NCBI RefSeq assembly: GCF_015244745.1
Contig: NZ_JABCQI010000002.1
Location: forward strand, 434,001-498,000
Length of the DNA stretch: 64,000 bases
Direction: 5' to 3'
Source of the DNA: Gluconobacter cadivus
GTDB taxonomy: Bacteria > Pseudomonadota > Alphaproteobacteria > Acetobacterales > Acetobacteraceae
This document shows positions 1 through 64,000 of this stretch, piece by piece; within the stretch, counting starts at the first letter, position 1, and each line of letters begins with the position of its first letter. Position numbers and translations under genes: made by a program. Below the pieces are notes generated by a model. The model saw only the letters and a list, made by a program, of their open reading frames with translations, ran no database searches and had not been told where the DNA came from.

Positions 1-403
1 GATAGGCGCGGATAACCGCATCCACATCCCGCACGCTCGCGGGATCCAGATGGTCGGTGCCGCAGCCATTGACGACATCGGCATCCGGCAGTTCGGCTTT
101 CGTGCGGCGGATCAGTTCCAGCGCCATGGGCCAGTCCAGCCCCATGCCACGCTGGGCCGTGTCCATCGCTTCGGCGATGCCGAGCCCAAGATCCACAAGG
201 TGACGGCGAAACGCCATCGTCCCGTCCCAGTCTATGGCCCCGGGCCCGGACGGCGCGCTGCCCGTATAGGGGTTGGCGACGACATGCGCCGCCGAATAGA
301 CGATGCGGGCCGGATTGCGCCCCAGCACGCCTGTTGGCGCGGGGGTTCCGATCAGGTGATAGTCCGTCTTCCGGCCGGTTTCATCGGGAAGAATGATTTT
401 CAT
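1..403 (-). CDS. DUF993 family protein (partial, C-terminal part outside window)
   Basis: The reading frame starts at an ATG at 403 and stays open to the window edge, so only about the first 134 residues are visible. The segment IDWDGTMAFRRHL followed by AEAMDTAQRGMGLDW and GCGTDHL is typical of DUF993, a family annotated as TIM-barrel proteins related to dihydrodipicolinate synthase-type aldolases. Its reaction is not established. The gene begins 8 bases after the stop of the SDR gene and is probably the third cistron of the acyl-CoA dehydrogenase unit. The family call rests on remembered sequence similarity; the substrate is unknown. Confidence 0.8.
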   Translation of the reverse strand, partial: MKIILPDETGRKTDYHLIGTPAPTGVLGRNPARIVYSAAHVVANPYTGSAPSGPGAIDWDGTMAFRRHLVDLGLGIAEAMDTAQRGMGLDWPMALELIRRTKAELPDADVVNGCGTDHLDPASVRDVDAVIRAY

Positions 404-411
404 GACCGCTC

Positions 412-1179
412 TCAGAAACGCGGCACAAGCATTCCGGCATCAGCCGAAATCACCTGGCCTGTGGTGTAGGGAAGTCCGCCCGAAGCGAGGGTTGCGATGA
501 TGCCGCCCATGTCTTCTGGCTCGCCGATACGCGGCAGCAGGGTCAGACCGTCTTCCGCTCTCTGGCGGTACTGGCCGATCACGGCGGCGGTCATGTCTGT
601 CGCGATCAGGCCGGGCTGGACGTCATAGACCGCGATGTTTTCCGGACCCAGCCGCACGGCCAGAGCCTTGGACACCATCGCCGCCGCTGCTTTGGACGCG
701 CAGTACTCCGACCGCTGGACGGCAACCGCCGTGGCGTTGGACGACGTGACATTCACGATGGAATGAAACACGCCGTCGGGACGCGACCGTGACAGGAGCA
801 GCTTTGCAAAAGCCTGCGAGAGAAAGAACAGCGCCTTCGTGTTCACCGTCAGGCACCGGTCCCAGCTCGCTTCGCTCACATCCAGCAGGTCTCCTCGCTG
901 AAGGACGCCTACGCCCGCGTTGTTGACGAGCGTTGTCAGCGGCCCGAGTTCTGCTTCGACCTGCGCCAGTTTTTCCGCATGCACGGCGAGATCCGTGATG
1001 TCGAACGGGAGCGCCATGACGGACGCTCCGGTTTCAGACAGACGGCTGACAGCCGAGCGCAGTTCCTCGTCATCGAACGGTCCGTTGACCGCCAGAGCGA
1101 AGCCCCGTTTCGCCAGCGCCTGTGCCGTTGCGAAACCGATGCCCCGTGAGGAACCGGTAACGAGGGCGACCTGTCTCAT
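412..1179 (-). CDS. SDR-family oxidoreductase (3-ketoacyl reductase-like)
   Basis: A 255-residue classical short-chain dehydrogenase. The cofactor motif TGSSRGIG is at residues 8-15, NNAG at 86-89, the catalytic Ser is in VTSS near 146, and Tyr159/Lys163 lie in YCASK. Family members reduce or oxidise hydroxyl/keto groups with NAD(P)H. The closest look is to FabG-like 3-oxoacyl reductases, but the true substrate cannot be read from sequence. Its start overlaps the stop of the upstream acyl-CoA dehydrogenase by 4 bases (ATGA), which points to translational coupling. In this context it most likely handles a hydroxyacyl or ketoacyl intermediate of the same pathway. Confidence 0.85.
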   Translation of the reverse strand: MRQVALVTGSSRGIGFATAQALAKRGFALAVNGPFDDEELRSAVSRLSETGASVMALPFDITDLAVHAEKLAQVEAELGPLTTLVNNAGVGVLQRGDLLDVSEASWDRCLTVNTKALFFLSQAFAKLLLSRSRPDGVFHSIVNVTSSNATAVAVQRSEYCASKAAAAMVSKALAVRLGPENIAVYDVQPGLIATDMTAAVIGQYRQRAEDGLTLLPRIGEPEDMGGIIATLASGGLPYTTGQVISADAGMLVPRF

Positions 1180-2318
1180 GCCCGTGCGCCTTTACGCAGG
1201 AGCTCACGGGCGATGATCATGCGCTGGATCTGGTTGGTGCCTTCATAGATTTGGGTGATCTTGGCATCGCGGTACAGACGCTCGACCTCGAAGCCACGGA
1301 TATAGCCCGAACCACCGAAGACCTGGACGGCATCGGCGGTACGCGCCACCGCCATGTCTCCGGCAAAGCACTTGGCCATGGAGCAGGAGCGCGTGGCGTC
1401 CTGTCCGCGATCGATCTTCGTCGCAGCGGAGTGAACCAGAAGCCGCGCGGCCTCGATGTCCTTGGCCATGTCGGCCAGCAGCCACTGCACGCCCTGAAAT
1501 TCCGAGATATGCTTGCCGAACTGCTTGCGGGTGCCAGCGTAATCGACAGCCGCTTCGAGACCAGCCTGCGCGATGCCGACCGCCAGAGCCGCGATACCGA
1601 CGCGCCCCTTGTCGAGCACGCTCATCATCATATGGAAGCCACGGTTCATCTCGCCCAGCAGCGCGTCGCTTCCGAGGCGCACGTCCGAGAAGTCGAGTGC
1701 GCCGACCTGGCTCGCGCGCTGGCCCATCTTGTGTTCCTTGGGACCGCGCTCAACGCCCTTGGCATGCAGGTCCACGATGAAAATGGACATGCCCCGATTG
1801 CCCGCGTCCTTGTCCGTGCGAGCCAGAACAAAGCCCGTATCGGCGACCGGCGCGTTGTGGATCCAGATCTTGCCGCCATTAAGGACCCAGCCGTCACCGT
1901 CACGCACGGCCGTCGTGCGGATACCGGAGACATCCGTCCCGGCCTCGGGTTCCGTGATGCAGTAGGCGACCTTGCGTTTCAGGGAGAGGATATCGGGCAG
2001 CATTTTCTGCTGCTCCGGCGTTCCGTGACGCACCAGAAGCGTGGAGATCAGTTCCACCAGACCGCACTGATCCGCCACGCTGGCGTAACCACGGGACAGT
2101 TCTTCCATCACGACCGCGTAAGTCAGCGTGTCGAAGCCCGGTCCGCCCAGTTCCTCGGGCACCGCGATGCCGAACAGGCCCAGCTTGCCCATTTCCTCGT
2201 AAATTTCCGCCGGGAAGCGCTCCTCACGGTCCAGCGCCTCGGCGGCGGGACGGATGACGTTATCCACGAAAGACCGTGTCGTTTCGCGGACTTCTTCCTG
2301 CATTTCGTTCAGAAACAT
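1176..2318 (-). CDS. Acyl-CoA dehydrogenase
   Basis: A 380-residue flavoprotein of the acyl-CoA dehydrogenase family, which oxidises acyl-CoA to 2-enoyl-CoA and passes electrons to ETF. ITEPEAGTDV at 121-130 is the family signature. QVFGGSGYIRG and IYEGTNQIQR lie near the C-terminus; Glu359 of YEGT is in the place of the usual catalytic base. I chose the ATG at 2318 because GGAG sits 6 bases before it; a GTG four codons upstream at 2330 is possible. It heads a unit with the SDR (4-base overlap) and DUF993, and a palindromic operator candidate lies just upstream at 2340-2353. Confidence 0.93.
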   Translation of the reverse strand: MFLNEMQEEVRETTRSFVDNVIRPAAEALDREERFPAEIYEEMGKLGLFGIAVPEELGGPGFDTLTYAVVMEELSRGYASVADQCGLVELISTLLVRHGTPEQQKMLPDILSLKRKVAYCITEPEAGTDVSGIRTTAVRDGDGWVLNGGKIWIHNAPVADTGFVLARTDKDAGNRGMSIFIVDLHAKGVERGPKEHKMGQRASQVGALDFSDVRLGSDALLGEMNRGFHMMMSVLDKGRVGIAALAVGIAQAGLEAAVDYAGTRKQFGKHISEFQGVQWLLADMAKDIEAARLLVHSAATKIDRGQDATRSCSMAKCFAGDMAVARTADAVQVFGGSGYIRGFEVERLYRDAKITQIYEGTNQIQRMIIARELLRKGARA

Positions 2319-2339
2319 TGCCGACTCCACATGGGTAAC

Positions 2340-2353
2340 TAACTAGATGGTTA
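2340..2353. promoter_or_regulatory. Candidate TetR operator, copy 1
   Basis: TAACTAGATGGTTA is an imperfect palindrome (TAACYA-N2-TGGTTA form) about 22 bases upstream of the acyl-CoA dehydrogenase start. A longer stretch is shared with the site at 5321-5334: GTAWCTAACYAGWTGGTTAC followed by TAT. The 14-bp core is typical in size for TetR-family operators. The obvious regulator is the TetR gene at 8848-9504, but the pairing is inferred from position only. Confidence 0.6.
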
Positions 2354-2429
2354 CTATTGAAAACTGTTAAAGACTACGGCTTTCGCCACACGCACCGATC
2401 AATCATTATTGAAGCTTTTCGGGCCGGTC

Positions 2430-3689
2430 CTAGCGAACCAGAACGGCCCGGAAATCATTGACGTTTGTGCCGGTTGGACCCGGAACAAACAGGTCTCCCA
2501 GCGCCTCGAACGCGGTATAGGCGTCGTTCTCCATCAGAAGATCCATAGGGTTGAACCCCCTCTCCCTCAGGCGCTCCATGCTGACACCATCAGCGAAGGC
2601 CCCGGCATTGTCTTCCGAACCGTCAATACCATCGGTATCCGCCGCGAGAGCCGCAAACGGCAGGCCCTCCGCCGCCAGCGCAAAAGCCAGAAGGAATTCG
2701 GTATTGCGCCCGCCCCGCCCTTTTCCGCGGATCGTCACCGTGGTTTCGCCGCCTGACAGGATCACGACCGGTCGGCGGAAAGGGCGCTTCCTGAGGATGA
2801 TTTCCCGCACCAGTGCAGCATGAACCTTGCCGACATCCCGGGCTTCACCCTCGATCGCATCGGACAGGATCACAGGGTAGATCCCTGCCTGCCGCACCTT
2901 GTCGGCCGCCGCTTCCAGAGACAGATGCGCCGAGGCGATGACGCGAACCTCGTTCCCGCTGAACACCGGATCGGTTGCCAGAGGGGCGCGACCCTCGTCT
3001 CCATCCAGCCAGGACTGGATCTTTGCCGGGAGCCGCAGTTTCCACGTCTTTGCCAGAATACGGGCCTCCTCGCGTGTGCCCAGATCCGGAACCGTAGGGC
3101 CTGAGGCCACCTGCGCCGGATCGTCGAAAGGGACATCCGACACGACCAGAGACACAACCTTTGCCGGAGCCGCAGCGGCCGCAAGACGGCCGCCCTTGAT
3201 GCCCGACACCTGCTTGCGGATACTGTTCATGACTGAAATCGGCGCACCGGATGCGAGCAGGACACGGTTGAGTTCGGCCTCGTCCGCAAGTGTCATGCCC
3301 GGCGGCGGCGACGGCAGAAGAGCAGAACCGCCCCCACAGATGAGCGCCACGACGAGATCATCCGGCCCCAGTCCCTTCACCGTTTCGAAAAGCACCTCCG
3401 TGGCCTTCAGACCCGCTTCGTCCGGTACCGGATGCGAGGCCTCCAGAACCTTGATGAACTGCGTTGGGCAGACATTGCCATAACGCGTGACCACGGCCCC
3501 GCTGAGTGGTCCTTTCCAGACGCGCTCGAAAGCCGCTGCCAATTGGGCCGCGCCTTTTCCTGCGCCGACGACAACCGTCCGGCCCTTGGGGGGGGCGGGA
3601 AGATGCGCTGCCAGGATCTGCTCCGGCTCTGCCGCGGCAACGGCAGCGTCGAAGAGTTCTGTCAGAAACATACGGTCCTGAAGCATCAT
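2430..3689 (-). CDS. Glycerate 2-kinase, MOFRL type (GckA/TtuD family)
   Basis: A 419-residue protein of the DUF4147/MOFRL glycerate kinase family, which phosphorylates D-glycerate to 2-phosphoglycerate with ATP. VVGAGKGAAQ near 40, ICGGGSALLPSPPPG near 115 and the C-terminal MOFRL part (ILSGGETTVTIRGKGRGGRNTE, cut here for length, then DTDGIDGSEDNAGA) are all present at normal family length. The start ATG at 3689 follows AGGA by 7 bases. It lies 40 bases after the CoA-transferase stop and is probably co-transcribed with it. A glycerate kinase in an acyl-CoA cluster suggests that a C3 hydroxy-acid leaves the pathway as glycerate; this is inference. Confidence 0.9.
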   Translation of the reverse strand: MMLQDRMFLTELFDAAVAAAEPEQILAAHLPAPPKGRTVVVGAGKGAAQLAAAFERVWKGPLSGAVVTRYGNVCPTQFIKVLEASHPVPDEAGLKATEVLFETVKGLGPDDLVVALICGGGSALLPSPPPGMTLADEAELNRVLLASGAPISVMNSIRKQVSGIKGGRLAAAAAPAKVVSLVVSDVPFDDPAQVASGPTVPDLGTREEARILAKTWKLRLPAKIQSWLDGDEGRAPLATDPVFSGNEVRVIASAHLSLEAAADKVRQAGIYPVILSDAIEGEARDVGKVHAALVREIILRKRPFRRPVVILSGGETTVTIRGKGRGGRNTEFLLAFALAAEGLPFAALAADTDGIDGSEDNAGAFADGVSMERLRERGFNPMDLLMENDAYTAFEALGDLFVPGPTGTNVNDFRAVLVR

Positions 3690-3729
3690 GGTCAGTTCCT
3701 GTCTGGCTGGCTGGCGCGAGGGAGGACGG

Positions 3730-5301
3730 TCACAGGGTCAAACCCATGGGTTCATCCCGGAACAGGGCCGCATTCATGTATTTCAGATCTGGCGAAACCT
3801 CGAGATGAGCCGTCGCCTGACCCAGAATGTCCCGCTGCAAGTCGATCCCCGGCGCGATTTCAGTGACCGTCAGCTTGCCATCGAGCAGCCTCAGGACGCA
3901 ACGCTCCGTCACATAAGTGATCTCCTGTCCGGTCTCGGCGGCACGGCGACCGGAGAAACTGACCTGAGACACTTCCGGCACGATTTTCGCGATCTTGCCT
4001 TCCCTGTCGATCACCAGACGTCCGTCTTCGATATGCATCTTTGCCCCGGCATTGAAATTGCCCGAGAAAATGATCCGTTTGGCGCGCGCCGTGATGTCAA
4101 CGAAGCCGCCAGCTCCGGCCGTGCGATGCGGTGTGGCCGCCAGACGGCTGACATTCACCGAACCATTCTGTCCGATTTCAAGGAAGGACAGCAGGGAACA
4201 GTCGAAGCCACCCGCCTGAAAATAGGAGAACTGATGGGGTGAGGCGACGAAGGCTTCGGCATTGCTGGCGCAGCCGAACTTGAAGTCCAGCAGGGGGATG
4301 CCGCCTACGGCCCCCTGTTCGATCACCCACGTCACCGCGCCATGCCGCCCTTCTTCCAGAAGGATACGCGGAACATTGGCGGAAATACCAAAACCGATAT
4401 TGACCGCCCAATCCTGTTTCAGTTCCTGCGCCACACGACGGGCCATGACTTTGGATGGTCCGAAATTCGGAATTTCGAACGTGGACAACGGACGGAAAAT
4501 CTCGCCTGAAATGGCAGGATCATAGGCTGTTGCGGTTGTCTGAAGCTGCTCCGGCGCTTCGACGATCACGTCCACCAGAATACCCGGAACCTTGACGTCA
4601 TGCGGCTTGAGCGTGCCCTGCGCAGCGACACGGCGGACCTGCGCGATCACCAGACCGCCATTGTTATGCGCCGCCAGGGCCATTTCCATGGCACCCAGCG
4701 TGGCGCCTTCCTGCTCGAATGTCAGATTGCCGTTCTCATCCGCCGTCGACGCCCGGATGATCGCCACGTCCGGACGAAGTGCCGGGAAATAGAGCCAGTC
4801 TTCGCCCTCGAAATCCATGTGACGGACCAGCGGGTTCTGACGGGCCGTCTCGTTCATCGCGCAGCCGTCGCGCTTGGGGTCCGCGAAGGTATCGAGGCCG
4901 ACCTTGGTCAGCACGCCGGGGCGCTTCGCCGCACCCTCCCGCAACATGTCAAACACAATACCGGACGGCACATTATAGGCGGCCAGATCCTCTGCCTGAA
5001 TCCGCTGCCAGATCAGCGGCGGTTCGGCATTGCTTGGGCCCGAGGGATAGGAGCCGCCAATGATTTTCGTGATCATGCCGGGACGGGCGAGATGGTCCAC
5101 GCCCCTGGTCCCGAACATGTCTCCTGCGGCAATTGGATGGACGGTCGTCAGTTTCGCGGGGGATTTGGTGGCTTCGAAACGTTGTCCAAGGGCTTCGAGA
5201 ACCGCATCGGGACACAAAAGTCCCGAGGACGAATTGACGGCAACCATGGCTCCGTCCCTGATGAGGCTCACGGCCTCGGTCGCTGTCCTGACTTTCGTCA
5301 T
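3730..5301 (-). CDS. Acyl-CoA:carboxylate CoA-transferase (YdiF/propionate CoA-transferase family)
   Basis: A 523-residue single-chain class I CoA-transferase with both halves fused. It moves CoA from an acyl-CoA donor such as acetyl-CoA to a carboxylate. The N-terminal GAMVAVNSSSG loop and TVHPIAAGDMFGTRG are typical. Glu328 in VIEQGAVGG is in the place of the family's catalytic glutamate, and GQNGSVNVS follows near 377. It would activate the acid made by the neighbouring aldehyde dehydrogenase. Its promoter region holds the second copy of the palindromic operator at 5321-5334, so it probably starts its own transcript with the glycerate kinase. Confidence 0.9.
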   Translation of the reverse strand: MTKVRTATEAVSLIRDGAMVAVNSSSGLLCPDAVLEALGQRFEATKSPAKLTTVHPIAAGDMFGTRGVDHLARPGMITKIIGGSYPSGPSNAEPPLIWQRIQAEDLAAYNVPSGIVFDMLREGAAKRPGVLTKVGLDTFADPKRDGCAMNETARQNPLVRHMDFEGEDWLYFPALRPDVAIIRASTADENGNLTFEQEGATLGAMEMALAAHNNGGLVIAQVRRVAAQGTLKPHDVKVPGILVDVIVEAPEQLQTTATAYDPAISGEIFRPLSTFEIPNFGPSKVMARRVAQELKQDWAVNIGFGISANVPRILLEEGRHGAVTWVIEQGAVGGIPLLDFKFGCASNAEAFVASPHQFSYFQAGGFDCSLLSFLEIGQNGSVNVSRLAATPHRTAGAGGFVDITARAKRIIFSGNFNAGAKMHIEDGRLVIDREGKIAKIVPEVSQVSFSGRRAAETGQEITYVTERCVLRLLDGKLTVTEIAPGIDLQRDILGQATAHLEVSPDLKYMNAALFRDEPMGLTL

Positions 5302-5320
5302 GTTCCAATACCTTAGTATC

Positions 5321-5334
5321 TAACCAGTTGGTTA
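5321..5334. promoter_or_regulatory. Candidate TetR operator, copy 2
   Basis: TAACCAGTTGGTTA has perfect 6-base arms (TAACCA/TGGTTA) around GT. It lies 20 bases upstream of the CoA-transferase start. It matches the site at 2340-2353 at 12 of 14 positions, and both are followed by CTAT. Being in front of two units of one cluster strongly suggests shared control, most simply by the adjacent TetR protein. Confidence 0.65.
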
Positions 5335-5419
5335 CTATAAATTTCAACGAAAGAGTCCGGCATGACTGCGCGGCTTCTCCGTTATCCCGTAGTTTCAGAA
5401 GGTGCGGGCAGATCCCGGT

Positions 5420-7018
5420 TCAGGCATTCCCCTGAATGAAATCTGCCGCGCGCTCCCCGATCATGATCGTTGCGGCATTCGTATTTGACCCCAGCAGCGA
5501 GGGCATGACCGAACTGTCGCAGATCCTGATGCCCTCAAGACCATGAACCTTCAGGCGCGGATCGACGACGGACATCTCATCCCGCCCCATCTTGCAGGTG
5601 CATGTCGGGTGATAGGACGTCCGGCCATGTTCCCGCGCATAGTCACGATACATCTGCATCGTCGGCTGTTTACCGCTAAAGAAGCAGGTTTTTCTGATGT
5701 GCTTCTGCAAGGAGGGCTGGGAGAACATCTCATAACTCAGCCGAACGCCTTCCGCAGAGGTTTCCAGATCGGCGGGATCGCCCAGAAAATTGGGATCGAC
5801 CAGTGGGTTAAGCCTCGGGTCCGCCGAGCGAAGCCGGACAGTTCCGCGCGACTTCGGCCGCAGCACATAGCTGTTGAGCGTAATACCGGACGTTCCTTTG
5901 GGAACGGACGTCACTCCGGCTTCTGCCCCGGCACCGGCGAGAAAATGGAACTGCAAATCAGGCACATCCGAAGACGGGTTCGAATACCAGAAGGCCCCCC
6001 CTTCAACCACGTTGGACGCAACAGGGCCGGAGTTGAACATCGTGTATTCAAGACCTGCCCAGAGCATCCAGTGCAGTTTGCGGTATTTGTCGAAGCTCTC
6101 ATCCGTTTTGAGTTCCGCCACGATATCCACGCCGAAATGGTCCTGTAGGTTCTCGCCCACGCCCGGCAGATCCTGCACGACCGAAATTCCTTTGTCCCGC
6201 AGATGTGCGGCAGGGCCGACGCCTGACAACATCATCAGCTTCGGCGTGCCTATGGCACCCGCGGTCACAACGATTTCCTGCGTGGCCTCGGCTGTTTCAA
6301 GGGTGCCGTTGGCAATGTACTGCACACCCTTGGCGCGTGTGCCGTCGAACACGATCTTCAGAACCAGTGCCCGCGTTACAACCGTCAGGTTTTTGCGCCC
6401 CAGAGCCGGACGCAGATACCCCACGGCCGTGGAACAGCGCCGGTTGTTCCGGATGGTCATCTGGTAGATGCCAGCCCCTGCCTGTGACGCACCATTGAAG
6501 TCAGGATTGTAAGGCAGCCCCATTTCCTGACAGCTCTGCACGAACGCGCGGCTGGTCGGGTTTGGATCTGCGAGATTGGAAACGCCCAGCGGTCCGTTCG
6601 TGCCGTGCCAGTCCCCTGCAAAAATTGCGTTTCCTTCGGAACGGATGAAGTATTTCTGGATGTCCCGAAAGCTCCAGCCATCTGCGCCTTCCGCAGCCCA
6701 ACGGTCGAAATCGGACGGATGACCGCGCGTGAAAACTTCCGCGTTGATGGACGAACCACCGCCCAGAACCCGTCCCTGCACATAAGGGATCTGACGGTTG
6801 TTCGCGTTCTTTTGCGGTTCCGTCAGAAGGTCCCAGGTGTGCGGGCCCGTGGTCATTTTCGCGAAGCCGACCGGCATGTGGATCAGTGGATGCGTATCCC
6901 GCCGCCCCGCCTCAATGAGGCAGACACGGACGGACGGATTTTCGGAAAGGCGGGCTGCGAGAACACAGCCAGCCGAACCGCCACCGACAACGATGTAATC
7001 AAAGCCGCGCGTCATCAT
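5420..7018 (-). CDS. GMC-family FAD alcohol dehydrogenase (choline dehydrogenase-like)
   Basis: A 532-residue GMC oxidoreductase of normal length. The FAD-binding GGGSAG is at 12-17, [11 protein letters not shown] near 82-92, [17 protein letters not shown] is the second GMC signature, and the C-terminal active-site pair is His470 (HPTCTCKMG) and Asn in GSNTNAA. These enzymes oxidise primary alcohols to aldehydes; many are called choline dehydrogenase without proof. No signal peptide is visible, so it should be cytoplasmic or peripheral. Its ATG at 7018 overlaps the aldehyde dehydrogenase stop by 4 bases, so the two are translationally coupled and likely act in sequence. Confidence 0.92.
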
Positions 7019-8511
7019 GAAATCCAGTGCGAACGTTTGCCCGTCTCGATATGGACAGACTTGATCTGCGTGTATTCCTCGACGCCATACAGGCCAGATT
7101 CACGCCCCCATCCAGACTGCTTGAAACCACCCAGAGGCGTTTCCGGACCACCGCTCATGATGGTATTGACCCAGAAACGGCCCGCACGCACGCGACGGGT
7201 TACGGCCAGTGCCTTGTTGATATCCTTGCTCCAGACCGATGCGGCGAGGCCGTAGACCGTGTCGTTGGCAATCGCAATCGCCTCATCGACGGTATCGAAA
7301 TGGAAGGATGCCAGAACCGGGCCGAAGATTTCGTCACGCGCGATGCCCATGGACGGCTTCACATCCGTAAACAGCGTGGGCTGAATATACTGCCCCTTGC
7401 CGAAATCTACGGCCCCGCCACCGCAAAGCAGTTTGGCGCCCTCTGCCTTGCCTTTCGCGATATAGTCCAGAATGGTTTTGTTCTGAGCTTCCGTCGTGAT
7501 GGCGCCGATCTGCGTTTCGGGATCAAACGGGTCACCAACGCGGATCTTTTCCATTTTTGCCACAACCAGACGTTCGAACTTCTCAGCGATGGACCGCTCA
7601 ACAATCAGACGGCTTGAAGAAACGCAGCACTGCCCGGTGTTGAAGCTGATCCCGAATGCCACCGCGTCAGCCGCGTCTTCGAGGTCACTGTCAGCAAACA
7701 CCACAATGGGGTTTTTGCCGCCTAGTTCGAGGCCGAGTTTCTTGAGGTTACTGTCGGCCGCCGCATGGATGCAGGACTTGCCAACCCCCGTGGAACCAGT
7801 GAAGGACAGCATGTCGATATCCTGATGCTCGGTCATGGCCTGACCAACCGTGCGTCCTGTTCCTGTCACCACATTAAACACACCCTTTGGCAGGCCCGCA
7901 TCCGCAAGAACCTCTGCCAGAAGCAGCGTCGTGGCACTGGTCACCTCGGCGGGCTTGACGACAAGAGTGCAGCCGGACGCGAGAATAAACGGTGCGCGCT
8001 CACACAGGATCATGAACGGAAAGTTCCACGGCGTGATTAGCCCGACAACACCGATGGGCTCACGCAGGACCATGCCGAACAGTCCCTCACCCAGATTGTT
8101 GAACGTATCGCCATGCAGCAGACGCGCAGCACCCGCGGCCATTTCAAAACAGGCGATACAATGGTCGATCTCACCCTTGGCCTGGCTAATGGGTTTTCCG
8201 TTTTCAAGAACTTCCCAATAAGCAATGTCATCCCGGCGCTCACGCAGCAGGCCCGCAACCTTCAGAAGAACCGCAGCGCGCTCCGAAGATGGAAGCCCCG
8301 ACCAGCTTCCATTTTCGAAGGCGTGACGTGCAGCGGCCACAGCATCATCAAGATCTTCACGCGTGCATCGTGGAATGCGGGTAACGGGAACATTATGTGC
8401 GGGCGAAGAGCGGTCGAAGAATTCCTTACCTGCGCGCCATTCTCCATCAACAAAGAATCCGAATGTACGAGGCTTTGACGGTAAAGAAATATTCTTTGCA
8501 ACAACATTCAT
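7015..8511 (-). CDS. NAD(P)-dependent aldehyde dehydrogenase
   Basis: A 498-residue ALDH-superfamily enzyme that oxidises an aldehyde to the acid. [27 protein letters not shown] (general-base Glu) and [12 protein letters not shown] (catalytic Cys) are all present. I chose the ATG at 8511 (MNVVAKN), preceded by AGGA at 9 bases. Extensions starting at ATG 8544 or TTG 8556 cannot be excluded. It is the first gene of the minus-strand pair with the GMC dehydrogenase, divergent from the TetR gene. It looks similar to betaine-aldehyde dehydrogenases, but the GMC partner does not prove choline as substrate. Confidence 0.92.
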
Positions 8512-8847
8512 GAGACTTATTCCTGCCGACTTTGGAGCTGTCATTCCTTTTTCCAAGGTGCAGCCCGGTTTTTACTGTTCTGAAGTGGATGATCCGGGAA
8601 ATATCGAAACGTATAATTTCCGTTCTCGGATGCTCCTCGCTTTCATTTGACCGGAGACGCTCAGGCTCCAACTTCCCAACGCATAACGCACCGTTTAGTT
8701 ACTTACACATATCTCAGGGGTGTACCACCATGAAATCACGTTACGTTGATATTTTTATTCATTTTATATGTGATTTTAGGCGCTACTTTTCTTTTGGGAC
8801 AGATTCCCTCAAAAAGAACGTCCATATTGAGTGCGGAACAGGCCCTG
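8512..8847. promoter_or_regulatory. Divergent promoter region between aldehyde dehydrogenase and tetR
   Basis: This 336-base stretch separates the divergent aldehyde dehydrogenase and TetR genes. I see no convincing gene in it. The frame running into tetR from 8746 encodes a hydrophobic stretch unlike a TetR N-terminus. At 8688-8701 the right half of the cluster operator recurs (TAGTTA against TGGTTA), but the left half matches at only 3 of 6 bases, so it is a weak site at best. The region is AT-richer than the coding DNA. Confidence 0.4.
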
Positions 8848-9504
8848 ATGCCCCTTGAGAAAAGCAGATTGTCCCAGGCGACGAAAAAACGTGTCAGGGA
8901 CGCGGACGCCACAAAATTGCGCATTCTCGAAGCCGCCAAAAAGGAATTTTCAAAGAATGGTCTTGAAGGCGCACGGGTCGATGCCATCGCCCTGGATGCC
9001 AAAGCCAATAAGAGAATGCTCTACCATTATTTCGAAAGTAAGGACGGTCTCTTCAGAACGGTACTGGAACGGGAATATCTCAAAATCCGCGCTGAAGAGA
9101 ATTTGCTGGATCTGGAGAACCTCCCTCCAAGAACCGCTCTTGAGACGCTCGTCCGCTTCACATGGGAATATTACATTGCAAATCCCGAGTTCATCACGCT
9201 CGTGAACAGTGAAAACCTTTGCAAGGCCGCCCATATCAAAAATTCGGCTACCTTGAAAACGATCAGCCAGAAATTCGTTCGCCGTATCCAAACGCTTCTG
9301 GATCGGGGGGTTCGGGAAAATGTTTTCCGTGACGGCATTGACGCAGCACAGTTAAACATCACCATTGCCTCAATAAATTACTATTATTTTACCAACAGAT
9401 TTACCGGATCGGTCATATTTGAACGCGACTTTACAGCGCCAGAAGCGCTTGAAGAGAGAATTTATTTTAATATTGAAACCATATGCCGCCTCGTATGTAA
9501 GTAA
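8848..9504 (+). CDS. TetR/AcrR-family transcriptional regulator (catabolic cluster)
   Basis: A 218-residue TetR-type repressor candidate. The helix-turn-helix covers about residues 18-65, with ILEAAKKEFSKNGLEGARVDAIA and KRMLYHYFESKDGLF (each given only in part) matching the TetR_N pattern. The C-terminal domain is alpha-helical with an unknown ligand. I placed the start at ATG 8848, five bases after AGG. The frame is open back to 8746, but the extra part is a hydrophobic stretch that does not belong to the family. It is divergent from the aldehyde dehydrogenase and is the natural candidate for binding the palindromes at 2340-2353 and 5321-5334. Confidence 0.85.
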   Translation: MPLEKSRLSQATKKRVRDADATKLRILEAAKKEFSKNGLEGARVDAIALDAKANKRMLYHYFESKDGLFRTVLEREYLKIRAEENLLDLENLPPRTALETLVRFTWEYYIANPEFITLVNSENLCKAAHIKNSATLKTISQKFVRRIQTLLDRGVRENVFRDGIDAAQLNITIASINYYYFTNRFTGSVIFERDFTAPEALEERIYFNIETICRLVCK

Positions 9505-9670
9505 TTATAAAATATACCCTCTCTGTCGTGTGGTCAGTTGGTTCAGTATGATTTTTTGGGGGGCGGGCTGTCTGCCGATATCAGGCCAGATTTCGGCTGA
9601 AATTATTCTGTCTTCCCGAAACCCCGTAGAAGATATTGACCCGTCCGACGACCAGACGCATGAATGACAG

Positions 9671-10267
9671 ATGACCGTTTCAACCAAACAGATGCTTGCC
9701 AGACGCACCATTGTGGATGCGGCCCGCCCCCTGATCGGAAGTCAGGGTTTTTCGGCGGTTGGTATTTCTCAGATCATTGAGATCGCCGGGATTCCAAAAG
9801 GCTCTTTTTATCATTATTTCGAGTCCAAAGAGGCGTTTGGCGAAGAGCTTCTCCATCTTTATATCTCGGATTATCTGGCCAAGATGGACGTCATGTTCGG
9901 TGCCTCCCAGAAAAATGGCCGGGAAAAAATTCTCGCCTACTGCCAGTTCTGGTGGGAAACACACGTCGATGGAAAAACAGGCGACAAATGTCTGATCGTT
10001 AAGCTGGGAGCCGAGGTTTCCGATCTTTCCGAGCGCATGCGGCATATCCTCAAAAAAGGAACGGAACAGGCTGTCGAGCGCATTACGGCGATCATTCGGG
10101 CAGGCCAGGAGGATGGGTCCATCCAGTCCGCCATGAATTCCTATATCCTCGCACAAGCACTTTATCAGCAATGGCTTGGCGCAACCCTGATGGTCAAAAT
10201 CACGAGGGACTCACATCCATTTGATAATGCATGGGTAGCGACGAAGAGCTTTCTCGATCATACCTGA
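9671..10267 (+). CDS. TetR-family transcriptional regulator (NemR-like)
   Basis: A 198-residue TetR regulator. The DNA-binding domain spans about residues 8-55, with IPKGSFYHYFESKEAFGEELL at its end. The C-terminal part with ILAYCQFWWETHV and GDKCLIVKLGAEVSDLS resembles the TetR_C_11 type seen in NemR-like repressors, several of which sense reactive electrophiles through cysteines; Cys residues occur here in the AYCQFW and DKCLIV segments. It is followed by two copies of a GACCGGTC palindrome and then an aldehyde dehydrogenase on the same strand. Control of that dehydrogenase by reactive aldehydes is a reasonable inference. Confidence 0.85.
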   Translation: MTVSTKQMLARRTIVDAARPLIGSQGFSAVGISQIIEIAGIPKGSFYHYFESKEAFGEELLHLYISDYLAKMDVMFGASQKNGREKILAYCQFWWETHVDGKTGDKCLIVKLGAEVSDLSERMRHILKKGTEQAVERITAIIRAGQEDGSIQSAMNSYILAQALYQQWLGATLMVKITRDSHPFDNAWVATKSFLDHT

Positions 10268-10307
10268 AGCCAGCAGCGAGGCCCTGCCTCCTGTTGGCTC
10301 GATTCTG

Positions 10308-10343
10308 TAGACGACCGGTCTAATAATAGTCGACCGGTCTAAT
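10308..10343. promoter_or_regulatory. Tandem TetR/NemR-type operator
   Basis: Two near-identical 17-base repeats, TAGACGACCGGTCTAAT (10308-10324) and TAGTCGACCGGTCTAAT (10327-10343), are spaced 19 bases apart and each contains the 8-base palindrome GACCGGTC. The known E. coli NemR box has the form TAGACC-N4-GGTCTA, so flanks and core are similar in kind. The repeats sit between a NemR-like tetR gene and the aldehyde dehydrogenase at 10515, where they would block its promoter. Confidence 0.65.
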
Positions 10344-10514
10344 TTTGTGGGAAAGACCGCCTGAGAAGGGAGTTTTCTTGATGCCGTGCTCTGCCCGTTC
10401 AGCAGAGAGCCATATGTTTCGTATCCGGATCGGTTGGAACTTGATGGTCATCTGTATGACGGTGGCCTGCTCTGCTCAGCGTCACTTTTTCCACATATGC
10501 AACACGAGGTAAGA

Positions 10515-11906
10515 ATGGCTTACGCAAGTACCAATCCTTTTACCGGCGAAGTGCTGGCAACTTTCCCGAATGCAACAGATGCGGAGGTTCAGACTGCTCT
10601 GACGCAGGCCAATGCTGCCTACGAAAAATGGCGTGAGACGTCATTTGCCGAACGCGCACGAATCATGAAGGCTGCAGCTGACATTCTGCGTCGTGACGTC
10701 GATAAATATGCCCGTCTCGGAACACTGGAAATGGGCAAGCTTTTCTCGGAATCGAAGAAAGAGGTCATTCTTTCCGCCGAAATCTTCGAATATTACGCCC
10801 AATATGCCGAAGAGTTGCTGAAACCGGAATCTCTGCCAGTTGCCGATCCTGCCGAAGGCAAGGCTGTTCTGGTGCATGAGCCGCTTGGAATTGTTCTTGC
10901 GATCGAGCCGTGGAATTTCCCATTTTATCAGGTTGTCCGCATCATTGCGCCGCAGCTGTCTGCTGGTAATGCGGTCATTCTGAAGCATGCGTCGAACCTG
11001 CCGCAATGCGCTGCCATCTGCGAAGAACTGATGAAGGAGGCAGGTCTTCCAGCGGGACTTTTCCGTAATCTCTACACGGCCCGTCATCATACCGAGATGA
11101 TCCTGAGTGATCCTCGTGTTGTCGGTGTTGCGCTGACGGGCTCCGAAGGGGCCGGTACCATCATCGCCGCCACGGCAGGCAAGGCGCTCAAGAAATCCAT
11201 GATGGAACTGGGTGGGGCAGATGCTTTCATCGTTCTGGAAGATGCAGACGTTGAAAAGGCAGCAAAGTTTGCGGTGATTGGACGCCACTGGAATGCCGGT
11301 CAGGTCTGCGTTTCCGCCAAGCGTCTTATTGTGGCTGATGCCATTTATGATCGTTTCCTGGAATTATATAAGAAGGGTGTTGCCGAACTGAAGGCTGGCG
11401 ACCCGATGGACCCGGCAACAACCTTGGCACCCGTCTGCTCCCAGGGCGCGAAGGAAGATCTGGAACGCCAGGTTAAAGAGGCCAAGGAACATGGTGCGAA
11501 GGTTGAGGTCATTGGGGCACCCGTGCCCGAAAAGGGTTCTTTCTTCCAGCCGCTCCTGATGACGGGACTGGACAGCAACAACGCCGCCCGGCACTGGGAA
11601 TTTTTCGGGCCGGTAACGCAGCTTTATCGTGCCAAGGATGAAGATGATGCGGTGCGCATCGCAAATGACTCCCCCTATGGGCTGGGTGGTGCCGTTTTCA
11701 CGAAGGATGAAACCCGTGGCGCCCGTGTGGCATCTCGCATCCGCACGGGCATGGTGTTCGTCAATCATCCGCTCATTCCCAAGGCAGACCTGCCATTCGG
11801 GGGGATCAAGAATTCCGGCTTCGGTCGTGAACTGATTGGTCTGGGCATCAAGGAGTTCGTCAATCACAAGCTGATCAACATCGTTGATATTGACGCTCCG
11901 CTGTAA
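10515..11906 (+). CDS. Aldehyde dehydrogenase, succinate-semialdehyde dehydrogenase (Sad) type
   Basis: A 463-residue ALDH of the compact SSADH/Sad group. EPWNFPF is at 131-137, LKHASN at 156-161 (typical of this group), general-base Glu231 in MELGGAD and catalytic Cys265 in GQVCVSAKR. It converts an aldehyde such as succinate semialdehyde to the acid with NAD(P). The ATG at 10515 follows GAGG by 6 bases; the frame extends upstream to 10386, but that part has no family similarity and crosses the leader. The tandem operator at 10308-10343 and the upstream TetR suggest induction by reactive aldehydes. Confidence 0.9.
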   Translation: MAYASTNPFTGEVLATFPNATDAEVQTALTQANAAYEKWRETSFAERARIMKAAADILRRDVDKYARLGTLEMGKLFSESKKEVILSAEIFEYYAQYAEELLKPESLPVADPAEGKAVLVHEPLGIVLAIEPWNFPFYQVVRIIAPQLSAGNAVILKHASNLPQCAAICEELMKEAGLPAGLFRNLYTARHHTEMILSDPRVVGVALTGSEGAGTIIAATAGKALKKSMMELGGADAFIVLEDADVEKAAKFAVIGRHWNAGQVCVSAKRLIVADAIYDRFLELYKKGVAELKAGDPMDPATTLAPVCSQGAKEDLERQVKEAKEHGAKVEVIGAPVPEKGSFFQPLLMTGLDSNNAARHWEFFGPVTQLYRAKDEDDAVRIANDSPYGLGGAVFTKDETRGARVASRIRTGMVFVNHPLIPKADLPFGGIKNSGFGRELIGLGIKEFVNHKLINIVDIDAPL

Positions 11907-12134
11907 TGAAAAAAGGGTAATGGAATTATTCCCATTGCCTTCTGACCTCGGCGTCTGATCACGCATGACGCCGGGAGTTGGCTGACGGACCTTTCTCAAG
12001 AAAAACGCATGAATCTTGAAGCCAGCGGATAACACTTCGTCATCCGGAGCTTTCAGTGTGTCAGAAAACCCTGTTTGATTCAGACAAATATGGTTTTTCT
12101 GACAGGAGCCGTGCAAACAGAGGCTTGTAAACCA

Positions 12135-13427
12135 ATGACGTCTCGTCCTGAAATTCTGATTGTTGGCGGAGGTGTGGCCGGACTTTCTCTGGCAACCCAG
12201 TTGGGAAAGTCCCTCGGTAAGCGTGGCAAAGCCCGGATTACCCTTATCGACAAAAGTTTTTCCCATGTCTGGAAACCGATGCTGCACTGTTTTGCAGCAG
12301 GAACGGTTTTAAACGAAAACGACCGTGTCAGTTTTATCACGCAGGCCAGCCGGTATCATTTTGAATTCTGGCCCGGAGAGGTTGTCTCGGTTGACCGGTG
12401 CAAGAAGGAAGTTGTTCTCAGCCCATTTTATGCGTCTGATGGCACGCTCGTACTGGATAGTCGTACCCTGCGCTATGATGCCATGGTGCTGGCGATTGGT
12501 AGTTGCGCCAATGATTTTGGTACACCAGGTGTAAAGGAACATTGTCTGCCGATCGATAATCTGGTCGATGCCAACCACTTCAATGAAAAATTCCGCATGG
12601 AGTTACTCAAAGCATTCGCCAACACCTCGGAACTGGATATCGCGATCGTTGGCGGAGGGGCAACAGGGACGCAGCTTGCGGCGGAACTGCACAAAGCACT
12701 TGATATTGTAGATCCCTACAGCCTGCATGCTTTCGGCCGTACCCCCCCCAAGCTGCATGTCACGCTCCTGCAGTCCGGGGCGCGTATTTTACCCGCCTTC
12801 CCTGAATCAGTTTCCGAAGCGGCCAAAAATGAACTGGAGCGGATTGGCGTCACGGTCAGAACTGGTGCCCGTGTTGCCCGCGCGGATGCGGACGGTTTCA
12901 TTCTCAAGGATGGCACACATGTTCCGGCCAAGCTTCGTGTCTGGGCTGCTGGCGTGAAAGCCCCCCAAGTCACGCAGACTTATGGCGGCCTGCCACTAAA
13001 CCGGTCCGGGCAGATTCTGGTTCATGACAATCTTTCATCGAAAGATGATCCGAATATCTTTGCCGTGGGAGACTGCTCGTTTATCGAAGACGATCCATTA
13101 CCAGCGACAGCACAGGTTGCGCGCCAGCAGGCCAATCATCTGGGGCGACATCTGCCGGCCTGGATCGAGCATGGGCGGGACGTGCCAGGATGCATCTTCC
13201 ACAACAAAGGGGCGATCGTGGCGTTGGGTAAATACAACGGCTGGGCGGCTTTACCGGGTGGGACTGTCTGGGGTGGTGGCTTTTCTCACGGCCTGTCGGC
13301 AAGACTGGGGCATATTATGTTGTATCGACAGCATCAAATCGAATTGTTTGGATACTATCGCGGTTTGATTTCCTTTTTCTCCGACTGGGTGGAAGGGTTT
13401 GTCCGTCCCTCCATTCGGCTGGACTGA
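12135..13427 (+). CDS. ndh: Type II NADH dehydrogenase (NDH-2)
   Basis: A 430-residue FAD enzyme that passes electrons from NADH to quinone on the inner face of the membrane without pumping protons. The FAD motif IVGGGVAG is near residues 9-16 and the NADH-binding motif IAIVGGGATGTQLAAEL begins near 170. VGDCS and GAIVALGKYNGWA later on are typical. The C-terminal end (GRGLISFF-like segment with W and F residues) probably anchors it to the membrane. In acetic acid bacteria NDH-2 is a major NADH oxidase. I prefer ATG 12135; the frame is open to 12075 and an ATG at 12090 is possible. Substrate assignment rests on family knowledge. Confidence 0.85.
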   Translation: MTSRPEILIVGGGVAGLSLATQLGKSLGKRGKARITLIDKSFSHVWKPMLHCFAAGTVLNENDRVSFITQASRYHFEFWPGEVVSVDRCKKEVVLSPFYASDGTLVLDSRTLRYDAMVLAIGSCANDFGTPGVKEHCLPIDNLVDANHFNEKFRMELLKAFANTSELDIAIVGGGATGTQLAAELHKALDIVDPYSLHAFGRTPPKLHVTLLQSGARILPAFPESVSEAAKNELERIGVTVRTGARVARADADGFILKDGTHVPAKLRVWAAGVKAPQVTQTYGGLPLNRSGQILVHDNLSSKDDPNIFAVGDCSFIEDDPLPATAQVARQQANHLGRHLPAWIEHGRDVPGCIFHNKGAIVALGKYNGWAALPGGTVWGGGFSHGLSARLGHIMLYRQHQIELFGYYRGLISFFSDWVEGFVRPSIRLD

Positions 13428-13437
13428 TGAGGTATCC

Positions 13438-13470
13438 GGTCTGTCTGAAGTTATGGATTTCCGACAGACC
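13438..13470 (+). terminator. Stem-loop downstream of ndh
   Basis: GGTCTGTC (13438-13445) and GACAGACC (13463-13470) form a perfect 8-bp stem, and GAA/TTC inside can extend it. It starts 11 bases after the ndh stop. The following bases are AAAACC, not a T run, so classical intrinsic termination is doubtful; it may protect the 3' end instead. Confidence 0.4.
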
Positions 13471-13847
13471 AAAACCTGTCAAACGGAAAAACATTCATGT
13501 GTTTTTCTGCGCAGAATGTCTGCTGATGTGAGCGATTATCAGTCAGCGAAACCAAGGGTTCACGCAACAAGGACATTCAAACTGTTTTTCCTCATTCGGC
13601 ACGCTGTCCTGCGGATTATCGCACCTTATAGAGGATTCATGCTGCTGACCCTCATGTGTTGCATTCAGGGTTGGAACATCTCCAGGCAAACCAACGTCCT
13701 CGTTTTGTGTATGATCAGACCTCATCATCGTTTCCATAATAGAGTTTACCAAGCCCGATCAGTGGAGAATTCTTATCGCGGCGATGAGCGCTGGTATCTC
13801 GCAGTGAGTGGGTTTGGCTATGAGTGCCGCGTCTAGATAAGGGCTTT

Positions 13848-13887
13848 CATATCCTTGGTTAGGTTTTAATTCAGGACCAAAGATATG
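13848..13887 (-). terminator. Stem-loop at the end of the glycan operon
   Basis: CATATCCTTGGT (13848-13859) and ACCAAAGATATG (13876-13887) pair with one G-U or mismatch over 12 bases and a 16-base AT-rich loop. It begins 7 bases after the WcbI-like stop. There is no T run on the minus strand after it, so it is only a candidate terminator. Confidence 0.4.
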
Positions 13888-13893
13888 GAAATA

Positions 13894-14850
13894 TTAAAAC
13901 CGACGTTTCAGACTGGCCCTCATAGGAGGCTGGATAACAGGCGCATCTGGATCTACCAGAAAACGTAGATTACTTTCGTTAGAATAATATTGGGTTAAAT
14001 CGCTTGGGGAGTGAACAACAAGATCTCTACGTGGTGTATTTTTATACGTATCATAGAACTGCGAAATCAATTCAGCACGATTTATAAATCTACGCCCCAA
14101 CGAATTGATGCGCCAATAGCCCGACCCCCGATAAGGGAGGTTTCGCATTTCAGCAACCAGATTATCGATCGGTGTTGTATCATGCTCTTCCAGAGGATCT
14201 TCGATAATAACAGGGTTGATACTTCTGTAGATCACACCAGAATGCAGAAAAACCTTCTCAAGATATTCTGACATCAAGGCAAGAGAAGGGTGATTCATTG
14301 TGATGAACGCGGGATAGCGCAAACAGGCCTGTTCCATGAGGGCAGCGCCTGGAACATCGACGCTATTGCTCCCTTCGCGGCGAAACATTTCCGCCATACT
14401 GTTTTCCCATGCCTGCAGGAGACCAAGCCGACTATAGTTTTCCCTGTTAAAACAATGGGCAGCATTTTCTTCGCTTTCTCCCCGTAGGAAGGCATCCAGA
14501 ATAACAATGCTGTTAATAGCCGTAGGTTTATCCAAGCGATTTCCAAAGCTGCCTATCATACAGCTATCGGGAAAAAGCCCTCGAAAATAGAAGTTTGCAA
14601 TTGTTTTGACTTTAGAACCAAAACGTTCACGCAGAGCTGTTTCGTTTGTGATCGAAAAGGACGCTGTTTGGGTAAAAATATAATCGCAGTCTTCCAACTG
14701 CTCAACAAACCGCTCACGAACAGTCTCTTCACGGGTTTCGGGCCGTGAATAATCCAGCGCTACAACTTCAGCTCCGGCGACCATAAGGGGCGTTAAAGCA
14801 CTGTAGGATTGTACCTGACAGTTCCCTAAAAAACCTATGCGACATGTCAT
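13894..14850 (-). CDS. WcbI-type polysaccharide biosynthesis protein
   Basis: A 318-residue protein whose start, CRIGFLGNCQVQSY, followed by DCDYIFTQTASF and the later FITMNHPSLALM, matches the WcbI family of capsule biosynthesis proteins, which have an acetyltransferase/SGNH-like fold and are thought to decorate capsular sugars. It is the last of four minus-strand genes (HldD, GT9, FkbM-like, WcbI-like) with gaps of 50, 9 and 15 bases, so an operon is likely. It probably modifies a surface glycan in the cytoplasm. The acceptor is not known. Base composition is AT-richer than the flanking metabolic genes. Confidence 0.7.
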   Translation of the reverse strand: MTCRIGFLGNCQVQSYSALTPLMVAGAEVVALDYSRPETREETVRERFVEQLEDCDYIFTQTASFSITNETALRERFGSKVKTIANFYFRGLFPDSCMIGSFGNRLDKPTAINSIVILDAFLRGESEENAAHCFNRENYSRLGLLQAWENSMAEMFRREGSNSVDVPGAALMEQACLRYPAFITMNHPSLALMSEYLEKVFLHSGVIYRSINPVIIEDPLEEHDTTPIDNLVAEMRNLPYRGSGYWRINSLGRRFINRAELISQFYDTYKNTPRRDLVVHSPSDLTQYYSNESNLRFLVDPDAPVIQPPMRASLKRRF

Positions 14851-14865
14851 GGATACAATTTCCCG

Positions 14866-16047
14866 TCAGAATCTAAAACAGCCAAGATAGAAGTCTGCAC
14901 GCCCTTCCTGATTGGGCATGTCGAGTACCTGCGGGAAAAGTTCATCAGTCTCTTCGGATGAATAAAGGTCTTTTCGGGCAAAACTGATCTCAAGAGATTC
15001 CGGCAGAATAATATTCTGCACATTTACGAGATTGCCGCAGTTGTTCCCGTGGACGTGAAAAACAAAGAATTTCTCTGCCAGCTTCTTAAAAACCCTTTCT
15101 GCTCGCGCACGGAATTCTGGCTCTGCAAGGCGCTCGCAATGATGGAATTCCACAACAATCTGAGTGAACCGTTCAAGGATATCCAAGGAGGTTGTATCAA
15201 AAACCGACCATTCATCTCCCTCGATATCCATTTTCAGAATGATCGGGACATTTTGAGGAATAGCGTTATCCGAAATTACATCCCGAAGGAGACGCCCCTC
15301 CTCTTCTTCGTGGGCTGTAATACGCTGGGAGTAGAAATGAAAACGTTCATGCGACTGCGGTAATGCGCTAATAGTATGGTCGTACTGAAAGACCTCACAA
15401 CCGCGTTCTGCAACAGCGAGGTCCCAGGAAACATCATCATTGATGCCCAGGGAAATTGCCACGCTTCCCGATGGAAAACTGTCAAGCATGACATACCCGC
15501 CATCGTAATCACGTCCAACACGGCATTTTTCGACGTCTTTTGCTCTCCTTGGGGCAAGAAAGCGGAGAATATGGCGTATTTCCTCCGCCCCTTCAGGCGT
15601 CGCGTTCCAGCTTGGAAAGACTGTTTCTTGGGCGCGCGCCAGACTTTCCAAAACCTCCAGCTTCTGATTTTGAGTTTCAGAAAGGCGCGCTAACCTGTCG
15701 ATCTGTTCCTGAACGATGGATGGGATACTCTGCTCCATTGCAGGTACAATGATTCTGGCCAGAGCTTCTGTATTGGTGCTTTGCTCCAACAGCTTTTTCT
15801 GGGTATTCAGCAAATTGGTGATATCGCGATGCTGCTCGATCAGAAACTGAGTTGTTTCATCACAGAACTCGTTTACGGAAGACATACCCGAAGTCATTTC
15901 ACGGATAAGAGACTGCGGTATGATGATTTTCTTTCTCTCAAGAACATCCACTCTGTTTGAGAGTATATCCAGTCTATCAAGAATAATTTTAAGAACGCTG
16001 AAAACATCGCGTGGAAAACTGCGAATATTTTTTGCCATCTGAAACAT
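14866..16047 (-). CDS. FkbM-like methyltransferase-fold protein with coiled-coil N-terminus
   Basis: A 393-residue protein in two parts. Residues 1-150 are helical and probably coiled coil (repeated Leu/Ile with Glu, Gln and Arg; for example LDRLDILSNRVDVLERKK). Residues 170-390 look like a Rossmann-type methyltransferase: VGRDYDGGYVMLDSF, SLGINDDVSWDLAVAERGCEVFQYDH and ILKMDIEGDEWSVFD match the FkbM-type pattern, with the acidic MDIEGDEW after strand 5. HVHGNNCGN follows. Likely role: O-methylation of a surface sugar. It sits 9 bases after the GT9 gene and 15 bases before the WcbI-like gene. The methyl acceptor is unknown. Confidence 0.65.
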   Translation of the reverse strand: MFQMAKNIRSFPRDVFSVLKIILDRLDILSNRVDVLERKKIIIPQSLIREMTSGMSSVNEFCDETTQFLIEQHRDITNLLNTQKKLLEQSTNTEALARIIVPAMEQSIPSIVQEQIDRLARLSETQNQKLEVLESLARAQETVFPSWNATPEGAEEIRHILRFLAPRRAKDVEKCRVGRDYDGGYVMLDSFPSGSVAISLGINDDVSWDLAVAERGCEVFQYDHTISALPQSHERFHFYSQRITAHEEEEGRLLRDVISDNAIPQNVPIILKMDIEGDEWSVFDTTSLDILERFTQIVVEFHHCERLAEPEFRARAERVFKKLAEKFFVFHVHGNNCGNLVNVQNIILPESLEISFARKDLYSSEETDELFPQVLDMPNQEGRADFYLGCFRF

Positions 16048-16056
16048 GTGAAATCC

Positions 16057-17277
16057 TTATGCCCCTATTACGCCGGTCGTCATGCGGCGTCGATGGGCCG
16101 CGATAATCTTGTTTCTAACAGCCGCCCGCACATCTTCCTGAGTGATATCGAGAATACAGCTATGATTGTGGTTACAGTCTTTCAGCTGCAAAATATGGCA
16201 ACTTGAACAGGGTGTGGGAACGCGCAGAACGGTAACGTCTTCCCCGACAGGTGCCCACATAGCGGTAGGATCAATGCCGGAAAAAATACTGACCGATGAG
16301 ACTCCCATCCTCGCCGCCATATGGGTCAGGCCCGTGTCATTGCCGATATATAAGTCAGCGCGAGTCAGCAGATCCATAGATTCTCTTAAAGTCGTTTGAC
16401 CAATAAACGACGCAAGAAAAGGTGTTCGGCAGGTTTCCAGAAGATAATCCGAATCTTCTTTCTGATCCGGCCCTCCCAAAAGAAAAACCGCTACTTTCAT
16501 TTTGTTGCAGAGCCATGAAATCAAAGACTGATAACGACTCAGAGGCCAGTTTTTTACCAAACGCCCGGACGAAGTATTTATAGCGACAACGATGCGCCCC
16601 TGAGCAAATCCCAAATCGACAGCAGCAGGTTGCGCAAGGCGTTCCCTCAAGAGTCGACCGATATCTGGAGAGGTCCGGAACAGGCCGATAACACTGTCAG
16701 CCAGTCTTTTCATCAGAAGGGTCTGATGCATGCCCAGGTTCATGTCTGTTCCTGGAGGCATGGCATGTGGGAGCCACATGGTCATCATCTGATTTAACTT
16801 ATGCGAGCCTGAATCAAAGCCACATTTATAAGTTGCCTGAAGATGAGGAAACATGACCCGTGTATCGATATCGATACGCACATCCACGATAAGATCGAAA
16901 AATTTCTTTTCGAGGCCATTAAGGAGCTTAACGGAGAAAGGCGGCCTGGGTATGTCTGCACGGGATTCGAAGAAATTTACGACATGGATTTCGTCAAAGA
17001 AATCCAGTGCCCGTGCAATTTCTACATTCCAGGGTCCGCAAGCTAATGTCAGATGTGCGTTAGGAAATGCCTGACGCATGGCAAGCATAGCATCAAGCGA
17101 TAAAATGAAGTCACCTATGGCATCTGCCTTGATCAGCAAGATGCGCTCAAGAGGCACTTTTTTGTTGAAGGCCTGATAGGCGGCCAAATCAGACCAACGC
17201 TCTGCAATGCCGAATAGAGAACGACTGCCATTGCCGTACTGCCAGTCATGAGAGTGCAATATGTCATCTGAATGCAC
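16057..17277 (-). CDS. Glycosyltransferase family 9 (heptosyltransferase-like)
   Basis: A 406-residue GT9 protein. ILLIKADAIGDFILSLDAML near residue 45 is the N-terminal GT9 motif. IGNDTGLTHMAARMGVSSVSIFSG near 310 is the nucleotide-sugar-binding site. PCSSC near 355 with later Cys residues is common in LPS heptosyltransferase relatives. It transfers a sugar, probably a heptose from ADP-heptose, to an LPS core or related acceptor at the inner face of the membrane. It lies directly downstream of hldD, which makes ADP-L-glycero-D-manno-heptose, supporting the heptose assignment. Confidence 0.85.
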   Translation of the reverse strand: MHSDDILHSHDWQYGNGSRSLFGIAERWSDLAAYQAFNKKVPLERILLIKADAIGDFILSLDAMLAMRQAFPNAHLTLACGPWNVEIARALDFFDEIHVVNFFESRADIPRPPFSVKLLNGLEKKFFDLIVDVRIDIDTRVMFPHLQATYKCGFDSGSHKLNQMMTMWLPHAMPPGTDMNLGMHQTLLMKRLADSVIGLFRTSPDIGRLLRERLAQPAAVDLGFAQGRIVVAINTSSGRLVKNWPLSRYQSLISWLCNKMKVAVFLLGGPDQKEDSDYLLETCRTPFLASFIGQTTLRESMDLLTRADLYIGNDTGLTHMAARMGVSSVSIFSGIDPTAMWAPVGEDVTVLRVPTPCSSCHILQLKDCNHNHSCILDITQEDVRAAVRNKIIAAHRRRMTTGVIGA

Positions 17278-17327
17278 GGCGAGACAATCCTACTCTAAAT
17301 TCCATAGTGAAAAATGGACAATGCAGC

Positions 17328-18311
17328 TTAACGATAAGGGTCTTCAGAATTGAGATACGTTTCGATGCAATGACGTACCGCTGTCTCCAAAGAAGTGGAC
17401 GGCACAGGATAACCTGCTGCTCGCAGACGCTTCTGATCAGCTTTGGTATAATACTGGTAACGCTCACGCATTGTTTCGGGCATTTCAACAAAACGGATCC
17501 GTCTTTCCAGACCCAGCGTATCGAAAATGGCATACATAAGATCCAGGAAGCTCCGCGCTTCGCCGCTCCCAAGATTGTAAAGAGCGACGCCCTGAGCGTG
17601 TTGCAGTAACCATTCGATAGTGCGGGTTATATCCAGGACATAGACGAAGTCACGAAGCTGCTCTCCATCTTTGTAGTCAGGTTTGTAGCTTTTAAACAGG
17701 TTTACGGTTTCGCCATTTCGGATGAGGGGAAAATATTTAGAGACCAGACTCATCATTCCACCTTTGAACTGCTCATTGGGTCCAAAGACATTGAAAAATT
17801 TCAGTCCGATGCAGACGGGAGGCAATTTTTCCCCGTTCTCAAGACGGGTAGCGATAACCTGATCGAAGAGATGCTTGCTCCAGCCATAAAGGTTGAGAGG
17901 CCTCAGCTGACGCAAATACGAGAGAGAAATATCATCGTCGAAGCCATGGCTGCCATCACCGTAGGTCGCAGCCGATGAGGCATAAATAAGCTTGACTTGA
18001 TGCTCCGTACACCAGTCAAGCAGCTTCAGGGAGAACCGAAAATTACTTTTCATGACCTCATCCCCATCCTGAGCCAGGGTGGATGAATTGGCGCCCATGT
18101 GAACAATGGCTTCGATGTCTGTGCGGCCCTGTAGCCACGACATCAGTTCATCCGGAGGAATGACGTCTTGCACGATTCGTCGCCCAAGGGTTTGCCATTT
18201 TCCTTCGGACCCGAGAGTATCGCAGACGACAATATTATTTTGGCCAGATTCGTTAAGAGACGCAACGATATTAGACCCAATAAATCCGGCTCCTCCGGTA
18301 ACAACAATCAT
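17328..18311 (-). CDS. hldD: ADP-L-glycero-D-manno-heptose 6-epimerase
   Basis: A 327-residue extended SDR. TGGAGFIGSN at 5-14 binds NAD(P), and the N-terminal VVCDTLGSEGKWQTLGRR with IVHMGANSSTL is characteristic of HldD/RfaD rather than of GalE. ASSAATYGDG and YGWSK give the catalytic Ser/Tyr/Lys set. It converts ADP-D-glycero-D-manno-heptose to the L-glycero form, the last step of the heptose donor pathway. The ATG at 18311 follows AGGA by 7 bases. It is the first gene of the minus-strand glycan operon, and HldE for the preceding steps is encoded at 36408-37847. Confidence 0.93.
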   Translation of the reverse strand: MIVVTGGAGFIGSNIVASLNESGQNNIVVCDTLGSEGKWQTLGRRIVQDVIPPDELMSWLQGRTDIEAIVHMGANSSTLAQDGDEVMKSNFRFSLKLLDWCTEHQVKLIYASSAATYGDGSHGFDDDISLSYLRQLRPLNLYGWSKHLFDQVIATRLENGEKLPPVCIGLKFFNVFGPNEQFKGGMMSLVSKYFPLIRNGETVNLFKSYKPDYKDGEQLRDFVYVLDITRTIEWLLQHAQGVALYNLGSGEARSFLDLMYAIFDTLGLERRIRFVEMPETMRERYQYYTKADQKRLRAAGYPVPSTSLETAVRHCIETYLNSEDPYR

Positions 18312-18768
18312 TCTATATTCCTGCTCTACTAGAAATTACCGTATGTGTAACTTACGAACCAAAAGCGGTTTATATACTGAAACCCTTATAGCTAACACTC
18401 CTCCAATACGCGAACTTTCCTCAATTTTTCAGTGTGTGAAGAGATTTTTGAAACCCCATGGATGAGCAATTCGGCATATCATCAGGCTTCCCATGAGGAT
18501 GTGGATCATGATTTCTGCAACGTTGATTCATTGCTCACAACGTTTCACCAACCAGCGCGACAGAAGATCGTCAATGATCGTTTGATTTTTCCGTCAGATC
18601 GGAGTGCATTCACTGCTCTTCGTAAAGAGCAGTTTTGAATTACGCCCATTCTTGCCAAAAACTGTCTTTTATCACACAGAATCAAGAAACCCTTTGTATG
18701 CCGACCGCATTGCGGCGACGGCATACAGGCAATAGATTACAATTATTATTTCGAAATTCAGTTAAATG
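18312..18768. other. Gene-free AT-rich stretch upstream of hldD
   Basis: These 457 bases lie between hldD and the GT2 gene, both on the minus strand. They should hold the hldD promoter. A 68-codon plus-strand frame (18432-18638) has no family resemblance and I do not call it. A perfect 9-bp inverted repeat, ACTGCTCTT (18612-18620) and AAGAGCAGT (18625-18633) with loop CGTA, is followed by TTTG; no plus-strand gene precedes it. A larger hairpin lies at 18695-18727. Confidence 0.5.
18695..18727 (-). terminator. Hairpin downstream of the GT2 gene
   Basis: TGTATGCCG (18695-18703) and CGGCATACA (18719-18727) form a perfect 9-bp stem around a 15-base GC-rich loop. It lies about 42 bases after the stop of the minus-strand GT2 gene, where a terminator is expected. 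The minus-strand bases after it (AAGGGTTTCTT) are only partly T-rich. Confidence 0.45.
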
Positions 18769-20211
18769 TTAGTCCTGTATACGGCACGATATGTTCAAAT
18801 TCCTGAACATTTGATTCCATGCTTCCTGTTCTCTTTCGACTTCGCAGATATCTGGGACATCGGTGTTATAAAATAGCATTCTAGGATCAGCCTTAGCCGA
18901 AGAGCCAAAATTAACGAACAAGACTTTAAAGTCCAGATTAGGATAGCGGGCAGATATAGCTTTAATAAGACGCTGAAAATCAGCTGGATTAGAGCCTTCA
19001 GGACGATGACTTCCCGCGTACAGATAACTGTCCCGCCAGTCCCTTACAAATAGAACCTTTTTGGAACCATCACACGCACTATCCATCTTCTCGATTAGAG
19101 AACGATAATTTTTTCTTGTATCATCTATATTTGAGACAAAACTTCCAACTCTTTCCGCTGGCTCTACAATATTGTTAATATTTTTATGATAAATCAATAA
19201 TGTTTCACGGCATCGTAGGGCATCGTAATATCCATACAGGCATACCGTAGAAAGGAGATGCTCAAAATTCGTTTCAAATAGCGATATCAGTGTATGAAAA
19301 GGCGTAATAAACTGTCCAAACAGGTCCGAACCTGTTTTATGAAAGAAATTTTCTACAAACAAGGAAGAGCGATGGTCTCCTCCCAACGAAATTATGGAAT
19401 CGAATTCTTTGTGTTCGAACTCGTTATTCGCTGAAGGACGATTCAGTGAAGAATTAATTTCTTCTCTGAATAAAAACATTTGCTCGTCCGTTCTCCAGGG
19501 TGAACGGTATATGGGATCCTTTTTGATCTCTTCATGAACACGCTGATTATAGCTGGCAATTTCATGATCTCCATGACTTTCGGAAGGCATAACACTGAGC
19601 CCGCCGCGAAGATAATAAACCTGCCCCCGTTCCGGAGTGAGGTATTGAGGCAGACCTCCGTAGCCTGCTCGGAGAAACCGGTGTGTATGTTCAACGTGCT
19701 CTTCGCCATATTTCTTAAATCTGACATCCAAGAACCCGACGTAATCAAGAGCTTTTGCGTGATATCCCACACATAATGCCTGATGCATGGGCGCAATATA
19801 AGGATCGACGGCTGTTCCCGATCCGGAGGAAATATCATTGTCTATTTCGATGGTGATCTCAGGCATATAATTGATGTGCCCAAAGGACTCTAACGCATCA
19901 ATCCATTGTTGCTCCCACCCGAATTCTACAGGCTTGCAGTCATCTTCAAAGATGATGATATTATCACATTTTCTTTCATTTTTAAGAAACCAAATAGCTC
20001 TATTTCTATTCCACGCGATTCCTCTATTATCTCCGGTAACACATGTGATCCGCATCTCTTTTAGGGTTTTCTGAGTGCCATCAGAAGACCCGTCATCAGC
20101 CACAACAAAATCAAACGGTACTTTTGTAAAACGGAAGATATTTTGGATTGTCTCTAAAAGAATATCTTTTCTATTATAGGTAATAATCCCAATACCTAAC
20201 TTGCCAGCCAT
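18769..20211 (-). CDS. GT2-type glycosyltransferase fused to a DUF1796-like domain
   Basis: A 480-residue two-domain protein from the ATG at 20211 (GGAG 10 bases upstream); the longer frame to 20397 adds 62 residues without family resemblance. Residues 1-250 are a GT-A family 2 glycosyltransferase: GIGIITYNRKD at the start, ADDGSSDGT near 38-46 and FEDDCKP near 88-94. From about residue 270 a second domain begins with IISLGGDHRSSLF and continues to VLFVRDWRDSYLY, resembling DUF1796, a papain-like putative cysteine peptidase family. The family's usual SLG-x-x-C cysteine position holds His or Asp here. It probably adds a sugar to a surface glycan; the second domain's role is unknown. Confidence 0.7.
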   Translation of the reverse strand: MAGKLGIGIITYNRKDILLETIQNIFRFTKVPFDFVVADDGSSDGTQKTLKEMRITCVTGDNRGIAWNRNRAIWFLKNERKCDNIIIFEDDCKPVEFGWEQQWIDALESFGHINYMPEITIEIDNDISSGSGTAVDPYIAPMHQALCVGYHAKALDYVGFLDVRFKKYGEEHVEHTHRFLRAGYGGLPQYLTPERGQVYYLRGGLSVMPSESHGDHEIASYNQRVHEEIKKDPIYRSPWRTDEQMFLFREEINSSLNRPSANNEFEHKEFDSIISLGGDHRSSLFVENFFHKTGSDLFGQFITPFHTLISLFETNFEHLLSTVCLYGYYDALRCRETLLIYHKNINNIVEPAERVGSFVSNIDDTRKNYRSLIEKMDSACDGSKKVLFVRDWRDSYLYAGSHRPEGSNPADFQRLIKAISARYPNLDFKVLFVNFGSSAKADPRMLFYNTDVPDICEVEREQEAWNQMFRNLNISCRIQD

Positions 20212-20460
20212 AGAAATGTAACTCCATCGAAGATGGAAAATAACATATCGTTGGTTTGTCTGTTGGAAAAGATCTGCACGGTAAGAATTAAGGATTTTGT
20301 AACAACCTGATGAGGCAAGATAAAATGTCCGAAGGGCCTTCCAGATACCAGCAGGTGTCAAACATGTCCCTAGGGGGCACCGATCAAATCCCGACACGGT
20401 TTGGAACCCCTCATTTCCCGAACCGTTGCATGTTCAGGGTGAATACGGACATAGTGCGGC

Positions 20461-21483
20461 ATGAAGCGCCTTGACCCTTTCCTCTTTTCCCTGATCTGCG
20501 CGATTGCGCTGGCCTCCATCCTGCCCTGCCGCGGACAGATGGAGCATCTTCTTCAGCATGTCGTGACGATCCTCATCACCTTCATGTTCTTCTTTCAGGG
20601 CGCGAAGCTCGAACGTCACGCTATCGTGGACAGCGTGAAGGACTGGAAACTTCAGGGCAGCGTTCTGCTCTGCACGTTCGCTCTGTTTCCTCTGCTCGGG
20701 GTCGGGCTTCATCTGCTGTTCCGGGCGATCTTTCCCGATGCGCTGTTCGGCGAGGAACTGTGGTCGGGCGTGTTGTTCCTGTGCTGCCTGCCGTCCACCG
20801 TGCAGTCTTCCATCGCATTGACCTCCATTGCGAGGGGGAATGTTACGGCGGCAATCTGTGCCGCGACGGTCTCCAACATTGCAGGCATCGCAATGACACC
20901 GCTGCTGACCGGGCTGGTGCTCGGGCATGTGGGGGCGGAGCATTCCCCGCTGGGGTCCATCCTCGACGTGAGCAAAGAGCTTCTGCTGCCCTTCGCGCTG
21001 GGACAGATCCTTCAGAAATGGGTCGGGCCGATCGTGCGCAAGCACAAGATCCTAATCTCATTTACCGACCGCGGGTCTATCGTCGTTGTGGTCTATACCG
21101 CGTTCAGTTCCGCCGTGGTGGAGGGGATCTGGCATCGTGTTTCGGGCGCGCATCTTCTGGAAGTCGCATTGCTCGACAGTGCCATGCTGGCGCTGGTTCT
21201 GGGTCTGTCGCATTTGATGGGCAAGGGGCTTGGACAGACAACATCAAACTGCATCGCGCTTCAGTTCTGCGGATCGAAGAAGTCTCTGGCTTCAGGCGTG
21301 CCGATGGCGAGCGTCATTTTCCCGGCGGCGTCGGTAGGCATTATTGTACTGCCGCTCATGATCTATCACCAGATCCAGCTTTTCACCTGCACGCTGCTGG
21401 CCCGACGCTATAGCACGCGATTTCTTGACACCAGCGACCAGGGGACAGCGACCTCTCCGCAGCGCCGCACCGCCACACCGTAA
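20461..21483 (+). CDS. Bile acid:sodium symporter-like transporter (SBF/YfeH family)
   Basis: A 340-residue membrane protein with about nine to ten hydrophobic segments. LPCRGQMEHLLQHVVTI, FFFQGAKLER, LPSTVQSSIALTSIARGN and CGSKKSLASGVPMA are hallmark segments of the SBF-like family related to bile-acid:sodium symporters. In bacteria of this type the substrate is generally unknown. Its last 76 bases overlap the 3' end of the minus-strand cobalamin ABC ATPase gene (21408-21483), an unusually long convergent overlap. Its last 20 residues are polar, as expected of a tail encoded in overlap. Confidence 0.85.
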   Translation: MKRLDPFLFSLICAIALASILPCRGQMEHLLQHVVTILITFMFFFQGAKLERHAIVDSVKDWKLQGSVLLCTFALFPLLGVGLHLLFRAIFPDALFGEELWSGVLFLCCLPSTVQSSIALTSIARGNVTAAICAATVSNIAGIAMTPLLTGLVLGHVGAEHSPLGSILDVSKELLLPFALGQILQKWVGPIVRKHKILISFTDRGSIVVVVYTAFSSAVVEGIWHRVSGAHLLEVALLDSAMLALVLGLSHLMGKGLGQTTSNCIALQFCGSKKSLASGVPMASVIFPAASVGIIVLPLMIYHQIQLFTCTLLARRYSTRFLDTSDQGTATSPQRRTATP

Positions 21484-22178
21484 ACCTCGGCAAAGAGCGC
21501 GTCTGTCAGCACGTCTGATGGCGTGCCGATGCTGACGAGAGCACCTTCCGACAATACGGCGATCCGGGTGCAGAAACGGGCTGCAAGCGCCAGATCGTGC
21601 AGGACGACGGCCACGGCCTGACCCTGAGCCGCATACCGGTTAAACAGTTCCATGACCGTCAGGGCCTGAGCGGGATCGAGCGCTGCGACCGGCTCATCTG
21701 CCAGCAGGAGGGGAGCCTGCACCGCAAGCGCCCGGGCGAGCAGAACACGCGCGCGTTCTCCCCCCGATAGACTGACGCAGGAGCGGTTGGAAAACGCGCT
21801 CATTCCCACGGCATTTAGCGCCTGCTGAACGGCAGCCATATCCTGTTCCGCCGAGGCTGTGCGGCGATGGGGCAGACGACCGAGCGTCACAACGTCCCGC
21901 ACGCTCATGCCGATGGCGGCCGGGGCGTCCTGCGGCAGATAAGCCAGATGCCGCCCGCGCTGATCGGGCGGCATGGAGAACAGGTCCTGCCCGTCCAGCA
22001 GGACACGCCCGGTCTCGGGACGAAGCAGCCCGGCCATGACGCGCAGGAGCGTGCTTTTACCTACGCCATTCGGGCCGATCACGCCAAGCACTTCGCCGGG
22101 GCGGACGTCGAGCGTGATGTCATGCAGAAGCTTGTTCCCCTGAAGGGTCAGGCTGAGTGTGTCGGTCTGGAGGATCAT
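21408..22178 (-). CDS. Cobalamin/iron-chelate ABC transporter ATPase (BtuD/FecE type)
   Basis: A 256-residue ABC ATPase. Walker A GPNGVGKST is near 35-43, the Q-loop YLPQDAPA near 85, signature LSGGERARV near 138-146, and Walker B LLLADEPVAALD near 155-166. It powers import through the permease encoded 10 bases upstream. It is the last gene of the riboswitch-led operon, so cobalamin is the likely cargo. Related ATPases also serve haem or siderophore import, which the ATPase sequence alone cannot separate. Its 3' end overlaps the convergent SBF gene by 76 bases. Confidence 0.88.
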   Translation of the reverse strand: MILQTDTLSLTLQGNKLLHDITLDVRPGEVLGVIGPNGVGKSTLLRVMAGLLRPETGRVLLDGQDLFSMPPDQRGRHLAYLPQDAPAAIGMSVRDVVTLGRLPHRRTASAEQDMAAVQQALNAVGMSAFSNRSCVSLSGGERARVLLARALAVQAPLLLADEPVAALDPAQALTVMELFNRYAAQGQAVAVVLHDLALAARFCTRIAVLSEGALVSIGTPSDVLTDALFAEVYGVAVRRCGEVAVPWSLVSRNRVL

Positions 22179-22188
22179 GATCCGCGCC

Positions 22189-23175
22189 TCATACCGGTCG
22201 TCCGCGCAGGCGCCAGACCTGCCAGAAGAAAACCGGCGTTCCGATCAGGGAGGTAACGACGCCGAGTTGCAGTTCGGTGCCACTGACAGGCAGGCGCACG
22301 AACAGATCAGCCGCCAGCAGCAGTGCGGCCCCTCCCAGCACGGACGGCAACAACAGACGTGAGGGTCGCGCTCCGACGAACGGGCGCAGCAGATGCGGCA
22401 TGACGAGGCCGATGAACCCGATCCCGCCCGCGACCGCCACACCGCTTCCAACAGCCAAGGCCGTTCCGATCACGACGCGCCATTGCACGGCGCGCAGGGA
22501 AAAACCCATCGTATGGGCTACGTCTTCACCAAGGGTCAGGGCATCCAGCGAGCGTCCTGTCCCGAGCAGAAACGCCGACCCAATCAGCAGGCCGGGCAAG
22601 GCGATCAGAACGTCATGCAGGCTCGCACGGGACAAGGAGCCCATCAGCCAGTGCATGATTTCGTAGGAGGCATAGGGGCTCGGCACGAGATTGAGCGTCA
22701 GGGCCAGAAGCGCGGCACTCATGGAGCCCAGTGCCGCACCGGCCAGTACCAGAACGAGCGTCCCGCCGCGCGTGAGGGCCAGAAGCAGAAGCGTTGCCAG
22801 CCCGACGCCGGACAGCGCCGCCAACGGGAGTGCGGGCGCCCACACGGCCGAGACGCCGGTATAAAAAACGAGGACCGCCCCAAGCGCCCCGCAGCCCGAA
22901 ATGCCCAATACTCCCGGATCGGCGAGCGGATTGCGGACCAGCCCCTGAAGCGCAGCTCCCGAAAGACCAAGTGTTCCGCCAACCAGCAGGGCGAGAATCA
23001 TGCGCGGCAGGCGGATCTGGCCGATGATGGTCGCGGCGATCGTCTCGCGGCCATGCAGCATGTCGGACAGCCCCTGAAGGACGCCGATCCCCGCCGGGCC
23101 CGCGGCAAGCGACACGATGGCGAGGGTCAGAACCAATACCCCCAGAACAGCAACGGTCAGGGCATAACGGCTCAT
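22189..23175 (-). CDS. Cobalamin ABC transporter permease (FecCD/BtuC family)
   Basis: A 328-residue polytopic membrane protein of the FecCD family with about ten transmembrane segments. IRLPRMILALLVGGTLGLSGAALQG and NPLADPGVLGISGCGALGAV (each only partly quoted) near residues 50-95 and GFIGLVMPHLLRPFVG near 270 are diagnostic. Its ATG overlaps the binding-protein stop by 4 bases. It forms the membrane channel for the periplasmic cobalamin carried by the neighbouring binding protein. Assignment to B12 rests on the riboswitch in front of the operon. Confidence 0.88.
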   Translation of the reverse strand: MSRYALTVAVLGVLVLTLAIVSLAAGPAGIGVLQGLSDMLHGRETIAATIIGQIRLPRMILALLVGGTLGLSGAALQGLVRNPLADPGVLGISGCGALGAVLVFYTGVSAVWAPALPLAALSGVGLATLLLLALTRGGTLVLVLAGAALGSMSAALLALTLNLVPSPYASYEIMHWLMGSLSRASLHDVLIALPGLLIGSAFLLGTGRSLDALTLGEDVAHTMGFSLRAVQWRVVIGTALAVGSGVAVAGGIGFIGLVMPHLLRPFVGARPSRLLLPSVLGGAALLLAADLFVRLPVSGTELQLGVVTSLIGTPVFFWQVWRLRGRPV

Positions 23176-24032
23176 GGTGAAGGCTCCGCTGCGGTTAGAC
23201 GATCATGCGCGGCGATCAGGGCCTCCAGCGCAGCGAGTGTTTCGGGCGTGCCGCACATCGTCAGACGGCCGGGAAGCGCCAGACGATGTGCGCCCGTAAA
23301 ACGTCCCTGTAGCGCGGGATGGCGAACGACATTTTCGGCCAGAGACGCGCCTTCGGAAATCATGCCGGTCACCAGAAGGTCTGGCGGATGGGCGATCAGG
23401 GTTTCCAGCGCGATGGTGCCGTCCGGCCGTTCGGAGGCGGACAGGCGGAACCCGGCGCGTTTGAGAAGATCGGAGATCAGCCCGCCCTCTTCTCCTGCAA
23501 GGTTCGCGCCGATAACCGTTGCCGTCAGGATTTTTTCAGGCTGGGCGGGATGGAGGCTTTCAAGCCGGTCCGCAAACGCGCGGATCATGTCCTCGCCGCG
23601 CGCCTCTTCGCCAATGGCGTGGGCGACGGTCCGGATCTGAACGGGAATATCCGCAAGGGACGCGATAGAGGGAAGCTGGACGAACGGAACATGCAGGGCG
23701 TCCGTCACGAGCGCGGCGGTCGGGCGGTGCCATGTGCCGTCCAGTACAAGATCGGGACGCGTGGCGACGAGGTTCTCCCCGTCAGGGCGCTGCACGGGGT
23801 AGGTTTGTGCCAGTTCGCAACGGACGGATTCCGCGCAGTCCGTTGCCAGCGGGCTCAGACCGAGAATATGGGACGGGTCCGCCAGTTCGAGCAGCAGTTC
23901 GTCCGTACACAGATTAAGCGAGACGATACGGGTCCGCACCGGACCGGCACAGGCCGATCTGGCAAGAGCGCCCGACAGCAGAAGCACTGCCGCCGGGGCT
24001 GAGAGGACGTGAAGGAACGCCTTAAAGGCCAA
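23172..24032 (-). CDS. Periplasmic cobalamin-binding protein (BtuF-like)
   Basis: A 286-residue binding protein with an N-terminal signal (hydrophobic run to about residue 28, ending SACAGP). RIVSLNLCTDELLLELADPSHILGLS (partly) and ATRPDLVLDGTW match the FecB/BtuF periplasmic binding domain. It should hold cobalamin and deliver it to the BtuC-like permease. The start overlaps the receptor gene stop by 11 bases and its own stop overlaps the permease start by 4. The order receptor, binding protein, permease, ATPase behind a cobalamin riboswitch is a standard uptake operon. Confidence 0.87.
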   Translation of the reverse strand: MAFKAFLHVLSAPAAVLLLSGALARSACAGPVRTRIVSLNLCTDELLLELADPSHILGLSPLATDCAESVRCELAQTYPVQRPDGENLVATRPDLVLDGTWHRPTAALVTDALHVPFVQLPSIASLADIPVQIRTVAHAIGEEARGEDMIRAFADRLESLHPAQPEKILTATVIGANLAGEEGGLISDLLKRAGFRLSASERPDGTIALETLIAHPPDLLVTGMISEGASLAENVVRHPALQGRFTGAHRLALPGRLTMCGTPETLAALEALIAAHDRLTAAEPSP

Positions 24033-25980
24033 ACGTCACACCGCCGTAGAAAGACCGGCCCGGCTGGAGGTAGCCGACCGGGTTTTCATAATAGCGGTTC
24101 CCCAGATTGTCGCCACGCGCAAACAGCGTGACGAAGTTCGCCAGCTTGTATTCCGCGGCGATGTTCACCGTCACGTAATCATGGCCGATCGTGCTCATGG
24201 ATGTGTAGCGGTCGAGATCATGCCAACCGCTGACATAGAGCAGGCTCGGTGTGATACTCAGGCGCTTGGTCGGCGTCCAGATAACGCTGGCCGTCGCCTT
24301 GTGACGGGGACGACGAACGAGGGCCGCGCCCGTGCTGCGGTCCGTGGCATCGGTCCAGGTGTACGTGCCGCGCAGATCCACGCTCTTGATGATGCGATAA
24401 TCGACGAATGCCTCAACACCATGCGTCTGGGCGCGGGCCACGTTGACATAGGTGTAGTTGTAGCCCGACAGCGCCGTATTGATGAGATTACGGACATGGT
24501 TGCCGTAATAGTCGGCCCCGAAGGTCAGCTTGCCGTTCAGAAGACGCTCTTCAAACCCGGCGTCAAAGCCCAGAAGGCGCTCGGCCCGCAGGTTCGGGTT
24601 CGCGAGAAAATAATAGGCCGGGTAGCTGACGAAAAGCTGGTTCAGCGACGGACCGTGGAAGCCCGAGCCACCGCTGGCCTTCAGCGTCAGACCCGTTCCG
24701 GGGATTTTTACAGCCGGGGCCACACGCCATGTCACATAGTTGCCGTAACGCGAATTGTTGTCGTAGCGGATATTGGCCGAGCCGAAGAGAATATCGTGCC
24801 AGTGCCCCTCAAGCTGCCCCCAGGCGGCGTTCGTCGTGGTCTGAGCGTCGATCGGCGTCAGGATGCGCTCGCGGATATAATCATATCCGACGAGGAATGA
24901 GCCGTTATGGCCGAGATGCGTCAGGCCCTGCCAGTCCACTTTCAACCGGTCACCACGATTGGACGCGATGTCTGATTCCCCAGCCGTAATGTCATGGCGG
25001 CGATAGGTGACGTAACCGACGCCCAGCGTCTGCTCGAACACGCCCTTGAAGGACTTCAGATGGGCCGTTCCACGCAGGATGGCCTGTTTGAGATCGCTCT
25101 CATTCTGCTGGGCTGAGGGCAGCGTCGGGTAGGAACTGTAATCGTCGGCGACGTATTCGTAATCCGCCTGCGTCAGATGGGCCGTGAAGCCGAGGTCGAA
25201 ATTGTCCGTCACGTCGTAGCCGAGGCGCACATTGGCGGTGCGGTTGTCGTTGCGGTTGGACGCAACGTCATGGCCGTGAACCTGCGCGCGAATGTCTTTC
25301 GGCACGGCCTGATAATCGCCAACATGGTTGTGCGAGACTTCGACCATATAATGAAAACGATGGAGCGAGCCCGAGAACCCGGCCGTCTGGTTCTTGGTGG
25401 AATAGCTGCCGCCTTCGAGCCGGACGAAACCATGCAGCGGCCCCTGCCCCTGCTTGGTCGTCATGTCTATGACACCACCCATCGCATCCGCACCGTACAG
25501 GCCGCTCTGCGGGCCGCGCAGGATTTCCACGCGGGCCAGCCCGTCCGTCAGGAACTGCGCCGTATCGAACGCCCCGGCCGGAGTGGACGGATCGTTGATG
25601 TCCATTCCGTCCAGCCGCACCTTCACTTCATTGGCGTTGGTGCCGCGCATGAAGATCGACCCCGTACCCCCAGGACCACCCGTGCGCACCATGTTCAGAC
25701 CCGGCTCACGAGACAGAAGGTCCGCGAGGTCACGCCGCTGGAGAAGTTCAATGTCACGCTGGGTCACAACCGTAACCTGCGAGCCGACCTTGCTCAGATC
25801 CTGCGGGATGCGGTTTGCCGTGACCGTAACAGTCTCGGGGACGGACGATGAAACGGCTTTCGGAGCCGGAGATGCCTTGGGCTTCAGCGGCGAAACCGGC
25901 TCCTGTGCCGGAACGGACGCCAGCGCCGGAACAGCGACGAGCATGCTTGTCGCAAGAAGAAGGCGGGAAATACGGGGCAT
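24022..25980 (-). CDS. btuB: TonB-dependent cobalamin receptor (BtuB-like)
   Basis: A 652-residue outer-membrane receptor. A signal peptide ends near ALASVPA (about residue 23). A TonB-box-like VTVTANRIPQDLS is at about 50-62, the plug domain follows (IELLQRRDLADLLSREPGLNM; RGTNANEVKVRLDGMDIND), and the barrel ends in the usual aromatic-type residue run SFYGGVTFGL. Length and the VRLDGMDINDPST segment fit BtuB. The cobalamin riboswitch at 26099-26282 lies 118 bases upstream, which is the main reason for naming cobalamin. The Shine-Dalgarno is weak, fitting control at translation. Confidence 0.88.
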   Translation of the reverse strand: MPRISRLLLATSMLVAVPALASVPAQEPVSPLKPKASPAPKAVSSSVPETVTVTANRIPQDLSKVGSQVTVVTQRDIELLQRRDLADLLSREPGLNMVRTGGPGGTGSIFMRGTNANEVKVRLDGMDINDPSTPAGAFDTAQFLTDGLARVEILRGPQSGLYGADAMGGVIDMTTKQGQGPLHGFVRLEGGSYSTKNQTAGFSGSLHRFHYMVEVSHNHVGDYQAVPKDIRAQVHGHDVASNRNDNRTANVRLGYDVTDNFDLGFTAHLTQADYEYVADDYSSYPTLPSAQQNESDLKQAILRGTAHLKSFKGVFEQTLGVGYVTYRRHDITAGESDIASNRGDRLKVDWQGLTHLGHNGSFLVGYDYIRERILTPIDAQTTTNAAWGQLEGHWHDILFGSANIRYDNNSRYGNYVTWRVAPAVKIPGTGLTLKASGGSGFHGPSLNQLFVSYPAYYFLANPNLRAERLLGFDAGFEERLLNGKLTFGADYYGNHVRNLINTALSGYNYTYVNVARAQTHGVEAFVDYRIIKSVDLRGTYTWTDATDRSTGAALVRRPRHKATASVIWTPTKRLSITPSLLYVSGWHDLDRYTSMSTIGHDYVTVNIAAEYKLANFVTLFARGDNLGNRYYENPVGYLQPGRSFYGGVTFGL

Positions 25981-26098
25981 GGTGATGGTGGTGTCTCGTC
26001 GTTCTGCGTTGCCCTCAAGAAGGAGGCAGACCCGCCGTCGCGCGGTCTGACCCGGCGTTCCGATGCACCCCGCCCGGACCGTCCTTCGGACAACTCAT

Positions 26099-26282
26099 GC
26101 TGACGGCAGGTCTCCTGGCTCATGCTCCGTCTTCAGGCCCCTTCCCGGCCTGCGCCAGTGGGTTCATGTCCTGAAATCGCGCCACCGGCCTTGTGAGGCA
26201 GCAGCCAGCATTTACAGTTGCGGGGGCAGCCGCAGCTTCACACTGCATTCCCTTTTCACCCGCGCAAACGGGCGCCGTCAGC
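26099..26282 (-). ncRNA. Cobalamin riboswitch
   Basis: Read on the minus strand this 184-base element has all the landmarks of the AdoCbl riboswitch. Stem P1 is perfect over 9 bases: GCTGACGGC (minus strand, plus 26274-26282) with GCCGTCAGC (plus 26099-26107). The segment GGGAATGCAGTG is near the 5' side, CCCGCAACTGTAA follows, and the B12 box AGCCAGGAGACCTGCC is at plus 26105-26120. It precedes the BtuB-like gene by 118 bases, so bound cobalamin should lower expression of the uptake operon. Confidence 0.95.
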
Positions 26283-26452
26283 TGTCATGAAGCGCCCTGC
26301 ACAGGGCAAGTCAAATACAAAAGACCTTTTGTGACAGATTTGACACAGTAAAGTCCGCAACATGGCTTTCATTCCGTTACAATCTACCCTTTGCCTCCGT
26401 TTCCTGCCGCCGCCAGTGTCCGTTTCAACAGAGACAGGATCAGGACACGGTC

Positions 26453-27220
26453 ATGACGCCCCCTTCTGCCGTTCGAATGAGTGACGAGACCCATACCCTT
26501 CTCGCTGACCCCGTCGATCGCGGCCCAGAAGGCTCCGGCCTTCCGCAACGGATGTTGTGTCAGTTGTTCGGGGTGCATCAGTATCCCGATGTTCATGCCC
26601 GTGCCGCCGATCTGAGGCTACGGCTGCCGCTTGGTCGAAAGCGCCTTCAGCGGCTTGAACGTATCCGGGAAGCCGGCGCGCTGTTCATCCATGTTCCCAA
26701 AAATGGCGGAACGTCAGTCTGTGACCTACTCTATGGTGGGATCATGCTGCATGAGACATGGCGTTATTATCATCATGTGGCGCCAGAACTCTGTCGGACG
26801 CTACCCAGTTTTGCGATCTGGCGCGATCCTGTGAAGCGTTTCGTCTCCGCATGGTCTTTTGCACGGCGCGGCGGGACGGCGCGCGTTCGGATCCATCCTT
26901 CCTTCAACCAGTTCTACCGCTCGCTCCACACGCTGGATGATGCCATCGATCATGTGGAATCCTGCTCCTCCGTTTATGACATGGACCACGTGTTCCGGCC
27001 CCAGAGCCTGTATGTCTGTGATCGGAATGGTCGGCTTGCGGTGGATCAGCTTGTTCCGATGGAGCGGATCTCGTCCCTGCCCGATCTGGTACCTGCCCTG
27101 CGCGGCAGGATCGTGCCCCATCTGAACAGCAACAGCCACGATACCGTCGCCACGCCTGCACAGGCAAAGAGGATTCGACAGATCTACAGCGCAGATGAAG
27201 ACCTGCGCCCCACAGGGTAG
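26453..27220 (+). CDS. Sulfotransferase family protein
   Basis: A 255-residue cytoplasmic protein. LFIHVPKNGGTSVCD near residues 80-95 is the 5'-phosphosulfate-binding loop of PAPS-dependent sulfotransferases and AIWRDPVKRFVSAWSF near 123-138 is the 3'-phosphate-binding motif, as in Sulfotransfer_2 proteins. It should move sulfate from PAPS to a hydroxyl of a sugar or other acceptor; the acceptor is not visible. The N-terminal 75 residues are poorly conserved in style, so the true start may be later than 26453. It stands alone between the cobalamin riboswitch and a TonB receptor. Confidence 0.8.
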   Translation: MTPPSAVRMSDETHTLLADPVDRGPEGSGLPQRMLCQLFGVHQYPDVHARAADLRLRLPLGRKRLQRLERIREAGALFIHVPKNGGTSVCDLLYGGIMLHETWRYYHHVAPELCRTLPSFAIWRDPVKRFVSAWSFARRGGTARVRIHPSFNQFYRSLHTLDDAIDHVESCSSVYDMDHVFRPQSLYVCDRNGRLAVDQLVPMERISSLPDLVPALRGRIVPHLNSNSHDTVATPAQAKRIRQIYSADEDLRPTG

Positions 27221-27445
27221 GATTTTGAAACGATCTTTCCTCAGAAAAACGGGACATGTCTTCCAAATGTCACAATCGGCGGGGAGTTTCCTGCCATTTA
27301 TCGCCGTTCCGAAGGTGAAATGTGACTAAATTGCCATACCCCCCTCATGTCATAGTGTATCATGGCACATCTGATTGAAATGAAGTGTGCACTCATGCTT
27401 TTTCTCGGCCGAAAGTTCACCTGACCGAGAAAGACCGAAAACACA

Positions 27446-29962
27446 ATGCGCCTTGCTCGCCTGCTTTCGACTTCGGCCCTGTTTGCGTTTGGTACAGTGT
27501 CGGCATTTGCCGCACCCGCAGACAGCACGGCTCCTTCGACAAAGAAGAGCCCTACGAAAGTCGCAGCTGCCGCTCCGTCCATGATGGGCAACACGGCTCC
27601 AACAGACGAACATGAAGAACATGTCTCAGTCAGCGGTCACCATTCCTATTTCGATGGCGTAACACGCCGCGATGTTGGTGGTGGTCTGATGCAGAAACAG
27701 GACGCGGCGAAGTCCGTTTCAGCCATCTCGCGCGACTACATCGAAAAGCAGGCGCCGGGTCAGGACCCGATGCAGCTGATCGCACTGCTTCCGGGTGCAA
27801 ACGTCACATCCTCCGATCCGGCAGGTCTGACGGGCAGCCATATGAGCGCCCGCGGTCTCGACCAGTCGCAGATGGGTTTCACGCTTGAAGGTTTCCCAAT
27901 CAACGATATCGGGTCCTTCGCGGTTTACTCCCAGGAAATCGTGGACTCCGAAAACCTGCGCAAAATCAGCCTCGCACAGGGTTCTGCTGACCTCGACAGC
28001 CCCCATCTGAGCGCCACCGGCGGCGTGGTCGACATGTATATGATCGACCCGAAGATGAAGAAGGGTGGCGCGTTCGACGTGTCCTATGGCTCCTACGCCT
28101 ATACGCGCGGCTTCCTGCGTCTCGACACAGGCAAGATCGGCCAGACCAACCTGCGTGCCTATTTCTCCGGTTCCTATGCGACCGAAGATGCCATCCATTC
28201 GATGGCCACGAACCGCAAGCTGCATGCCGAAGCCAAGATCGTGAACGACTGGGGTGACGGAAACCGCGTCTCGCTCGCCATCGTCGGCAACCGTTTGTAC
28301 AACTACCTGACACCCAGCGTGAACAAGGCGTCCTGGGACGCTTATGGCTTCGGCGTCAAGGACAAGTATGTGGCCTCCTGCTACAGCGGCAGCACCTGTA
28401 CCCGTCCGGATGGTACGACGTTCAAGAACACCAGCAACGCTACGATCAACAACACGGTCTATAACGGCGCTTACAAGGCTGGCGACGCCAACTATTACAA
28501 ATTCCACCAGAACCCGTTCACCAACATCTACGCAAGTGCTCCCTCGACTTTCAAGCTGACGGATCACCTTGTCCTGACCGAGACGCCATATTTCTGGTAC
28601 GGCAGCGGCAGCGGTGGTGGAGCCTACACGGTTCCCACGAGCTGGGGCGCAACGTCCATGAGCGGCACACTGGATGGCAAGCCCGTCGCCAAAGGCTCGC
28701 TGCTTTATGAACCGTCCATCACCACGACCTATCGTCCGGGTGCCGTCACGAAGCTGACGCTTACCACCGGCGTCAACCGCCTTATGGTCGGTTACTGGTT
28801 CGAATACGCCAAGCAGTCCCAGACGGCTCCCGCCACGGGTATCGGCGCCGATGGTACGCCTTGGGATATCTGGGGTGGCGGACCGAACTATGTATTCAAT
28901 GACGGCACCACCTATCAGTATCGCGCCAGCCTGACGCAGACGCGAACGCACACCATGTTCATCGGTGACAGCCTGTCGCTGCTGAACAACAAGCTCACCA
29001 TTGATGCCGGTCTGAAATATGCGATCGTCACCCGTGACGGTCACAACATGCTGCCCGACACTTCAACGGGTCCGTATATCGACAAGACGTATTACGAGCC
29101 TCTGCCGACAGCATCGATCCGCTATCAGATCAATCCGGAAATGCAGGTTTTCGTCTCGGGTTCGACGAACTTCCGTATCCCGACGAACTACTCCCTGTAT
29201 GACGCTGGCGCCTATTACAAGAACGGCGGTTACGGCACGCAGGCCAACAAGAACCAGCAGCCGGAAATCTCCATCTCGGAAGAGGCCGGCTGGCGTTACA
29301 CAGGCCCGACCGTCATGGCCTCGGTCACGTATTTCCACTACAACTTCACGAACCGCCTGATCTCCCAGCAGGAATGCCTCGACAACGCGTGCCTCAACTA
29401 CGCAACCACCAACATCAACGCGGGTGGCCAGAGCACGAACGGTGTGGATGCGGAGATCGGGACGCGCCCGATCTTCTATCACCTCCGTCCCTATGCCTCG
29501 TTCGAGTATGTGGACGCACGCACAACCAGCAACCTGCTGTCCAGCTCGGGCAACAAGGTTGACTACATGCGGACCAGCGGCAAATTCGCTCCTGACACTC
29601 CCAAGTATCAGGTCGGCTTCAACCTGGACTATGACGACGGCAACCTGTTCGGCGCCTACAGGCTGAAATACGTTGCCAAGCAGTACTCCACATTCATGAA
29701 TGACGAACATATCCCAGGCTACGTCAAGATGGACGTCACAGTGGGTTACCGCTTCAAGAACCTCGGCTTCCTCCAAGCCCCGAACATCAAGTTCAACCTG
29801 ACAAACATCACCAACAACCACTATCTGGGTTTCCCGACAGGCACCCGCGTCAATGCCACGACAAAGACAGGTATCTTCGGAAACTCCATCAAGGGAACGG
29901 CCCCGACCTACATGATCGCGGCACCGTTCGCTGCAACCGGTTCCATCAGCGCCGGTTTCTGA
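27446..29962 (+). CDS. TonB-dependent outer-membrane receptor
   Basis: An 838-residue receptor. The signal peptide ends at about FAAPA (residue 25). An acidic His-containing linker (EHEEHVSVSGHH) leads to a plug domain with ISRDYIEKQAPGQDPMQLIALLPG and TLEGFPINDIGS (each only in part), then a long beta-barrel rich in Asn, Tyr and Thr. It ends in a Phe (SISAGF), as outer-membrane barrels do. The ligand is unknown; no ABC or binding-protein partner is adjacent. Codons are strongly C-ending, suggesting high expression. A strong intrinsic terminator follows at 29990-30019. Confidence 0.88.
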   Translation: MRLARLLSTSALFAFGTVSAFAAPADSTAPSTKKSPTKVAAAAPSMMGNTAPTDEHEEHVSVSGHHSYFDGVTRRDVGGGLMQKQDAAKSVSAISRDYIEKQAPGQDPMQLIALLPGANVTSSDPAGLTGSHMSARGLDQSQMGFTLEGFPINDIGSFAVYSQEIVDSENLRKISLAQGSADLDSPHLSATGGVVDMYMIDPKMKKGGAFDVSYGSYAYTRGFLRLDTGKIGQTNLRAYFSGSYATEDAIHSMATNRKLHAEAKIVNDWGDGNRVSLAIVGNRLYNYLTPSVNKASWDAYGFGVKDKYVASCYSGSTCTRPDGTTFKNTSNATINNTVYNGAYKAGDANYYKFHQNPFTNIYASAPSTFKLTDHLVLTETPYFWYGSGSGGGAYTVPTSWGATSMSGTLDGKPVAKGSLLYEPSITTTYRPGAVTKLTLTTGVNRLMVGYWFEYAKQSQTAPATGIGADGTPWDIWGGGPNYVFNDGTTYQYRASLTQTRTHTMFIGDSLSLLNNKLTIDAGLKYAIVTRDGHNMLPDTSTGPYIDKTYYEPLPTASIRYQINPEMQVFVSGSTNFRIPTNYSLYDAGAYYKNGGYGTQANKNQQPEISISEEAGWRYTGPTVMASVTYFHYNFTNRLISQQECLDNACLNYATTNINAGGQSTNGVDAEIGTRPIFYHLRPYASFEYVDARTTSNLLSSSGNKVDYMRTSGKFAPDTPKYQVGFNLDYDDGNLFGAYRLKYVAKQYSTFMNDEHIPGYVKMDVTVGYRFKNLGFLQAPNIKFNLTNITNNHYLGFPTGTRVNATTKTGIFGNSIKGTAPTYMIAAPFAATGSISAGF

Positions 29963-29989
29963 TCCTTCAGATCCTGCTGTCCCTGAATG

Positions 29990-30019
29990 CCCCATGCCGG
30001 TCTCCGGCATGGGGTTTTT
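29990..30019 (+). terminator. Intrinsic terminator of the TonB receptor gene
   Basis: CCCCATGCCGG (29990-30000) pairs perfectly with CCGGCATGGGG (30004-30014) across a TCT loop and is followed by TTTTT. It starts 28 bases after the receptor stop. This is a textbook rho-independent terminator. Confidence 0.93.
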
Positions 30020-30131
30020 CATGACCATGTAAGGTATTCCAAAACGGAGTGCTGCGCTCTTGCACTCCATTGGACAATATGGCCATTTAAGTTCATACTC
30101 GCGACACACCAGAGACACATAAGGATCCACG

Positions 30132-30635
30132 GTGGGCAGAACGAAAACGACGGACAGGTCAGCTTTGGATATCTATCTGGGCGCTCTTCGGGATCATCTG
30201 TCCATTGAATCCAAGGCCATCGAGACCGCACTTTCGGAGCTTCCGGTGTGTGAGCGGTATCCGGGGCTGTGCCAGCGGATGGAGCAGGATCTGGCGATGG
30301 GCCGGAGCCATGCGCGGGAGATCACGATCCTTCTGTCCCGACACGGGCACCCTGCCCCGGTTCCGCATGAGACGGTTTCGTCCATTCTCAGCACCGTTTC
30401 GGGGCTGTTGCATGGCGGCGAAGCGCGGGACGTTCTGAAGAACGTGCTGGCGGCGAGTGGATACCGGGCGCATCAGATTACGTCACTTCAGATGCTGATC
30501 GTGCTGGCGCGGCAGCTTGGTTTTACGCAGGATGCCTCGGCGTTGGAATGTCTGAAGGACGAAGAGACGGCTTCGGCCGAGGCGCTTGAGCGCCTGATGC
30601 CGGATATCGTGTCGCAGTATCTGGCCGCCGCCTGA
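30132..30635 (+). CDS. DUF892 ferritin-like protein (YciE/YciF-like)
   Basis: A 167-residue protein predicted all-helical. IYLGALRDHLSIESKAIE at 14-31, GLCQRMEQDLAMGRSHAREITILL at 45-68 (partly quoted) and ARQLGFTQDASALECLKDEETASAEAL near 125-150 fit DUF892, a ferritin-like four-helix family linked to stress responses in some bacteria. Its biochemical role is unproven. The start is a GTG at 30132 with AGGA 7 bases upstream. The next gene, a SbcD-like nuclease, starts 49 bases later on the same strand, so joint transcription is possible. Confidence 0.75.
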   Translation: MGRTKTTDRSALDIYLGALRDHLSIESKAIETALSELPVCERYPGLCQRMEQDLAMGRSHAREITILLSRHGHPAPVPHETVSSILSTVSGLLHGGEARDVLKNVLAASGYRAHQITSLQMLIVLARQLGFTQDASALECLKDEETASAEALERLMPDIVSQYLAAA

Positions 30636-30684
30636 TCCCGGCGGGGCTGCTTGCAAGACATCGTGGAGGGCGTAAACTTCGCGG

Positions 30685-31935
30685 ATGTCCTCTTTCCGCT
30701 TTCTCCATGCTGCTGACATTCACCTCGACAGCCCCCTAAGGGGGCTGAGCCGTTACGAGGGGCTTCCCGAAGCGGAAATCCGCGGGTCCACGCGGCGCGC
30801 TCTGGACCAGCTTGTCGAGACGGCACTGAACGAAAAAGTCGATTTCGTTATTCTGGCGGGGGACCTGTATGATGGGACTTGGCAGGATGTCGGGACCGGG
30901 CTCTACATGCTCAAGGCCCTGAGCCGACTGGTTCAGGCGGGCATCCGGGTCGTGACGCTTTCGGGCAATCATGATGCGCAGTCGGTCATTGCGCGGGAAC
31001 TGCCGCTGCCGGACGGGATCGAGCATTTCTCCTATGAGGCCCCGCAGACATTTCATTGGCCGGAACTGGGCGTGGCGCTGCATGGACAGAGTTTTCGCGA
31101 CCGTCATGTCCCGCATGATATGACGCGGGCCTATCCCGCGCCCATCGCGGGGTGTTTCAATATTGGTGTGCTGCATACGTCGCTGTCGGGGTATGGCGAG
31201 CACGAGACCTACGCGCCCTGCTCCGTCGAAACGCTATCGGCGAAGGGATATGATTACTGGGCGCTGGGGCATGTCCATGCGCGCGAAATCGTCTGCGAGC
31301 ATCCGTGGATCGTGTTTCCGGGCGTGCTTCAGGGGCGTCACGCGCGCGAGACCGGGGCCTGTGGCTGTGCGCTGGTGAGCGTTGAGGACGGGATCGTCCG
31401 CTCGGTCGACTTCGTGAATTGTGATGTCGTGCGCTGGTGTCGGCTGGAGTTGGATGTCAGCGACATGCAAAGCATGGATGGCGTTCTGGGAGCCGCGCGG
31501 CGGGAGATGGAACGCGCCCTTTCCCAAGCGGAAGGACGCACGGTGATTGCGCGGATCGTCCTGATGGGACGCAGCATTCTGCATGACCGGTTATGTGCGT
31601 CGCAGAGTTGGGAAGACGATCTGCGGGGCATTGCAGTGTCGATGGCGCAGGAGTCCGCCGACGGGACGGCACAGATTGCTCTGGAGAAAATTCGCAACGA
31701 GACATCTGCGCCCCTTCGACAGAGCGACGTGGCAGAGACGCGGGAACTTGATTTGGCGCTGGACGGACTCATGCAGGACGCGGCGTTTCTGGCGTCCCTA
31801 CCCGACGATTTCGAAGGATTTTTCTCTGCCCTGCCCTCCTGCGTGGAGCGCGACAGCCTGATGCCGGAGGGTCAGTTCCCGCTTGAACAGGCGCGGGCGG
31901 CGTTGAGGGCACGGTTGTTGGGGGAGACGGAATAA
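30685..31935 (+). CDS. SbcD/YhaO-like metallophosphoesterase (DNA repair nuclease subunit)
   Basis: A 416-residue calcineurin-like phosphoesterase. FLHAADIHLDSPL at 6-18, VILAGDLYDG near 53-62, LSGNHD near 91-96 and GHVHAREIV near 192-200 are the metal-binding motifs of the Mre11/SbcD group. With the SMC-like partner it should form a DNA-end processing nuclease resembling SbcCD or the YhaO-YhaN pair of firmicutes. Its stop overlaps the start of the partner by one base (TAATG), indicating coupled translation. Confidence 0.88.
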   Translation: MSSFRFLHAADIHLDSPLRGLSRYEGLPEAEIRGSTRRALDQLVETALNEKVDFVILAGDLYDGTWQDVGTGLYMLKALSRLVQAGIRVVTLSGNHDAQSVIARELPLPDGIEHFSYEAPQTFHWPELGVALHGQSFRDRHVPHDMTRAYPAPIAGCFNIGVLHTSLSGYGEHETYAPCSVETLSAKGYDYWALGHVHAREIVCEHPWIVFPGVLQGRHARETGACGCALVSVEDGIVRSVDFVNCDVVRWCRLELDVSDMQSMDGVLGAARREMERALSQAEGRTVIARIVLMGRSILHDRLCASQSWEDDLRGIAVSMAQESADGTAQIALEKIRNETSAPLRQSDVAETRELDLALDGLMQDAAFLASLPDDFEGFFSALPSCVERDSLMPEGQFPLEQARAALRARLLGETE

Positions 31936-34900
31936 TGCGGTTCGAACGCCTCGATCTTCTGCGCTATGGCGGATTTCAGGAGACCACGCTGAATTTTCCG
32001 AAAGGGCGGCGCGACCTGCACGTCATTTATGGCGCGAATGAAGCCGGAAAATCGACGACTCTCTGTGCAATCCGGGATTTCCTGTTCGGGTTTCCGCATC
32101 ATATCGCCGGGGATTGGATGACGGCGGCGTCGCTGCTGCGGGTCGGGGCCAGTCTGGAGCAGGATGGAACGGTTTTTGAGGGCGTGCGACGCCGGGGGCG
32201 GACCCAGACACTGTTTGCGGCCGATGACAGGACGCCATTGGAGGATCTGCCACTGCGGACCTGGCTCGGGGGGCTGGATTCGAAGGGGTTTGAGGCGGCC
32301 TGGGCGCTGGATCATACGCGGCTGCGCGACGGCGGCGAGGAAATGCGCCGCCTAAAAGACGATGCCGGACTTCAGATTCTGGCGGCCGGACTGGGACTTG
32401 AGGGTGTTGGAAAACTGAGTGCGCGACTGCAGGAAGATGTCGGTTCGGAATGGAAATCCGGACGCGCGCGTTCGGCGCTGCAACAGGCCAGACTGAAGTT
32501 GACGGCATTGCAGAGCACCCTGCGGAGCGACGTCGTAACCGTCAAGAAACTATCTGTTGCGAATAAGGAACTTTCTGAATCAGAAATAGAAAAACAGTCT
32601 TGCGATAGAGCAGCACAAGAACTTGGTGTGCGTCGCAGAACCAATTCCCGGCTGAAAATGACATCCGTTCCTTTTCAGAAACTCATGCAAATCGAAACGG
32701 AAATAGGGTCTTTTCCAAGCTGGGTTTTAACGATTGAAGACTGTGCTCGGTTTGAAAATATTCTTGAATCGTTAGAGCGCGAAGCACATGACATCTCGAT
32801 CGCGCGGCAGCGGTTCGAAGCGTTATGCGGGCAAATTCAGGCATTTGGCGACGGCTCCCCAGTCCTTGCAGAACAAGATGCCATCCAAACGCTTCTGAAG
32901 CGCAGTGATCTGATCGCGCGCCTTGAAACAAAGGTCGACGAGCGGAAAACACGACTAACGCGGGATGCGATCTCGCTCGAACAGTTCTGGGCACGGCATG
33001 GCTGTGAGGCCGGTACGCTGCCCAGTCGGGAAGAACTGGACGATCTGGAGCAGAGGCTTCAGGCGCGGGCGTTGCTGCGGACACAGGAACAGGATCTGCG
33101 AGCGCGGCTTCAGGAAACGGAGCAGGCGCTGAATATTCTGCATCCCGAATCCGTTTCGGAAACGAACGAAAAAATCCACCCTGGAAATCTGCGCCGGTTC
33201 CGGCTGGAGCTGGATGAGGCCCGCAGTCTGGGCGCAGTGGATGACCGGATTGACAGTCTTGCCGCCGAAATCTTGCGGCAGGAAGACACTACAACTGCGG
33301 CTTATGGGGCGCTGATGCCATGGCGCGCCAGCACGGCCGATCGCAAGGGAGAACTGACGGCGCTTGGATTGCCGGACGGGACGGTTCTGGAAGAAGAAAC
33401 GCGGCTCTGGGCAATGCTGGACGAGCAACGGCGCGTTGCACGGGACGAGGCGCAGGCGGAGGAAACGGGAGGGGCGCGTCTGGCGCAGCAGTGTCGGCGT
33501 CTGGAAGAAGACGGTCAGGCCGTGTCGTGGGAGCAGCTTTCCGAGGCACGACAGGAACGCGATCGGTTCTGGCAGGGCATGGAGGATCAGTTTCACTCCG
33601 GCGACTGTCCCGCTCCTGCGACGCGGGAGGCGTTCGGGGTTATGATCCAGAAGGCGGACGGTCTGGCGGACCGGCGTCATGCGCATGCCGAGCAGTCGGC
33701 GCAACTGGCGACCTTGTTGCGGCAGCGTGAGGATGTTGCGCTTCGGGCGGAGGAAGCCCATCGGCGGGCGATGCGGGCGCAGGACGAACTGGACCGCCGT
33801 CAGACCGCGTGGAGCGCTTTGCTGGAAACATTCGGGGCGCCGGTGCTGCCGCCTGCGTCTTTACAGGTCTGGGTGGTTCGGCGGCAGGAGGCTCTGACCG
33901 CGGAAGAGGCGTTGCAGAGCGCAAAAATGCAGCTTCAGTCCGCGACGGACAGTCGGGCCGATATGAGCCGACGGCTGCAGGCTTTTGGTGCGGAATCTGC
34001 GTCCGAACGACTGGCGGTTCAGATTCGGCAGGCGACGTCCTTGCTGGAGCAAGGAGAGGACGCGGCGCGGCAGGCGGATGCGCGGAAAAAGGACCGTCTT
34101 CAGCGGGAGGAGTCTTTGCTTAAAGACCGGGCAGCCCTGTCCGGCGTGGAGCAGAAGCTGGCGCTTTGGGAGGAAGACTGGGTCCGGGCATGTGGAGACT
34201 GCCGCTATCCGGGGCGGCCGGAGCAGGCTGATCTGCGGGATGTGGCAGAGGCGCTGACAATCCGGACGCGGCTGGACAGCGAGCAGAAAGAGCAGGACTC
34301 CGAAGCGCGCGATATCGCAGCGTTCCGTATGGAACTGGGCGCGTTTCTTCAGCGCTACGGGCAGGGATCTGCAGCAGAGCTTGAACGGTTCCTGACGCTG
34401 GAGCAGGAGCGCGAGCGGGAACGGAAATCCGTTCTGCAGCAGCGTGCGGCTCTTGCAGACGAGATCGCGCAGTCCAATCTGCGGATTGTGGAACTGGAAC
34501 AGGGGCTGGACCCTGCGCGCCGTCTTCTGGGTCTTGGGGCAGAGGACAACCTGCGTCATGCGTTATCCCGGGCACGGGAGCGGGCAGGGCTTTGCGACAG
34601 GCGCGACGAGTTGCGGGAGCAGATTCTTCAGGCCGGGAATGGCCGCTCCCTTGAGGCGCTTCTGGACGAAGCGCGTATGACGGACCCGGAGCAGCTTGAG
34701 CGGGACTTCGAGGAGATCGAAGCTGAAACAATCGCACTGGATGCCCGCAAATCAGTAGTGACAGAACGGCTGCTGCGGGCGCGGAGCGCGCTGGCGGAAC
34801 TGGAAAATGCCCGTGGCGTGCGTGAGGTCGCGGAAGATATTCAGGAGACGGAAGCAGAAATTACCGAGCGGGCCAGCCGGTATGTTTCGCTCAGGCTTCA

Positions 34901-35345
34901 ACAGTTGATGCTGTCACGGCTGGTGGAGCAGGGCCGTCAGCAGGCGCATGGACCTCTTCTGTCGCGGGCGGGGGCCCTGTTCTCACGTCTGACGCTTGGG
35001 CGGTACGAGGGGCTTGTGACGGAAGAGAGCGGGTCGGACGGTCTGGTTCTGGCGGGGCAGCGCATGGCGAGCACGACGCCTGTTCCGGTTCACGCCATGA
35101 GCGAGGGCACACGCGATCAGCTTTATCTGGCGCTGCGTCTGGCATCAGTTGAGCAAGCTCTGGAGCGGGGCATTCGTCTGCCATTTCTGGCGGATGATCT
35201 GTTCGTGACGTTCGATGAAGAGCGGACGGGAGCGGGAATGGAGATACTCGCGGAGCTTTCAGAGAAAACGCAAGTTTTGTTTTTTACCCACCATGGGTAT
35301 ATTATAAATAATTCGAAAGAAATTCCATATTCTATAGAAATATAA
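31935..35345 (+). CDS. SbcC/YhaN-like SMC-family ATPase
   Basis: A 1136-residue SMC-like protein. Walker A YGANEAGKSTT is at about residues 34-44, followed by a very long coiled coil rich in Gln, Glu, Arg and Leu. The C-terminal ATPase half has SEGTRDQLYLALRLASVEQAL (signature-like) and LPFLADDLFVTFDEER (Walker B). It should be the ATPase/coiled-coil arm of an SbcCD-like complex with the YhaO-like gene. Two parts differ in composition: about 32520-32960 and the last 80 bases are much AT-richer than the rest, and the C-terminus ends in an unusual Ile/Asn-rich tail. Confidence 0.88.
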   Translation: MRFERLDLLRYGGFQETTLNFPKGRRDLHVIYGANEAGKSTTLCAIRDFLFGFPHHIAGDWMTAASLLRVGASLEQDGTVFEGVRRRGRTQTLFAADDRTPLEDLPLRTWLGGLDSKGFEAAWALDHTRLRDGGEEMRRLKDDAGLQILAAGLGLEGVGKLSARLQEDVGSEWKSGRARSALQQARLKLTALQSTLRSDVVTVKKLSVANKELSESEIEKQSCDRAAQELGVRRRTNSRLKMTSVPFQKLMQIETEIGSFPSWVLTIEDCARFENILESLEREAHDISIARQRFEALCGQIQAFGDGSPVLAEQDAIQTLLKRSDLIARLETKVDERKTRLTRDAISLEQFWARHGCEAGTLPSREELDDLEQRLQARALLRTQEQDLRARLQETEQALNILHPESVSETNEKIHPGNLRRFRLELDEARSLGAVDDRIDSLAAEILRQEDTTTAAYGALMPWRASTADRKGELTALGLPDGTVLEEETRLWAMLDEQRRVARDEAQAEETGGARLAQQCRRLEEDGQAVSWEQLSEARQERDRFWQGMEDQFHSGDCPAPATREAFGVMIQKADGLADRRHAHAEQSAQLATLLRQREDVALRAEEAHRRAMRAQDELDRRQTAWSALLETFGAPVLPPASLQVWVVRRQEALTAEEALQSAKMQLQSATDSRADMSRRLQAFGAESASERLAVQIRQATSLLEQGEDAARQADARKKDRLQREESLLKDRAALSGVEQKLALWEEDWVRACGDCRYPGRPEQADLRDVAEALTIRTRLDSEQKEQDSEARDIAAFRMELGAFLQRYGQGSAAELERFLTLEQERERERKSVLQQRAALADEIAQSNLRIVELEQGLDPARRLLGLGAEDNLRHALSRARERAGLCDRRDELREQILQAGNGRSLEALLDEARMTDPEQLERDFEEIEAETIALDARKSVVTERLLRARSALAELENARGVREVAEDIQETEAEITERASRYVSLRLQQLMLSRLVEQGRQQAHGPLLSRAGALFSRLTLGRYEGLVTEESGSDGLVLAGQRMASTTPVPVHAMSEGTRDQLYLALRLASVEQALERGIRLPFLADDLFVTFDEERTGAGMEILAELSEKTQVLFFTHHGYIINNSKEIPYSIEI

Positions 35346-35549
35346 TTCTTTTTATAAAAAAATATTTACTTTGTTTGAGGGCTACGCTTCAGACATCCAG
35401 AGCACGTCCTTTGTCGACACAGTATGAAATACGAGACAACTATTTCCATTCTGGCTGATTTTCCCTATATCCAGCCCGTTATGGTTGTTTCAATTGGCTT
35501 TACTACTGAAAATGGTGTTTAACGGAATCTCAACATTCTTCTCCAGAGC

Positions 35550-36422
35550 ATGGTCGTGACTGACATTCCTCACGGCAGCCTGAATGCCCAGCGCATCATT
35601 CCGCTGGCGACGCTTGCGGCCTCTCCCCGCGGGATGGACCCGTCTGTCGTTCGTCTTCGCACGGCGCTGTCACCGGCAATTGCCACTCTTCTGGATCAGG
35701 GTCGGACGGTTCTGGTGCTGTCTCGGCAGTCCACGGGCAAGTTGTATCTGGACCCGCACCAGTTCTCCACACTCGCCAAACCGCCCGGCATTGAGCCCAC
35801 AGCCGATGTCTTTCTGCTCAGTGTGGCGCGTCAGGCATTGTTGCGACATCTTCCCATGCTTTCGGGCCTGCCACCGCTGTCGTTTGATCTGGCGCGGGGG
35901 CCAGGGGCTTTTCTGCTGGCCGAGGCTTCCATGCTTGAATCTGGCGTTCTGGACGATGCCATCCCCCAGACGCGTCAGCGCCTTTTGCAACATGTCACGG
36001 ATCTGATGATCACGACAATTCTGGATTGTCTGGATCTGGAAGTCAGCGTGGCGGGACGCCGGCGACATCGGCAGAGGCATATCCGGCGTCATATTGAATC
36101 ACGGCTGCACGAGCATGATCTGACCCCGCAGAGTATTGCAGAGGCTTCCGGGATTTCGACACGGGCGCTTTACCAGCTTTTCGACGGGGAAGAAGGCGCG
36201 GTCGCGGGCTGGATTCTGAACCGTCGGCTGGAGCGCATTCACTCGGATCTGACGAATCCGGCCCATGATGCGCTCCCAATTGCTCAAATCGCTCTAAACC
36301 ACGGCTTTCGCAATGCCGCACATTTCTCCCGTCGTTTCAGGCAGAAATTCGGTGCATCTCCCCGTGAAATCCGGCAGCGGGCGGCCATGAGGCCGGGGAC
36401 ACGGGCCTCAGGCCGGGGTTGA
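35550..36422 (+). CDS. AraC-family transcriptional regulator
   Basis: A 290-residue regulator. The C-terminal two-HTH AraC domain covers about residues 175-285, with LTPQSIAEASGISTRALYQLF for the first helix-turn-helix and IAQIALNHGFRNAAHFSRRFRQKFG (part) for the second. The N-terminal 160 residues resemble the AraC-binding-like_2 domain and would sense an unknown signal. The 15-base overlap with the convergent hldE gene (36408-36422) gives no functional hint. The upstream gap is AT-rich. Its targets are not evident from the neighbours. Confidence 0.85.
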   Translation: MVVTDIPHGSLNAQRIIPLATLAASPRGMDPSVVRLRTALSPAIATLLDQGRTVLVLSRQSTGKLYLDPHQFSTLAKPPGIEPTADVFLLSVARQALLRHLPMLSGLPPLSFDLARGPGAFLLAEASMLESGVLDDAIPQTRQRLLQHVTDLMITTILDCLDLEVSVAGRRRHRQRHIRRHIESRLHEHDLTPQSIAEASGISTRALYQLFDGEEGAVAGWILNRRLERIHSDLTNPAHDALPIAQIALNHGFRNAAHFSRRFRQKFGASPREIRQRAAMRPGTRASGRG

Positions 36423-37847
36423 CTGCATTCCTTTGACGAGGCGTGTGGTAGATTGGCCGTCCACGAGGTCCACCAGCACCACCTTGCCGCCATATCCCTT
36501 CACCACATCGGCACCAACGACCTGATCTTCCGTATAATCCGCCCCTTTGACGAGAATATCGGGCTTCAGGGTGCGGATGACGTCGAGGGGGGTGTCGTCG
36601 TCGAACAGCACGACGAGATCGACCGCACGCAGGGCGCCGATCACCCTGGCCCGGGCGTCTTCCTTCTGAATCGGACGGGTTGGCCCTTTGAGACGGCTGA
36701 CGGAACTGTCGGTATTGAGGGCCACGATGAGGCGATCTCCTTCGCGGGCTGCCGCCTGAAGCAGGCTGACATGTCCCGGATGGACCAGATCGAAGCACCC
36801 GTTGGTAAACACGACTTTTGCACCATGCCGCTGCCAGCTTTCCACGATACGGGCGGCCTGTTTGACCGGAACAAGCGCGCCTGTTTCAGGCATTTCCTGA
36901 AGAAGTTCGCGGGAGAGTTCTTCGCGCGAGACGGTGGCGGTGCCGAATTTGCTGACAGACAGGGCGGCCGCGGCTGTCGCGATGACAACGGCAGTTTCCA
37001 GCGTCTGATCGGCAGACAGCACTGCGGCGACCGTGGCGACGACGGTATCTCCGGCGCCGGAAACATCGAACACTTCGGATTTGCGGCTGGCGACATGCAG
37101 GGGGGGCGCGTCACGCTGCCACAGCGTCATGCCGTCTTCCGAACGGGTGACGAGAACGTCGCCGCCGAACTGCCGGGAGAGGATTTCAGCAACCTTCAGG
37201 ACATCGTCATCCGTCCGGACAGACAGTCCGCTCGCCTGTTCCGCTTCGCTCCGGTTGGGCGTCACGAGTGTGGCACCGGCATAGGCATCCAGCGTACGTC
37301 TTTTAGGGTCGACAATAACAGGAATACCTTTGGCACGTCCCGCTGCAATGATGACCTTCAGGACCTCATCCGTCAGAACGCCTTTGGCATAGTCCGAGCA
37401 GACGAGCACGTCCGAAAGCTCAATCGCGCGGAGGGCTTCTTCCATGAGGCGCTTTTGAAGTGTGTCGGAAAGGGGGGTCAGTTTTTCGACGTCGATACGC
37501 ACAATCTGCTGGCGACCACTGACGACGCGGGTCTTGGTAATGGTGGTCCAGTCCGGGGCGGAGACGATCCCGTCCGTCTGGATGGTGGGCCAGAGGTTCA
37601 GGCTGTCTTTCAGTCGCTGGGCCGACTCATCTTCGCCGACGAGACCGACAAGATGCACCTGCGCCCCCAGAGCGGCGGCATTGACCGCAACATTTGCGGC
37701 GCCGCCCGGCACGCAGCGCAGGCCATCATGCAGGACGACGGGGACGGGGGCTTCAGGAGAAATACGGCTGACATCTCCTGAAATATACTGATCCAGCAGC
37801 AGATCGCCGATGATCGTTATGCGGCCAAAGCGGAAATCGTCGATCAC
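36408..37847 (-). CDS. hldE: Bifunctional heptose-7-phosphate kinase / heptose-1-phosphate adenylyltransferase
   Basis: A 479-residue fusion at the usual HldE/RfaE length. The N-terminal PfkB-type sugar kinase has ITIIGDLLLDQYISGDVSRISPEAP (part) and the C-terminal PfkB signature VFDVSGAGDTVVATVA near 230-245. The C-terminal nucleotidyltransferase has FTNGCFDLVHPGHVSLLQ near 345-362. It phosphorylates D-glycero-D-manno-heptose 7-phosphate and later adenylylates the 1-phosphate. With HldD (17328-18311) it supplies ADP-heptose for the LPS core. The phosphatase step (GmhB) and isomerase (GmhA) are not in the window. Confidence 0.95.
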   Translation of the reverse strand: MIDDFRFGRITIIGDLLLDQYISGDVSRISPEAPVPVVLHDGLRCVPGGAANVAVNAAALGAQVHLVGLVGEDESAQRLKDSLNLWPTIQTDGIVSAPDWTTITKTRVVSGRQQIVRIDVEKLTPLSDTLQKRLMEEALRAIELSDVLVCSDYAKGVLTDEVLKVIIAAGRAKGIPVIVDPKRRTLDAYAGATLVTPNRSEAEQASGLSVRTDDDVLKVAEILSRQFGGDVLVTRSEDGMTLWQRDAPPLHVASRKSEVFDVSGAGDTVVATVAAVLSADQTLETAVVIATAAAALSVSKFGTATVSREELSRELLQEMPETGALVPVKQAARIVESWQRHGAKVVFTNGCFDLVHPGHVSLLQAAAREGDRLIVALNTDSSVSRLKGPTRPIQKEDARARVIGALRAVDLVVLFDDDTPLDVIRTLKPDILVKGADYTEDQVVGADVVKGYGGKVVLVDLVDGQSTTRLVKGMQSTPA

Positions 37848-37902
37848 GGTCTGCTACTCCTTCAATCATGCACCTGTTCCATATCTCACCGGAACTTAGC
37901 AA

Positions 37903-37936
37903 AAAGAAAAGGCGAGGAATAAAATCCCTCGCCTTT
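37903..37936 (-). terminator. Intrinsic terminator of htpG
   Basis: On the minus strand AAAGGCGAGG (plus 37927-37936) pairs with CCTCGCCTTT (plus 37908-37917) over 10 bases across a 9-base AT-rich loop, followed by TTCTTTTT. It lies about 40 bases after the htpG stop and before hldE. Confidence 0.9.
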
Positions 37937-37976
37937 GATGGATAGGAACGAAACGAATGCTGCGTTCAGATCCGCT

Positions 37977-39848
37977 TTATCCGACAGCCGGCCCCGCCAG
38001 CAGCGTGGCGAGCGAACGGCCGAAACCGGTCGGGTCAGGCAGGGGTTCGCCTTCCTGCACACGCGCCAGATCCAGCAGGACGCTGGCATAGGCGGTAATG
38101 CTCTCGCCCTTTGCAACCCGCTCGGCCAGAGCCTTGATGAGCGGGTGCTTCGGGTTGATTTCAAGGATCGGCGGCATGGCGGGCATGGCCTGACCCGAGC
38201 GACGCATCAGGCGCTGCATCGACAGGTCCGGGCCGCCATCGGATGTGATGACGACGGCACTTCCCGTTAGACGCACCGTGCTGCGAACGTCCTTGACCTG
38301 CTCGCCAAGGGCGTCCTTGAGGGCCGGAACCAGCTTTTCGACATCCGCGGCTTCGGTCGTGTCGGCATCCGTGGATTCAAATTTTTCCAGATCGCCATGG
38401 GAATGGGCGACGGAACGCAGCGGCTTGTCCTGATAGGAGGACAGGCGCTCCGGCCAGAAGCCATCAACCGGATCGGACAGCAGCAGGACTTCAAGACCCC
38501 GGGCGCGGAAGCCTTCAAGCTGGGCAGAGGATTTCAGTGCGTCAAGATTGTCGCCGGTCAGGTAATAGATGGCGTCCTGACCATCCTTCATGCGCGCAAT
38601 ATAGTCGTCCAGCGTGACGAGATCGTCGCCCTGGGTGGAATGGAAACGGGCGAAACCGGCGATTTCCGTCCGGTGTTCGGCGTCTTCCCACAAGCCTTCC
38701 TTGATGACCGCGCCGAAGTTTTCCCAGAACGTGTTGAAACCGCCCTCGGCGTCCTTCGCACGGTTGCGAATCTCGGTCAGGACACGCTTGGTGACCGCTT
38801 TACGGATGCGGGCCAGAACCGGGGTGGCCTGAAGCATTTCACGCGAAACGTTGAGCGGCAGGTCTTCCGTATCGACCACGCCCTGCACGAAGCGCATCCA
38901 GTTCGGAACCAGTTCCGCTTCGTCGGTGATGAACATCCGGCGGACATGGAGATGGATCCGGCTTTCGCGGGACTGTTCCATGAAGTCGAACGGGCGGGCG
39001 CTGGGCAGGAACAGCAGCGCCGTAAATTCGGTCACGCCTTCCGCGCGCCAGTGCAGCGTCGCATAGGGTTCGTCAAAAGCGTGGGCAATGTGCCGATAGA
39101 ATTCGGCATACTGTTCCGGCGTAATTTCAGATTTCGGCTTGCTCCACAGAGCCGTGCCTTCATTGGCGGCCTGATCTTCCGTAGTACCGTCTTCCTTGGT
39201 TTCACGCAGGGTGATGGGCCAGGAGATATGGTCCGCCCATTTGCGGATGATGGATTTCAGGCGCCAGCTGTCGAGGAACTCGTCGGCATCGTCTTTCATG
39301 TGCAAGACGATATCGGTGCCCGGCGTGGAGCGGGACGCGGGGCTCAGCGTGAAGGCGCCCTTGCCGTCCGAAGACCAGGTCCAGGCCTGATCGGAACCGG
39401 CCTTGCGGGAGGTAACCTCCACACGGTCCGCGACCATGAAGGCTGCGTAGAACCCGACGCCGAACTGACCGATCAGGTTCGGGCGGTCTTCAGGCTTTGC
39501 CGAATTCAGCTTTTCTCCGAAAGCGCGCGTGCCGGAGCGGGCGATCGTGCCAAGGTTCTGGGCCAGTTCGTCATGGGTCATGCCCACGCCGTCATCGGAG
39601 ATTGTCAGCTCTTTCTGGCTTTTGTCCGGATTGATGCGAATGGACGCATTCTCGGGAAGCGCCACAGCACTGTCGGTCAGGGCTTCGAAACGGCGCTTGT
39701 CCGTCGCGTCCGCCGCATTGGCGACGAGTTCGCGCAGAAAGATTTCACGATCCGAGTAAAGGGCATGGACCACAAGGTCCAGCAGCCGTCCAACCTCTGC
39801 ACTGAATTCATGCTTTTCGGCGGCCTGCTGGTTGTTCGTTTCACTCAT
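37977..39848 (-). CDS. htpG: Molecular chaperone HtpG (Hsp90)
   Basis: A 623-residue Hsp90. The N-terminal GHKL ATP site has [21 protein letters not shown] (part) near 38-58, ISDDGVGMT near 88-96 and [14 protein letters not shown] near 127-140. The middle and C-terminal dimerisation domains are complete at family length. It folds client proteins in the cytoplasm. The ATG at 39848 has CGGAG 9 bases upstream, a promoter with TTGAAA and CATATC is upstream, and a clear terminator follows, so it is probably a single-gene heat-shock unit although flgL lies upstream on the same strand. Confidence 0.97.
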
Positions 39849-39879
39849 TTCATCAATCTCCGTTCAGGAAAGTGATCTT

Positions 39880-39908
39880 GATATGCGATGTCACAAACGG
39901 TTTTTCAA
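39880..39908 (-). promoter_or_regulatory. Candidate htpG promoter
   Basis: On the minus strand TTGAAA (plus 39903-39908) and CATATC (plus 39880-39885) are separated by 17 bases, and the second box is about 31 bases before the htpG start. Such boxes are compatible with a sigma-32-type alphaproteobacterial promoter, which would fit htpG. A small hairpin CGGTT-GAAA-AACCG overlaps the first box and could also end flgL transcription. Confidence 0.4.
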
Positions 39909-39926
39909 CCGGGATCAGAGGCCTGA

Positions 39927-40988
39927 TCAGAGGTAAGAAGCCAGCGTCATGCCTTTCATATCTGCGATCAGGGAATAGGACGCCTGAAGCTGGTTGTTGG
40001 TATCCGTCACCTGCGTGGAAACCTGCGCAAGATCAGCGTCTTTCACCTGACCGAGCTGGGTCGTCAAAGCCGAGGACATCTGGGTCAGCATGGCGGTCTG
40101 GTTGGTCAGGCTATTCTGCTGAACCCCCAACAGGCCACTCATGGTGCCAAGGCCGCTCGTAACCGTGCTCATGGAACTCTGAAGGCCGGAAATCAGGCTG
40201 GCGTAGTCGGTGGTGCTGGTGGACGACGAGCCGAGGGAGGCGACCACCATCAGATTGCGCATGAGATCGCGGATCGGGGAAGTGGTGGACGTGGATGTCG
40301 CGCCCTGTGTGGCGACCATCCCGACGGACACTGTTTCAGACTGTCCGACGACGATGCGCGTGTTCTGCTGCTGTGCCTGATCGGGCGATGTGGACAGCGT
40401 GGCCGAGAAAGGCTGACCGACAGAAGTATTGGCGGCCAGATTTTCCGTTGTGCTGAGCACATCCGCTGCGTTGGTCGAGCCGAGCTGGCTGACTGTTTTG
40501 GCAATCTGGGTCGCGAGGTCCGACGTGCCCAGATCCGTGCTGACGGGGGCGGTCGTGTTCTGCTGCCCGGCGAAAACGTAGCTGTCGCCCTGCCGGGTGT
40601 TGAGCAGGTTGCTCAGAGAAGTCAGCGCCGACTGGGCGGCAGAGGCAGCCGTCGTGACGGTTGAGTAAGAGAGTGTGCTGCCGAGAGTGGAAAGCGAACT
40701 CGTCAGGTCCTGGGCGATGGTGGAAATCTGGGACAGAGCGCTTTGTGTTGTCGTCAGCGTCGTCTGGGCGTTCGTGACGTTGCTTTTCCAAGCGGAAACC
40801 TGCGTGATGGCGGGCTGAAGCGCGAGGGCCTGTGTCCGCGAAGACCCGAGATCGGCATAGCTGCTGGCGAGAACGCCGGTGCTGGCCTGAAGCTGAAGGG
40901 CGTCTTTCGCCTGAGACAGATTCTGGACGCCGAGCAGGAGCTGGCTGGAGATTCCGCCAAAGCCGAAGCTGGAGATGGTTCCGGTCAT
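39927..40988 (-). CDS. flgL: Flagellar hook-associated protein FlgL (flagellin-like)
   Basis: A 353-residue protein starting at the ATG at 40988, two bases after the flgK stop; the longer frame back to 41768 lies inside flgK in another frame. The N-terminus has QNLSQAKDALQLQASTGV and the C-terminus NQLQASYSLIADMKGMTLASYL (each partly quoted), the paired helices of the flagellin D0 domain. It is the hook-filament junction protein, exported by the flagellar type III system. It is third in a flgE-flgK-flgL unit. A flagellin gene is less likely because of the position after flgK. Confidence 0.85.
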   Translation of the reverse strand: MTGTISSFGFGGISSQLLLGVQNLSQAKDALQLQASTGVLASSYADLGSSRTQALALQPAITQVSAWKSNVTNAQTTLTTTQSALSQISTIAQDLTSSLSTLGSTLSYSTVTTAASAAQSALTSLSNLLNTRQGDSYVFAGQQNTTAPVSTDLGTSDLATQIAKTVSQLGSTNAADVLSTTENLAANTSVGQPFSATLSTSPDQAQQQNTRIVVGQSETVSVGMVATQGATSTSTTSPIRDLMRNLMVVASLGSSSTSTTDYASLISGLQSSMSTVTSGLGTMSGLLGVQQNSLTNQTAMLTQMSSALTTQLGQVKDADLAQVSTQVTDTNNQLQASYSLIADMKGMTLASYL

Positions 40989-40990
40989 GA

Positions 40991-42523
40991 TCAGGTTCCG
41001 ATTGCGCTCAGCAGGGCGCTGAACATTGTCTGGACGGTCGAAACAACCTTGGCGTTGGCAGCGTAGGCGTTCTGGAGCGTGACGATATTCGCCATTTCCG
41101 TGTCGATGGAGACGGTGGACGTTCCGGACAGATTGGACGTCAGGCTGGTCTGCGTTGTCTGCGACAGGGCAAGGCCGCTGCTTGCATCGCTGGCCGTGGC
41201 GGCCTGATTGGCGGTCAGGGATGTCGCAAGGGAAATAATTTTCTGGTTGCCCGTGTATCCGGTGGACAGGGTTCCGGTCATTCCAAGATTGCTGCTGGGT
41301 GCGGCCGTCTGGGCGGTTCCGGAAGAGTCGGAAGTTGTGCCGAACGTGTAGCTCAGGACGTTTTGGATGGTCTGCGTGCCGGACGTCGTGCTGTCGAGCA
41401 GTTTGGATGGGTCGCTGGAATAGGTGCTGGACACGCTGATATCCTGCGAGAAGCCGACGCTGCCGGTGGGAATAAGGTCTGTCTGGGAGGTTCCCGGGAC
41501 AACGCCGTTTGTGCCCGATGTCGTGAACAGGGACATGCCCTGAGCCTGAAAACGGGTGGCGACCGTCGAAGACAGGGAGTCCAGCTGCGCCTGCATGGTG
41601 GGGAGTGTTGAATCGCGCAGGGTGATGTTTGCGCCCAGCGTCCCGCCCGTCAGATGCGTGGTGACATCGCGGCCGTTCAGGGTGATGGCGGGAATGGTGT
41701 TGCTGGACGATGTGCCGGGATAGGTCGTGCTGACCGAAATCTGAGCGGACGACGTGGTGAGCGGCCATGTGGACGAGACGGTCGCGCCACTGGAGCTGCT
41801 GGTGTCACGCGTGGGCAGGGTGACGCCGTCGGCCGTGGCGATGGTCATGTCGCCGTTTGCGGACTCGGACCATGAGACGGAAAGCTCGGAGGACAGGGAG
41901 GACAGGGCCGTATAGCGCTGGTTTTCCAGCGCGGCCGTGTCCTGACCGGTGCTTTTGAGGTTCATGATCTTGGTGGACAGGGTGCCGATCGTGGTGAGGT
42001 CGGTATTGATGTCCGAGACCGAGGAAACGACGGCATCCTGCGCTGTCTGACGCTGGGTCTGATAGGCCGAAGCCAGCGTGTTGACGGACTGGGCGAAGGT
42101 GGATGCCGCGGAGACGACCGTACTCTGGGCCGAGGCGCTATCAGGCGTAGAAGTCAGGGACGTCAGGGCCGATTGGAGGTTACCCAGTTCATCTGAAAGC
42201 GTTCCACTGCTGCCGGATGTGGCGCTGGTGGAGCCCTGAAGCGCTGTGATGTTGGACAGGGAATTGCTGGTGGCCGTGTAGGCCGCCACGTCCGCGTTCT
42301 GGGCGTAAAGCGCCTTCTGGACCTGCTGGTTGGTCGCGAGTGTGGTGGCAGCAGTGCGGACACCGTTGCCTGTATTGCCAGCCACGCTCGACTGGACGTT
42401 GGCGCTTTCCTTGATGTAGCCGCTTGTCCCTGCATTGGAGACGTTGTTGGAGGCAACGGCCATGGCATTCTGAACGACATTCAGGCCGGAAGTTGCAATC
42501 GAGAGTGCGCTGTTCAGTCCCAT
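40991..42523 (-). CDS. flgK: Flagellar hook-associated protein FlgK
   Basis: A 510-residue protein. GLNSALSIATSGLNVVQNAMAVASNNVSNAGTSGY (part, residues 2-36) is the conserved flagellar rod/hook N-terminal motif, and the C-terminus VSIDTEMANIVTLQNAYAANAKVVSTVQTMFSALL (part) is the matching D0 helix. The middle is rich in Ser and Thr. It caps the hook and joins it to the filament. It lies 25 bases after flgE and 2 bases before flgL. Confidence 0.92.
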   Translation of the reverse strand: MGLNSALSIATSGLNVVQNAMAVASNNVSNAGTSGYIKESANVQSSVAGNTGNGVRTAATTLATNQQVQKALYAQNADVAAYTATSNSLSNITALQGSTSATSGSSGTLSDELGNLQSALTSLTSTPDSASAQSTVVSAASTFAQSVNTLASAYQTQRQTAQDAVVSSVSDINTDLTTIGTLSTKIMNLKSTGQDTAALENQRYTALSSLSSELSVSWSESANGDMTIATADGVTLPTRDTSSSSGATVSSTWPLTTSSAQISVSTTYPGTSSSNTIPAITLNGRDVTTHLTGGTLGANITLRDSTLPTMQAQLDSLSSTVATRFQAQGMSLFTTSGTNGVVPGTSQTDLIPTGSVGFSQDISVSSTYSSDPSKLLDSTTSGTQTIQNVLSYTFGTTSDSSGTAQTAAPSSNLGMTGTLSTGYTGNQKIISLATSLTANQAATASDASSGLALSQTTQTSLTSNLSGTSTVSIDTEMANIVTLQNAYAANAKVVSTVQTMFSALLSAIGT

Positions 42524-42548
42524 GGAGCCGATGTCCCTTCAGTTATGC

Positions 42549-43808
42549 TTACTGGATCATCGCCAGGGTTGTCTGAAGAAGCTGGTCGGCCGTGGAGACG
42601 ACTTTCGTGTTCGCGCCATAGGCCTGCTGGGCCACGATCAGCTTGCTGAGGTCGCCGGTCAGATCGGTTGTGGAGTCTTCGACCGAAGCCGTGCTCAGGG
42701 TGCCGGCGCCATTGGTATTGACGGCGTTGATCTGCGGGGTGCCGGACTGGGACGTAGCGGTATAGGCCTGTCCGTTCTGGGGAGACAGGTTGTTCGGACT
42801 GGCGAAGGTTGTCAGCGGGATCTTGGCGACGAGCTGGGAGTAGCCGTTGTCAAACGTTGCCATAACCGAGCCGTCCGTCTGCATGGAAATGCCGGAGAAC
42901 GTGCCGGTGGTCACGCTGTCGGATACCGCCGTAACGCCGGTCGGGGTGGAGCCGTCCGTTGCGAGGCTGACGCCGCTCGTGCCGCCGATGGTTCCGAGGC
43001 TGACGGTCATGTCCTGGGGTGAGCCATCATATTCGAAGCTGGCGGTGGAGCCGGTGGCCTGGCTTTGTCCGTTGACGGAGGCAATCGCACCGGTGGAGGA
43101 ATCGAATTTCACGGTCGCGCTGTTGGTCGCGTCACTGGCGTTGCTGACGGTCCAGGTGGTGGCGTCGACCTGCGTCCAGTTCAGGGAGACGGTCTGGGCG
43201 TTGCCTTTGCTGTCATAGGCCGTGGCCGACGTGGTGGCGCTGCCGCCGCTGGATGTCGCGGTGCTACCGATCTGCCCGGTCAGGGTCAGCTTCGTGCTTT
43301 CCGTCGGCTGGAATTTGACGGTAGAGGGCACCTGAATGGGGCTGAGGGCTGTGCTCAGGGTGCCTGTCGAGGCGTTGACATTGTAACCTTCGAGGTAATA
43401 GCCCGACGTGTTGACCAGATAGCCGTTCTTGTCCTGCGAGAAGTCACCATTGCGGGTGTAATACTGCTGTGTGCCGAGGACAGGGGTGCTGTCGTTGCTC
43501 TGGCCGGTGGCCTGCACGACGTTGAAGAAGCCGTTTCCGGAAATGGCGAGAGCCGTGCTGTTGGTCGAGGTCGTTACCATGCCCTGGTTGTCGTTGTGCT
43601 GGCGGGTGGTAGCGACGACGCTGTCGCTCAGCGCCTGGCCATCACTGGCCAGTTCGTTGTTGGTGACATAGTCCTCGAAGCTGGTGGTGCTGGCCTTGTA
43701 ACCGGTGGTCTGGCTGTTGGCGATGTTGTTGGACAGGTCGCTGAAGGCGTGTGACTGCGAGTTCAGGCCGCTGACGGCAGTGTGAACTGCATTGATGATC
43801 GAGGACAT
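42549..43808 (-). CDS. flgE: Flagellar hook protein FlgE
   Basis: A 419-residue protein from the ATG at 43808 with GGGAG 6 bases upstream; the longer frame to 44480 runs antisense to the MATE gene and is not real. AVHTAVSGLNSQSHAFSDLSNNIANSQTTGYK (part, residues 8-39) and SGNGFFNVV near 90 are hook-protein signatures, and the C-terminus ends KLIVAQQAYGANTKVVSTADQLLQTTLAMI (part). It forms the flexible hook. It is first of flgE-flgK-flgL; the rest of the flagellar genes are outside the window. Confidence 0.93.
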   Translation of the reverse strand: MSSIINAVHTAVSGLNSQSHAFSDLSNNIANSQTTGYKASTTSFEDYVTNNELASDGQALSDSVVATTRQHNDNQGMVTTSTNSTALAISGNGFFNVVQATGQSNDSTPVLGTQQYYTRNGDFSQDKNGYLVNTSGYYLEGYNVNASTGTLSTALSPIQVPSTVKFQPTESTKLTLTGQIGSTATSSGGSATTSATAYDSKGNAQTVSLNWTQVDATTWTVSNASDATNSATVKFDSSTGAIASVNGQSQATGSTASFEYDGSPQDMTVSLGTIGGTSGVSLATDGSTPTGVTAVSDSVTTGTFSGISMQTDGSVMATFDNGYSQLVAKIPLTTFASPNNLSPQNGQAYTATSQSGTPQINAVNTNGAGTLSTASVEDSTTDLTGDLSKLIVAQQAYGANTKVVSTADQLLQTTLAMIQ

Positions 43809-44015
43809 GGCATACTCCCGGACATGGAACAGGCTGCGGGTCGTATGCCCGAGCATCGCTGCCGAAGATTCCACACCGGATATTAAAGAAGTCCTTACAA
43901 GCGCAAAAAGGGCGGATTCGCCTACTGTTACGAACAGAGACAGAGTAAAGACCGGGGCGAAAAAACACTCCCGACCTCTGGTTCTCCTTCCCTGAAACGG
44001 GCATGATACAGTGAC

Positions 44016-45401
44016 ATGCCAGAGCCAGATGACGACCCCAAAAAGCCCTGTATTCCTGACGACTCCCCGGTAAGACCGGCCAGATTCGTTCATGGCAGCA
44101 TCATGCGTCATGTCGTGACGATGGCCGGGACCGGGGCGATCGGGCTGATGGCCGTGTTTGCCGTGGATCTGCTCAATTACGGTTATATTTCGCATCTGCA
44201 TGACAAGACGCTCACGGCGGCGATCGCGTTTGCGACGGCGGTCAGCTACGTGCAGGTGTCGGTTTCCATCGGGATGACGATCGGGCTTGGGGCCTGCACG
44301 GGGCGGCTGATCGGGGCGTGTCAGCATGCCGAGGCGCGTCGGATGGCCTCGGCGTTTCTGGTGGTCATGGTGGCGATTGCGGCCGTTCTGGGCCTGTTGA
44401 CGGCGACCTTTGCCATGCCTCTGCTGGGGCTTCTGGGCGCGCATGGCGAGGCGCAGGAACATGCCGCCACATTCCTGCACATCGTGTCGCCGGCGTTGCC
44501 GCTTGTGTGTCTGGGGATGGCGCTTTCATCGCTTTTGCGGGCGGTGGGGGATGCCAAGCGCTCGATGCGGGTGACGCTGACGGGGGCAGCTGTGTCCGCG
44601 TGTCTGGACCCGATCATGATTTTCGGGCTGCATCTAGGGCTTGAGGGCGCTGCGATCAGCACGGTTCTGGCGCGGCTGGCCATTACGGCAAGCGGATTTC
44701 TGAATCTTCGGGGCCATGCCATGCTGGAATGGCCACAGCGTTCCGCTTTCGGGCCGTCCACGCGGCTGATTGGCGGGATTGCGGTTCCGGCGATTGCGAC
44801 CAATCTGGCGACCCCGACGGGCGCGCTGTTCGTGACGCATGCGATGGCGCGGTTCGGGCTTAATGCCGTTTCGGGACAGGCGACCATTGACCGGATCGTA
44901 CCGGTAGCATTTTCGCTGGTTTTCGCACTGACGGGGTCGGTCGGGCCGATCATGGCGCAGAACCTCGGCGCGCGGCAAATCCATCGTGTTCAGGAGGCGC
45001 TTCTGGCGGCGCTAAAACTGACGGCGCTGTGTGTGGGCGTGACCTGGCTGGTTCTGGCGGGGGCGCACACTTATATCATCCAGCTTTTTGAGCTTCAGGG
45101 TGTGGGCGTGGACATCGTGCGGCTGTTCTGCTGCTGGCTGGTGCTGAGTTACATGTTCGTCGGATTGCTGTTTGTGGCCAATACGGCCTTCAACAATCTG
45201 GGGCACCCGTTCTATTCCACGGGTTTCAACTGGGGGCGGGCGACGCTGGGGACCATTCCGTTCGTCTGGATCGGGTCGGCTTATGGGCCGGTCGGGATAC
45301 TGGTCGGGCAGTCGCTGGGCGTGGTGCTGTTTGGCAGTCTCGCGGTCGTGACGGCATTCCGGGTGATCCGGAAGCTGGAGCCGGGGATTATAGAGCCATA
45401 A
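44016..45401 (+). CDS. MATE-family multidrug/cation exporter
   Basis: A 461-residue protein with about twelve hydrophobic segments in two related halves. GMTIGLGACTGRLIGACQHAEARRM, LLRAVGDAKRSM and LGARQIHRVQEAL (each partly) are typical of MATE transporters, which exchange drugs or metabolites for Na+ or H+. The first 27 residues are polar and cytoplasmic. The gene is divergent from flgE and convergent with the DMT carrier. Substrate unknown. Confidence 0.9.
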   Translation: MPEPDDDPKKPCIPDDSPVRPARFVHGSIMRHVVTMAGTGAIGLMAVFAVDLLNYGYISHLHDKTLTAAIAFATAVSYVQVSVSIGMTIGLGACTGRLIGACQHAEARRMASAFLVVMVAIAAVLGLLTATFAMPLLGLLGAHGEAQEHAATFLHIVSPALPLVCLGMALSSLLRAVGDAKRSMRVTLTGAAVSACLDPIMIFGLHLGLEGAAISTVLARLAITASGFLNLRGHAMLEWPQRSAFGPSTRLIGGIAVPAIATNLATPTGALFVTHAMARFGLNAVSGQATIDRIVPVAFSLVFALTGSVGPIMAQNLGARQIHRVQEALLAALKLTALCVGVTWLVLAGAHTYIIQLFELQGVGVDIVRLFCCWLVLSYMFVGLLFVANTAFNNLGHPFYSTGFNWGRATLGTIPFVWIGSAYGPVGILVGQSLGVVLFGSLAVVTAFRVIRKLEPGIIEP

Positions 45402-45405
45402 TCAG

Positions 45406-45464
45406 GCGTGCCGCCGCGTCTCTGAAAGTCAGCACTCTGACCGGAATGCGCAGCGGCGGAACGC
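45406..45464. terminator. Inverted repeat between convergent MATE and DMT genes
   Basis: GCGTGCCGCCGC (45406-45417) pairs with GCGGCGGAACGC (45453-45464) with small bulges. A second hairpin, GTCAG-CACT-CTGAC (45428-45441), lies inside. Position between two convergent stops fits a bidirectional terminator, though no long T run follows on either side. Confidence 0.45.
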
Positions 45465-45468
45465 GTGT

Positions 45469-46434
45469 TTAGCGAGTGGAGAGAGCGCTCTGTTTGGCGG
45501 CTTTGAGGTTTCCCTTGGCGACTTTACGTGCCTTGAGGCGTTCGAGACGCTCTTTCATCGCCATTTTCTCGTAGCGGATGCGCTGACGGATCCAGTTCAG
45601 CATACCTGATGCTGTCAGGACCGCGATGCCGACGAAAGTCCAGCGATCGAGCGGCTGTTTGAAGAGGAAGTAGCTCAGCGCGACACCCCAGGCCATCTGG
45701 CTGTATTGCGGCAGGGCGACGCGGTTTGCCGGTGCTCTGGCGGTTGCGAGCATCATGCAGAGCTGTCCGAGGGCGGCCAGGGAGCCGTAGCCGAACAGGT
45801 AGAACCAGATCTTTGTGCTGGAGGGCCATGTGGCGTGGGCGAGCATGAGGAGACCGTTGCCGACCAGCGCGCCCATCAGGCTGGACCCGAAGAGCGACAG
45901 GCGGATGGTTTCCTTGCTGGCGATCCGGTAGGCGATCACGCTGCCCGCATTGGCGCAGGCTGCCAGAAGCGCACAGAGATGGCCCAGATTGAGCGGGCGC
46001 ACTCCCGGACGCAGCACGATCAGAACGCCCGCAAAGCCCAAAGCGACCGCAAGCCATGCCCAGAACGTCACTTTCTCCTTGAGCAGCCCGACGGAGAGGA
46101 TCGTGACGAACAGCGGCATCAGGAAGGTGATCGACAGGGCCTCGGGCATCGAGAGCAGCATGAAAGCTTCGACGCTGGCAGCCGTGGCGACGAAGACGCA
46201 GACAGCCCGCAGCAGCCACATGCCGCGAAGCTTCGGGCGCACGATGTCGAGGTAGGACTCGTTTGATTTGCGGATGAAGGGAAGAACGAGGAACCCGAAC
46301 ACCCCGCCAAAAAACGCAACCTCGAAGGGATCGAGACTCCCGTCCAGCAGTTTGGAGAAAGCGTCGCTGATGGCGAATGCGGAGTATGCTCCGAAGGCCA
46401 GCGCCATTCCGGAGAAGAGGGTTTTGGTGTCCAT
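45469..46434 (-). CDS. DMT-superfamily (EamA) transporter
   Basis: A 321-residue inner-membrane protein with about ten transmembrane segments in two EamA-like halves: ISDAFSKLLDGSLDPFEVAFFGG near 20-42 and PEALSITFLMPLFVTILSVGLLKEKV (part) near 105, then VALPQYSQMAWGVALSYFLFKQP near 250. The C-terminal 35 residues are Lys/Arg-rich and cytoplasmic. The start at 46434 (MDTKTLF) is chosen because the frame upstream to 46506 encodes no membrane segment. Such carriers export amino acids or nucleotide-type metabolites; the cargo is unknown. Confidence 0.85.
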   Translation of the reverse strand: MDTKTLFSGMALAFGAYSAFAISDAFSKLLDGSLDPFEVAFFGGVFGFLVLPFIRKSNESYLDIVRPKLRGMWLLRAVCVFVATAASVEAFMLLSMPEALSITFLMPLFVTILSVGLLKEKVTFWAWLAVALGFAGVLIVLRPGVRPLNLGHLCALLAACANAGSVIAYRIASKETIRLSLFGSSLMGALVGNGLLMLAHATWPSSTKIWFYLFGYGSLAALGQLCMMLATARAPANRVALPQYSQMAWGVALSYFLFKQPLDRWTFVGIAVLTASGMLNWIRQRIRYEKMAMKERLERLKARKVAKGNLKAAKQSALSTR

Positions 46435-46655
46435 AAGGCTCGCGGACTCTGACGGGAGAGAGAAGGAATCGTGCCGAAAAAATAACCCTGTGCCCTCTGA
46501 ACGCATGACAGAGCGTTCGGGCCTGAAAAGGGCATCGGTAATTGCGGTCAGGCTTCTTAGAAGAAGTATTATGGAAATTCAAACCTGTTTTCGGGACTTC
46601 GAATATTTTCTTTGACAATTACGGTATAGATTGAATGATAACATAATTTTATTTA

Positions 46656-46680
46656 TTAATAACAATTATATTGTTATTAA
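46656..46680. promoter_or_regulatory. Perfect AT-rich inverted repeat (operator candidate)
   Basis: TTAATAACAAT (46656-46666) and ATTGTTATTAA (46670-46680) are exact reverse complements over 11 bases around TAT. It lies in the AT-rich gap between the DMT carrier start and the small gene at 46776. A dimeric repressor site is the simplest reading. No regulator gene is adjacent. The 46435-46775 gap holds no other feature I can support. Confidence 0.5.
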
Positions 46681-46775
46681 CGCGGAACAGGGAGCAGGTC
46701 GAAGAAATCGACTCTGGTGTTCCTGTTCGTTATAGAGGCCGCACTCTTTCAATGTGATTTTCAGGGAAACGGTCT

Positions 46776-47201
46776 GTGCAGTGCGAATGGCGGAGGTCTT
46801 ACGACAGGCTGGTTCCGATGCTGATTAAAGAACATTTCGGAGATCCGGGTGTGATGACCCGGCAGTTTCCCTACATGAAATCGACGTTCCTCTGGAAAGG
46901 GGATGATTTCATTCTCACGCCCGAAGCGCTCGCCAATCCGAAGAATAAGTATCATGGACTTGAGCGGCTGGCGCTGGAGCATCATGAGGCCGGGGACTGG
47001 CGGCTGGCCGGGGAATACTGGCTGATTGCGGCGGGCTGGCGCCGGAACATGATGGACCCGGCCGACGAGCGGCATGTGGAAGCGCTGCAGTTCGCGCTGC
47101 GTCATGTCGAATATGACAGGGCGCTGGCGGACTGGAAAAAGAAGAAGCTCGGCCGCAACGCCATGCCCTATCCCAGCCAGTTCGGGCTCTCCGACGACTA
47201 A
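46776..47201 (+). CDS. Small protein of unknown function
   Basis: A 141-residue protein from a GTG at 46776 (AGGGA 8 bases upstream); an ATG at 46818 is the alternative start. I do not recognise the family with certainty. The segment RLALEHHEAGDWRLAGEYWLIAA resembles the helical A-x-x-x-E-x-G-x-y-x-x-A-x-x-x-W pattern of ANR-type transcriptional regulators, but other residues do not confirm it. It is rich in Trp, Lys and Arg and has no signal peptide or membrane segment. It follows the palindrome at 46656-46680 and converges on the S9 peptidase gene. Confidence 0.6.
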   Translation: MQCEWRRSYDRLVPMLIKEHFGDPGVMTRQFPYMKSTFLWKGDDFILTPEALANPKNKYHGLERLALEHHEAGDWRLAGEYWLIAAGWRRNMMDPADERHVEALQFALRHVEYDRALADWKKKKLGRNAMPYPSQFGLSDD

Positions 47202-47210
47202 AATCGGGAT

Positions 47211-49142
47211 CTATGCACTAAAAACCTGCTGATAGAAGACGAGTTCCCGTTGCAGGGCGTCTTCTATGGTTTCGCGGGCGCGGAAGCCATGAGCTTCCTC
47301 CGGATAGACGTGCAGGGCGGAATGTTCGAGTTTTGTACGCATGGACTCCGCCTGTGACAGGGGGACGACCTTATCTGCACCGCCATGCAGGAACAGGACA
47401 GGAACGGTAATGCTATCGGCCTGCGTGATGGGGGAACGTTTCAGATACACGGCCTCATCTTCGGGATAGGGGCCGATCAGCCCGTCCAGATAGCGGGCTT
47501 CGAATTTGTGGGTTTCTTCGGCGAGAGCCCGCAGGTCCGTGACGCCGTAGAGGGAGGTTCCGGCGGCGAAGAGGTCCGACTGTGCGAGGGCGCCGAGGAC
47601 CGTCAGGCCGCCGGCGCTGCTGCCGCGGATGACGCAGCGGGCGGGGTCGGCGAGGCCGCGATCGAGCACGGCCTGCACGCCGGCGAGGCAGTCTTCGATA
47701 TCCGCGACACCCCATTGTCCGTCCAGTGCTTCGCGGTAAGCGCGGCCAAAGCCGGTTGAGCCTCGATAATTGACGTCGAGGACGGCGAAACCGCGCGACG
47801 TCCACCACTGCACCTTGAAAGCGAAGGACGGGTTGGCGCGGCCGGTCGGGCCGCCATGCGCCATGACGACGAGCGGGGGTTTTTCACCGTCCCGCAGGGC
47901 GCTGGTGCTGCTGGCGGGGGCGTAGAACAGGGCGTGGGCCAAGGCATGAGCTTCTGCGCCGTTTGCGGTTGGGAAGCTCAGCGGGGTGGGGGTTGCGATA
48001 TCGGCTTTCGTGACGCCGTGCGGGAGGGTGACGCTGATTCGGAAGCGGTCGCAGGCTTCGCCGGGGCGGCCAAAGACGATGGCAGCGGGGGCATCGGCCG
48101 GGGCGTCGATCCACGCGAACTGTCCGTTTCCGAGAGGTTCGGGGACGTTGACGGGCGTGCCGAGCGCAAGTTCGGTCCAGCGGCCGTTGTCTTCCAGCAG
48201 GACATGGTTCAGGCCGTAGCGGATACCGAGGGCCAGCAGGCGGTTTCCGGGCAGGGGGGCCATGCTGCGCTGTCCGAACACCCAGTGCGGCAGGCCGATT
48301 TCGGCGTTGGCGCCGTCGAGGGAGTGGGAGTGCCAGCCTAGCTCGTCATGGTAAAAGCGGATGGGAGTCCAGCGGCCCGAGGCGTCGGACGTGGCGTAGA
48401 GCGTGCCGTCGGGGGACCAGCAGGGTTCGATGATGCTGCACGGTTCGGGTCCGGTCAGGTTGGTGACGGGGCCGAGTGTGTCGGTTGTGCGATCGAAGGG
48501 GGCGACGGAAAGGGTCGTGGCGGTCCAAGGCATGGCCGGGTCGTTCCAACTGAACCAGGCCAGAAAGTTTCCATCGGGTGAGGGCCGGGGGGCGGCGTAG
48601 AAATCCGCGCCTTCGGCCAGCACGGTTTCGCGTCCGCCGGCCTGCACATGGACCAGCGTTGCGAGCGGCACGCCATCGCCGTGGCTTTCGCGCACGCAGA
48701 ACACGGCATCGGCAGTGGGATCGAACGTCAGGTCGGCGTAGCGGTGTTCGGGACTTTCACCCGCCACGGCCCATTGCGTGGCTGTCGTGCCGTCGCTGAA
48801 CCAGACACCGCCGCGTTTGCGATCGCTGAAAACGACCTGCGGGGCGCTGTCTTTGGCATTGTCTTTTAGGCGCACGTCCCATGCGCCGCCGCCATATTCG
48901 TGCACACGGGTGCCGACCGAGTATTCCGCCGGGATCAGGTCGCGGAGGATTCCTTCAGGGTCGCGGGCCGTGATGACGGAGCGGCCCTGTTCGTCCGGGC
49001 GACTTTCAAGCCAAAAGATCCACTCCCCAGCAGTGCGCAGTTCGGAGAAGGACAGCGTGCGTCCGGCCACGAGTTCGGGTGTGGCCCAGGACGGCCAGTG
49101 TCCCGACAAGGCTGCGGAAGATGAGGGGGAAGGGGGCGTCAT
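47211..49142 (-). CDS. S9-family peptidase (acylaminoacyl-peptidase/dipeptidyl peptidase-like)
   Basis: A 643-residue serine peptidase of the prolyl-oligopeptidase family. The N-terminal half is a beta-propeller (repeated blades with FSPDG-like turns: PSPDGNFLAWFSW, CWSPDGTLYATSD). The C-terminal hydrolase has VVMAHGGPTGRA, the nucleophile Ser in RGSSAGGL near 528, Asp in HGGADKVVPL and His in EEAHGFR near the end. No signal peptide is seen, so it acts in the cytoplasm on short peptides. It is divergent from the DedA gene. Confidence 0.92.
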   Translation of the reverse strand: MTPPSPSSSAALSGHWPSWATPELVAGRTLSFSELRTAGEWIFWLESRPDEQGRSVITARDPEGILRDLIPAEYSVGTRVHEYGGGAWDVRLKDNAKDSAPQVVFSDRKRGGVWFSDGTTATQWAVAGESPEHRYADLTFDPTADAVFCVRESHGDGVPLATLVHVQAGGRETVLAEGADFYAAPRPSPDGNFLAWFSWNDPAMPWTATTLSVAPFDRTTDTLGPVTNLTGPEPCSIIEPCWSPDGTLYATSDASGRWTPIRFYHDELGWHSHSLDGANAEIGLPHWVFGQRSMAPLPGNRLLALGIRYGLNHVLLEDNGRWTELALGTPVNVPEPLGNGQFAWIDAPADAPAAIVFGRPGEACDRFRISVTLPHGVTKADIATPTPLSFPTANGAEAHALAHALFYAPASSTSALRDGEKPPLVVMAHGGPTGRANPSFAFKVQWWTSRGFAVLDVNYRGSTGFGRAYREALDGQWGVADIEDCLAGVQAVLDRGLADPARCVIRGSSAGGLTVLGALAQSDLFAAGTSLYGVTDLRALAEETHKFEARYLDGLIGPYPEDEAVYLKRSPITQADSITVPVLFLHGGADKVVPLSQAESMRTKLEHSALHVYPEEAHGFRARETIEDALQRELVFYQQVFSA

Positions 49143-49202
49143 TTTTCATCCTGTCTCCGATGCCGTAGTATCGTAGCCGGTGGCACTCTCTTCCGCCACA
49201 GC

Positions 49203-49892
49203 TTGAACAGGACCAGGACACTGTTTCATCTCAGTCATTTTCTCGATCACATGCTGGTGCAGTATGGCTATGGCGTCGTCGGCATCACCGTCATGTTCGA
49301 GAGCATGGGACTTCCACTTCCGGCGGAGAGCGTCATTATCGCCGCTTCGCTTTATGCAGGCAGCACCCATCATCTTGAAATCCGCTGGATCGCGCTGTCA
49401 GCCGTGCTTGGCGCCATCATGGGCGACAATATCGGCTATCTGATCGGCCATCACTTCGGTTACGGCATTCTGAAAAAACACGGCCAGAAAGTTGGTCTGA
49501 CCGAAGAGCGGCTGATGCTGGGGCGGTATCTTTTCCGTCGGCATGGTGGGATTGTCGTGTTTCTGGGGCGTTTCGTCGCGGTGCTGCGGGTGTTCGTGGC
49601 CTTGCTGGCGGGAGCGAACCGGATGCCCTGGCATTCGTTCCTGTTCTTCAATGCGCTCGGTGGCATCTGCTGGGCCGGTGGCTATGCCTTTGTGACCTAT
49701 GAGCTTGGCAAGCAGATCGAGAAGATCACCGGGCCGGTCGGAGTCGCCATGGCGGTCGTGGGGGTCTGCTGTCTGATCGGGGGGCTCGTTTTTCTCAAGA
49801 AGAACGAGAAGCGCCTGACGGATGAGGCGCTCCGGCAGGCCGAGGAAGACGAAAAGCGCGAGGAATCGCGTATGGACAAAAAACCGAGCTGA
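49203..49892 (+). CDS. DedA/SNARE-associated family membrane protein
   Basis: A 229-residue DedA protein with about five hydrophobic segments. MFESMGLPLPAES near 28-40, GDNIGYLIGHHFG and FLGRFVAVLRVFVALLAGANRM (part) are diagnostic; family members are linked to phospholipid scrambling and membrane homeostasis. The start is uncertain: TTG 49203 gives the N-terminus FHLSHFLDH that fits the family, while ATG 49251 removes it. Neither has a clear Shine-Dalgarno. The C-terminus is highly charged. The SDR gene starts 24 bases after its stop. Confidence 0.88.
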   Translation: MNRTRTLFHLSHFLDHMLVQYGYGVVGITVMFESMGLPLPAESVIIAASLYAGSTHHLEIRWIALSAVLGAIMGDNIGYLIGHHFGYGILKKHGQKVGLTEERLMLGRYLFRRHGGIVVFLGRFVAVLRVFVALLAGANRMPWHSFLFFNALGGICWAGGYAFVTYELGKQIEKITGPVGVAMAVVGVCCLIGGLVFLKKNEKRLTDEALRQAEEDEKREESRMDKKPS

Positions 49893-49916
49893 CACAGACT
49901 TGGAAGGACAGACGTC

Positions 49917-50888
49917 ATGACACAGCCCTCCGCTCCCGCGTGGTCTACTGACTCTCTTGAACGTCTGGACGGAAAGACGGCGCTCATCACCGGATCGACC
50001 GGGGGGCTGGGGTTCGAGGTCGCCTGCGGGCTGGCGAAGCAGGGTGCTGCGATCGTGCTGAGCGGTCGCAGTCATGACAAGGGACAGGCGGCGTTAGCAC
50101 GGCTTCATGAACGGGTGCCGTTCGTCAAATCGCGGTTCGAGCTGCTGGATCTGGCGTCTCTGGCCGGGATCGAGGCGTTTGCGTCCGCGATGCACAGCCG
50201 GGGCGAGCCGATCCATCTTCTGGCGAACAATGCCGGGGTTATGGGGCCTGCGACGCGTCTGACGACAAAAGACGGGTTCGAGTTGCAGTTCGGGACTAAC
50301 CATCTCGGGCATTTTGCTCTGACCGGACGGCTGCTGCCGTTGCTGGCGGCGGGGAATGCGACGGTCATGACGGTGGCGTCTCTGGCGGCGCTGAAGGGCG
50401 AAGTCCCGTTCGGCGATCTGAATGCGCGGCATTCTTACAATCCGATGGTGCGGTATCGTCAGAGCAAGCTGTCCAACCTGCTGTTTGCGCTCGAACTGAA
50501 CCGCCGGGCTGCGAAAGCGCCCTGGCCCATCCATTCGCGTGCGGCGCATCCGGGCTGGGCGGCGAGTGATATTGTCGCGAATAACAGCAGTCTGGACCGG
50601 TCCGCCAACAAAGCCGCACGGTTCATGCGCAGTCTGGCGCGCAGTGTCGCCGGGCCGGTGTTTCACGCTATGGGGCAGACCGTCGAGGAGGGGGCGTGGC
50701 CGCTGCTCTATGCTCTTGCCAGCCCTCAGGCGCATGACGGCAGCTATTATGGTCCGCAGGGGCCGGGAGAACGTCGTGGTGTGCCAGGGATTGCGGGGCT
50801 GCCCGCTCTGGCGCATGTACCCGAACTGGCCGCGCGTCTGTGGACCGTCTCGGAACAGATGACTGGCGTGAAATACGGCCTGATCTGA
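49917..50888 (+). CDS. SDR-family oxidoreductase (retinol dehydrogenase/WWOX-like)
   Basis: A 323-residue SDR with TGSTGGLG near 27-34, NNAGVM near 103-108, Ser in VASLAA near 150 and YRQSK (Tyr/Lys pair) near 177-181. The C-terminal HPGWAAS and VEEGAWPLLYA segments are usual in the WW-domain oxidoreductase/retinol dehydrogenase-like subgroup, which here has an unknown substrate. It follows dedA by 24 bases and may share its transcript. It ends at a nested hairpin element (50896-50976). Confidence 0.85.
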   Translation: MTQPSAPAWSTDSLERLDGKTALITGSTGGLGFEVACGLAKQGAAIVLSGRSHDKGQAALARLHERVPFVKSRFELLDLASLAGIEAFASAMHSRGEPIHLLANNAGVMGPATRLTTKDGFELQFGTNHLGHFALTGRLLPLLAAGNATVMTVASLAALKGEVPFGDLNARHSYNPMVRYRQSKLSNLLFALELNRRAAKAPWPIHSRAAHPGWAASDIVANNSSLDRSANKAARFMRSLARSVAGPVFHAMGQTVEEGAWPLLYALASPQAHDGSYYGPQGPGERRGVPGIAGLPALAHVPELAARLWTVSEQMTGVKYGLI

Positions 50889-50895
50889 GACGAAC

Positions 50896-50976
50896 AAAAG
50901 TTTTTGGGTGTCGCCTTTTTTCAAAAAGGTGACGGTCTTTTGAAGCTTTTTGGAAAAAGCTTCACCAAAAACTTTT
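50896..50976. repeat. Nested inverted repeat (three-way hairpin, bidirectional terminator)
   Basis: Outer arms AAAAGTTTTTGG (50896-50907) and CCAAAAACTTTT (50965-50976) are exact complements. Inside are two more hairpins: GTCGCCTTTTT with AAAAAGGTGAC (50910-50933, one G-U pair) and GAAGCTTTTT-GG-AAAAAGCTTC (50942-50963, perfect). From memory, similar cruciform repeats recur in acetic acid bacteria. Placed between the convergent SDR and hemJ genes it can end transcription from both sides. Confidence 0.8.
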
Positions 50977-50990
50977 ATTCGGGATCTTTC

Positions 50991-51437
50991 TCAGGGGCGG
51001 ACGATGATCATGATGACGATGACCATCATCAGGATGGTTGGGACTTCGTTGGCGATCCGGTAGAATTTTTCCGGGTGCTGGTTGCGGTCTTCAGCGAAAC
51101 CGCGACGCCATGTGCCGCAGGCACCGTGGAATCCGGCGAGACCGAAGACGCAGATCAGCTTTGTCCACCACCATCCTGCGTTCCAGTCGATCAGTCCGGG
51201 AATGGAGGCAAGGGCGCCGCCTGCGAGGAATGTCACGATCATGGCGGGCGTCATAATCTGGCGCAGGAGTTTGCGCTCCATGACCTTGAACCGCTCGCTC
51301 TCGGCAGACCCCGGTACCACCTGACAGTGATAGACATACAGGCGTGGGAGATAGAACGTCCCGGCCATCCAGGCGATGAACGCCATGATGTGTAGGGACA
51401 GTATCCAGCTCTGATAGGTCGCGAGAAAGTCGGTCAT
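50991..51437 (-). CDS. hemJ: Protoporphyrinogen oxidase HemJ
   Basis: A 148-residue membrane protein with four hydrophobic segments. SLHIMAFIAWMAGTFYLPRLYVYH (part) near 14-37 contains the conserved His and Arg, and the end of the protein (FYRIANEVPTILMMVIVIMIIVRP, part) is typical of HemJ (YP_ family DUF2214/HemJ). It oxidises protoporphyrinogen IX to protoporphyrin IX in many alphaproteobacteria. Its start overlaps the HAD gene stop by 4 bases, and it is third of hemE-HAD-hemJ. Haem is needed in bulk for the periplasmic dehydrogenases and cytochromes of such bacteria. Confidence 0.93.
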   Translation of the reverse strand: MTDFLATYQSWILSLHIMAFIAWMAGTFYLPRLYVYHCQVVPGSAESERFKVMERKLLRQIMTPAMIVTFLAGGALASIPGLIDWNAGWWWTKLICVFGLAGFHGACGTWRRGFAEDRNQHPEKFYRIANEVPTILMMVIVIMIIVRP

Positions 51438-52138
51438 GCGTGTGTCTGGCTTTCAAGCGTCCGGCGCAACAGCGGTACCAACTCGTCCAGATGGGCGATG
51501 CGGACCGAGCCTTCGACGGGCCAGAAGGGCGGTGCGGGCATGTCTTCCGGGCGAAGAAGCACACAGGCCATGCCCGCCTTCCAGGCAGCTTCTGCTCCAG
51601 TATCGCTGTCTTCGATCACGACACAGCTTTCTGGCAGGACGCCCTCTACTTTTGCCGCGTACAGATAGACGTCCGGGGCGGGCTTGGGGCAGCCCATATC
51701 GTTGGCGGAGTGGACGCGGTTTTCGGGAAAATACTGCGACATTCCGGTTTTTTCGAACTTGGCTTCCATCTCTCGGACGGAAGAATTCGATCCGACGCGA
51801 ACCGGCAGTCCCAAAGACCGTACGCCTGCCAGCATTTCGGGCGCTCCGCCTACAGGTTCTGCGATTTTCTGCATCATCTGTACGAGATTTTCGCGCAGCA
51901 TGACTGCCGTTTCTGCCGGAAGGGCATGACCAATTTCGTGTTCGAGTTCGGTTACGATCTGCGGCAGGGCCATGCCTGCGAAACGCTGATGCGCCTCTTC
52001 GTCGGAAATAGACAGGCCCTTGGATCGGGCGAATTCCGCCGTGGCCCGGCAGGACGGGCCTTCGCTGTCCACGAGCACGCCGTCACAGTCGAAGATGACC
52101 AGTTTCAGCTGGCCTGCTGGATCCAGAGCGGTTGTCAT
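51434..52138 (-). CDS. HAD-superfamily hydrolase (subfamily IA phosphatase)
   Basis: A 234-residue HAD enzyme. FDCDGVLVDSE at 15-25 holds the nucleophile Asp and the acid Asp, VGSNSS near 118 is motif II, Lys in CPKPAPDVYL is motif III, and VIEDSDTGAEAA is motif IV. It resembles beta-phosphoglucomutase/phosphatase-type family members, so it removes or moves a phosphate on a small molecule. Its position between hemE and hemJ, with 4-base overlaps on both sides, makes tight co-expression with haem synthesis certain, but no haem-pathway role is known for it. Confidence 0.88.
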   Translation of the reverse strand: MTTALDPAGQLKLVIFDCDGVLVDSEGPSCRATAEFARSKGLSISDEEAHQRFAGMALPQIVTELEHEIGHALPAETAVMLRENLVQMMQKIAEPVGGAPEMLAGVRSLGLPVRVGSNSSVREMEAKFEKTGMSQYFPENRVHSANDMGCPKPAPDVYLYAAKVEGVLPESCVVIEDSDTGAEAAWKAGMACVLLRPEDMPAPPFWPVEGSVRIAHLDELVPLLRRTLESQTHA

Positions 52139-53196
52139 ACGGACCGTACCGCCTCGACGAGGGCTGCCACGTTTTCAGGGGGCGTATGCTGCATGACGCC
52201 GTGTCCGAGGTTAAAAACATGGGGTTTTCCGCGCATGGCGTCGCGGATGGCCTGGGCTTCACGGATCATTGTCTCACCGCCGGAGAACAGGATCATCGGG
52301 TCCATGTTGCCCTGAAGGGTGAGGCCCGGAACGGCTTCGGACAGCAGTTCGGAAATCTGGGCCGGGTCGGCGACCGTGTCGAGCGCCAGCGTGTTGATGC
52401 CGGTTTTCTGCGCGTATTCGCGGACCATGATGCCGCCGAGGCGCGGAAAGCCGATCAGCGGGGTGTTGGGGTGACGGGCGCGGATGTACGCGACGATCTG
52501 GCGCGTCGGTTCGATCACGTAGCGGCGGAATGCTGAAGGGGGCAGGATTCCGGCCCAGGAATCGAACAGCATCACGGCTTCCGCACCGGCTTCGATCTGG
52601 CCGCAGAGCATCTCGGCGGTACTCGAAGTCAGGGTGTCGATCAGGCGATCGAACAGGGCCGGGTTGGTCTGCATCATGCGGCGGGTTTCAGCGAAATCCC
52701 GCGATCCACCGCCCTCGACCATGTAGCAGGCGACCGTAAACGGGCTGCCTGCGAAGCCCAGAAGGGTTGTGACGTCAGGAAGCTCTTTGGCGAGGCGGGA
52801 CAAGGTCTCGCGCACGGGTGCGACGGCGTCCTGTACGCGCTTGGGATCGAGCCGGGCGAGATCAGCTTCGGAGCGGATGGCGCCGAGGACCGGGCCGCGG
52901 CCTTCGATGAAGTCCAGAGACTGACCCATGGCCCAAGGCAGGATCAGGATGTCGGAAAACAGGATCGCGCCGTCCATGCCGTAGCGGCGGATCGGCTGGA
53001 TCGTCAGCTCGGTGGCCATGTCCGGAGTCATGCACCGGGTCAGGAAGTCGGCCTTGTCGCGCATGGCGCGGAATTCGGGGAGATAGCGGCCTGCCTGACG
53101 CATGAGCCAGACCGGAGGCGGCCAGACGGCTTCACCACGGAGAGCCCGCAAAAGCGGTTTTGATGAGGGTGAGGAAGATGCGTTTTCCGAAATCAT
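52135..53196 (-). CDS. hemE: Uroporphyrinogen decarboxylase
   Basis: A 353-residue enzyme at normal HemE length. WLMRQAGRYLPEFRAMR near 31-47 is the first signature, DILILPWAMG near 81-90 holds the catalytic Asp, GFAGSPFTVACYMVEGGGSRDF (part) is the second, and the C-terminal FNLGHGVMQHTPPENV is conserved. It decarboxylates uroporphyrinogen III to coproporphyrinogen III. I use the ATG at 53196; a GTG at 53205 is an alternative. Its stop overlaps the HAD start by 4 bases. The upstream gap is the GTAC-rich region facing maf. Confidence 0.97.
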   Translation of the reverse strand: MISENASSSPSSKPLLRALRGEAVWPPPVWLMRQAGRYLPEFRAMRDKADFLTRCMTPDMATELTIQPIRRYGMDGAILFSDILILPWAMGQSLDFIEGRGPVLGAIRSEADLARLDPKRVQDAVAPVRETLSRLAKELPDVTTLLGFAGSPFTVACYMVEGGGSRDFAETRRMMQTNPALFDRLIDTLTSSTAEMLCGQIEAGAEAVMLFDSWAGILPPSAFRRYVIEPTRQIVAYIRARHPNTPLIGFPRLGGIMVREYAQKTGINTLALDTVADPAQISELLSEAVPGLTLQGNMDPMILFSGGETMIREAQAIRDAMRGKPHVFNLGHGVMQHTPPENVAALVEAVRSV

Positions 53197-53205
53197 GCCG
53201 CCCAC

Positions 53206-53549
53206 TAATCATAAAAGAAAAAAGAAAGAAATGCTGGAGGTTAAGATGATCCCTGTGGATACCGGGGTACCCGGCTTTCTGAAAATGTACCCCGTCTTGT
53301 TCACACTGTGTACAACTCTGAAGGCCGCAGTCTGCAAGGGAGTCGTTGATTCTATCCCGAATTGCCCACAGAGAGGCTGTGTACAACCCCCAGTTCCGGC
53401 TGGTGTACCGTACAATCCACGGTACTCGGTACTCCTTTCGGGAGGGCAGGTACTATCCCCATGTACCCCAGTACTGACGCAATGCCTTCACAGGGTTTCT
53501 TGCAGTACTCGTCCTTCTTTCCGCAGTCGATAGTACGGAGTCGTACATC
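53206..53549. other. GTAC-rich hemE-maf intergenic region (candidate replication origin or control region)
   Basis: These 344 bases hold no gene I can support. They carry 14 copies of GTAC between 53267 and 53546 (positions 53267, 53287, 53310, 53381, 53405, 53410, 53422, 53429, 53450, 53463, 53471, 53505, 53533, 53543), where about one is expected by chance; a fifteenth is inside maf. Near-matches to a DnaA box are TGTGGATAC (53254-53262, 8 of 9 against TGTGGATAA), TGTGTACAA at 53307-53315 and 53378-53386, and TTGCCCACA (53362-53370). Three GANTC sites are also present. In several alphaproteobacteria oriC lies beside hemE, so an origin is one reading. Confidence 0.45.
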
Positions 53550-54161
53550 ATGATGTCTTTCAGTACTTCCCTGATTCTTGCCAGCGGGTCGTCAGCCCGG
53601 CGTATGTTGCTCGAAAATGCAGGTCTGACGATGCAGGCCAGACCGGTCGATCTCGATGAGGAAGCGCTGCGGCGATCCTGCGAGGCGCAGGGACAGACGC
53701 TTTCGGAAACGGCGATCGCTCTGGCAGATGCAAAAGCCAATCTCGCGACACGGGATGTGGGCTTCGAGGATCTGACTGTGGCTGCGGACCAGATTCTCGA
53801 TCTGGACGGGGTGGCCTTTGCCAAGCCGGGCTCTGTGGCGGAGGCAGGAGAGCATCTGCGTCGGCTGCGCGGGCGGACGCATGTTCTGCGCACGGCGGTG
53901 GTTCTCTATAAGGGGGGCGAGAAAATCTGGGAGCATCTGGCATCGCCGCGTTTGACGATGCGGAAGTTCTCGGAGGCGTTTCTTGAGGCCTATCTGGAGC
54001 GGGAAGGGGCTGCCATCTTGTCCTGTGTGGGCGCGTATCGGCTGGAAGGCACCGGAATACAGCTTTTTTCAGCTGTCGAAGGGGCACAGGATGCCGTTCT
54101 GGGGCTGCCGCTGCTTCCGTTATTGGAGGAACTGCGGAGGCTGAAGGCGATTTCTGCGTGA
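53550..54161 (+). CDS. maf: Maf-family nucleoside triphosphate pyrophosphatase
   Basis: A 203-residue Maf protein. LILASGSSARRMLLENAGL near 8-26 is the N-terminal signature (usual form LASxSPRR), and AADQILDLDG near 78 holds the catalytic Asp-containing motif. Maf proteins hydrolyse modified or canonical nucleoside triphosphates and can influence septation. The ATG at 53550 has GGAG 9 bases upstream, with a GTAC in the spacer. It is divergent from hemE across the GTAC-rich gap. In many alphaproteobacteria maf lies near aroE and dnaQ, but those are not here. Confidence 0.88.
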   Translation: MMSFSTSLILASGSSARRMLLENAGLTMQARPVDLDEEALRRSCEAQGQTLSETAIALADAKANLATRDVGFEDLTVAADQILDLDGVAFAKPGSVAEAGEHLRRLRGRTHVLRTAVVLYKGGEKIWEHLASPRLTMRKFSEAFLEAYLEREGAAILSCVGAYRLEGTGIQLFSAVEGAQDAVLGLPLLPLLEELRRLKAISA

Positions 54162-54264
54162 AAACTGCTGTCGAAATCTGTTTTTCAGGCTTGTCAGGGC
54201 GAAATCATGACGATATACCGCCCTCATCCGGCTCCGTCCCAAAGGGGCCGCAGATGAAACATGT

Positions 54265-54340
54265 GGGGCCATAGCTCAGTTGGGAGAGCGCCTGAATGGC
54301 ATTCAGGAGGTCGTCGGTTCGATCCCGATTGGCTCCACCA
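54265..54340 (+). tRNA. tRNA-Ala (anticodon GGC)
   Basis: A complete 76-base tRNA with encoded CCA. The acceptor stem GGGGCCA/TGGCTCC contains the G3-U70 pair that identifies alanine tRNAs. The anticodon stem CCTGA/TCAGG encloses loop ATGGCAT, giving anticodon GGC, which reads GCC. D arm and T arm (GTCGG-TTCGATC-CCGAT) are regular. Confidence 0.97.
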
Positions 54341-54397
54341 GTTTCCTTCTCTCCTAAAAATATGAAATTTCCGGTCCGGCTCTGCTGTGGTTGATCT

Positions 54398-55612
54398 ATG
54401 TCTGTTGACGCGGACGTTCAGCTCTCATACGGCAGTCAAATGCAGACCGGAACGCCTCACACCTCTTTGCCGACCCTCATGAATGCTGAGCAGCAGGCCC
54501 CTTGGGGCAGCTGGCTGACGCGGACGGTATTGCCGTTCTGGAGCGATGTGGGGTTTGATCGCACACGCGGTCTGTATCACGAGCGTCTGACATTTTCCGG
54601 AGAGTCTCTGGTTCTGGAAGCGTCGCGGCTCATGGTGCAGGCGCGGCAGATTTCGACATTCTGTCGGGCGGCGCTGGACGGGCTGCATGAGGCGTCCGGT
54701 CAGGCGCTGATGTGTCTGGAAAAGGTCGAGCGGCTTTATCGCCATCGGGATGGGCAGGCGGGGTGGATCTTTTCCGTTGCGCCGGACGGAACGCCGGTCG
54801 GGACGAAACGGGATCTGTATGCGCATGCCTTCATTCTGTTTGCCTATGGCTGGGCGTATCGCCTGAGTGGCAATCCGGATTTTCTGGCAGTGGCGCGGCA
54901 GACGGTGCTGGAACTGCATCAGATTTTCCGGGCGGAGCATGGCGGGTTTCTGGACGAGGTGCCGCTGACGGGAGCGGTCCGGCATCAGAATCCACATATG
55001 CATCTGCTTGAGGCGTTTCTGGTGCTGTTCGAGGTTTCGGGAGACAGCTTTTATCTGGACGAGGCGCGCTCTCTGGTGCGTCTGGCGCTGGGGAAATTTA
55101 TCCAGCCCGGATCGGGGGCGCTTCTTGAAGATTTCATGACAGACTGGCGTCCGGCGGCTCCTGTGGGGAGCAACCGGGTAGAACCGGGGCATCTCTTTGA
55201 ATGGGCTTGGCTGCTGGGAGAGTATCTGCGTCTTGAGCCGGGAACGCCGGATGCTGGGGCGATTGGCCGGGCGGCGGACGGGTTGTTCGCGTTCGGAATA
55301 GCGCATGGCGTGGCGCATGATGCAGGGCGCGCCGTCGTGCGCGATGCCATTACGGAAGGAGGGCAGACCGTTGAAAATGCAACGCGGATCTGGCCGCAGA
55401 CCGAGCTTTGCCGCCTGCTGGTCTGTCGGAATGAGAGGCCGGATATTCTGCGGGGGCTGACGGAACATTTCTTTGGAACGTTTAGTCCCGATCAGAAGAG
55501 CGCTTTGTGGGTGGATCGCTTCGACGCCTTTGGAAACGTGACAGTCTCGGACGTTCCGGCCAGTTCGCTCTACCATATTTATGGTGCGGCGCGGGAGTTC
55601 TGCGGACGTTAG
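54398..55612 (+). CDS. AGE-family epimerase/isomerase (N-acylglucosamine 2-epimerase-like)
   Basis: A 404-residue protein predicted as an (alpha/alpha)6 barrel. GLYHERLTFSGE near 50, RLMVQARQISTF near 70, DLYAHAFILFAY near 140, NPHMHLLEAFLVLFE near 195 and EPGHLFEWAWLLGEY near 265 are conserved AGE segments that carry the active-site His and Glu residues. Members interconvert aldoses and ketoses or epimerise at C2, for example mannose to fructose or glucose. The specific sugar cannot be told. A weak Shine-Dalgarno leaves the start uncertain; later ATGs near residue 28 are possible. Confidence 0.85.
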   Translation: MSVDADVQLSYGSQMQTGTPHTSLPTLMNAEQQAPWGSWLTRTVLPFWSDVGFDRTRGLYHERLTFSGESLVLEASRLMVQARQISTFCRAALDGLHEASGQALMCLEKVERLYRHRDGQAGWIFSVAPDGTPVGTKRDLYAHAFILFAYGWAYRLSGNPDFLAVARQTVLELHQIFRAEHGGFLDEVPLTGAVRHQNPHMHLLEAFLVLFEVSGDSFYLDEARSLVRLALGKFIQPGSGALLEDFMTDWRPAAPVGSNRVEPGHLFEWAWLLGEYLRLEPGTPDAGAIGRAADGLFAFGIAHGVAHDAGRAVVRDAITEGGQTVENATRIWPQTELCRLLVCRNERPDILRGLTEHFFGTFSPDQKSALWVDRFDAFGNVTVSDVPASSLYHIYGAAREFCGR

Positions 55613-55723
55613 ACGGGTGAACCCGCTGCCATCCTATGTTAGCGTCACTTTCGGTAAACATGTCGGCAGCGACGGTGACTTCTGACAGGTGCTGCCCTGA
55701 GCGTCTTCTGAAGGAGAAATAGG

Positions 55724-56161
55724 ATGCGTTACTCGAACGGTCTCTTCGCGGGTCTTGTGGTCGCTGCTCTTGTTGCGTCCTCGGCACATGCCCAGTCCAT
55801 TCCGGGTGTTGGCAGTGCGGGCAATGCCATGAGCGGCATGTCGGGCATGAGTGGCATGACCGGGGGCACCGGCATCATGGGCAGCATGCTGCCGAACGTG
55901 TCTTCCGCCAGCACGGGCAATGTTGCGGGTGTTCTGAGCTATTGTGTGCAGAACAACTATCTGAGTGGCAGCAGCGCCACTTCAGCCCTGAGCAGCCTGA
56001 CGGGCAAGCAGGGCGTGACGTCCTCCAGCGATTATGCCGCCGGACAGCAGGGGCAGCTTCTGACGGGGGGTAGCAATCCGCTGTCGCTGTCGAGCCTCAA
56101 GGGGCAGATGAAGCAGAAGCTGTGCAGCATGATCCTCAGCCGCGCCCAGAATCTTCTCTGA
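55724..56161 (+). CDS. DUF2501 secreted protein
   Basis: A 145-residue exported protein. The signal peptide ends near SSAHA (residue 23). A Gly/Met/Ser-rich part with repeated SGM steps (residues 36-47) is followed by GVLSYCVQNNYLSGSSATSALSSL and a C-terminal LKQKLC-type Cys segment, matching DUF2501 (E. coli YjjA-like). The function is unknown. The two Cys could form a disulfide in the periplasm. It is followed by a stable hairpin (56188-56220). Confidence 0.8.
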   Translation: MRYSNGLFAGLVVAALVASSAHAQSIPGVGSAGNAMSGMSGMSGMTGGTGIMGSMLPNVSSASTGNVAGVLSYCVQNNYLSGSSATSALSSLTGKQGVTSSSDYAAGQQGQLLTGGSNPLSLSSLKGQMKQKLCSMILSRAQNLL

Positions 56162-56187
56162 CCTGTTCTGGTCTTCTCTTACTTGAG

Positions 56188-56220
56188 CCGGCCCGTCATG
56201 GATCAGTCATGGCGGGCCGG
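56188..56220 (+). terminator. Hairpin terminator after the DUF2501 gene
   Basis: CCGGCCCGTCATG (56188-56200) pairs with CATGGCGGGCCGG (56208-56220) over 13 bases with one G-U, loop GATCAGT. The following bases are GTATTTC, a weak T tract. It lies 27 bases after the stop. Confidence 0.75.
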
Positions 56221-56249
56221 GTATTTCTGGAAAAAGGACAACTGGATCA

Positions 56250-57239
56250 GTGAAGTATCTCGTTACGGGCGGGGCCGGGTTTGTCGGAAGTCATCTGGCA
56301 CAGGCTTTGGTGGATGGCGGACATGAGGTTGTTGTTCTCGACAATCTGAGCACGGGCCATCGGGCCGCCGTGCCGCAGGGCGCGCAGTTTATTCATGTCG
56401 ATCTGGCTGATGCGGAGGCGACGGACCGCGCGGTGGCTTCGGGGCAGTGGGATGCGGTTCTGCATTTCGCGGCGCTGTCGCTTGTGGGCGAAAGCATGAG
56501 CCAGCCTTTCCTTTATTTGCGCCGGAATTACATCACGGCTCTGAACCTGATCGAGGCCTGCACGCGGCATGGCGTAAAGCGCTTTGTGTTCTCTTCGACG
56601 GCGGCGCTGTTTGGTGGTGATGACCGTCCGCCGCTGATTTCGGCGGATGCGCCGGTTGACCCGGGGTCGCCTTATGGTGAGAGCAAATATCTGATCGAGC
56701 GGGCGCTGGTCTGGGCGGACCGGATCTGCGGCATGAAGAGCGCGTGCCTGCGTTATTTCAATGCGGCTGGTGCGGATGCACAGGGACGTCTGGGTGAGGA
56801 TCACCGGCCGGAGACGCATCTCATTCCGTTGACGATCGACGCGGCGCTGGGACGTCGGGCCGGGCTGAAGCTGTTCGGGAATGACTATCCGACGCGCGAT
56901 GGCACCTGTGTGCGCGACTATATCCATGTGACGGATCTGGCCGATGCGCATATCCGCGCCATGGGGCAGCTCGATGAGCGGTCCGTGACGTATAATCTGG
57001 GCAATGGTCTGGGCTTTACCAATCTGGAAGTCGTCCAGAGTGTCGAGCGTGTCAGCGGTCGGAAAGTGCCTTGGGAATGGGCGCCGCGCCGTGGGGGAGA
57101 TCCGGCGGTTCTGGTGGCGGATTCTTCGCAGATCCGCAAGGAAACGGGCTGGGACCCGAAGTTCAGTCAGCTTGATGATATCGTCGAGACGGCCCTGCGC
57201 TGGCGTGTGGACCATCCGGACGGATATGGCGCCGCTTAA
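56250..57239 (+). CDS. galE: UDP-glucose 4-epimerase
   Basis: A 329-residue extended SDR. TGGAGFVGSH at 6-15 binds NAD, VLDNLSTGHR near 29-38 fits GalE, FSSTAALFG near 113-121 and PYGESKYLIE near 139-148 give Ser/Thr, Tyr and Lys of the active site, and LRYFNAAGAD near 168 is conserved. It interconverts UDP-glucose and UDP-galactose for glycan synthesis. The start is a GTG at 56250. Neighbours give no operon partner. Confidence 0.92.
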   Translation: MKYLVTGGAGFVGSHLAQALVDGGHEVVVLDNLSTGHRAAVPQGAQFIHVDLADAEATDRAVASGQWDAVLHFAALSLVGESMSQPFLYLRRNYITALNLIEACTRHGVKRFVFSSTAALFGGDDRPPLISADAPVDPGSPYGESKYLIERALVWADRICGMKSACLRYFNAAGADAQGRLGEDHRPETHLIPLTIDAALGRRAGLKLFGNDYPTRDGTCVRDYIHVTDLADAHIRAMGQLDERSVTYNLGNGLGFTNLEVVQSVERVSGRKVPWEWAPRRGGDPAVLVADSSQIRKETGWDPKFSQLDDIVETALRWRVDHPDGYGAA

Positions 57240-57248
57240 AGCGGCCCT

Positions 57249-57725
57249 TTAAAGCGGTTTGACCAGATCGGCCACGAGGCCACCAGTGGCGGTCAGGGCA
57301 TCCTGCGGGGATAACGCGATCAGGAGGCCCTGGCTTCCGCCGTTGATGACGACGGGCGGACCGTCCATGCCGCATTGCTCAAAGGCTGTGGGGACGGCGC
57401 TGCGTTGTCCGAAGGGGCTCACGCCGCCGATGCGGTAGCCGGTGCGCTGTTCGGCGTCGGGGCGGGAGAGCATCTTGGCTTTCCGGCCTCCGAAGGCCTG
57501 TGCCACGCGGATAAAATCCAGTTCCCGGTCTGCGGGCAGCACCACGCAGGCGGGGCGTCCGTCAATCTGGACCATCAGGGTCTTGAGGACGTGATCCGGC
57601 GACAGGCCCAGCGCTGCTGCGGCGGCCACGCCGAGTTTCCCTGCTGAGGGGTCATAGTCATAGACATGGCGTTCATAGGAAATGCCGAGAGCGTCCAGTG
57701 TCAGGGTCGCGGATGTGTCCTGCAC
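57249..57725 (-). CDS. ybaK: YbaK/EbsC-family Cys-tRNA(Pro) deacylase
   Basis: A 158-residue YbaK-fold protein. LGLSPDHVLKTLMVQIDGRPACVVLPADRELD (part) near 40-71 holds the catalytic Lys position and GYRIGGVSPFGQ near 98-109 is the family motif. Members hydrolyse Cys-tRNA(Pro) or related mischarged tRNAs. It is convergent with galE, 9 bases apart. Confidence 0.9.
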   Translation of the reverse strand: MQDTSATLTLDALGISYERHVYDYDPSAGKLGVAAAAALGLSPDHVLKTLMVQIDGRPACVVLPADRELDFIRVAQAFGGRKAKMLSRPDAEQRTGYRIGGVSPFGQRSAVPTAFEQCGMDGPPVVINGGSQGLLIALSPQDALTATGGLVADLVKPL

Positions 57726-57831
57726 GTGTCCTCCTGTCCTTTGCGGTCATCACGAGGGGGTCAGGATGGCAGGCGGGCGCGTCCGATGCTAGGGTCCGGG
57801 GCATGATTCACCCTGTGGTCCTTTCATAATC

Positions 57832-58239
57832 ATGGCTGGCGGTCTGCTGGCTTGCATGTTGGCTTCGGCTTTGCATTACCATCTGCCGCCGCGCATCCTG
57901 CCTGCAATCCAGCGGGTCGAGGGCGGGACGATGGGGCATGTCAGCACCAATACGGACGGTTCGGTGGATATTGGGCTCATGCAGATCAATTCGCGCTGGA
58001 TTTTGCCGATTGCATCCATGACCCATCAGCCGGTGTCGCAGGTTGCGGCGCGTCTGGCGCTGGAGCCGTGTTTTAATATCGCGGCGGCGGCGATGATCCT
58101 GCGCAGGGCGCTGAATGAGGAGCATGGCAATCTGATGAAGGCGATCGGGGATTACCATTCCCGCACGCTGCCGCTCAATCTGGATTACCAGCGCAAGGTT
58201 GTGGCCGCGGCGGCGGCACTTTATCTGCGTCAGGGATAA
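57832..58239 (+). CDS. Lytic transglycosylase-like protein (SLT domain)
   Basis: A 135-residue protein consisting only of an SLT-type domain. ILPAIQRVEGGTMGHVSTN near 23-41 carries the catalytic Glu, and VDIGLMQINSRW near 46-57 is the SLT GLMQIN motif. IGDYHSRTLPLNLDYQRKV (part) follows. Such proteins cleave peptidoglycan and often serve secretion or pilus systems (VirB1/IagB type). Only a short hydrophobic start is present, so export is possible but not clear. No secretion genes are nearby. Confidence 0.8.
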   Translation: MAGGLLACMLASALHYHLPPRILPAIQRVEGGTMGHVSTNTDGSVDIGLMQINSRWILPIASMTHQPVSQVAARLALEPCFNIAAAAMILRRALNEEHGNLMKAIGDYHSRTLPLNLDYQRKVVAAAAALYLRQG

Positions 58240-58270
58240 GACGATCCGGTGAGGATGGTCAGGCGATAAA

Positions 58271-58285
58271 TGTTACTTTATAACA
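58271..58285. promoter_or_regulatory. Zur box
   Basis: TGTTACTTTATAACA matches the alphaproteobacterial Zur consensus TGTTAT-N3-ATAACA at 11 of 12 defined positions. It lies 29 bases before the znuA start, where binding of zinc-loaded Zur would block transcription of the zinc uptake operon. Confidence 0.75.
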
Positions 58286-58314
58286 CCTGAGCCTTGACCC
58301 CTGCCCTGAGGACC

Positions 58315-59190
58315 ATGATGCGTTTTTTTCCAGCTTTGTTGCTGGCTGCACTGATTTCAGGATCTGTAGCCGTCGCTCAGGCCGAGCCGTCGCAGGCCCC
58401 CGTGCGTGTGGTGTGCGTTGAAGCAGCCTGGTGCGATGTGGTGGCGCAGATCGGGGGGGCGGATGTGCAGACGCAGGCCCTTCTGGCGACACCGGGAATC
58501 GATCCGCATGATTTGACGCCCTCGCCCTCCATGGCACGCGCCATGGCAGGGGCGACCATCGCGGTCGTGAATGGGGCGACCTATGACGACTGGGCGCTTC
58601 CCTTTACGGCTTCCGTGCCGGAGCGGATCGTGGTGGCATCTCTGGCGGGGTGGCGGCCCGGCGATAATCCGCATCTCTTTCTCGATCCGGCGGCGGTGGG
58701 GAAAGTCGCACAGGTCTTTGCGGACAGGCTGTCGCATCAGCCGGGAATTTCCGCACCAGCCGTGGCGGAGAGGCTGGCGATATTCCGGAAGGAACTGGAC
58801 GGCGTGACGGATCGTCTGGCGGCGATGAAGGCGCGTCATGAGGCCGTGCCTGTGGCGGCGGTGGAGCCGGTTGGGGAAACGTTGCTTCGGGATGCGGGGC
58901 TGGCTGTGCTGGATGAGAATTTTGCGCTTGCGATCATGAACCATGCGGAGCCGTCTCCGCGCGATGTGGCGCAGGTCGATATGTTGATTGACGGGCGTAA
59001 GGTGCGGATGCTGATGACCAATCCGGCGATTCATTCGCCGCAGATCGACCGGTTGGTGGATCGTGCGCAGGCTGTGGGCTTGCCGGTCGTGGCGATTGGG
59101 GAGACTTTGCCACCAGGCCAGTCCTGGCAGGGCTGGGTTCATGGCATTCTTCAGACGGTGGAGCAGGCGCTGGGTGATGGCGGAAAATAA
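58315..59190 (+). CDS. znuA: Zinc ABC transporter substrate-binding protein
   Basis: A 291-residue metal-binding protein of the ZnuA/TroA family. A signal peptide ends near VAQAEPS. Metal-site His are expected in IDPHDLTPSPS and DNPHLFLDP, with a further His in NHAEPSP. It picks up zinc in the periplasm. The ATG at 58315 follows GAGG by 4 bases. It is first of znuA-znuC-znuB with 14-base overlaps, behind a Zur-type site. The His-rich loop of some ZnuA proteins is absent. Confidence 0.88.
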   Translation: MMRFFPALLLAALISGSVAVAQAEPSQAPVRVVCVEAAWCDVVAQIGGADVQTQALLATPGIDPHDLTPSPSMARAMAGATIAVVNGATYDDWALPFTASVPERIVVASLAGWRPGDNPHLFLDPAAVGKVAQVFADRLSHQPGISAPAVAERLAIFRKELDGVTDRLAAMKARHEAVPVAAVEPVGETLLRDAGLAVLDENFALAIMNHAEPSPRDVAQVDMLIDGRKVRMLMTNPAIHSPQIDRLVDRAQAVGLPVVAIGETLPPGQSWQGWVHGILQTVEQALGDGGK

Positions 59191-59866
59191 GCGGGTCTGC
59201 TGTCAGCCGGAGCGCGGGCTGGTTCTGCGGGACGTGACGCTGACGGCAGGATCGACCTGTGTGTTGCGGGATGCGTCCCTGACGGTGCCGCTTTCGGGCA
59301 TGACGCTTCTGTCCGGGCGGAACGGGGCGGGGAAGTCCACGCTTCTGCGGGCGATGCTGGGGCTGATCCCGCTTCAGGCGGGCGAAATTCTCACGCATGG
59401 TTTGCCGCCGACGCAGGCTCGGCAGCATATCGGTTACATGCCGCAGAGTGTGACTGATGCGGCGTTGCTGCTTCCGGCGGTCAGTCATGTTCGGGCGGCG
59501 GTGGACGGTGTGCGTTGGGGACTCCCGTTGCGTCTGCGGGCTCGGCGGGAGGAATCAGACCGGCTTCTGGCGCTGACGGGGGCTTCGGCGTTTGCGCATC
59601 GTCCGCTGGGGCTGCTGTCCGGCGGGGAGCGGCAGCGGGTCGGGCTGGCGCAGGCTCTGGCGGGCAGTCCGGATCTGCTGCTGTTGGATGAGCCGCTGGC
59701 GGCGCTCGATCAGGCGGGGCAGGAGCGGACGGTGCGTCTGTTGCGGGATCTGACGGAGCGTCTGGGGATCGGGATTGTTCTGACGTCTCATGAAACCGAG
59801 GTTCTGTCCGGGGTTGTGACGCGGGTTGTGCAGCTTGCGGACGGGGGGCTGCATGTTCGAGTTTGA
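59177..59866 (+). CDS. znuC: Zinc ABC transporter ATPase
   Basis: A 229-residue ABC ATPase with Walker A SGRNGAGKST near 45-54, Q-loop GYMPQSV, signature LLSGGERQRVGLAQAL near 145-160 and Walker B LLLDEPLAALD near 168-178. The ATG at 59177 lies inside the end of znuA (14-base overlap), so translation is coupled. It powers the ZnuB permease. Confidence 0.9.
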   Translation: MAENKRVCCQPERGLVLRDVTLTAGSTCVLRDASLTVPLSGMTLLSGRNGAGKSTLLRAMLGLIPLQAGEILTHGLPPTQARQHIGYMPQSVTDAALLLPAVSHVRAAVDGVRWGLPLRLRARREESDRLLALTGASAFAHRPLGLLSGGERQRVGLAQALAGSPDLLLLDEPLAALDQAGQERTVRLLRDLTERLGIGIVLTSHETEVLSGVVTRVVQLADGGLHVRV

Positions 59867-60659
59867 TTTCATGCGCCATGCCTTTGTGGGCGCGGCGGTT
59901 GTTTCTGTTCTGGCGGGAACGGTGGGCTGGTTCCTGATGCTGCGGCGTCAGGCGTTTGCGGCCCATGCGCTGTCGCATATCGGATTTAGTGGGGCAGCCG
60001 GGGCGGTTTGGCTTGGCTTTCCGCCGCTTTCGGGGATGGTGGCGTTCAGTCTGATGGCGGGGTTCGTCATCGGGGCTGAGCGCGAAGGGGAGCGCGGTGT
60101 TCCCGCCCAGCGCGACAGCACGATCGGGCTTGTGCTCGCGGCCAGTCTGGGGCTTGGGGCGTGGTTCCTGCACATGAGCAACCGGGGCTCCAGCCTTGCG
60201 ACTACGCTGCTGTTCGGTGACGTTCTGGGCATTGACGTGCCGACGCTGGAGGCGTTGTGCGGGGTGGCCGTGCTGTGTCTGGGGCTGCTGGCGTTTCTGG
60301 GGCGCAGGCTGCTGTTTGCCAGTCTGGCGCCGGAAGTGGCGCGGGCGCGGGGTGTTCCGGCGCGGCTGGTGTCTGTGGTGTTCATGGCCGTGGCGGCGCT
60401 GGCCTGTGCGGCCTGTGCGGAAGTGGCCGGGGCGCTTCTGGCGTTCAGCCTGATGATTGGCCCTGCCGCGACGACGCTGAAGCTGGGGCTGGGACCGCTC
60501 GCCGGGATTGCTGTTTCGGTCGGACTGGCGCTGGGGTTGTCGTGGGGTGGACTGATGCTGTCCTGGGTGACGGATGCGCCGGTTCCGTTCTGGATCGGGC
60601 TTGGGGCTGCCCTGTCCTATGCGCTGGCCGACCTGTGGCGGCGGTTCAGAAGTCCGTAG
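59853..60659 (+). CDS. znuB: Zinc ABC transporter permease
   Basis: A 268-residue ABC-3 family permease with about eight hydrophobic segments. LRRQAFAAHALSHIGFSGAAGAVWLG (part) near 37-62 and LLFGDVLGID near 122 are family signatures, and LLAFSLMIGPAATTLKL near 200-216 is the coupling region. The ATG at 59853 follows a GGGGGG run and overlaps the znuC end by 14 bases. Its last 14 bases overlap the 3' end of the minus-strand small gene at 60646-60774. Confidence 0.9.
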   Translation: MFEFDFMRHAFVGAAVVSVLAGTVGWFLMLRRQAFAAHALSHIGFSGAAGAVWLGFPPLSGMVAFSLMAGFVIGAEREGERGVPAQRDSTIGLVLAASLGLGAWFLHMSNRGSSLATTLLFGDVLGIDVPTLEALCGVAVLCLGLLAFLGRRLLFASLAPEVARARGVPARLVSVVFMAVAALACAACAEVAGALLAFSLMIGPAATTLKLGLGPLAGIAVSVGLALGLSWGGLMLSWVTDAPVPFWIGLGAALSYALADLWRRFRSP

Positions 60660-60774
60660 CGCTCGTCAGCTTGAAATGCACCAGAGCGATGAATGCAACC
60701 AACATCACATGCATGATGATCAGCGCTTTCGTGCCAATAACGGGAACATCGTTGGTTGTATCGGGTGTCTGCAT
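60646..60774 (-). CDS. Small single-pass membrane protein (42 residues)
   Basis: A complete 43-codon frame with AGGA 8 bases before the ATG at 60774. The product has a polar start (MQTPDTTNDVPVIGTK), one clear membrane segment (ALIIMHVMLVAFIALVHF) and a short polar end (KLTSATDF). I do not recognise the family. It resembles the small helper subunits of membrane enzymes in layout only. It is antisense and convergent to znuB and divergent from the sugar porter at 60895. Confidence 0.6.
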   Translation of the reverse strand: MQTPDTTNDVPVIGTKALIIMHVMLVAFIALVHFKLTSATDF

Positions 60775-60894
60775 GACGTGTATCCTGAAGGGGTTATGAG
60801 GCGACAGTCAATCCTGAATGTATTTTGAGTGTATTTTTCGGCTGTTTTCTGCCGAACCTGAAAAACCAATCGTTTCGTGATATGTTATCCCCCT

Positions 60895-62379
60895 ATGGAA
60901 AACGATACGAAAACAGTCCGAACCGGACGGGAGCATATTGATCCCGCGTCCATCGAAGTTTCTCCCAATGCCAAGCTGATGCTGATTCTGGCGGCTGTGG
61001 TCGCTGCGATCTGCGGCGGTTTGTATGGCTATGACACCGGCATCATCTCGGGCACGCTGCCTCTGATCGGGGATGATTTCCATCTGAATGCCACCATGAA
61101 GGAATGGGTGGCTTCTGCGATCCTTCTGGGGGCGATTTTCGGGGCCTTTGGTGCAGGAAGTCTGTCGGAGAAGTTCGGACGGCGGAACACCACCTGTCTG
61201 GTCAGTGGCGTGTTCGTGGCGGGAGCGACGGCCTGCTCGCTGGCGCCGGATGTCTGGAGCCTGATTGCGGCACGGTTTGTGCTGGGGCTGGCGGTTGGCG
61301 GTTCGACGCAGGTCGTGCCGATGTATATTTCCGAACTGGCGCCGCAAGAACGTCGCGGCACGCTGGTGACGCTGTTCAATGTGGCGATTGGTCTGGGCAT
61401 TCTGATCGCCAACATCATTGGCTTTACCCAGCGTGTGGCCTGGGGCTGGCGCCCCATGGTGGGTATTGCGGCCATTCCGGCGGCGATCGTGTTTGTTTCC
61501 ATGTTCTTCATGCCCAAAAGCCCGCGCTGGGCAGCTGAAAATGAAGGCATGAAGAGTGCCATCATCCAGCTTGGGCGCATCCGCACGACCAAGCGGGCCA
61601 TCCGCCGGGAAGTCCAGACCATCCGCGAGAACGCGGAAGGGATCGAGCCGCAGAACCGGGGTTGGCGCGGTCTGTTCCAGCCGTGGGTTCGTCCTGCGCT
61701 TGTAGCGGCGCTTGGTGTTGCGTTCTTTACGCAGTGCGGCGGGCTGGAGATGATGATCTACTATACTCCGACCTTCCTGAATGATGCGGGTTTCGGCACG
61801 TCTTCCGCCCTTCTGGCGTCATTGGGTGTTGCGGTGATTTACTGCATCATGACGTTTCTGGGCTGCATGTTCGTGGATCGGATCGGGCGTCGTCGTCTGA
61901 TGCTCATTATGGGGCCGGGGGCTGCGCTGTCGCTCGTTGGGCTTGGCGTGATGTTCCTGAGCCATCCGGCTCCGGGCAGCACGGGGGCCTATCTGATCGT
62001 TGTGTTCCTGCTACTGTTCATGATGTTCAATTCCGGCGGGATTCAGGTGTGTGGCTGGCTGCTGGGGGCGGAAATGTTCCCGCTGTCGATGCGTGGACAG
62101 GCGACATCGCTTCATGCCGCGACGCTGTGGGGGGCTGATCTTCTGGTGACCAGCACGGCGCTGAGCATGGCGGAAGCCATCGGGCTGAGCTGGACGATGT
62201 GGTTCTATGCGTTCGTCAATATTGCTTCCGTAGTCTTCGTGTTCTTCTTCGTGCCGGAGACAGCGGGTGCGTCTCTGGAAGACATTGAAGAAGCGCTGGT
62301 TGAAAAGCGCTTCCGCCCCACGCGTGGGAATACACGGATCGTGCAGAGCGAAGACGAGGACGTCGAAGCCGCTGCATGA
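60895..62379 (+). CDS. MFS sugar porter
   Basis: A 494-residue, twelve-segment sugar:proton symporter. GYDTGIISGTLPLI near 47-60, GSLSEKFGRRNTT, PMYISELAPQERRGTLV near 142-158, PKSPRW (usually PESPRW) near 202, DRIGRRRLML and VPETAG near 460 are sugar-porter signatures. It should import a hexose, pentose or polyol; the sugar is not determinable. The ATG at 60895 is preferred over one six codons earlier. It is divergent from the small membrane protein. Confidence 0.93.
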   Translation: MENDTKTVRTGREHIDPASIEVSPNAKLMLILAAVVAAICGGLYGYDTGIISGTLPLIGDDFHLNATMKEWVASAILLGAIFGAFGAGSLSEKFGRRNTTCLVSGVFVAGATACSLAPDVWSLIAARFVLGLAVGGSTQVVPMYISELAPQERRGTLVTLFNVAIGLGILIANIIGFTQRVAWGWRPMVGIAAIPAAIVFVSMFFMPKSPRWAAENEGMKSAIIQLGRIRTTKRAIRREVQTIRENAEGIEPQNRGWRGLFQPWVRPALVAALGVAFFTQCGGLEMMIYYTPTFLNDAGFGTSSALLASLGVAVIYCIMTFLGCMFVDRIGRRRLMLIMGPGAALSLVGLGVMFLSHPAPGSTGAYLIVVFLLLFMMFNSGGIQVCGWLLGAEMFPLSMRGQATSLHAATLWGADLLVTSTALSMAEAIGLSWTMWFYAFVNIASVVFVFFFVPETAGASLEDIEEALVEKRFRPTRGNTRIVQSEDEDVEAAA

Positions 62380-62414
62380 TACGCTTTCCCCTTCACGCAG
62401 AAGGGGAACCGACC

Positions 62415-62873
62415 ATGACGGATGTTATCGCACAGAGGGTTGCTGCCGCACGACGTGGCAGCAACTCTTCTGTTATCGGGCGGATGAAATCGGGCTGGCT
62501 GATGATCGGAGAGACGCAGCCTCTGCCGGGATATTGTCAACTCTTGGCCGACCCGGTTGTGCCGACGATCAATGACCTGCACGGCGAGGCACGGGCACAG
62601 TATCTGGCCGACATGGCGGCGGTCGGGGATGCGCTGCTGGCGGTCACTGGCGCGGTGAGGATCAATTATGAGACGTGGTGCAATCTGGCGCCGTCCCTGC
62701 ATACCCATATCGTGCCGCGCTATGCGTCCGAAGATCCCGAAAAAGCTACGCGCCCGGCGGGGACGGTCTATGATTACGACGCCGCGCGTCCGTCCAGCCT
62801 GGAGCAAGATGGTGCGTTCATGGAGGCCATGCGCCGGTTTTTATTTCTGGCTCAGGATGTAATAAACCTATGA
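62415..62873 (+). CDS. HIT-family protein
   Basis: A 152-residue histidine-triad-type protein. SLHTHIVPRYASE near 99-111 is the HIT motif; two of the three usual His are present and the first position is Ser, while the catalytic middle His remains. WLMIGETQPLPGYCQLLADPVV (part) near 29 is the substrate-binding N-terminal pattern. Members cleave nucleotide-phosphoramide or diadenosine-type bonds. The ATG at 62415 has AGGGG about 8 bases upstream. Confidence 0.85.
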   Translation: MTDVIAQRVAAARRGSNSSVIGRMKSGWLMIGETQPLPGYCQLLADPVVPTINDLHGEARAQYLADMAAVGDALLAVTGAVRINYETWCNLAPSLHTHIVPRYASEDPEKATRPAGTVYDYDAARPSSLEQDGAFMEAMRRFLFLAQDVINL

Positions 62874-63046
62874 TCGTATCCGCTGAAAACACGTAAAGTT
62901 TTCTTTGTTGAGATAGTGAATCCAGGGGTTATTTTCTTGTTTTCTCAAGAAATGGTTATCTTTTCCAAGGCGATTGTTGGAGTAGATTTGCATACAGGTT
63001 TGATCTATTTAATAAAAACCACGCCGATTTTTTGAAGAAAGTTATT

Positions 63047-64000
63047 ATGGCATATTATATAAAATCAGCAGAAGATGAATTCGTTATTAGATGCAACGAA
63101 GAATTTTCAAAAAATAAAAATCCAAAAAATCCGTTGCGTAAAATAATAATGCTTAAATTTAAGAAATTTCCGGCTTTAGGAATTATTTTTTCTCTGGAAA
63201 ATTTTGATCCTGATATTGGAATTGAAAGTTTTACTAAATGTTTTAAGAAAATTATTTCCATAGATGAAGCGTATTTAAGAGAAAGTATTGGAATAAATTT
63301 TTTAGAAACAGGAACTTATCTAAGATGTATACCGTCCAGTGAGACTGTTGATGATTTGGGGTTTCATTATTTAGGATGGGAAGAATTGAATGAATTATAT
63401 TTTGATGAAAATAAATCTGATGAAAATATTAAATTAGTTTGTGAAGAAATTATAAAAGCATCTCACTTAGATGGAGATATTATTTTAAATTCAAATTTGG
63501 GTTGGGCAAGCTTTGTAAAGGATTTGTATATAATAAAGAATTTTATCAATTTAAACTTAGATATTGATCCAGTTATTATAAAAAAATACAAGGTAAAGAA
63601 TGAAAATTATCTAAACATTATAAAGAAGAATATAGGGAATTCAATAAAAGAAGCTGTTTTTTTCTTAAAAAATCAAAAATCAGATAGTTTTGACATTGTT
63701 CCTGATCTTGGTATTGGAATTCTCTCCGCTTCTTTAAGAAATTATATTGAAAGAGACAGAAATTCTCAAGTATTTGAGACAACTCCTATTGAAATCCCAG
63801 TGGGATTTATGTCCGCACATAAAGATGCGGTGATGGGGAGAAAGGGTCATGCTTTTTTGACCGGTGGTTCAAATAATTTGATTGAACAATATGATAATAA
63901 AAATGAAAAGGATCTGACGTCAGAAGCATGGTACTCCCTATTAAAAATAAGAAATAAAAAATTAAGTAGTTTGAATTCAAAATTTATTCAAATAATAATA
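63047..64000 (+). CDS. AT-rich protein with AlgX/AlgJ-like SGNH end (partial)
   Basis: From the ATG at 63047 the frame is open for 318 codons to the window edge, with no stop. It is far AT-richer than its neighbours (one hand-counted 60-base line has 14 G+C) and uses ATA, AGA and TTA codons heavily. The first 240 residues have no family I can name. From about residue 259, AVMGRKGHAFLTGGSNNLIEQY, then EAWYSLLKIRNKKLSSLNSKFIQII (part), resembles the start of AlgX/AlgJ-type SGNH domains (usual form G-W-L-F-L, later aW..ll..R and fviaPdK), which O-acetylate or modify exported polysaccharides. Likely a horizontally acquired surface-glycan gene. Confidence 0.6.
   Translation, partial: MAYYIKSAEDEFVIRCNEEFSKNKNPKNPLRKIIMLKFKKFPALGIIFSLENFDPDIGIESFTKCFKKIISIDEAYLRESIGINFLETGTYLRCIPSSETVDDLGFHYLGWEELNELYFDENKSDENIKLVCEEIIKASHLDGDIILNSNLGWASFVKDLYIIKNFINLNLDIDPVIIKKYKVKNENYLNIIKKNIGNSIKEAVFFLKNQKSDSFDIVPDLGIGILSASLRNYIERDRNSQVFETTPIEIPVGFMSAHKDAVMGRKGHAFLTGGSNNLIEQYDNKNEKDLTSEAWYSLLKIRNKKLSSLNSKFIQIII

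Follow-up and report, generated by a model that had tools for sequence, protein, structure and literature searches.

The 344-base gap between hemE and a maf-like gene in Gluconobacter cadivus, which contains 14 copies of the palindrome GTAC, is very probably the chromosomal origin of replication (oriC) of acetic acid bacteria, judging by the conservation of the array and the GC skew around it. We also consider it reasonably likely that the GTACs are the targets of a conserved orphan, RsaI-like methyltransferase, here called B, that marks this origin. The preliminary description of this DNA had offered "oriC or new multi-site regulator array" as alternatives; our reading merges the two, as an origin whose distinctive sites would be GTAC and not DnaA boxes. 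The window analysed is a stretch of 64,000 bases (C2:434001-498000) from an assembly of 3.29 Mb in 32 contigs. The features of the gap are collected in Table 1.

The 14 GTACs of the gap start at 53267, 53287, 53310, 53381, 53405, 53410, 53422, 53429, 53450, 53463, 53471, 53505, 53533 and 53543, and a fifteenth, at 53563, lies within maf. The earlier figure of 15 GTACs in 300 bases is right for positions 53206-53566, but the best 300-base stretch has 14. GTAC is scarce outside the array, and at the window's own frequency (72 in all 64 kb) 344 bases should contain 0.39. Simulated gaps contained a mean of 1.9 and a maximum of 9 under a first-order Markov model, and a mean of 1.4 and a maximum of 7 after mononucleotide shuffling (5000 draws each). 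With 14 observed and 0.39-1.9 expected, a chance origin of the cluster is ruled out. The neighbouring genes are divergent, as had been described, and the three GANTC sites reported between them are indeed present (53340, 53348 and 53538), with another at 53573. Just 3ʹ of maf there is a tRNA-Ala (GGC) gene, at 54265-54340.

Table 1. Features of the hemE-maf gap and its borders (window positions)
Feature	Position	Strand	Basis
hemE (name by eye); left neighbour of gap, divergent	52135..53205	-	ORF
Candidate chromosomal origin: the intergenic region between hemE and maf, containing 14 GTAC	53206..53549	.	Counts, conservation, skew
A-rich tract, hemE side; possible unwinding element	53211..53232	.	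Sequence
DnaA-box-like TGTGGATAC (GTATCCACA, one mismatch to TTATCCACA)	53254..53262	-	Sequence
Core block GGTACCC-N5-TC-N4-AA-N-GTACCCC, the array signature	53266..53293	+	33/160 family genomes at ≤1 mismatch, single copy each
DnaA-box-like TTGTTCACA	53297..53305	+	Sequence; absent from the preliminary description
TGTGTACAA: GTAC overlapping a DnaA-box-like 9-mer (TTGTACACA)	53307..53315	-	GTAC here in 17/17 arrays
DnaA-box-like TTGCCCACA, two mismatches	53362..53370	+	Sequence
Second TGTGTACAA	53378..53386	-	GTAC here in 17/17 arrays
Densest GTAC part, with GTACTCGGTAC and GTACTATCCCCATGTACCCCAGTAC	53405..53474	+	7 GTAC per 70 bases
GTACs not common to all genera (53505, 53533, 53543, 53563), reaching the start of maf	53505..53566	+	Sequence, cross-genus arrays
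maf-like gene (name by eye, from the preliminary description); right neighbour of gap	53550..54161	+	ORF

The array is a constant feature of the genus. hemE was found in all 26 genus genomes, and in every one of them a cluster of 10-15 GTACs per 344 bases adjoins it. The preliminary description had made conservation of the GTAC sites in an alignment of the gap its check for a regulator array; the sites are conserved, in 26 of 26 genus genomes and with 100% identity in five. For a wider view we took the best 80 named hemE loci, 79 of which have sufficient upstream sequence. Nine of the 79 (from Gluconobacter, Acetobacter, Komagataeibacter, Gluconacetobacter and Commensalibacter) carry 11-15 GTACs per 344 bases, and 68, from Roseomonas, Rhodopila, Azospirillum and further alphaproteobacteria, carry 0-3. 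The loci of Bombella and Parasaccharibacter have just 2 and 1, respectively, because in these genera the array sits elsewhere: it lies 21-23 kb from hemE, at G031:C2:346120-346319 in Parasaccharibacter and at G032:C5:224029-224236 in Bombella. The 28-base core pattern, with at most one mismatch, is spread over 21 genera of the family, and its reversed control matches nothing. A looser pattern of three GTACs has 16 forward matches genome-wide, 11 of them in the array region; it is unspecific (6 to 54 matches across nine genomes), and because CATG is common the reversed control gives many more matches (703 in one count).

Within the array, conservation is concentrated on the GTACs. When sites were chosen from the window alone and five collinear genomes of the window's clade were compared, identity was 100% for GTAC bases within the gap, 86% for the remaining bases of the gap, and 71% for GTACs outside it, much as for other bases. 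Across 17 arrays, GTAC-site columns show 99.6% identity as against 70%, a difference that is partly by construction since a site was selected only if 15 or more of the 17 arrays had GTAC there and the arrays were themselves found with a GTAC pattern; the five-genome comparison is therefore the fairer measure. The 17 arrays hold 217 GTACs in total. Eight places have GTAC in 16-17 arrays and two more in 12-13, and around several of the GTACs that keep their place the flanks and the spacing are conserved too. A further 40 of the 217 are at places common to at most four arrays, with varied flanks, and 14 of the 16 possible NGTACN hexamers occur (9 of 10 with strands merged). This variety of context, and lineage-specific GTACs whose flanks are unrelated, favour a reader of the four-base palindrome. 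GTAC as the conserved unit of the array would suit such a protein better than it suits DnaA.

The near-DnaA boxes of the preliminary description (TGTGGATAC, TGTGTACAA twice and TTGCCCACA) are present as stated, but they are weak. There is no perfect TTATCCACA among the DnaA-like sites of the gap. The 12 array origins that we tabulated have 10-16 GTACs and no TTATCCACA, Commensalibacter, at 31% G+C, among them; a single TTATNCACA occurs overall, in G014, and the other sites are weaker. Sixteen of the 17 arrays preserve the TGTG of the TGTGGATAC site at 53254. All five flank bases of a DnaA box are matched by 29 of 216 GTACs (0.3 expected), nearly all at two TGTGTACA sites, and the remaining 187 match at chance level. 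With canonical boxes absent and most GTAC flanks unlike DnaA boxes, an ordinary DnaA-box cluster is ruled out. On the hemE side, the A-rich tract is a possible unwinding element; its AAGAAAGAAAT is invariant across the 13 aligned of 26 genus sequences, and the corresponding region in Parasaccharibacter and Bombella is A+T-rich, yet not alignable.

GC skew changes sign at the array in several relatives. In G014 and G021, which are near-complete chromosomes, 20 sampled stretches of 20 kb each were mostly negative on one side and positive on the other, with the switch at the array. In G014 the flip is no more than ~1 kb from the array and separates the 968-kb bin from the 969-kb bin (hemE lies at 967.5-968.6 kb); in G021 it is close to the array and more gradual, near 1050 kb. 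Skew also switches at the array in G005, G006, G007 and G025, with small amplitude, and noisily in G029; G010, G027 and G028 have no clear switch there. The most telling origin evidence comes from the relocated arrays of G031 and G032: in both genomes it is at the array, and not at hemE, that the skew changes sign. Two exact matches to a parS motif lie 24 and 47 kb from the array. dnaA is far from the switch in both near-complete chromosomes: its C-terminal domain is at G014:C1:1147-1353, with the switch near 969 kb, and dnaA of G021 is at C1:1144-1350, with the switch near 1050 kb. The precedent invoked in the preliminary description agrees with the published record that the origins of Caulobacter and Rickettsia adjoin hemE (PMC1914354). 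For one published Acetobacter genome a predicted oriC is placed near dnaA (PMC3751514). No GTAC origin appears among the matches listed for literature on acetic acid bacteria origins or GTAC methylation, as far as the openings of their abstracts go.

The window's own clade departs from this pattern. The G excess on the hemE side of the plus strand, raised earlier as an argument against an origin, is real, and for this clade the argument stands: skew flips at the array in several relatives, G014, G021, G031 and G032 among them, but ~23 kb away from it here. The plus strand is G-rich from 30 kb on through hemE. At fourfold sites of genes called by a simple script, the gene at 27446 has a skew of -0.16 and the gene at 30132 one of +0.48, a step located at 29962/30132; beyond it skew stays positive in genes on both strands. 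The step falls between TonB-receptor-like and ferritin-like genes (named by eye). Elsewhere in the window, a cobalamin riboswitch (Rfam RF00174, 101.5 bits; 26088-26294, minus strand) lies upstream of a TonB-receptor-like gene. Fourfold skew of hemE is -0.26 to -0.44 in 14 of the 26 genus genomes, where the gene is skewed like a lagging-strand gene, and -0.13 to +0.26 in the other 12. Eight clade genomes (G000, G013, G002, G008, G009, G012, G016 and G024) are all G-rich beside hemE, on the hemE side, and have mixed skew signs ~10-38 kb from the array. In outline, a displaced switch is common to the clade.

Could the array have a role other than that of the working origin? One possibility is that in the 14-genome clade of the window the working origin has moved ~23 kb or more hemE-ward, leaving the array with another role. 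The skew step and the lagging-like hemE would suit such a move, as would the gene order around hemE, which does not differ from that of G014 even though skew in G014 flips at the array; given that shared order, either the fork may have changed direction there or the segment may have some other history. We nevertheless consider a moved origin unlikely. The GTACs of the gap are fully identical in the five aligned clade genomes, and no rival site was found at the step, where the gap at 29963-30131 lacks GTAC (by eye) and has no DnaA box at one mismatch. Neither the window nor 13 sampled C2 stretches contain a cluster of at least three DnaA boxes (one mismatch), and a list of the 41 stretches of 60 bases with the highest conservation in 20.4-62.8 kb includes no comparable gap, judged by coordinates. 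It is very improbable that the array merely regulates the hemE and maf promoters and is no origin. Divergent flanking genes would fit a promoter array, and so would the displaced skew step of the window's clade, but Parasaccharibacter and Bombella have the array away from hemE with the skew flip at the array, other genomes also flip there, and a search of the hemE-maf gap for a sigma-70-like promoter found none, although this last point is weak evidence.

What might read the GTACs? A methyltransferase scan with the PF01555 family alone gave a CcrM-like match in all 26 genus genomes (the NCBIfam CcrM model matches G000 at E 9e-189, below the model cut-off) and, also in all 26, a second match of 135-146 bits that we take for B. 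The sequence of B was read in two genomes, G014 and G000 (273 aa, C1:238823-239641), and a protein search finds it in G000, G003 and G019. Its motif IV is TSPPYN, which we take to be typical of N4-cytosine enzymes, where the CcrM-like enzyme has DPPYN; B is accordingly predicted to be an N4-cytosine methyltransferase. In G000 and G014 it adjoins a gene resembling mltA, others resembling secB and tim44 are close by (all named by eye), and no restriction gene is evident beside it, so that from its gene context and distribution B classes as a putative conserved orphan methyltransferase. Within the genus B is remote from the origin, 0.8 Mb away in G014; in five genomes of the family that lack the core it lies 5-9 kb from hemE.

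The word that B methylates is probably GTAC, on the evidence of two phage neighbours and a shared recognition stretch. The best phage relatives of B, at 43-47% identity, are in an uncultured phage and Synechococcus phages. In cyanophages Syn19 and ACG-2014j the B homologue (43-44% identity) overlaps a preceding gene annotated as the R.RsaI endonuclease, and RsaI cuts GTAC. The presumed target-reading stretch between the catalytic motifs is common to B and the phage enzymes and is not found in the CcrM-like enzyme. No R.RsaI gene stands beside the B relatives of phage ACG-2014f and two Paracoccus plasmids (50-52%, one partial), and the annotated R.RsaI proteins have no Pfam, NCBIfam or PDB support, the label being the depositors'. 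The PDB chain nearest to B by sequence is 8urk, entitled "Methyltransferase", which is probably the Burkholderia GTWWAC enzyme.

B and the array go together across the family. B is present in 73 of 160 family genomes (E 1e-20); all 33 genomes with the core are among them, and none of the 87 B-negative genomes has it (Fisher p 3.5e-14; by genus, 21/50 vs 0/52, p 2e-8; kinship is ignored in both). The association is one-sided, 40 of the 73 B-positive genomes being without the core. Thirty of these 40 loci were read, with the hemE start assumed to be 1500 bases into the locus (L347 and L349 are shorter): eight have 4-11 GTACs per 344 bases and 22 have at most three. B is thus not confined to genomes with an array. 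Five B-negative genomes, picked among those of the 87 with HemE nearest to that of the window, have 0-2 GTACs in ~1 kb by hemE and no array. One of them, G099, has no GTAC and 14 perfect TTATCCACA upstream of hemE (L357, G099:C1:948000-949100). G063 and G149 have 1 and 0 GTAC and 2 and 4 TTATNCACA, respectively, in DNA of 29-31% G+C, and the GC-rich G077 and G062 lack both the array and DnaA boxes. Of four genomes with weak arrays, G047 and G133 have GTACs plus 1-2 TTATCCACA. A strong CcrM-like match is kept in 12 of 12 B-negative genomes scanned.

We propose that B, as an RsaI-like and predicted N4-cytosine enzyme, methylates the GTACs of the origin, and that replication would leave the array hemimethylated. 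The methylation state would in turn alter binding by DnaA or another protein, and this altered binding could space out initiations, as GATC, Dam and SeqA do in E. coli. The steps of this scheme are modelled on E. coli; its predictions are methylation of GTAC, an effect on initiation timing, and a reader protein.

Two other readings keep the origin and assign the GTACs differently. A sequence-specific initiator or regulator might read GTAC without methylation, the presence of B being coincidental. The conserved flanks and spacing of several fixed-place GTACs would be expected of such a protein, and B is found also where there is no array. We regard this as somewhat unlikely, however, given the 14 of 16 flanking contexts and the lineage-specific GTACs with unrelated flanks, which suit a palindrome reader, the presence of B in 33 of 33 core genomes and its absence from the five array-less relatives read, and the two phage homologues of B that abut genes annotated R.RsaI. 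It is quite improbable that the GTAC words are variant DnaA boxes of the TTGTACACA type. The sites that account for the excess of full flank matches are kept in 17 of 17 arrays, and three B-negative relatives have canonical boxes instead, both of which this reading would explain; it does not explain the 187 other GTACs with chance-level flanks. Moreover, the DnaA helix-turn-helix signature GNRDHTTVMHA is identical in 12 array genomes and in the B-negative G099, G077 and G062 (20 genomes read, 26 searched), which gives no indication of a changed DnaA specificity.

If B does methylate the origin GTACs, a broader and more tentative proposal may follow: acetic acid bacteria may have evolved a form of origin control separately from Dam/SeqA, in which an RsaI-like orphan enzyme, probably making N4-methylcytosine, acts on about a dozen GTACs, canonical DnaA boxes have been given up, and lineages that lack the enzyme rely on origins with DnaA boxes. 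We know of no origin that is timed by cytosine-N4 methylation, and acetic acid bacteria would be the first. They would provide a second methylation-timed arrangement, with another word and enzyme class and without canonical DnaA boxes, from which it could be learned which logic is general, and relatives that have TTATCCACA boxes and no B offer a natural comparison. The location of oriC in industrial producers of vinegar, cellulose and gluconate may also need correcting, to a place beside hemE or at the array.

How does this arrangement compare with known systems? The textbook methylation-timed origin is oriC of E. coli, where GATC is methylated by Dam, and SeqA is involved. Common to both are many copies of one palindromic tetramer within oriC and an orphan methyltransferase, which is proposed here. 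Unlike in E. coli, GTAC replaces GATC, the predicted enzyme is of the beta class and possibly an N4-cytosine enzyme of RsaI type, GTAC is scarce in the rest of the window, and the tabulated array origins lack the canonical TTATCCACA. With Caulobacter Cori and Rickettsia the gap shares its position adjoining hemE and, in all 26 genus genomes, a CcrM-like match; its right neighbour is maf, whereas Caulobacter and Rickettsia have COG1806 there (PMC1914354). In contrast to the CcrM/GANTC system, GANTC is not enriched, with three sites in the interval. In Burkholderia cenocepacia, origins are reported to be methylated at CACAG and GTWWAC, and nucleoids looked larger in both mutants (PMC7364216). 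Methylation-rich origins and a palindromic GT..AC word with an orphan enzyme would make it similar to the system proposed here; it differs in that GTWWAC sites are few near its origins and form no dense array, in its use of adenine methylation, and in lineage (PMC7364216). B resembles RsaI restriction-modification in its 43-44% identity to phage enzymes paired with annotated R.RsaI, but it has no evident restriction gene beside it in G000 and G014, and it is conserved across genera. Taken by analogy, the best reading of the GTAC origin is a methylation-controlled origin of the GATC/Dam type that would use a new word and a new enzyme.
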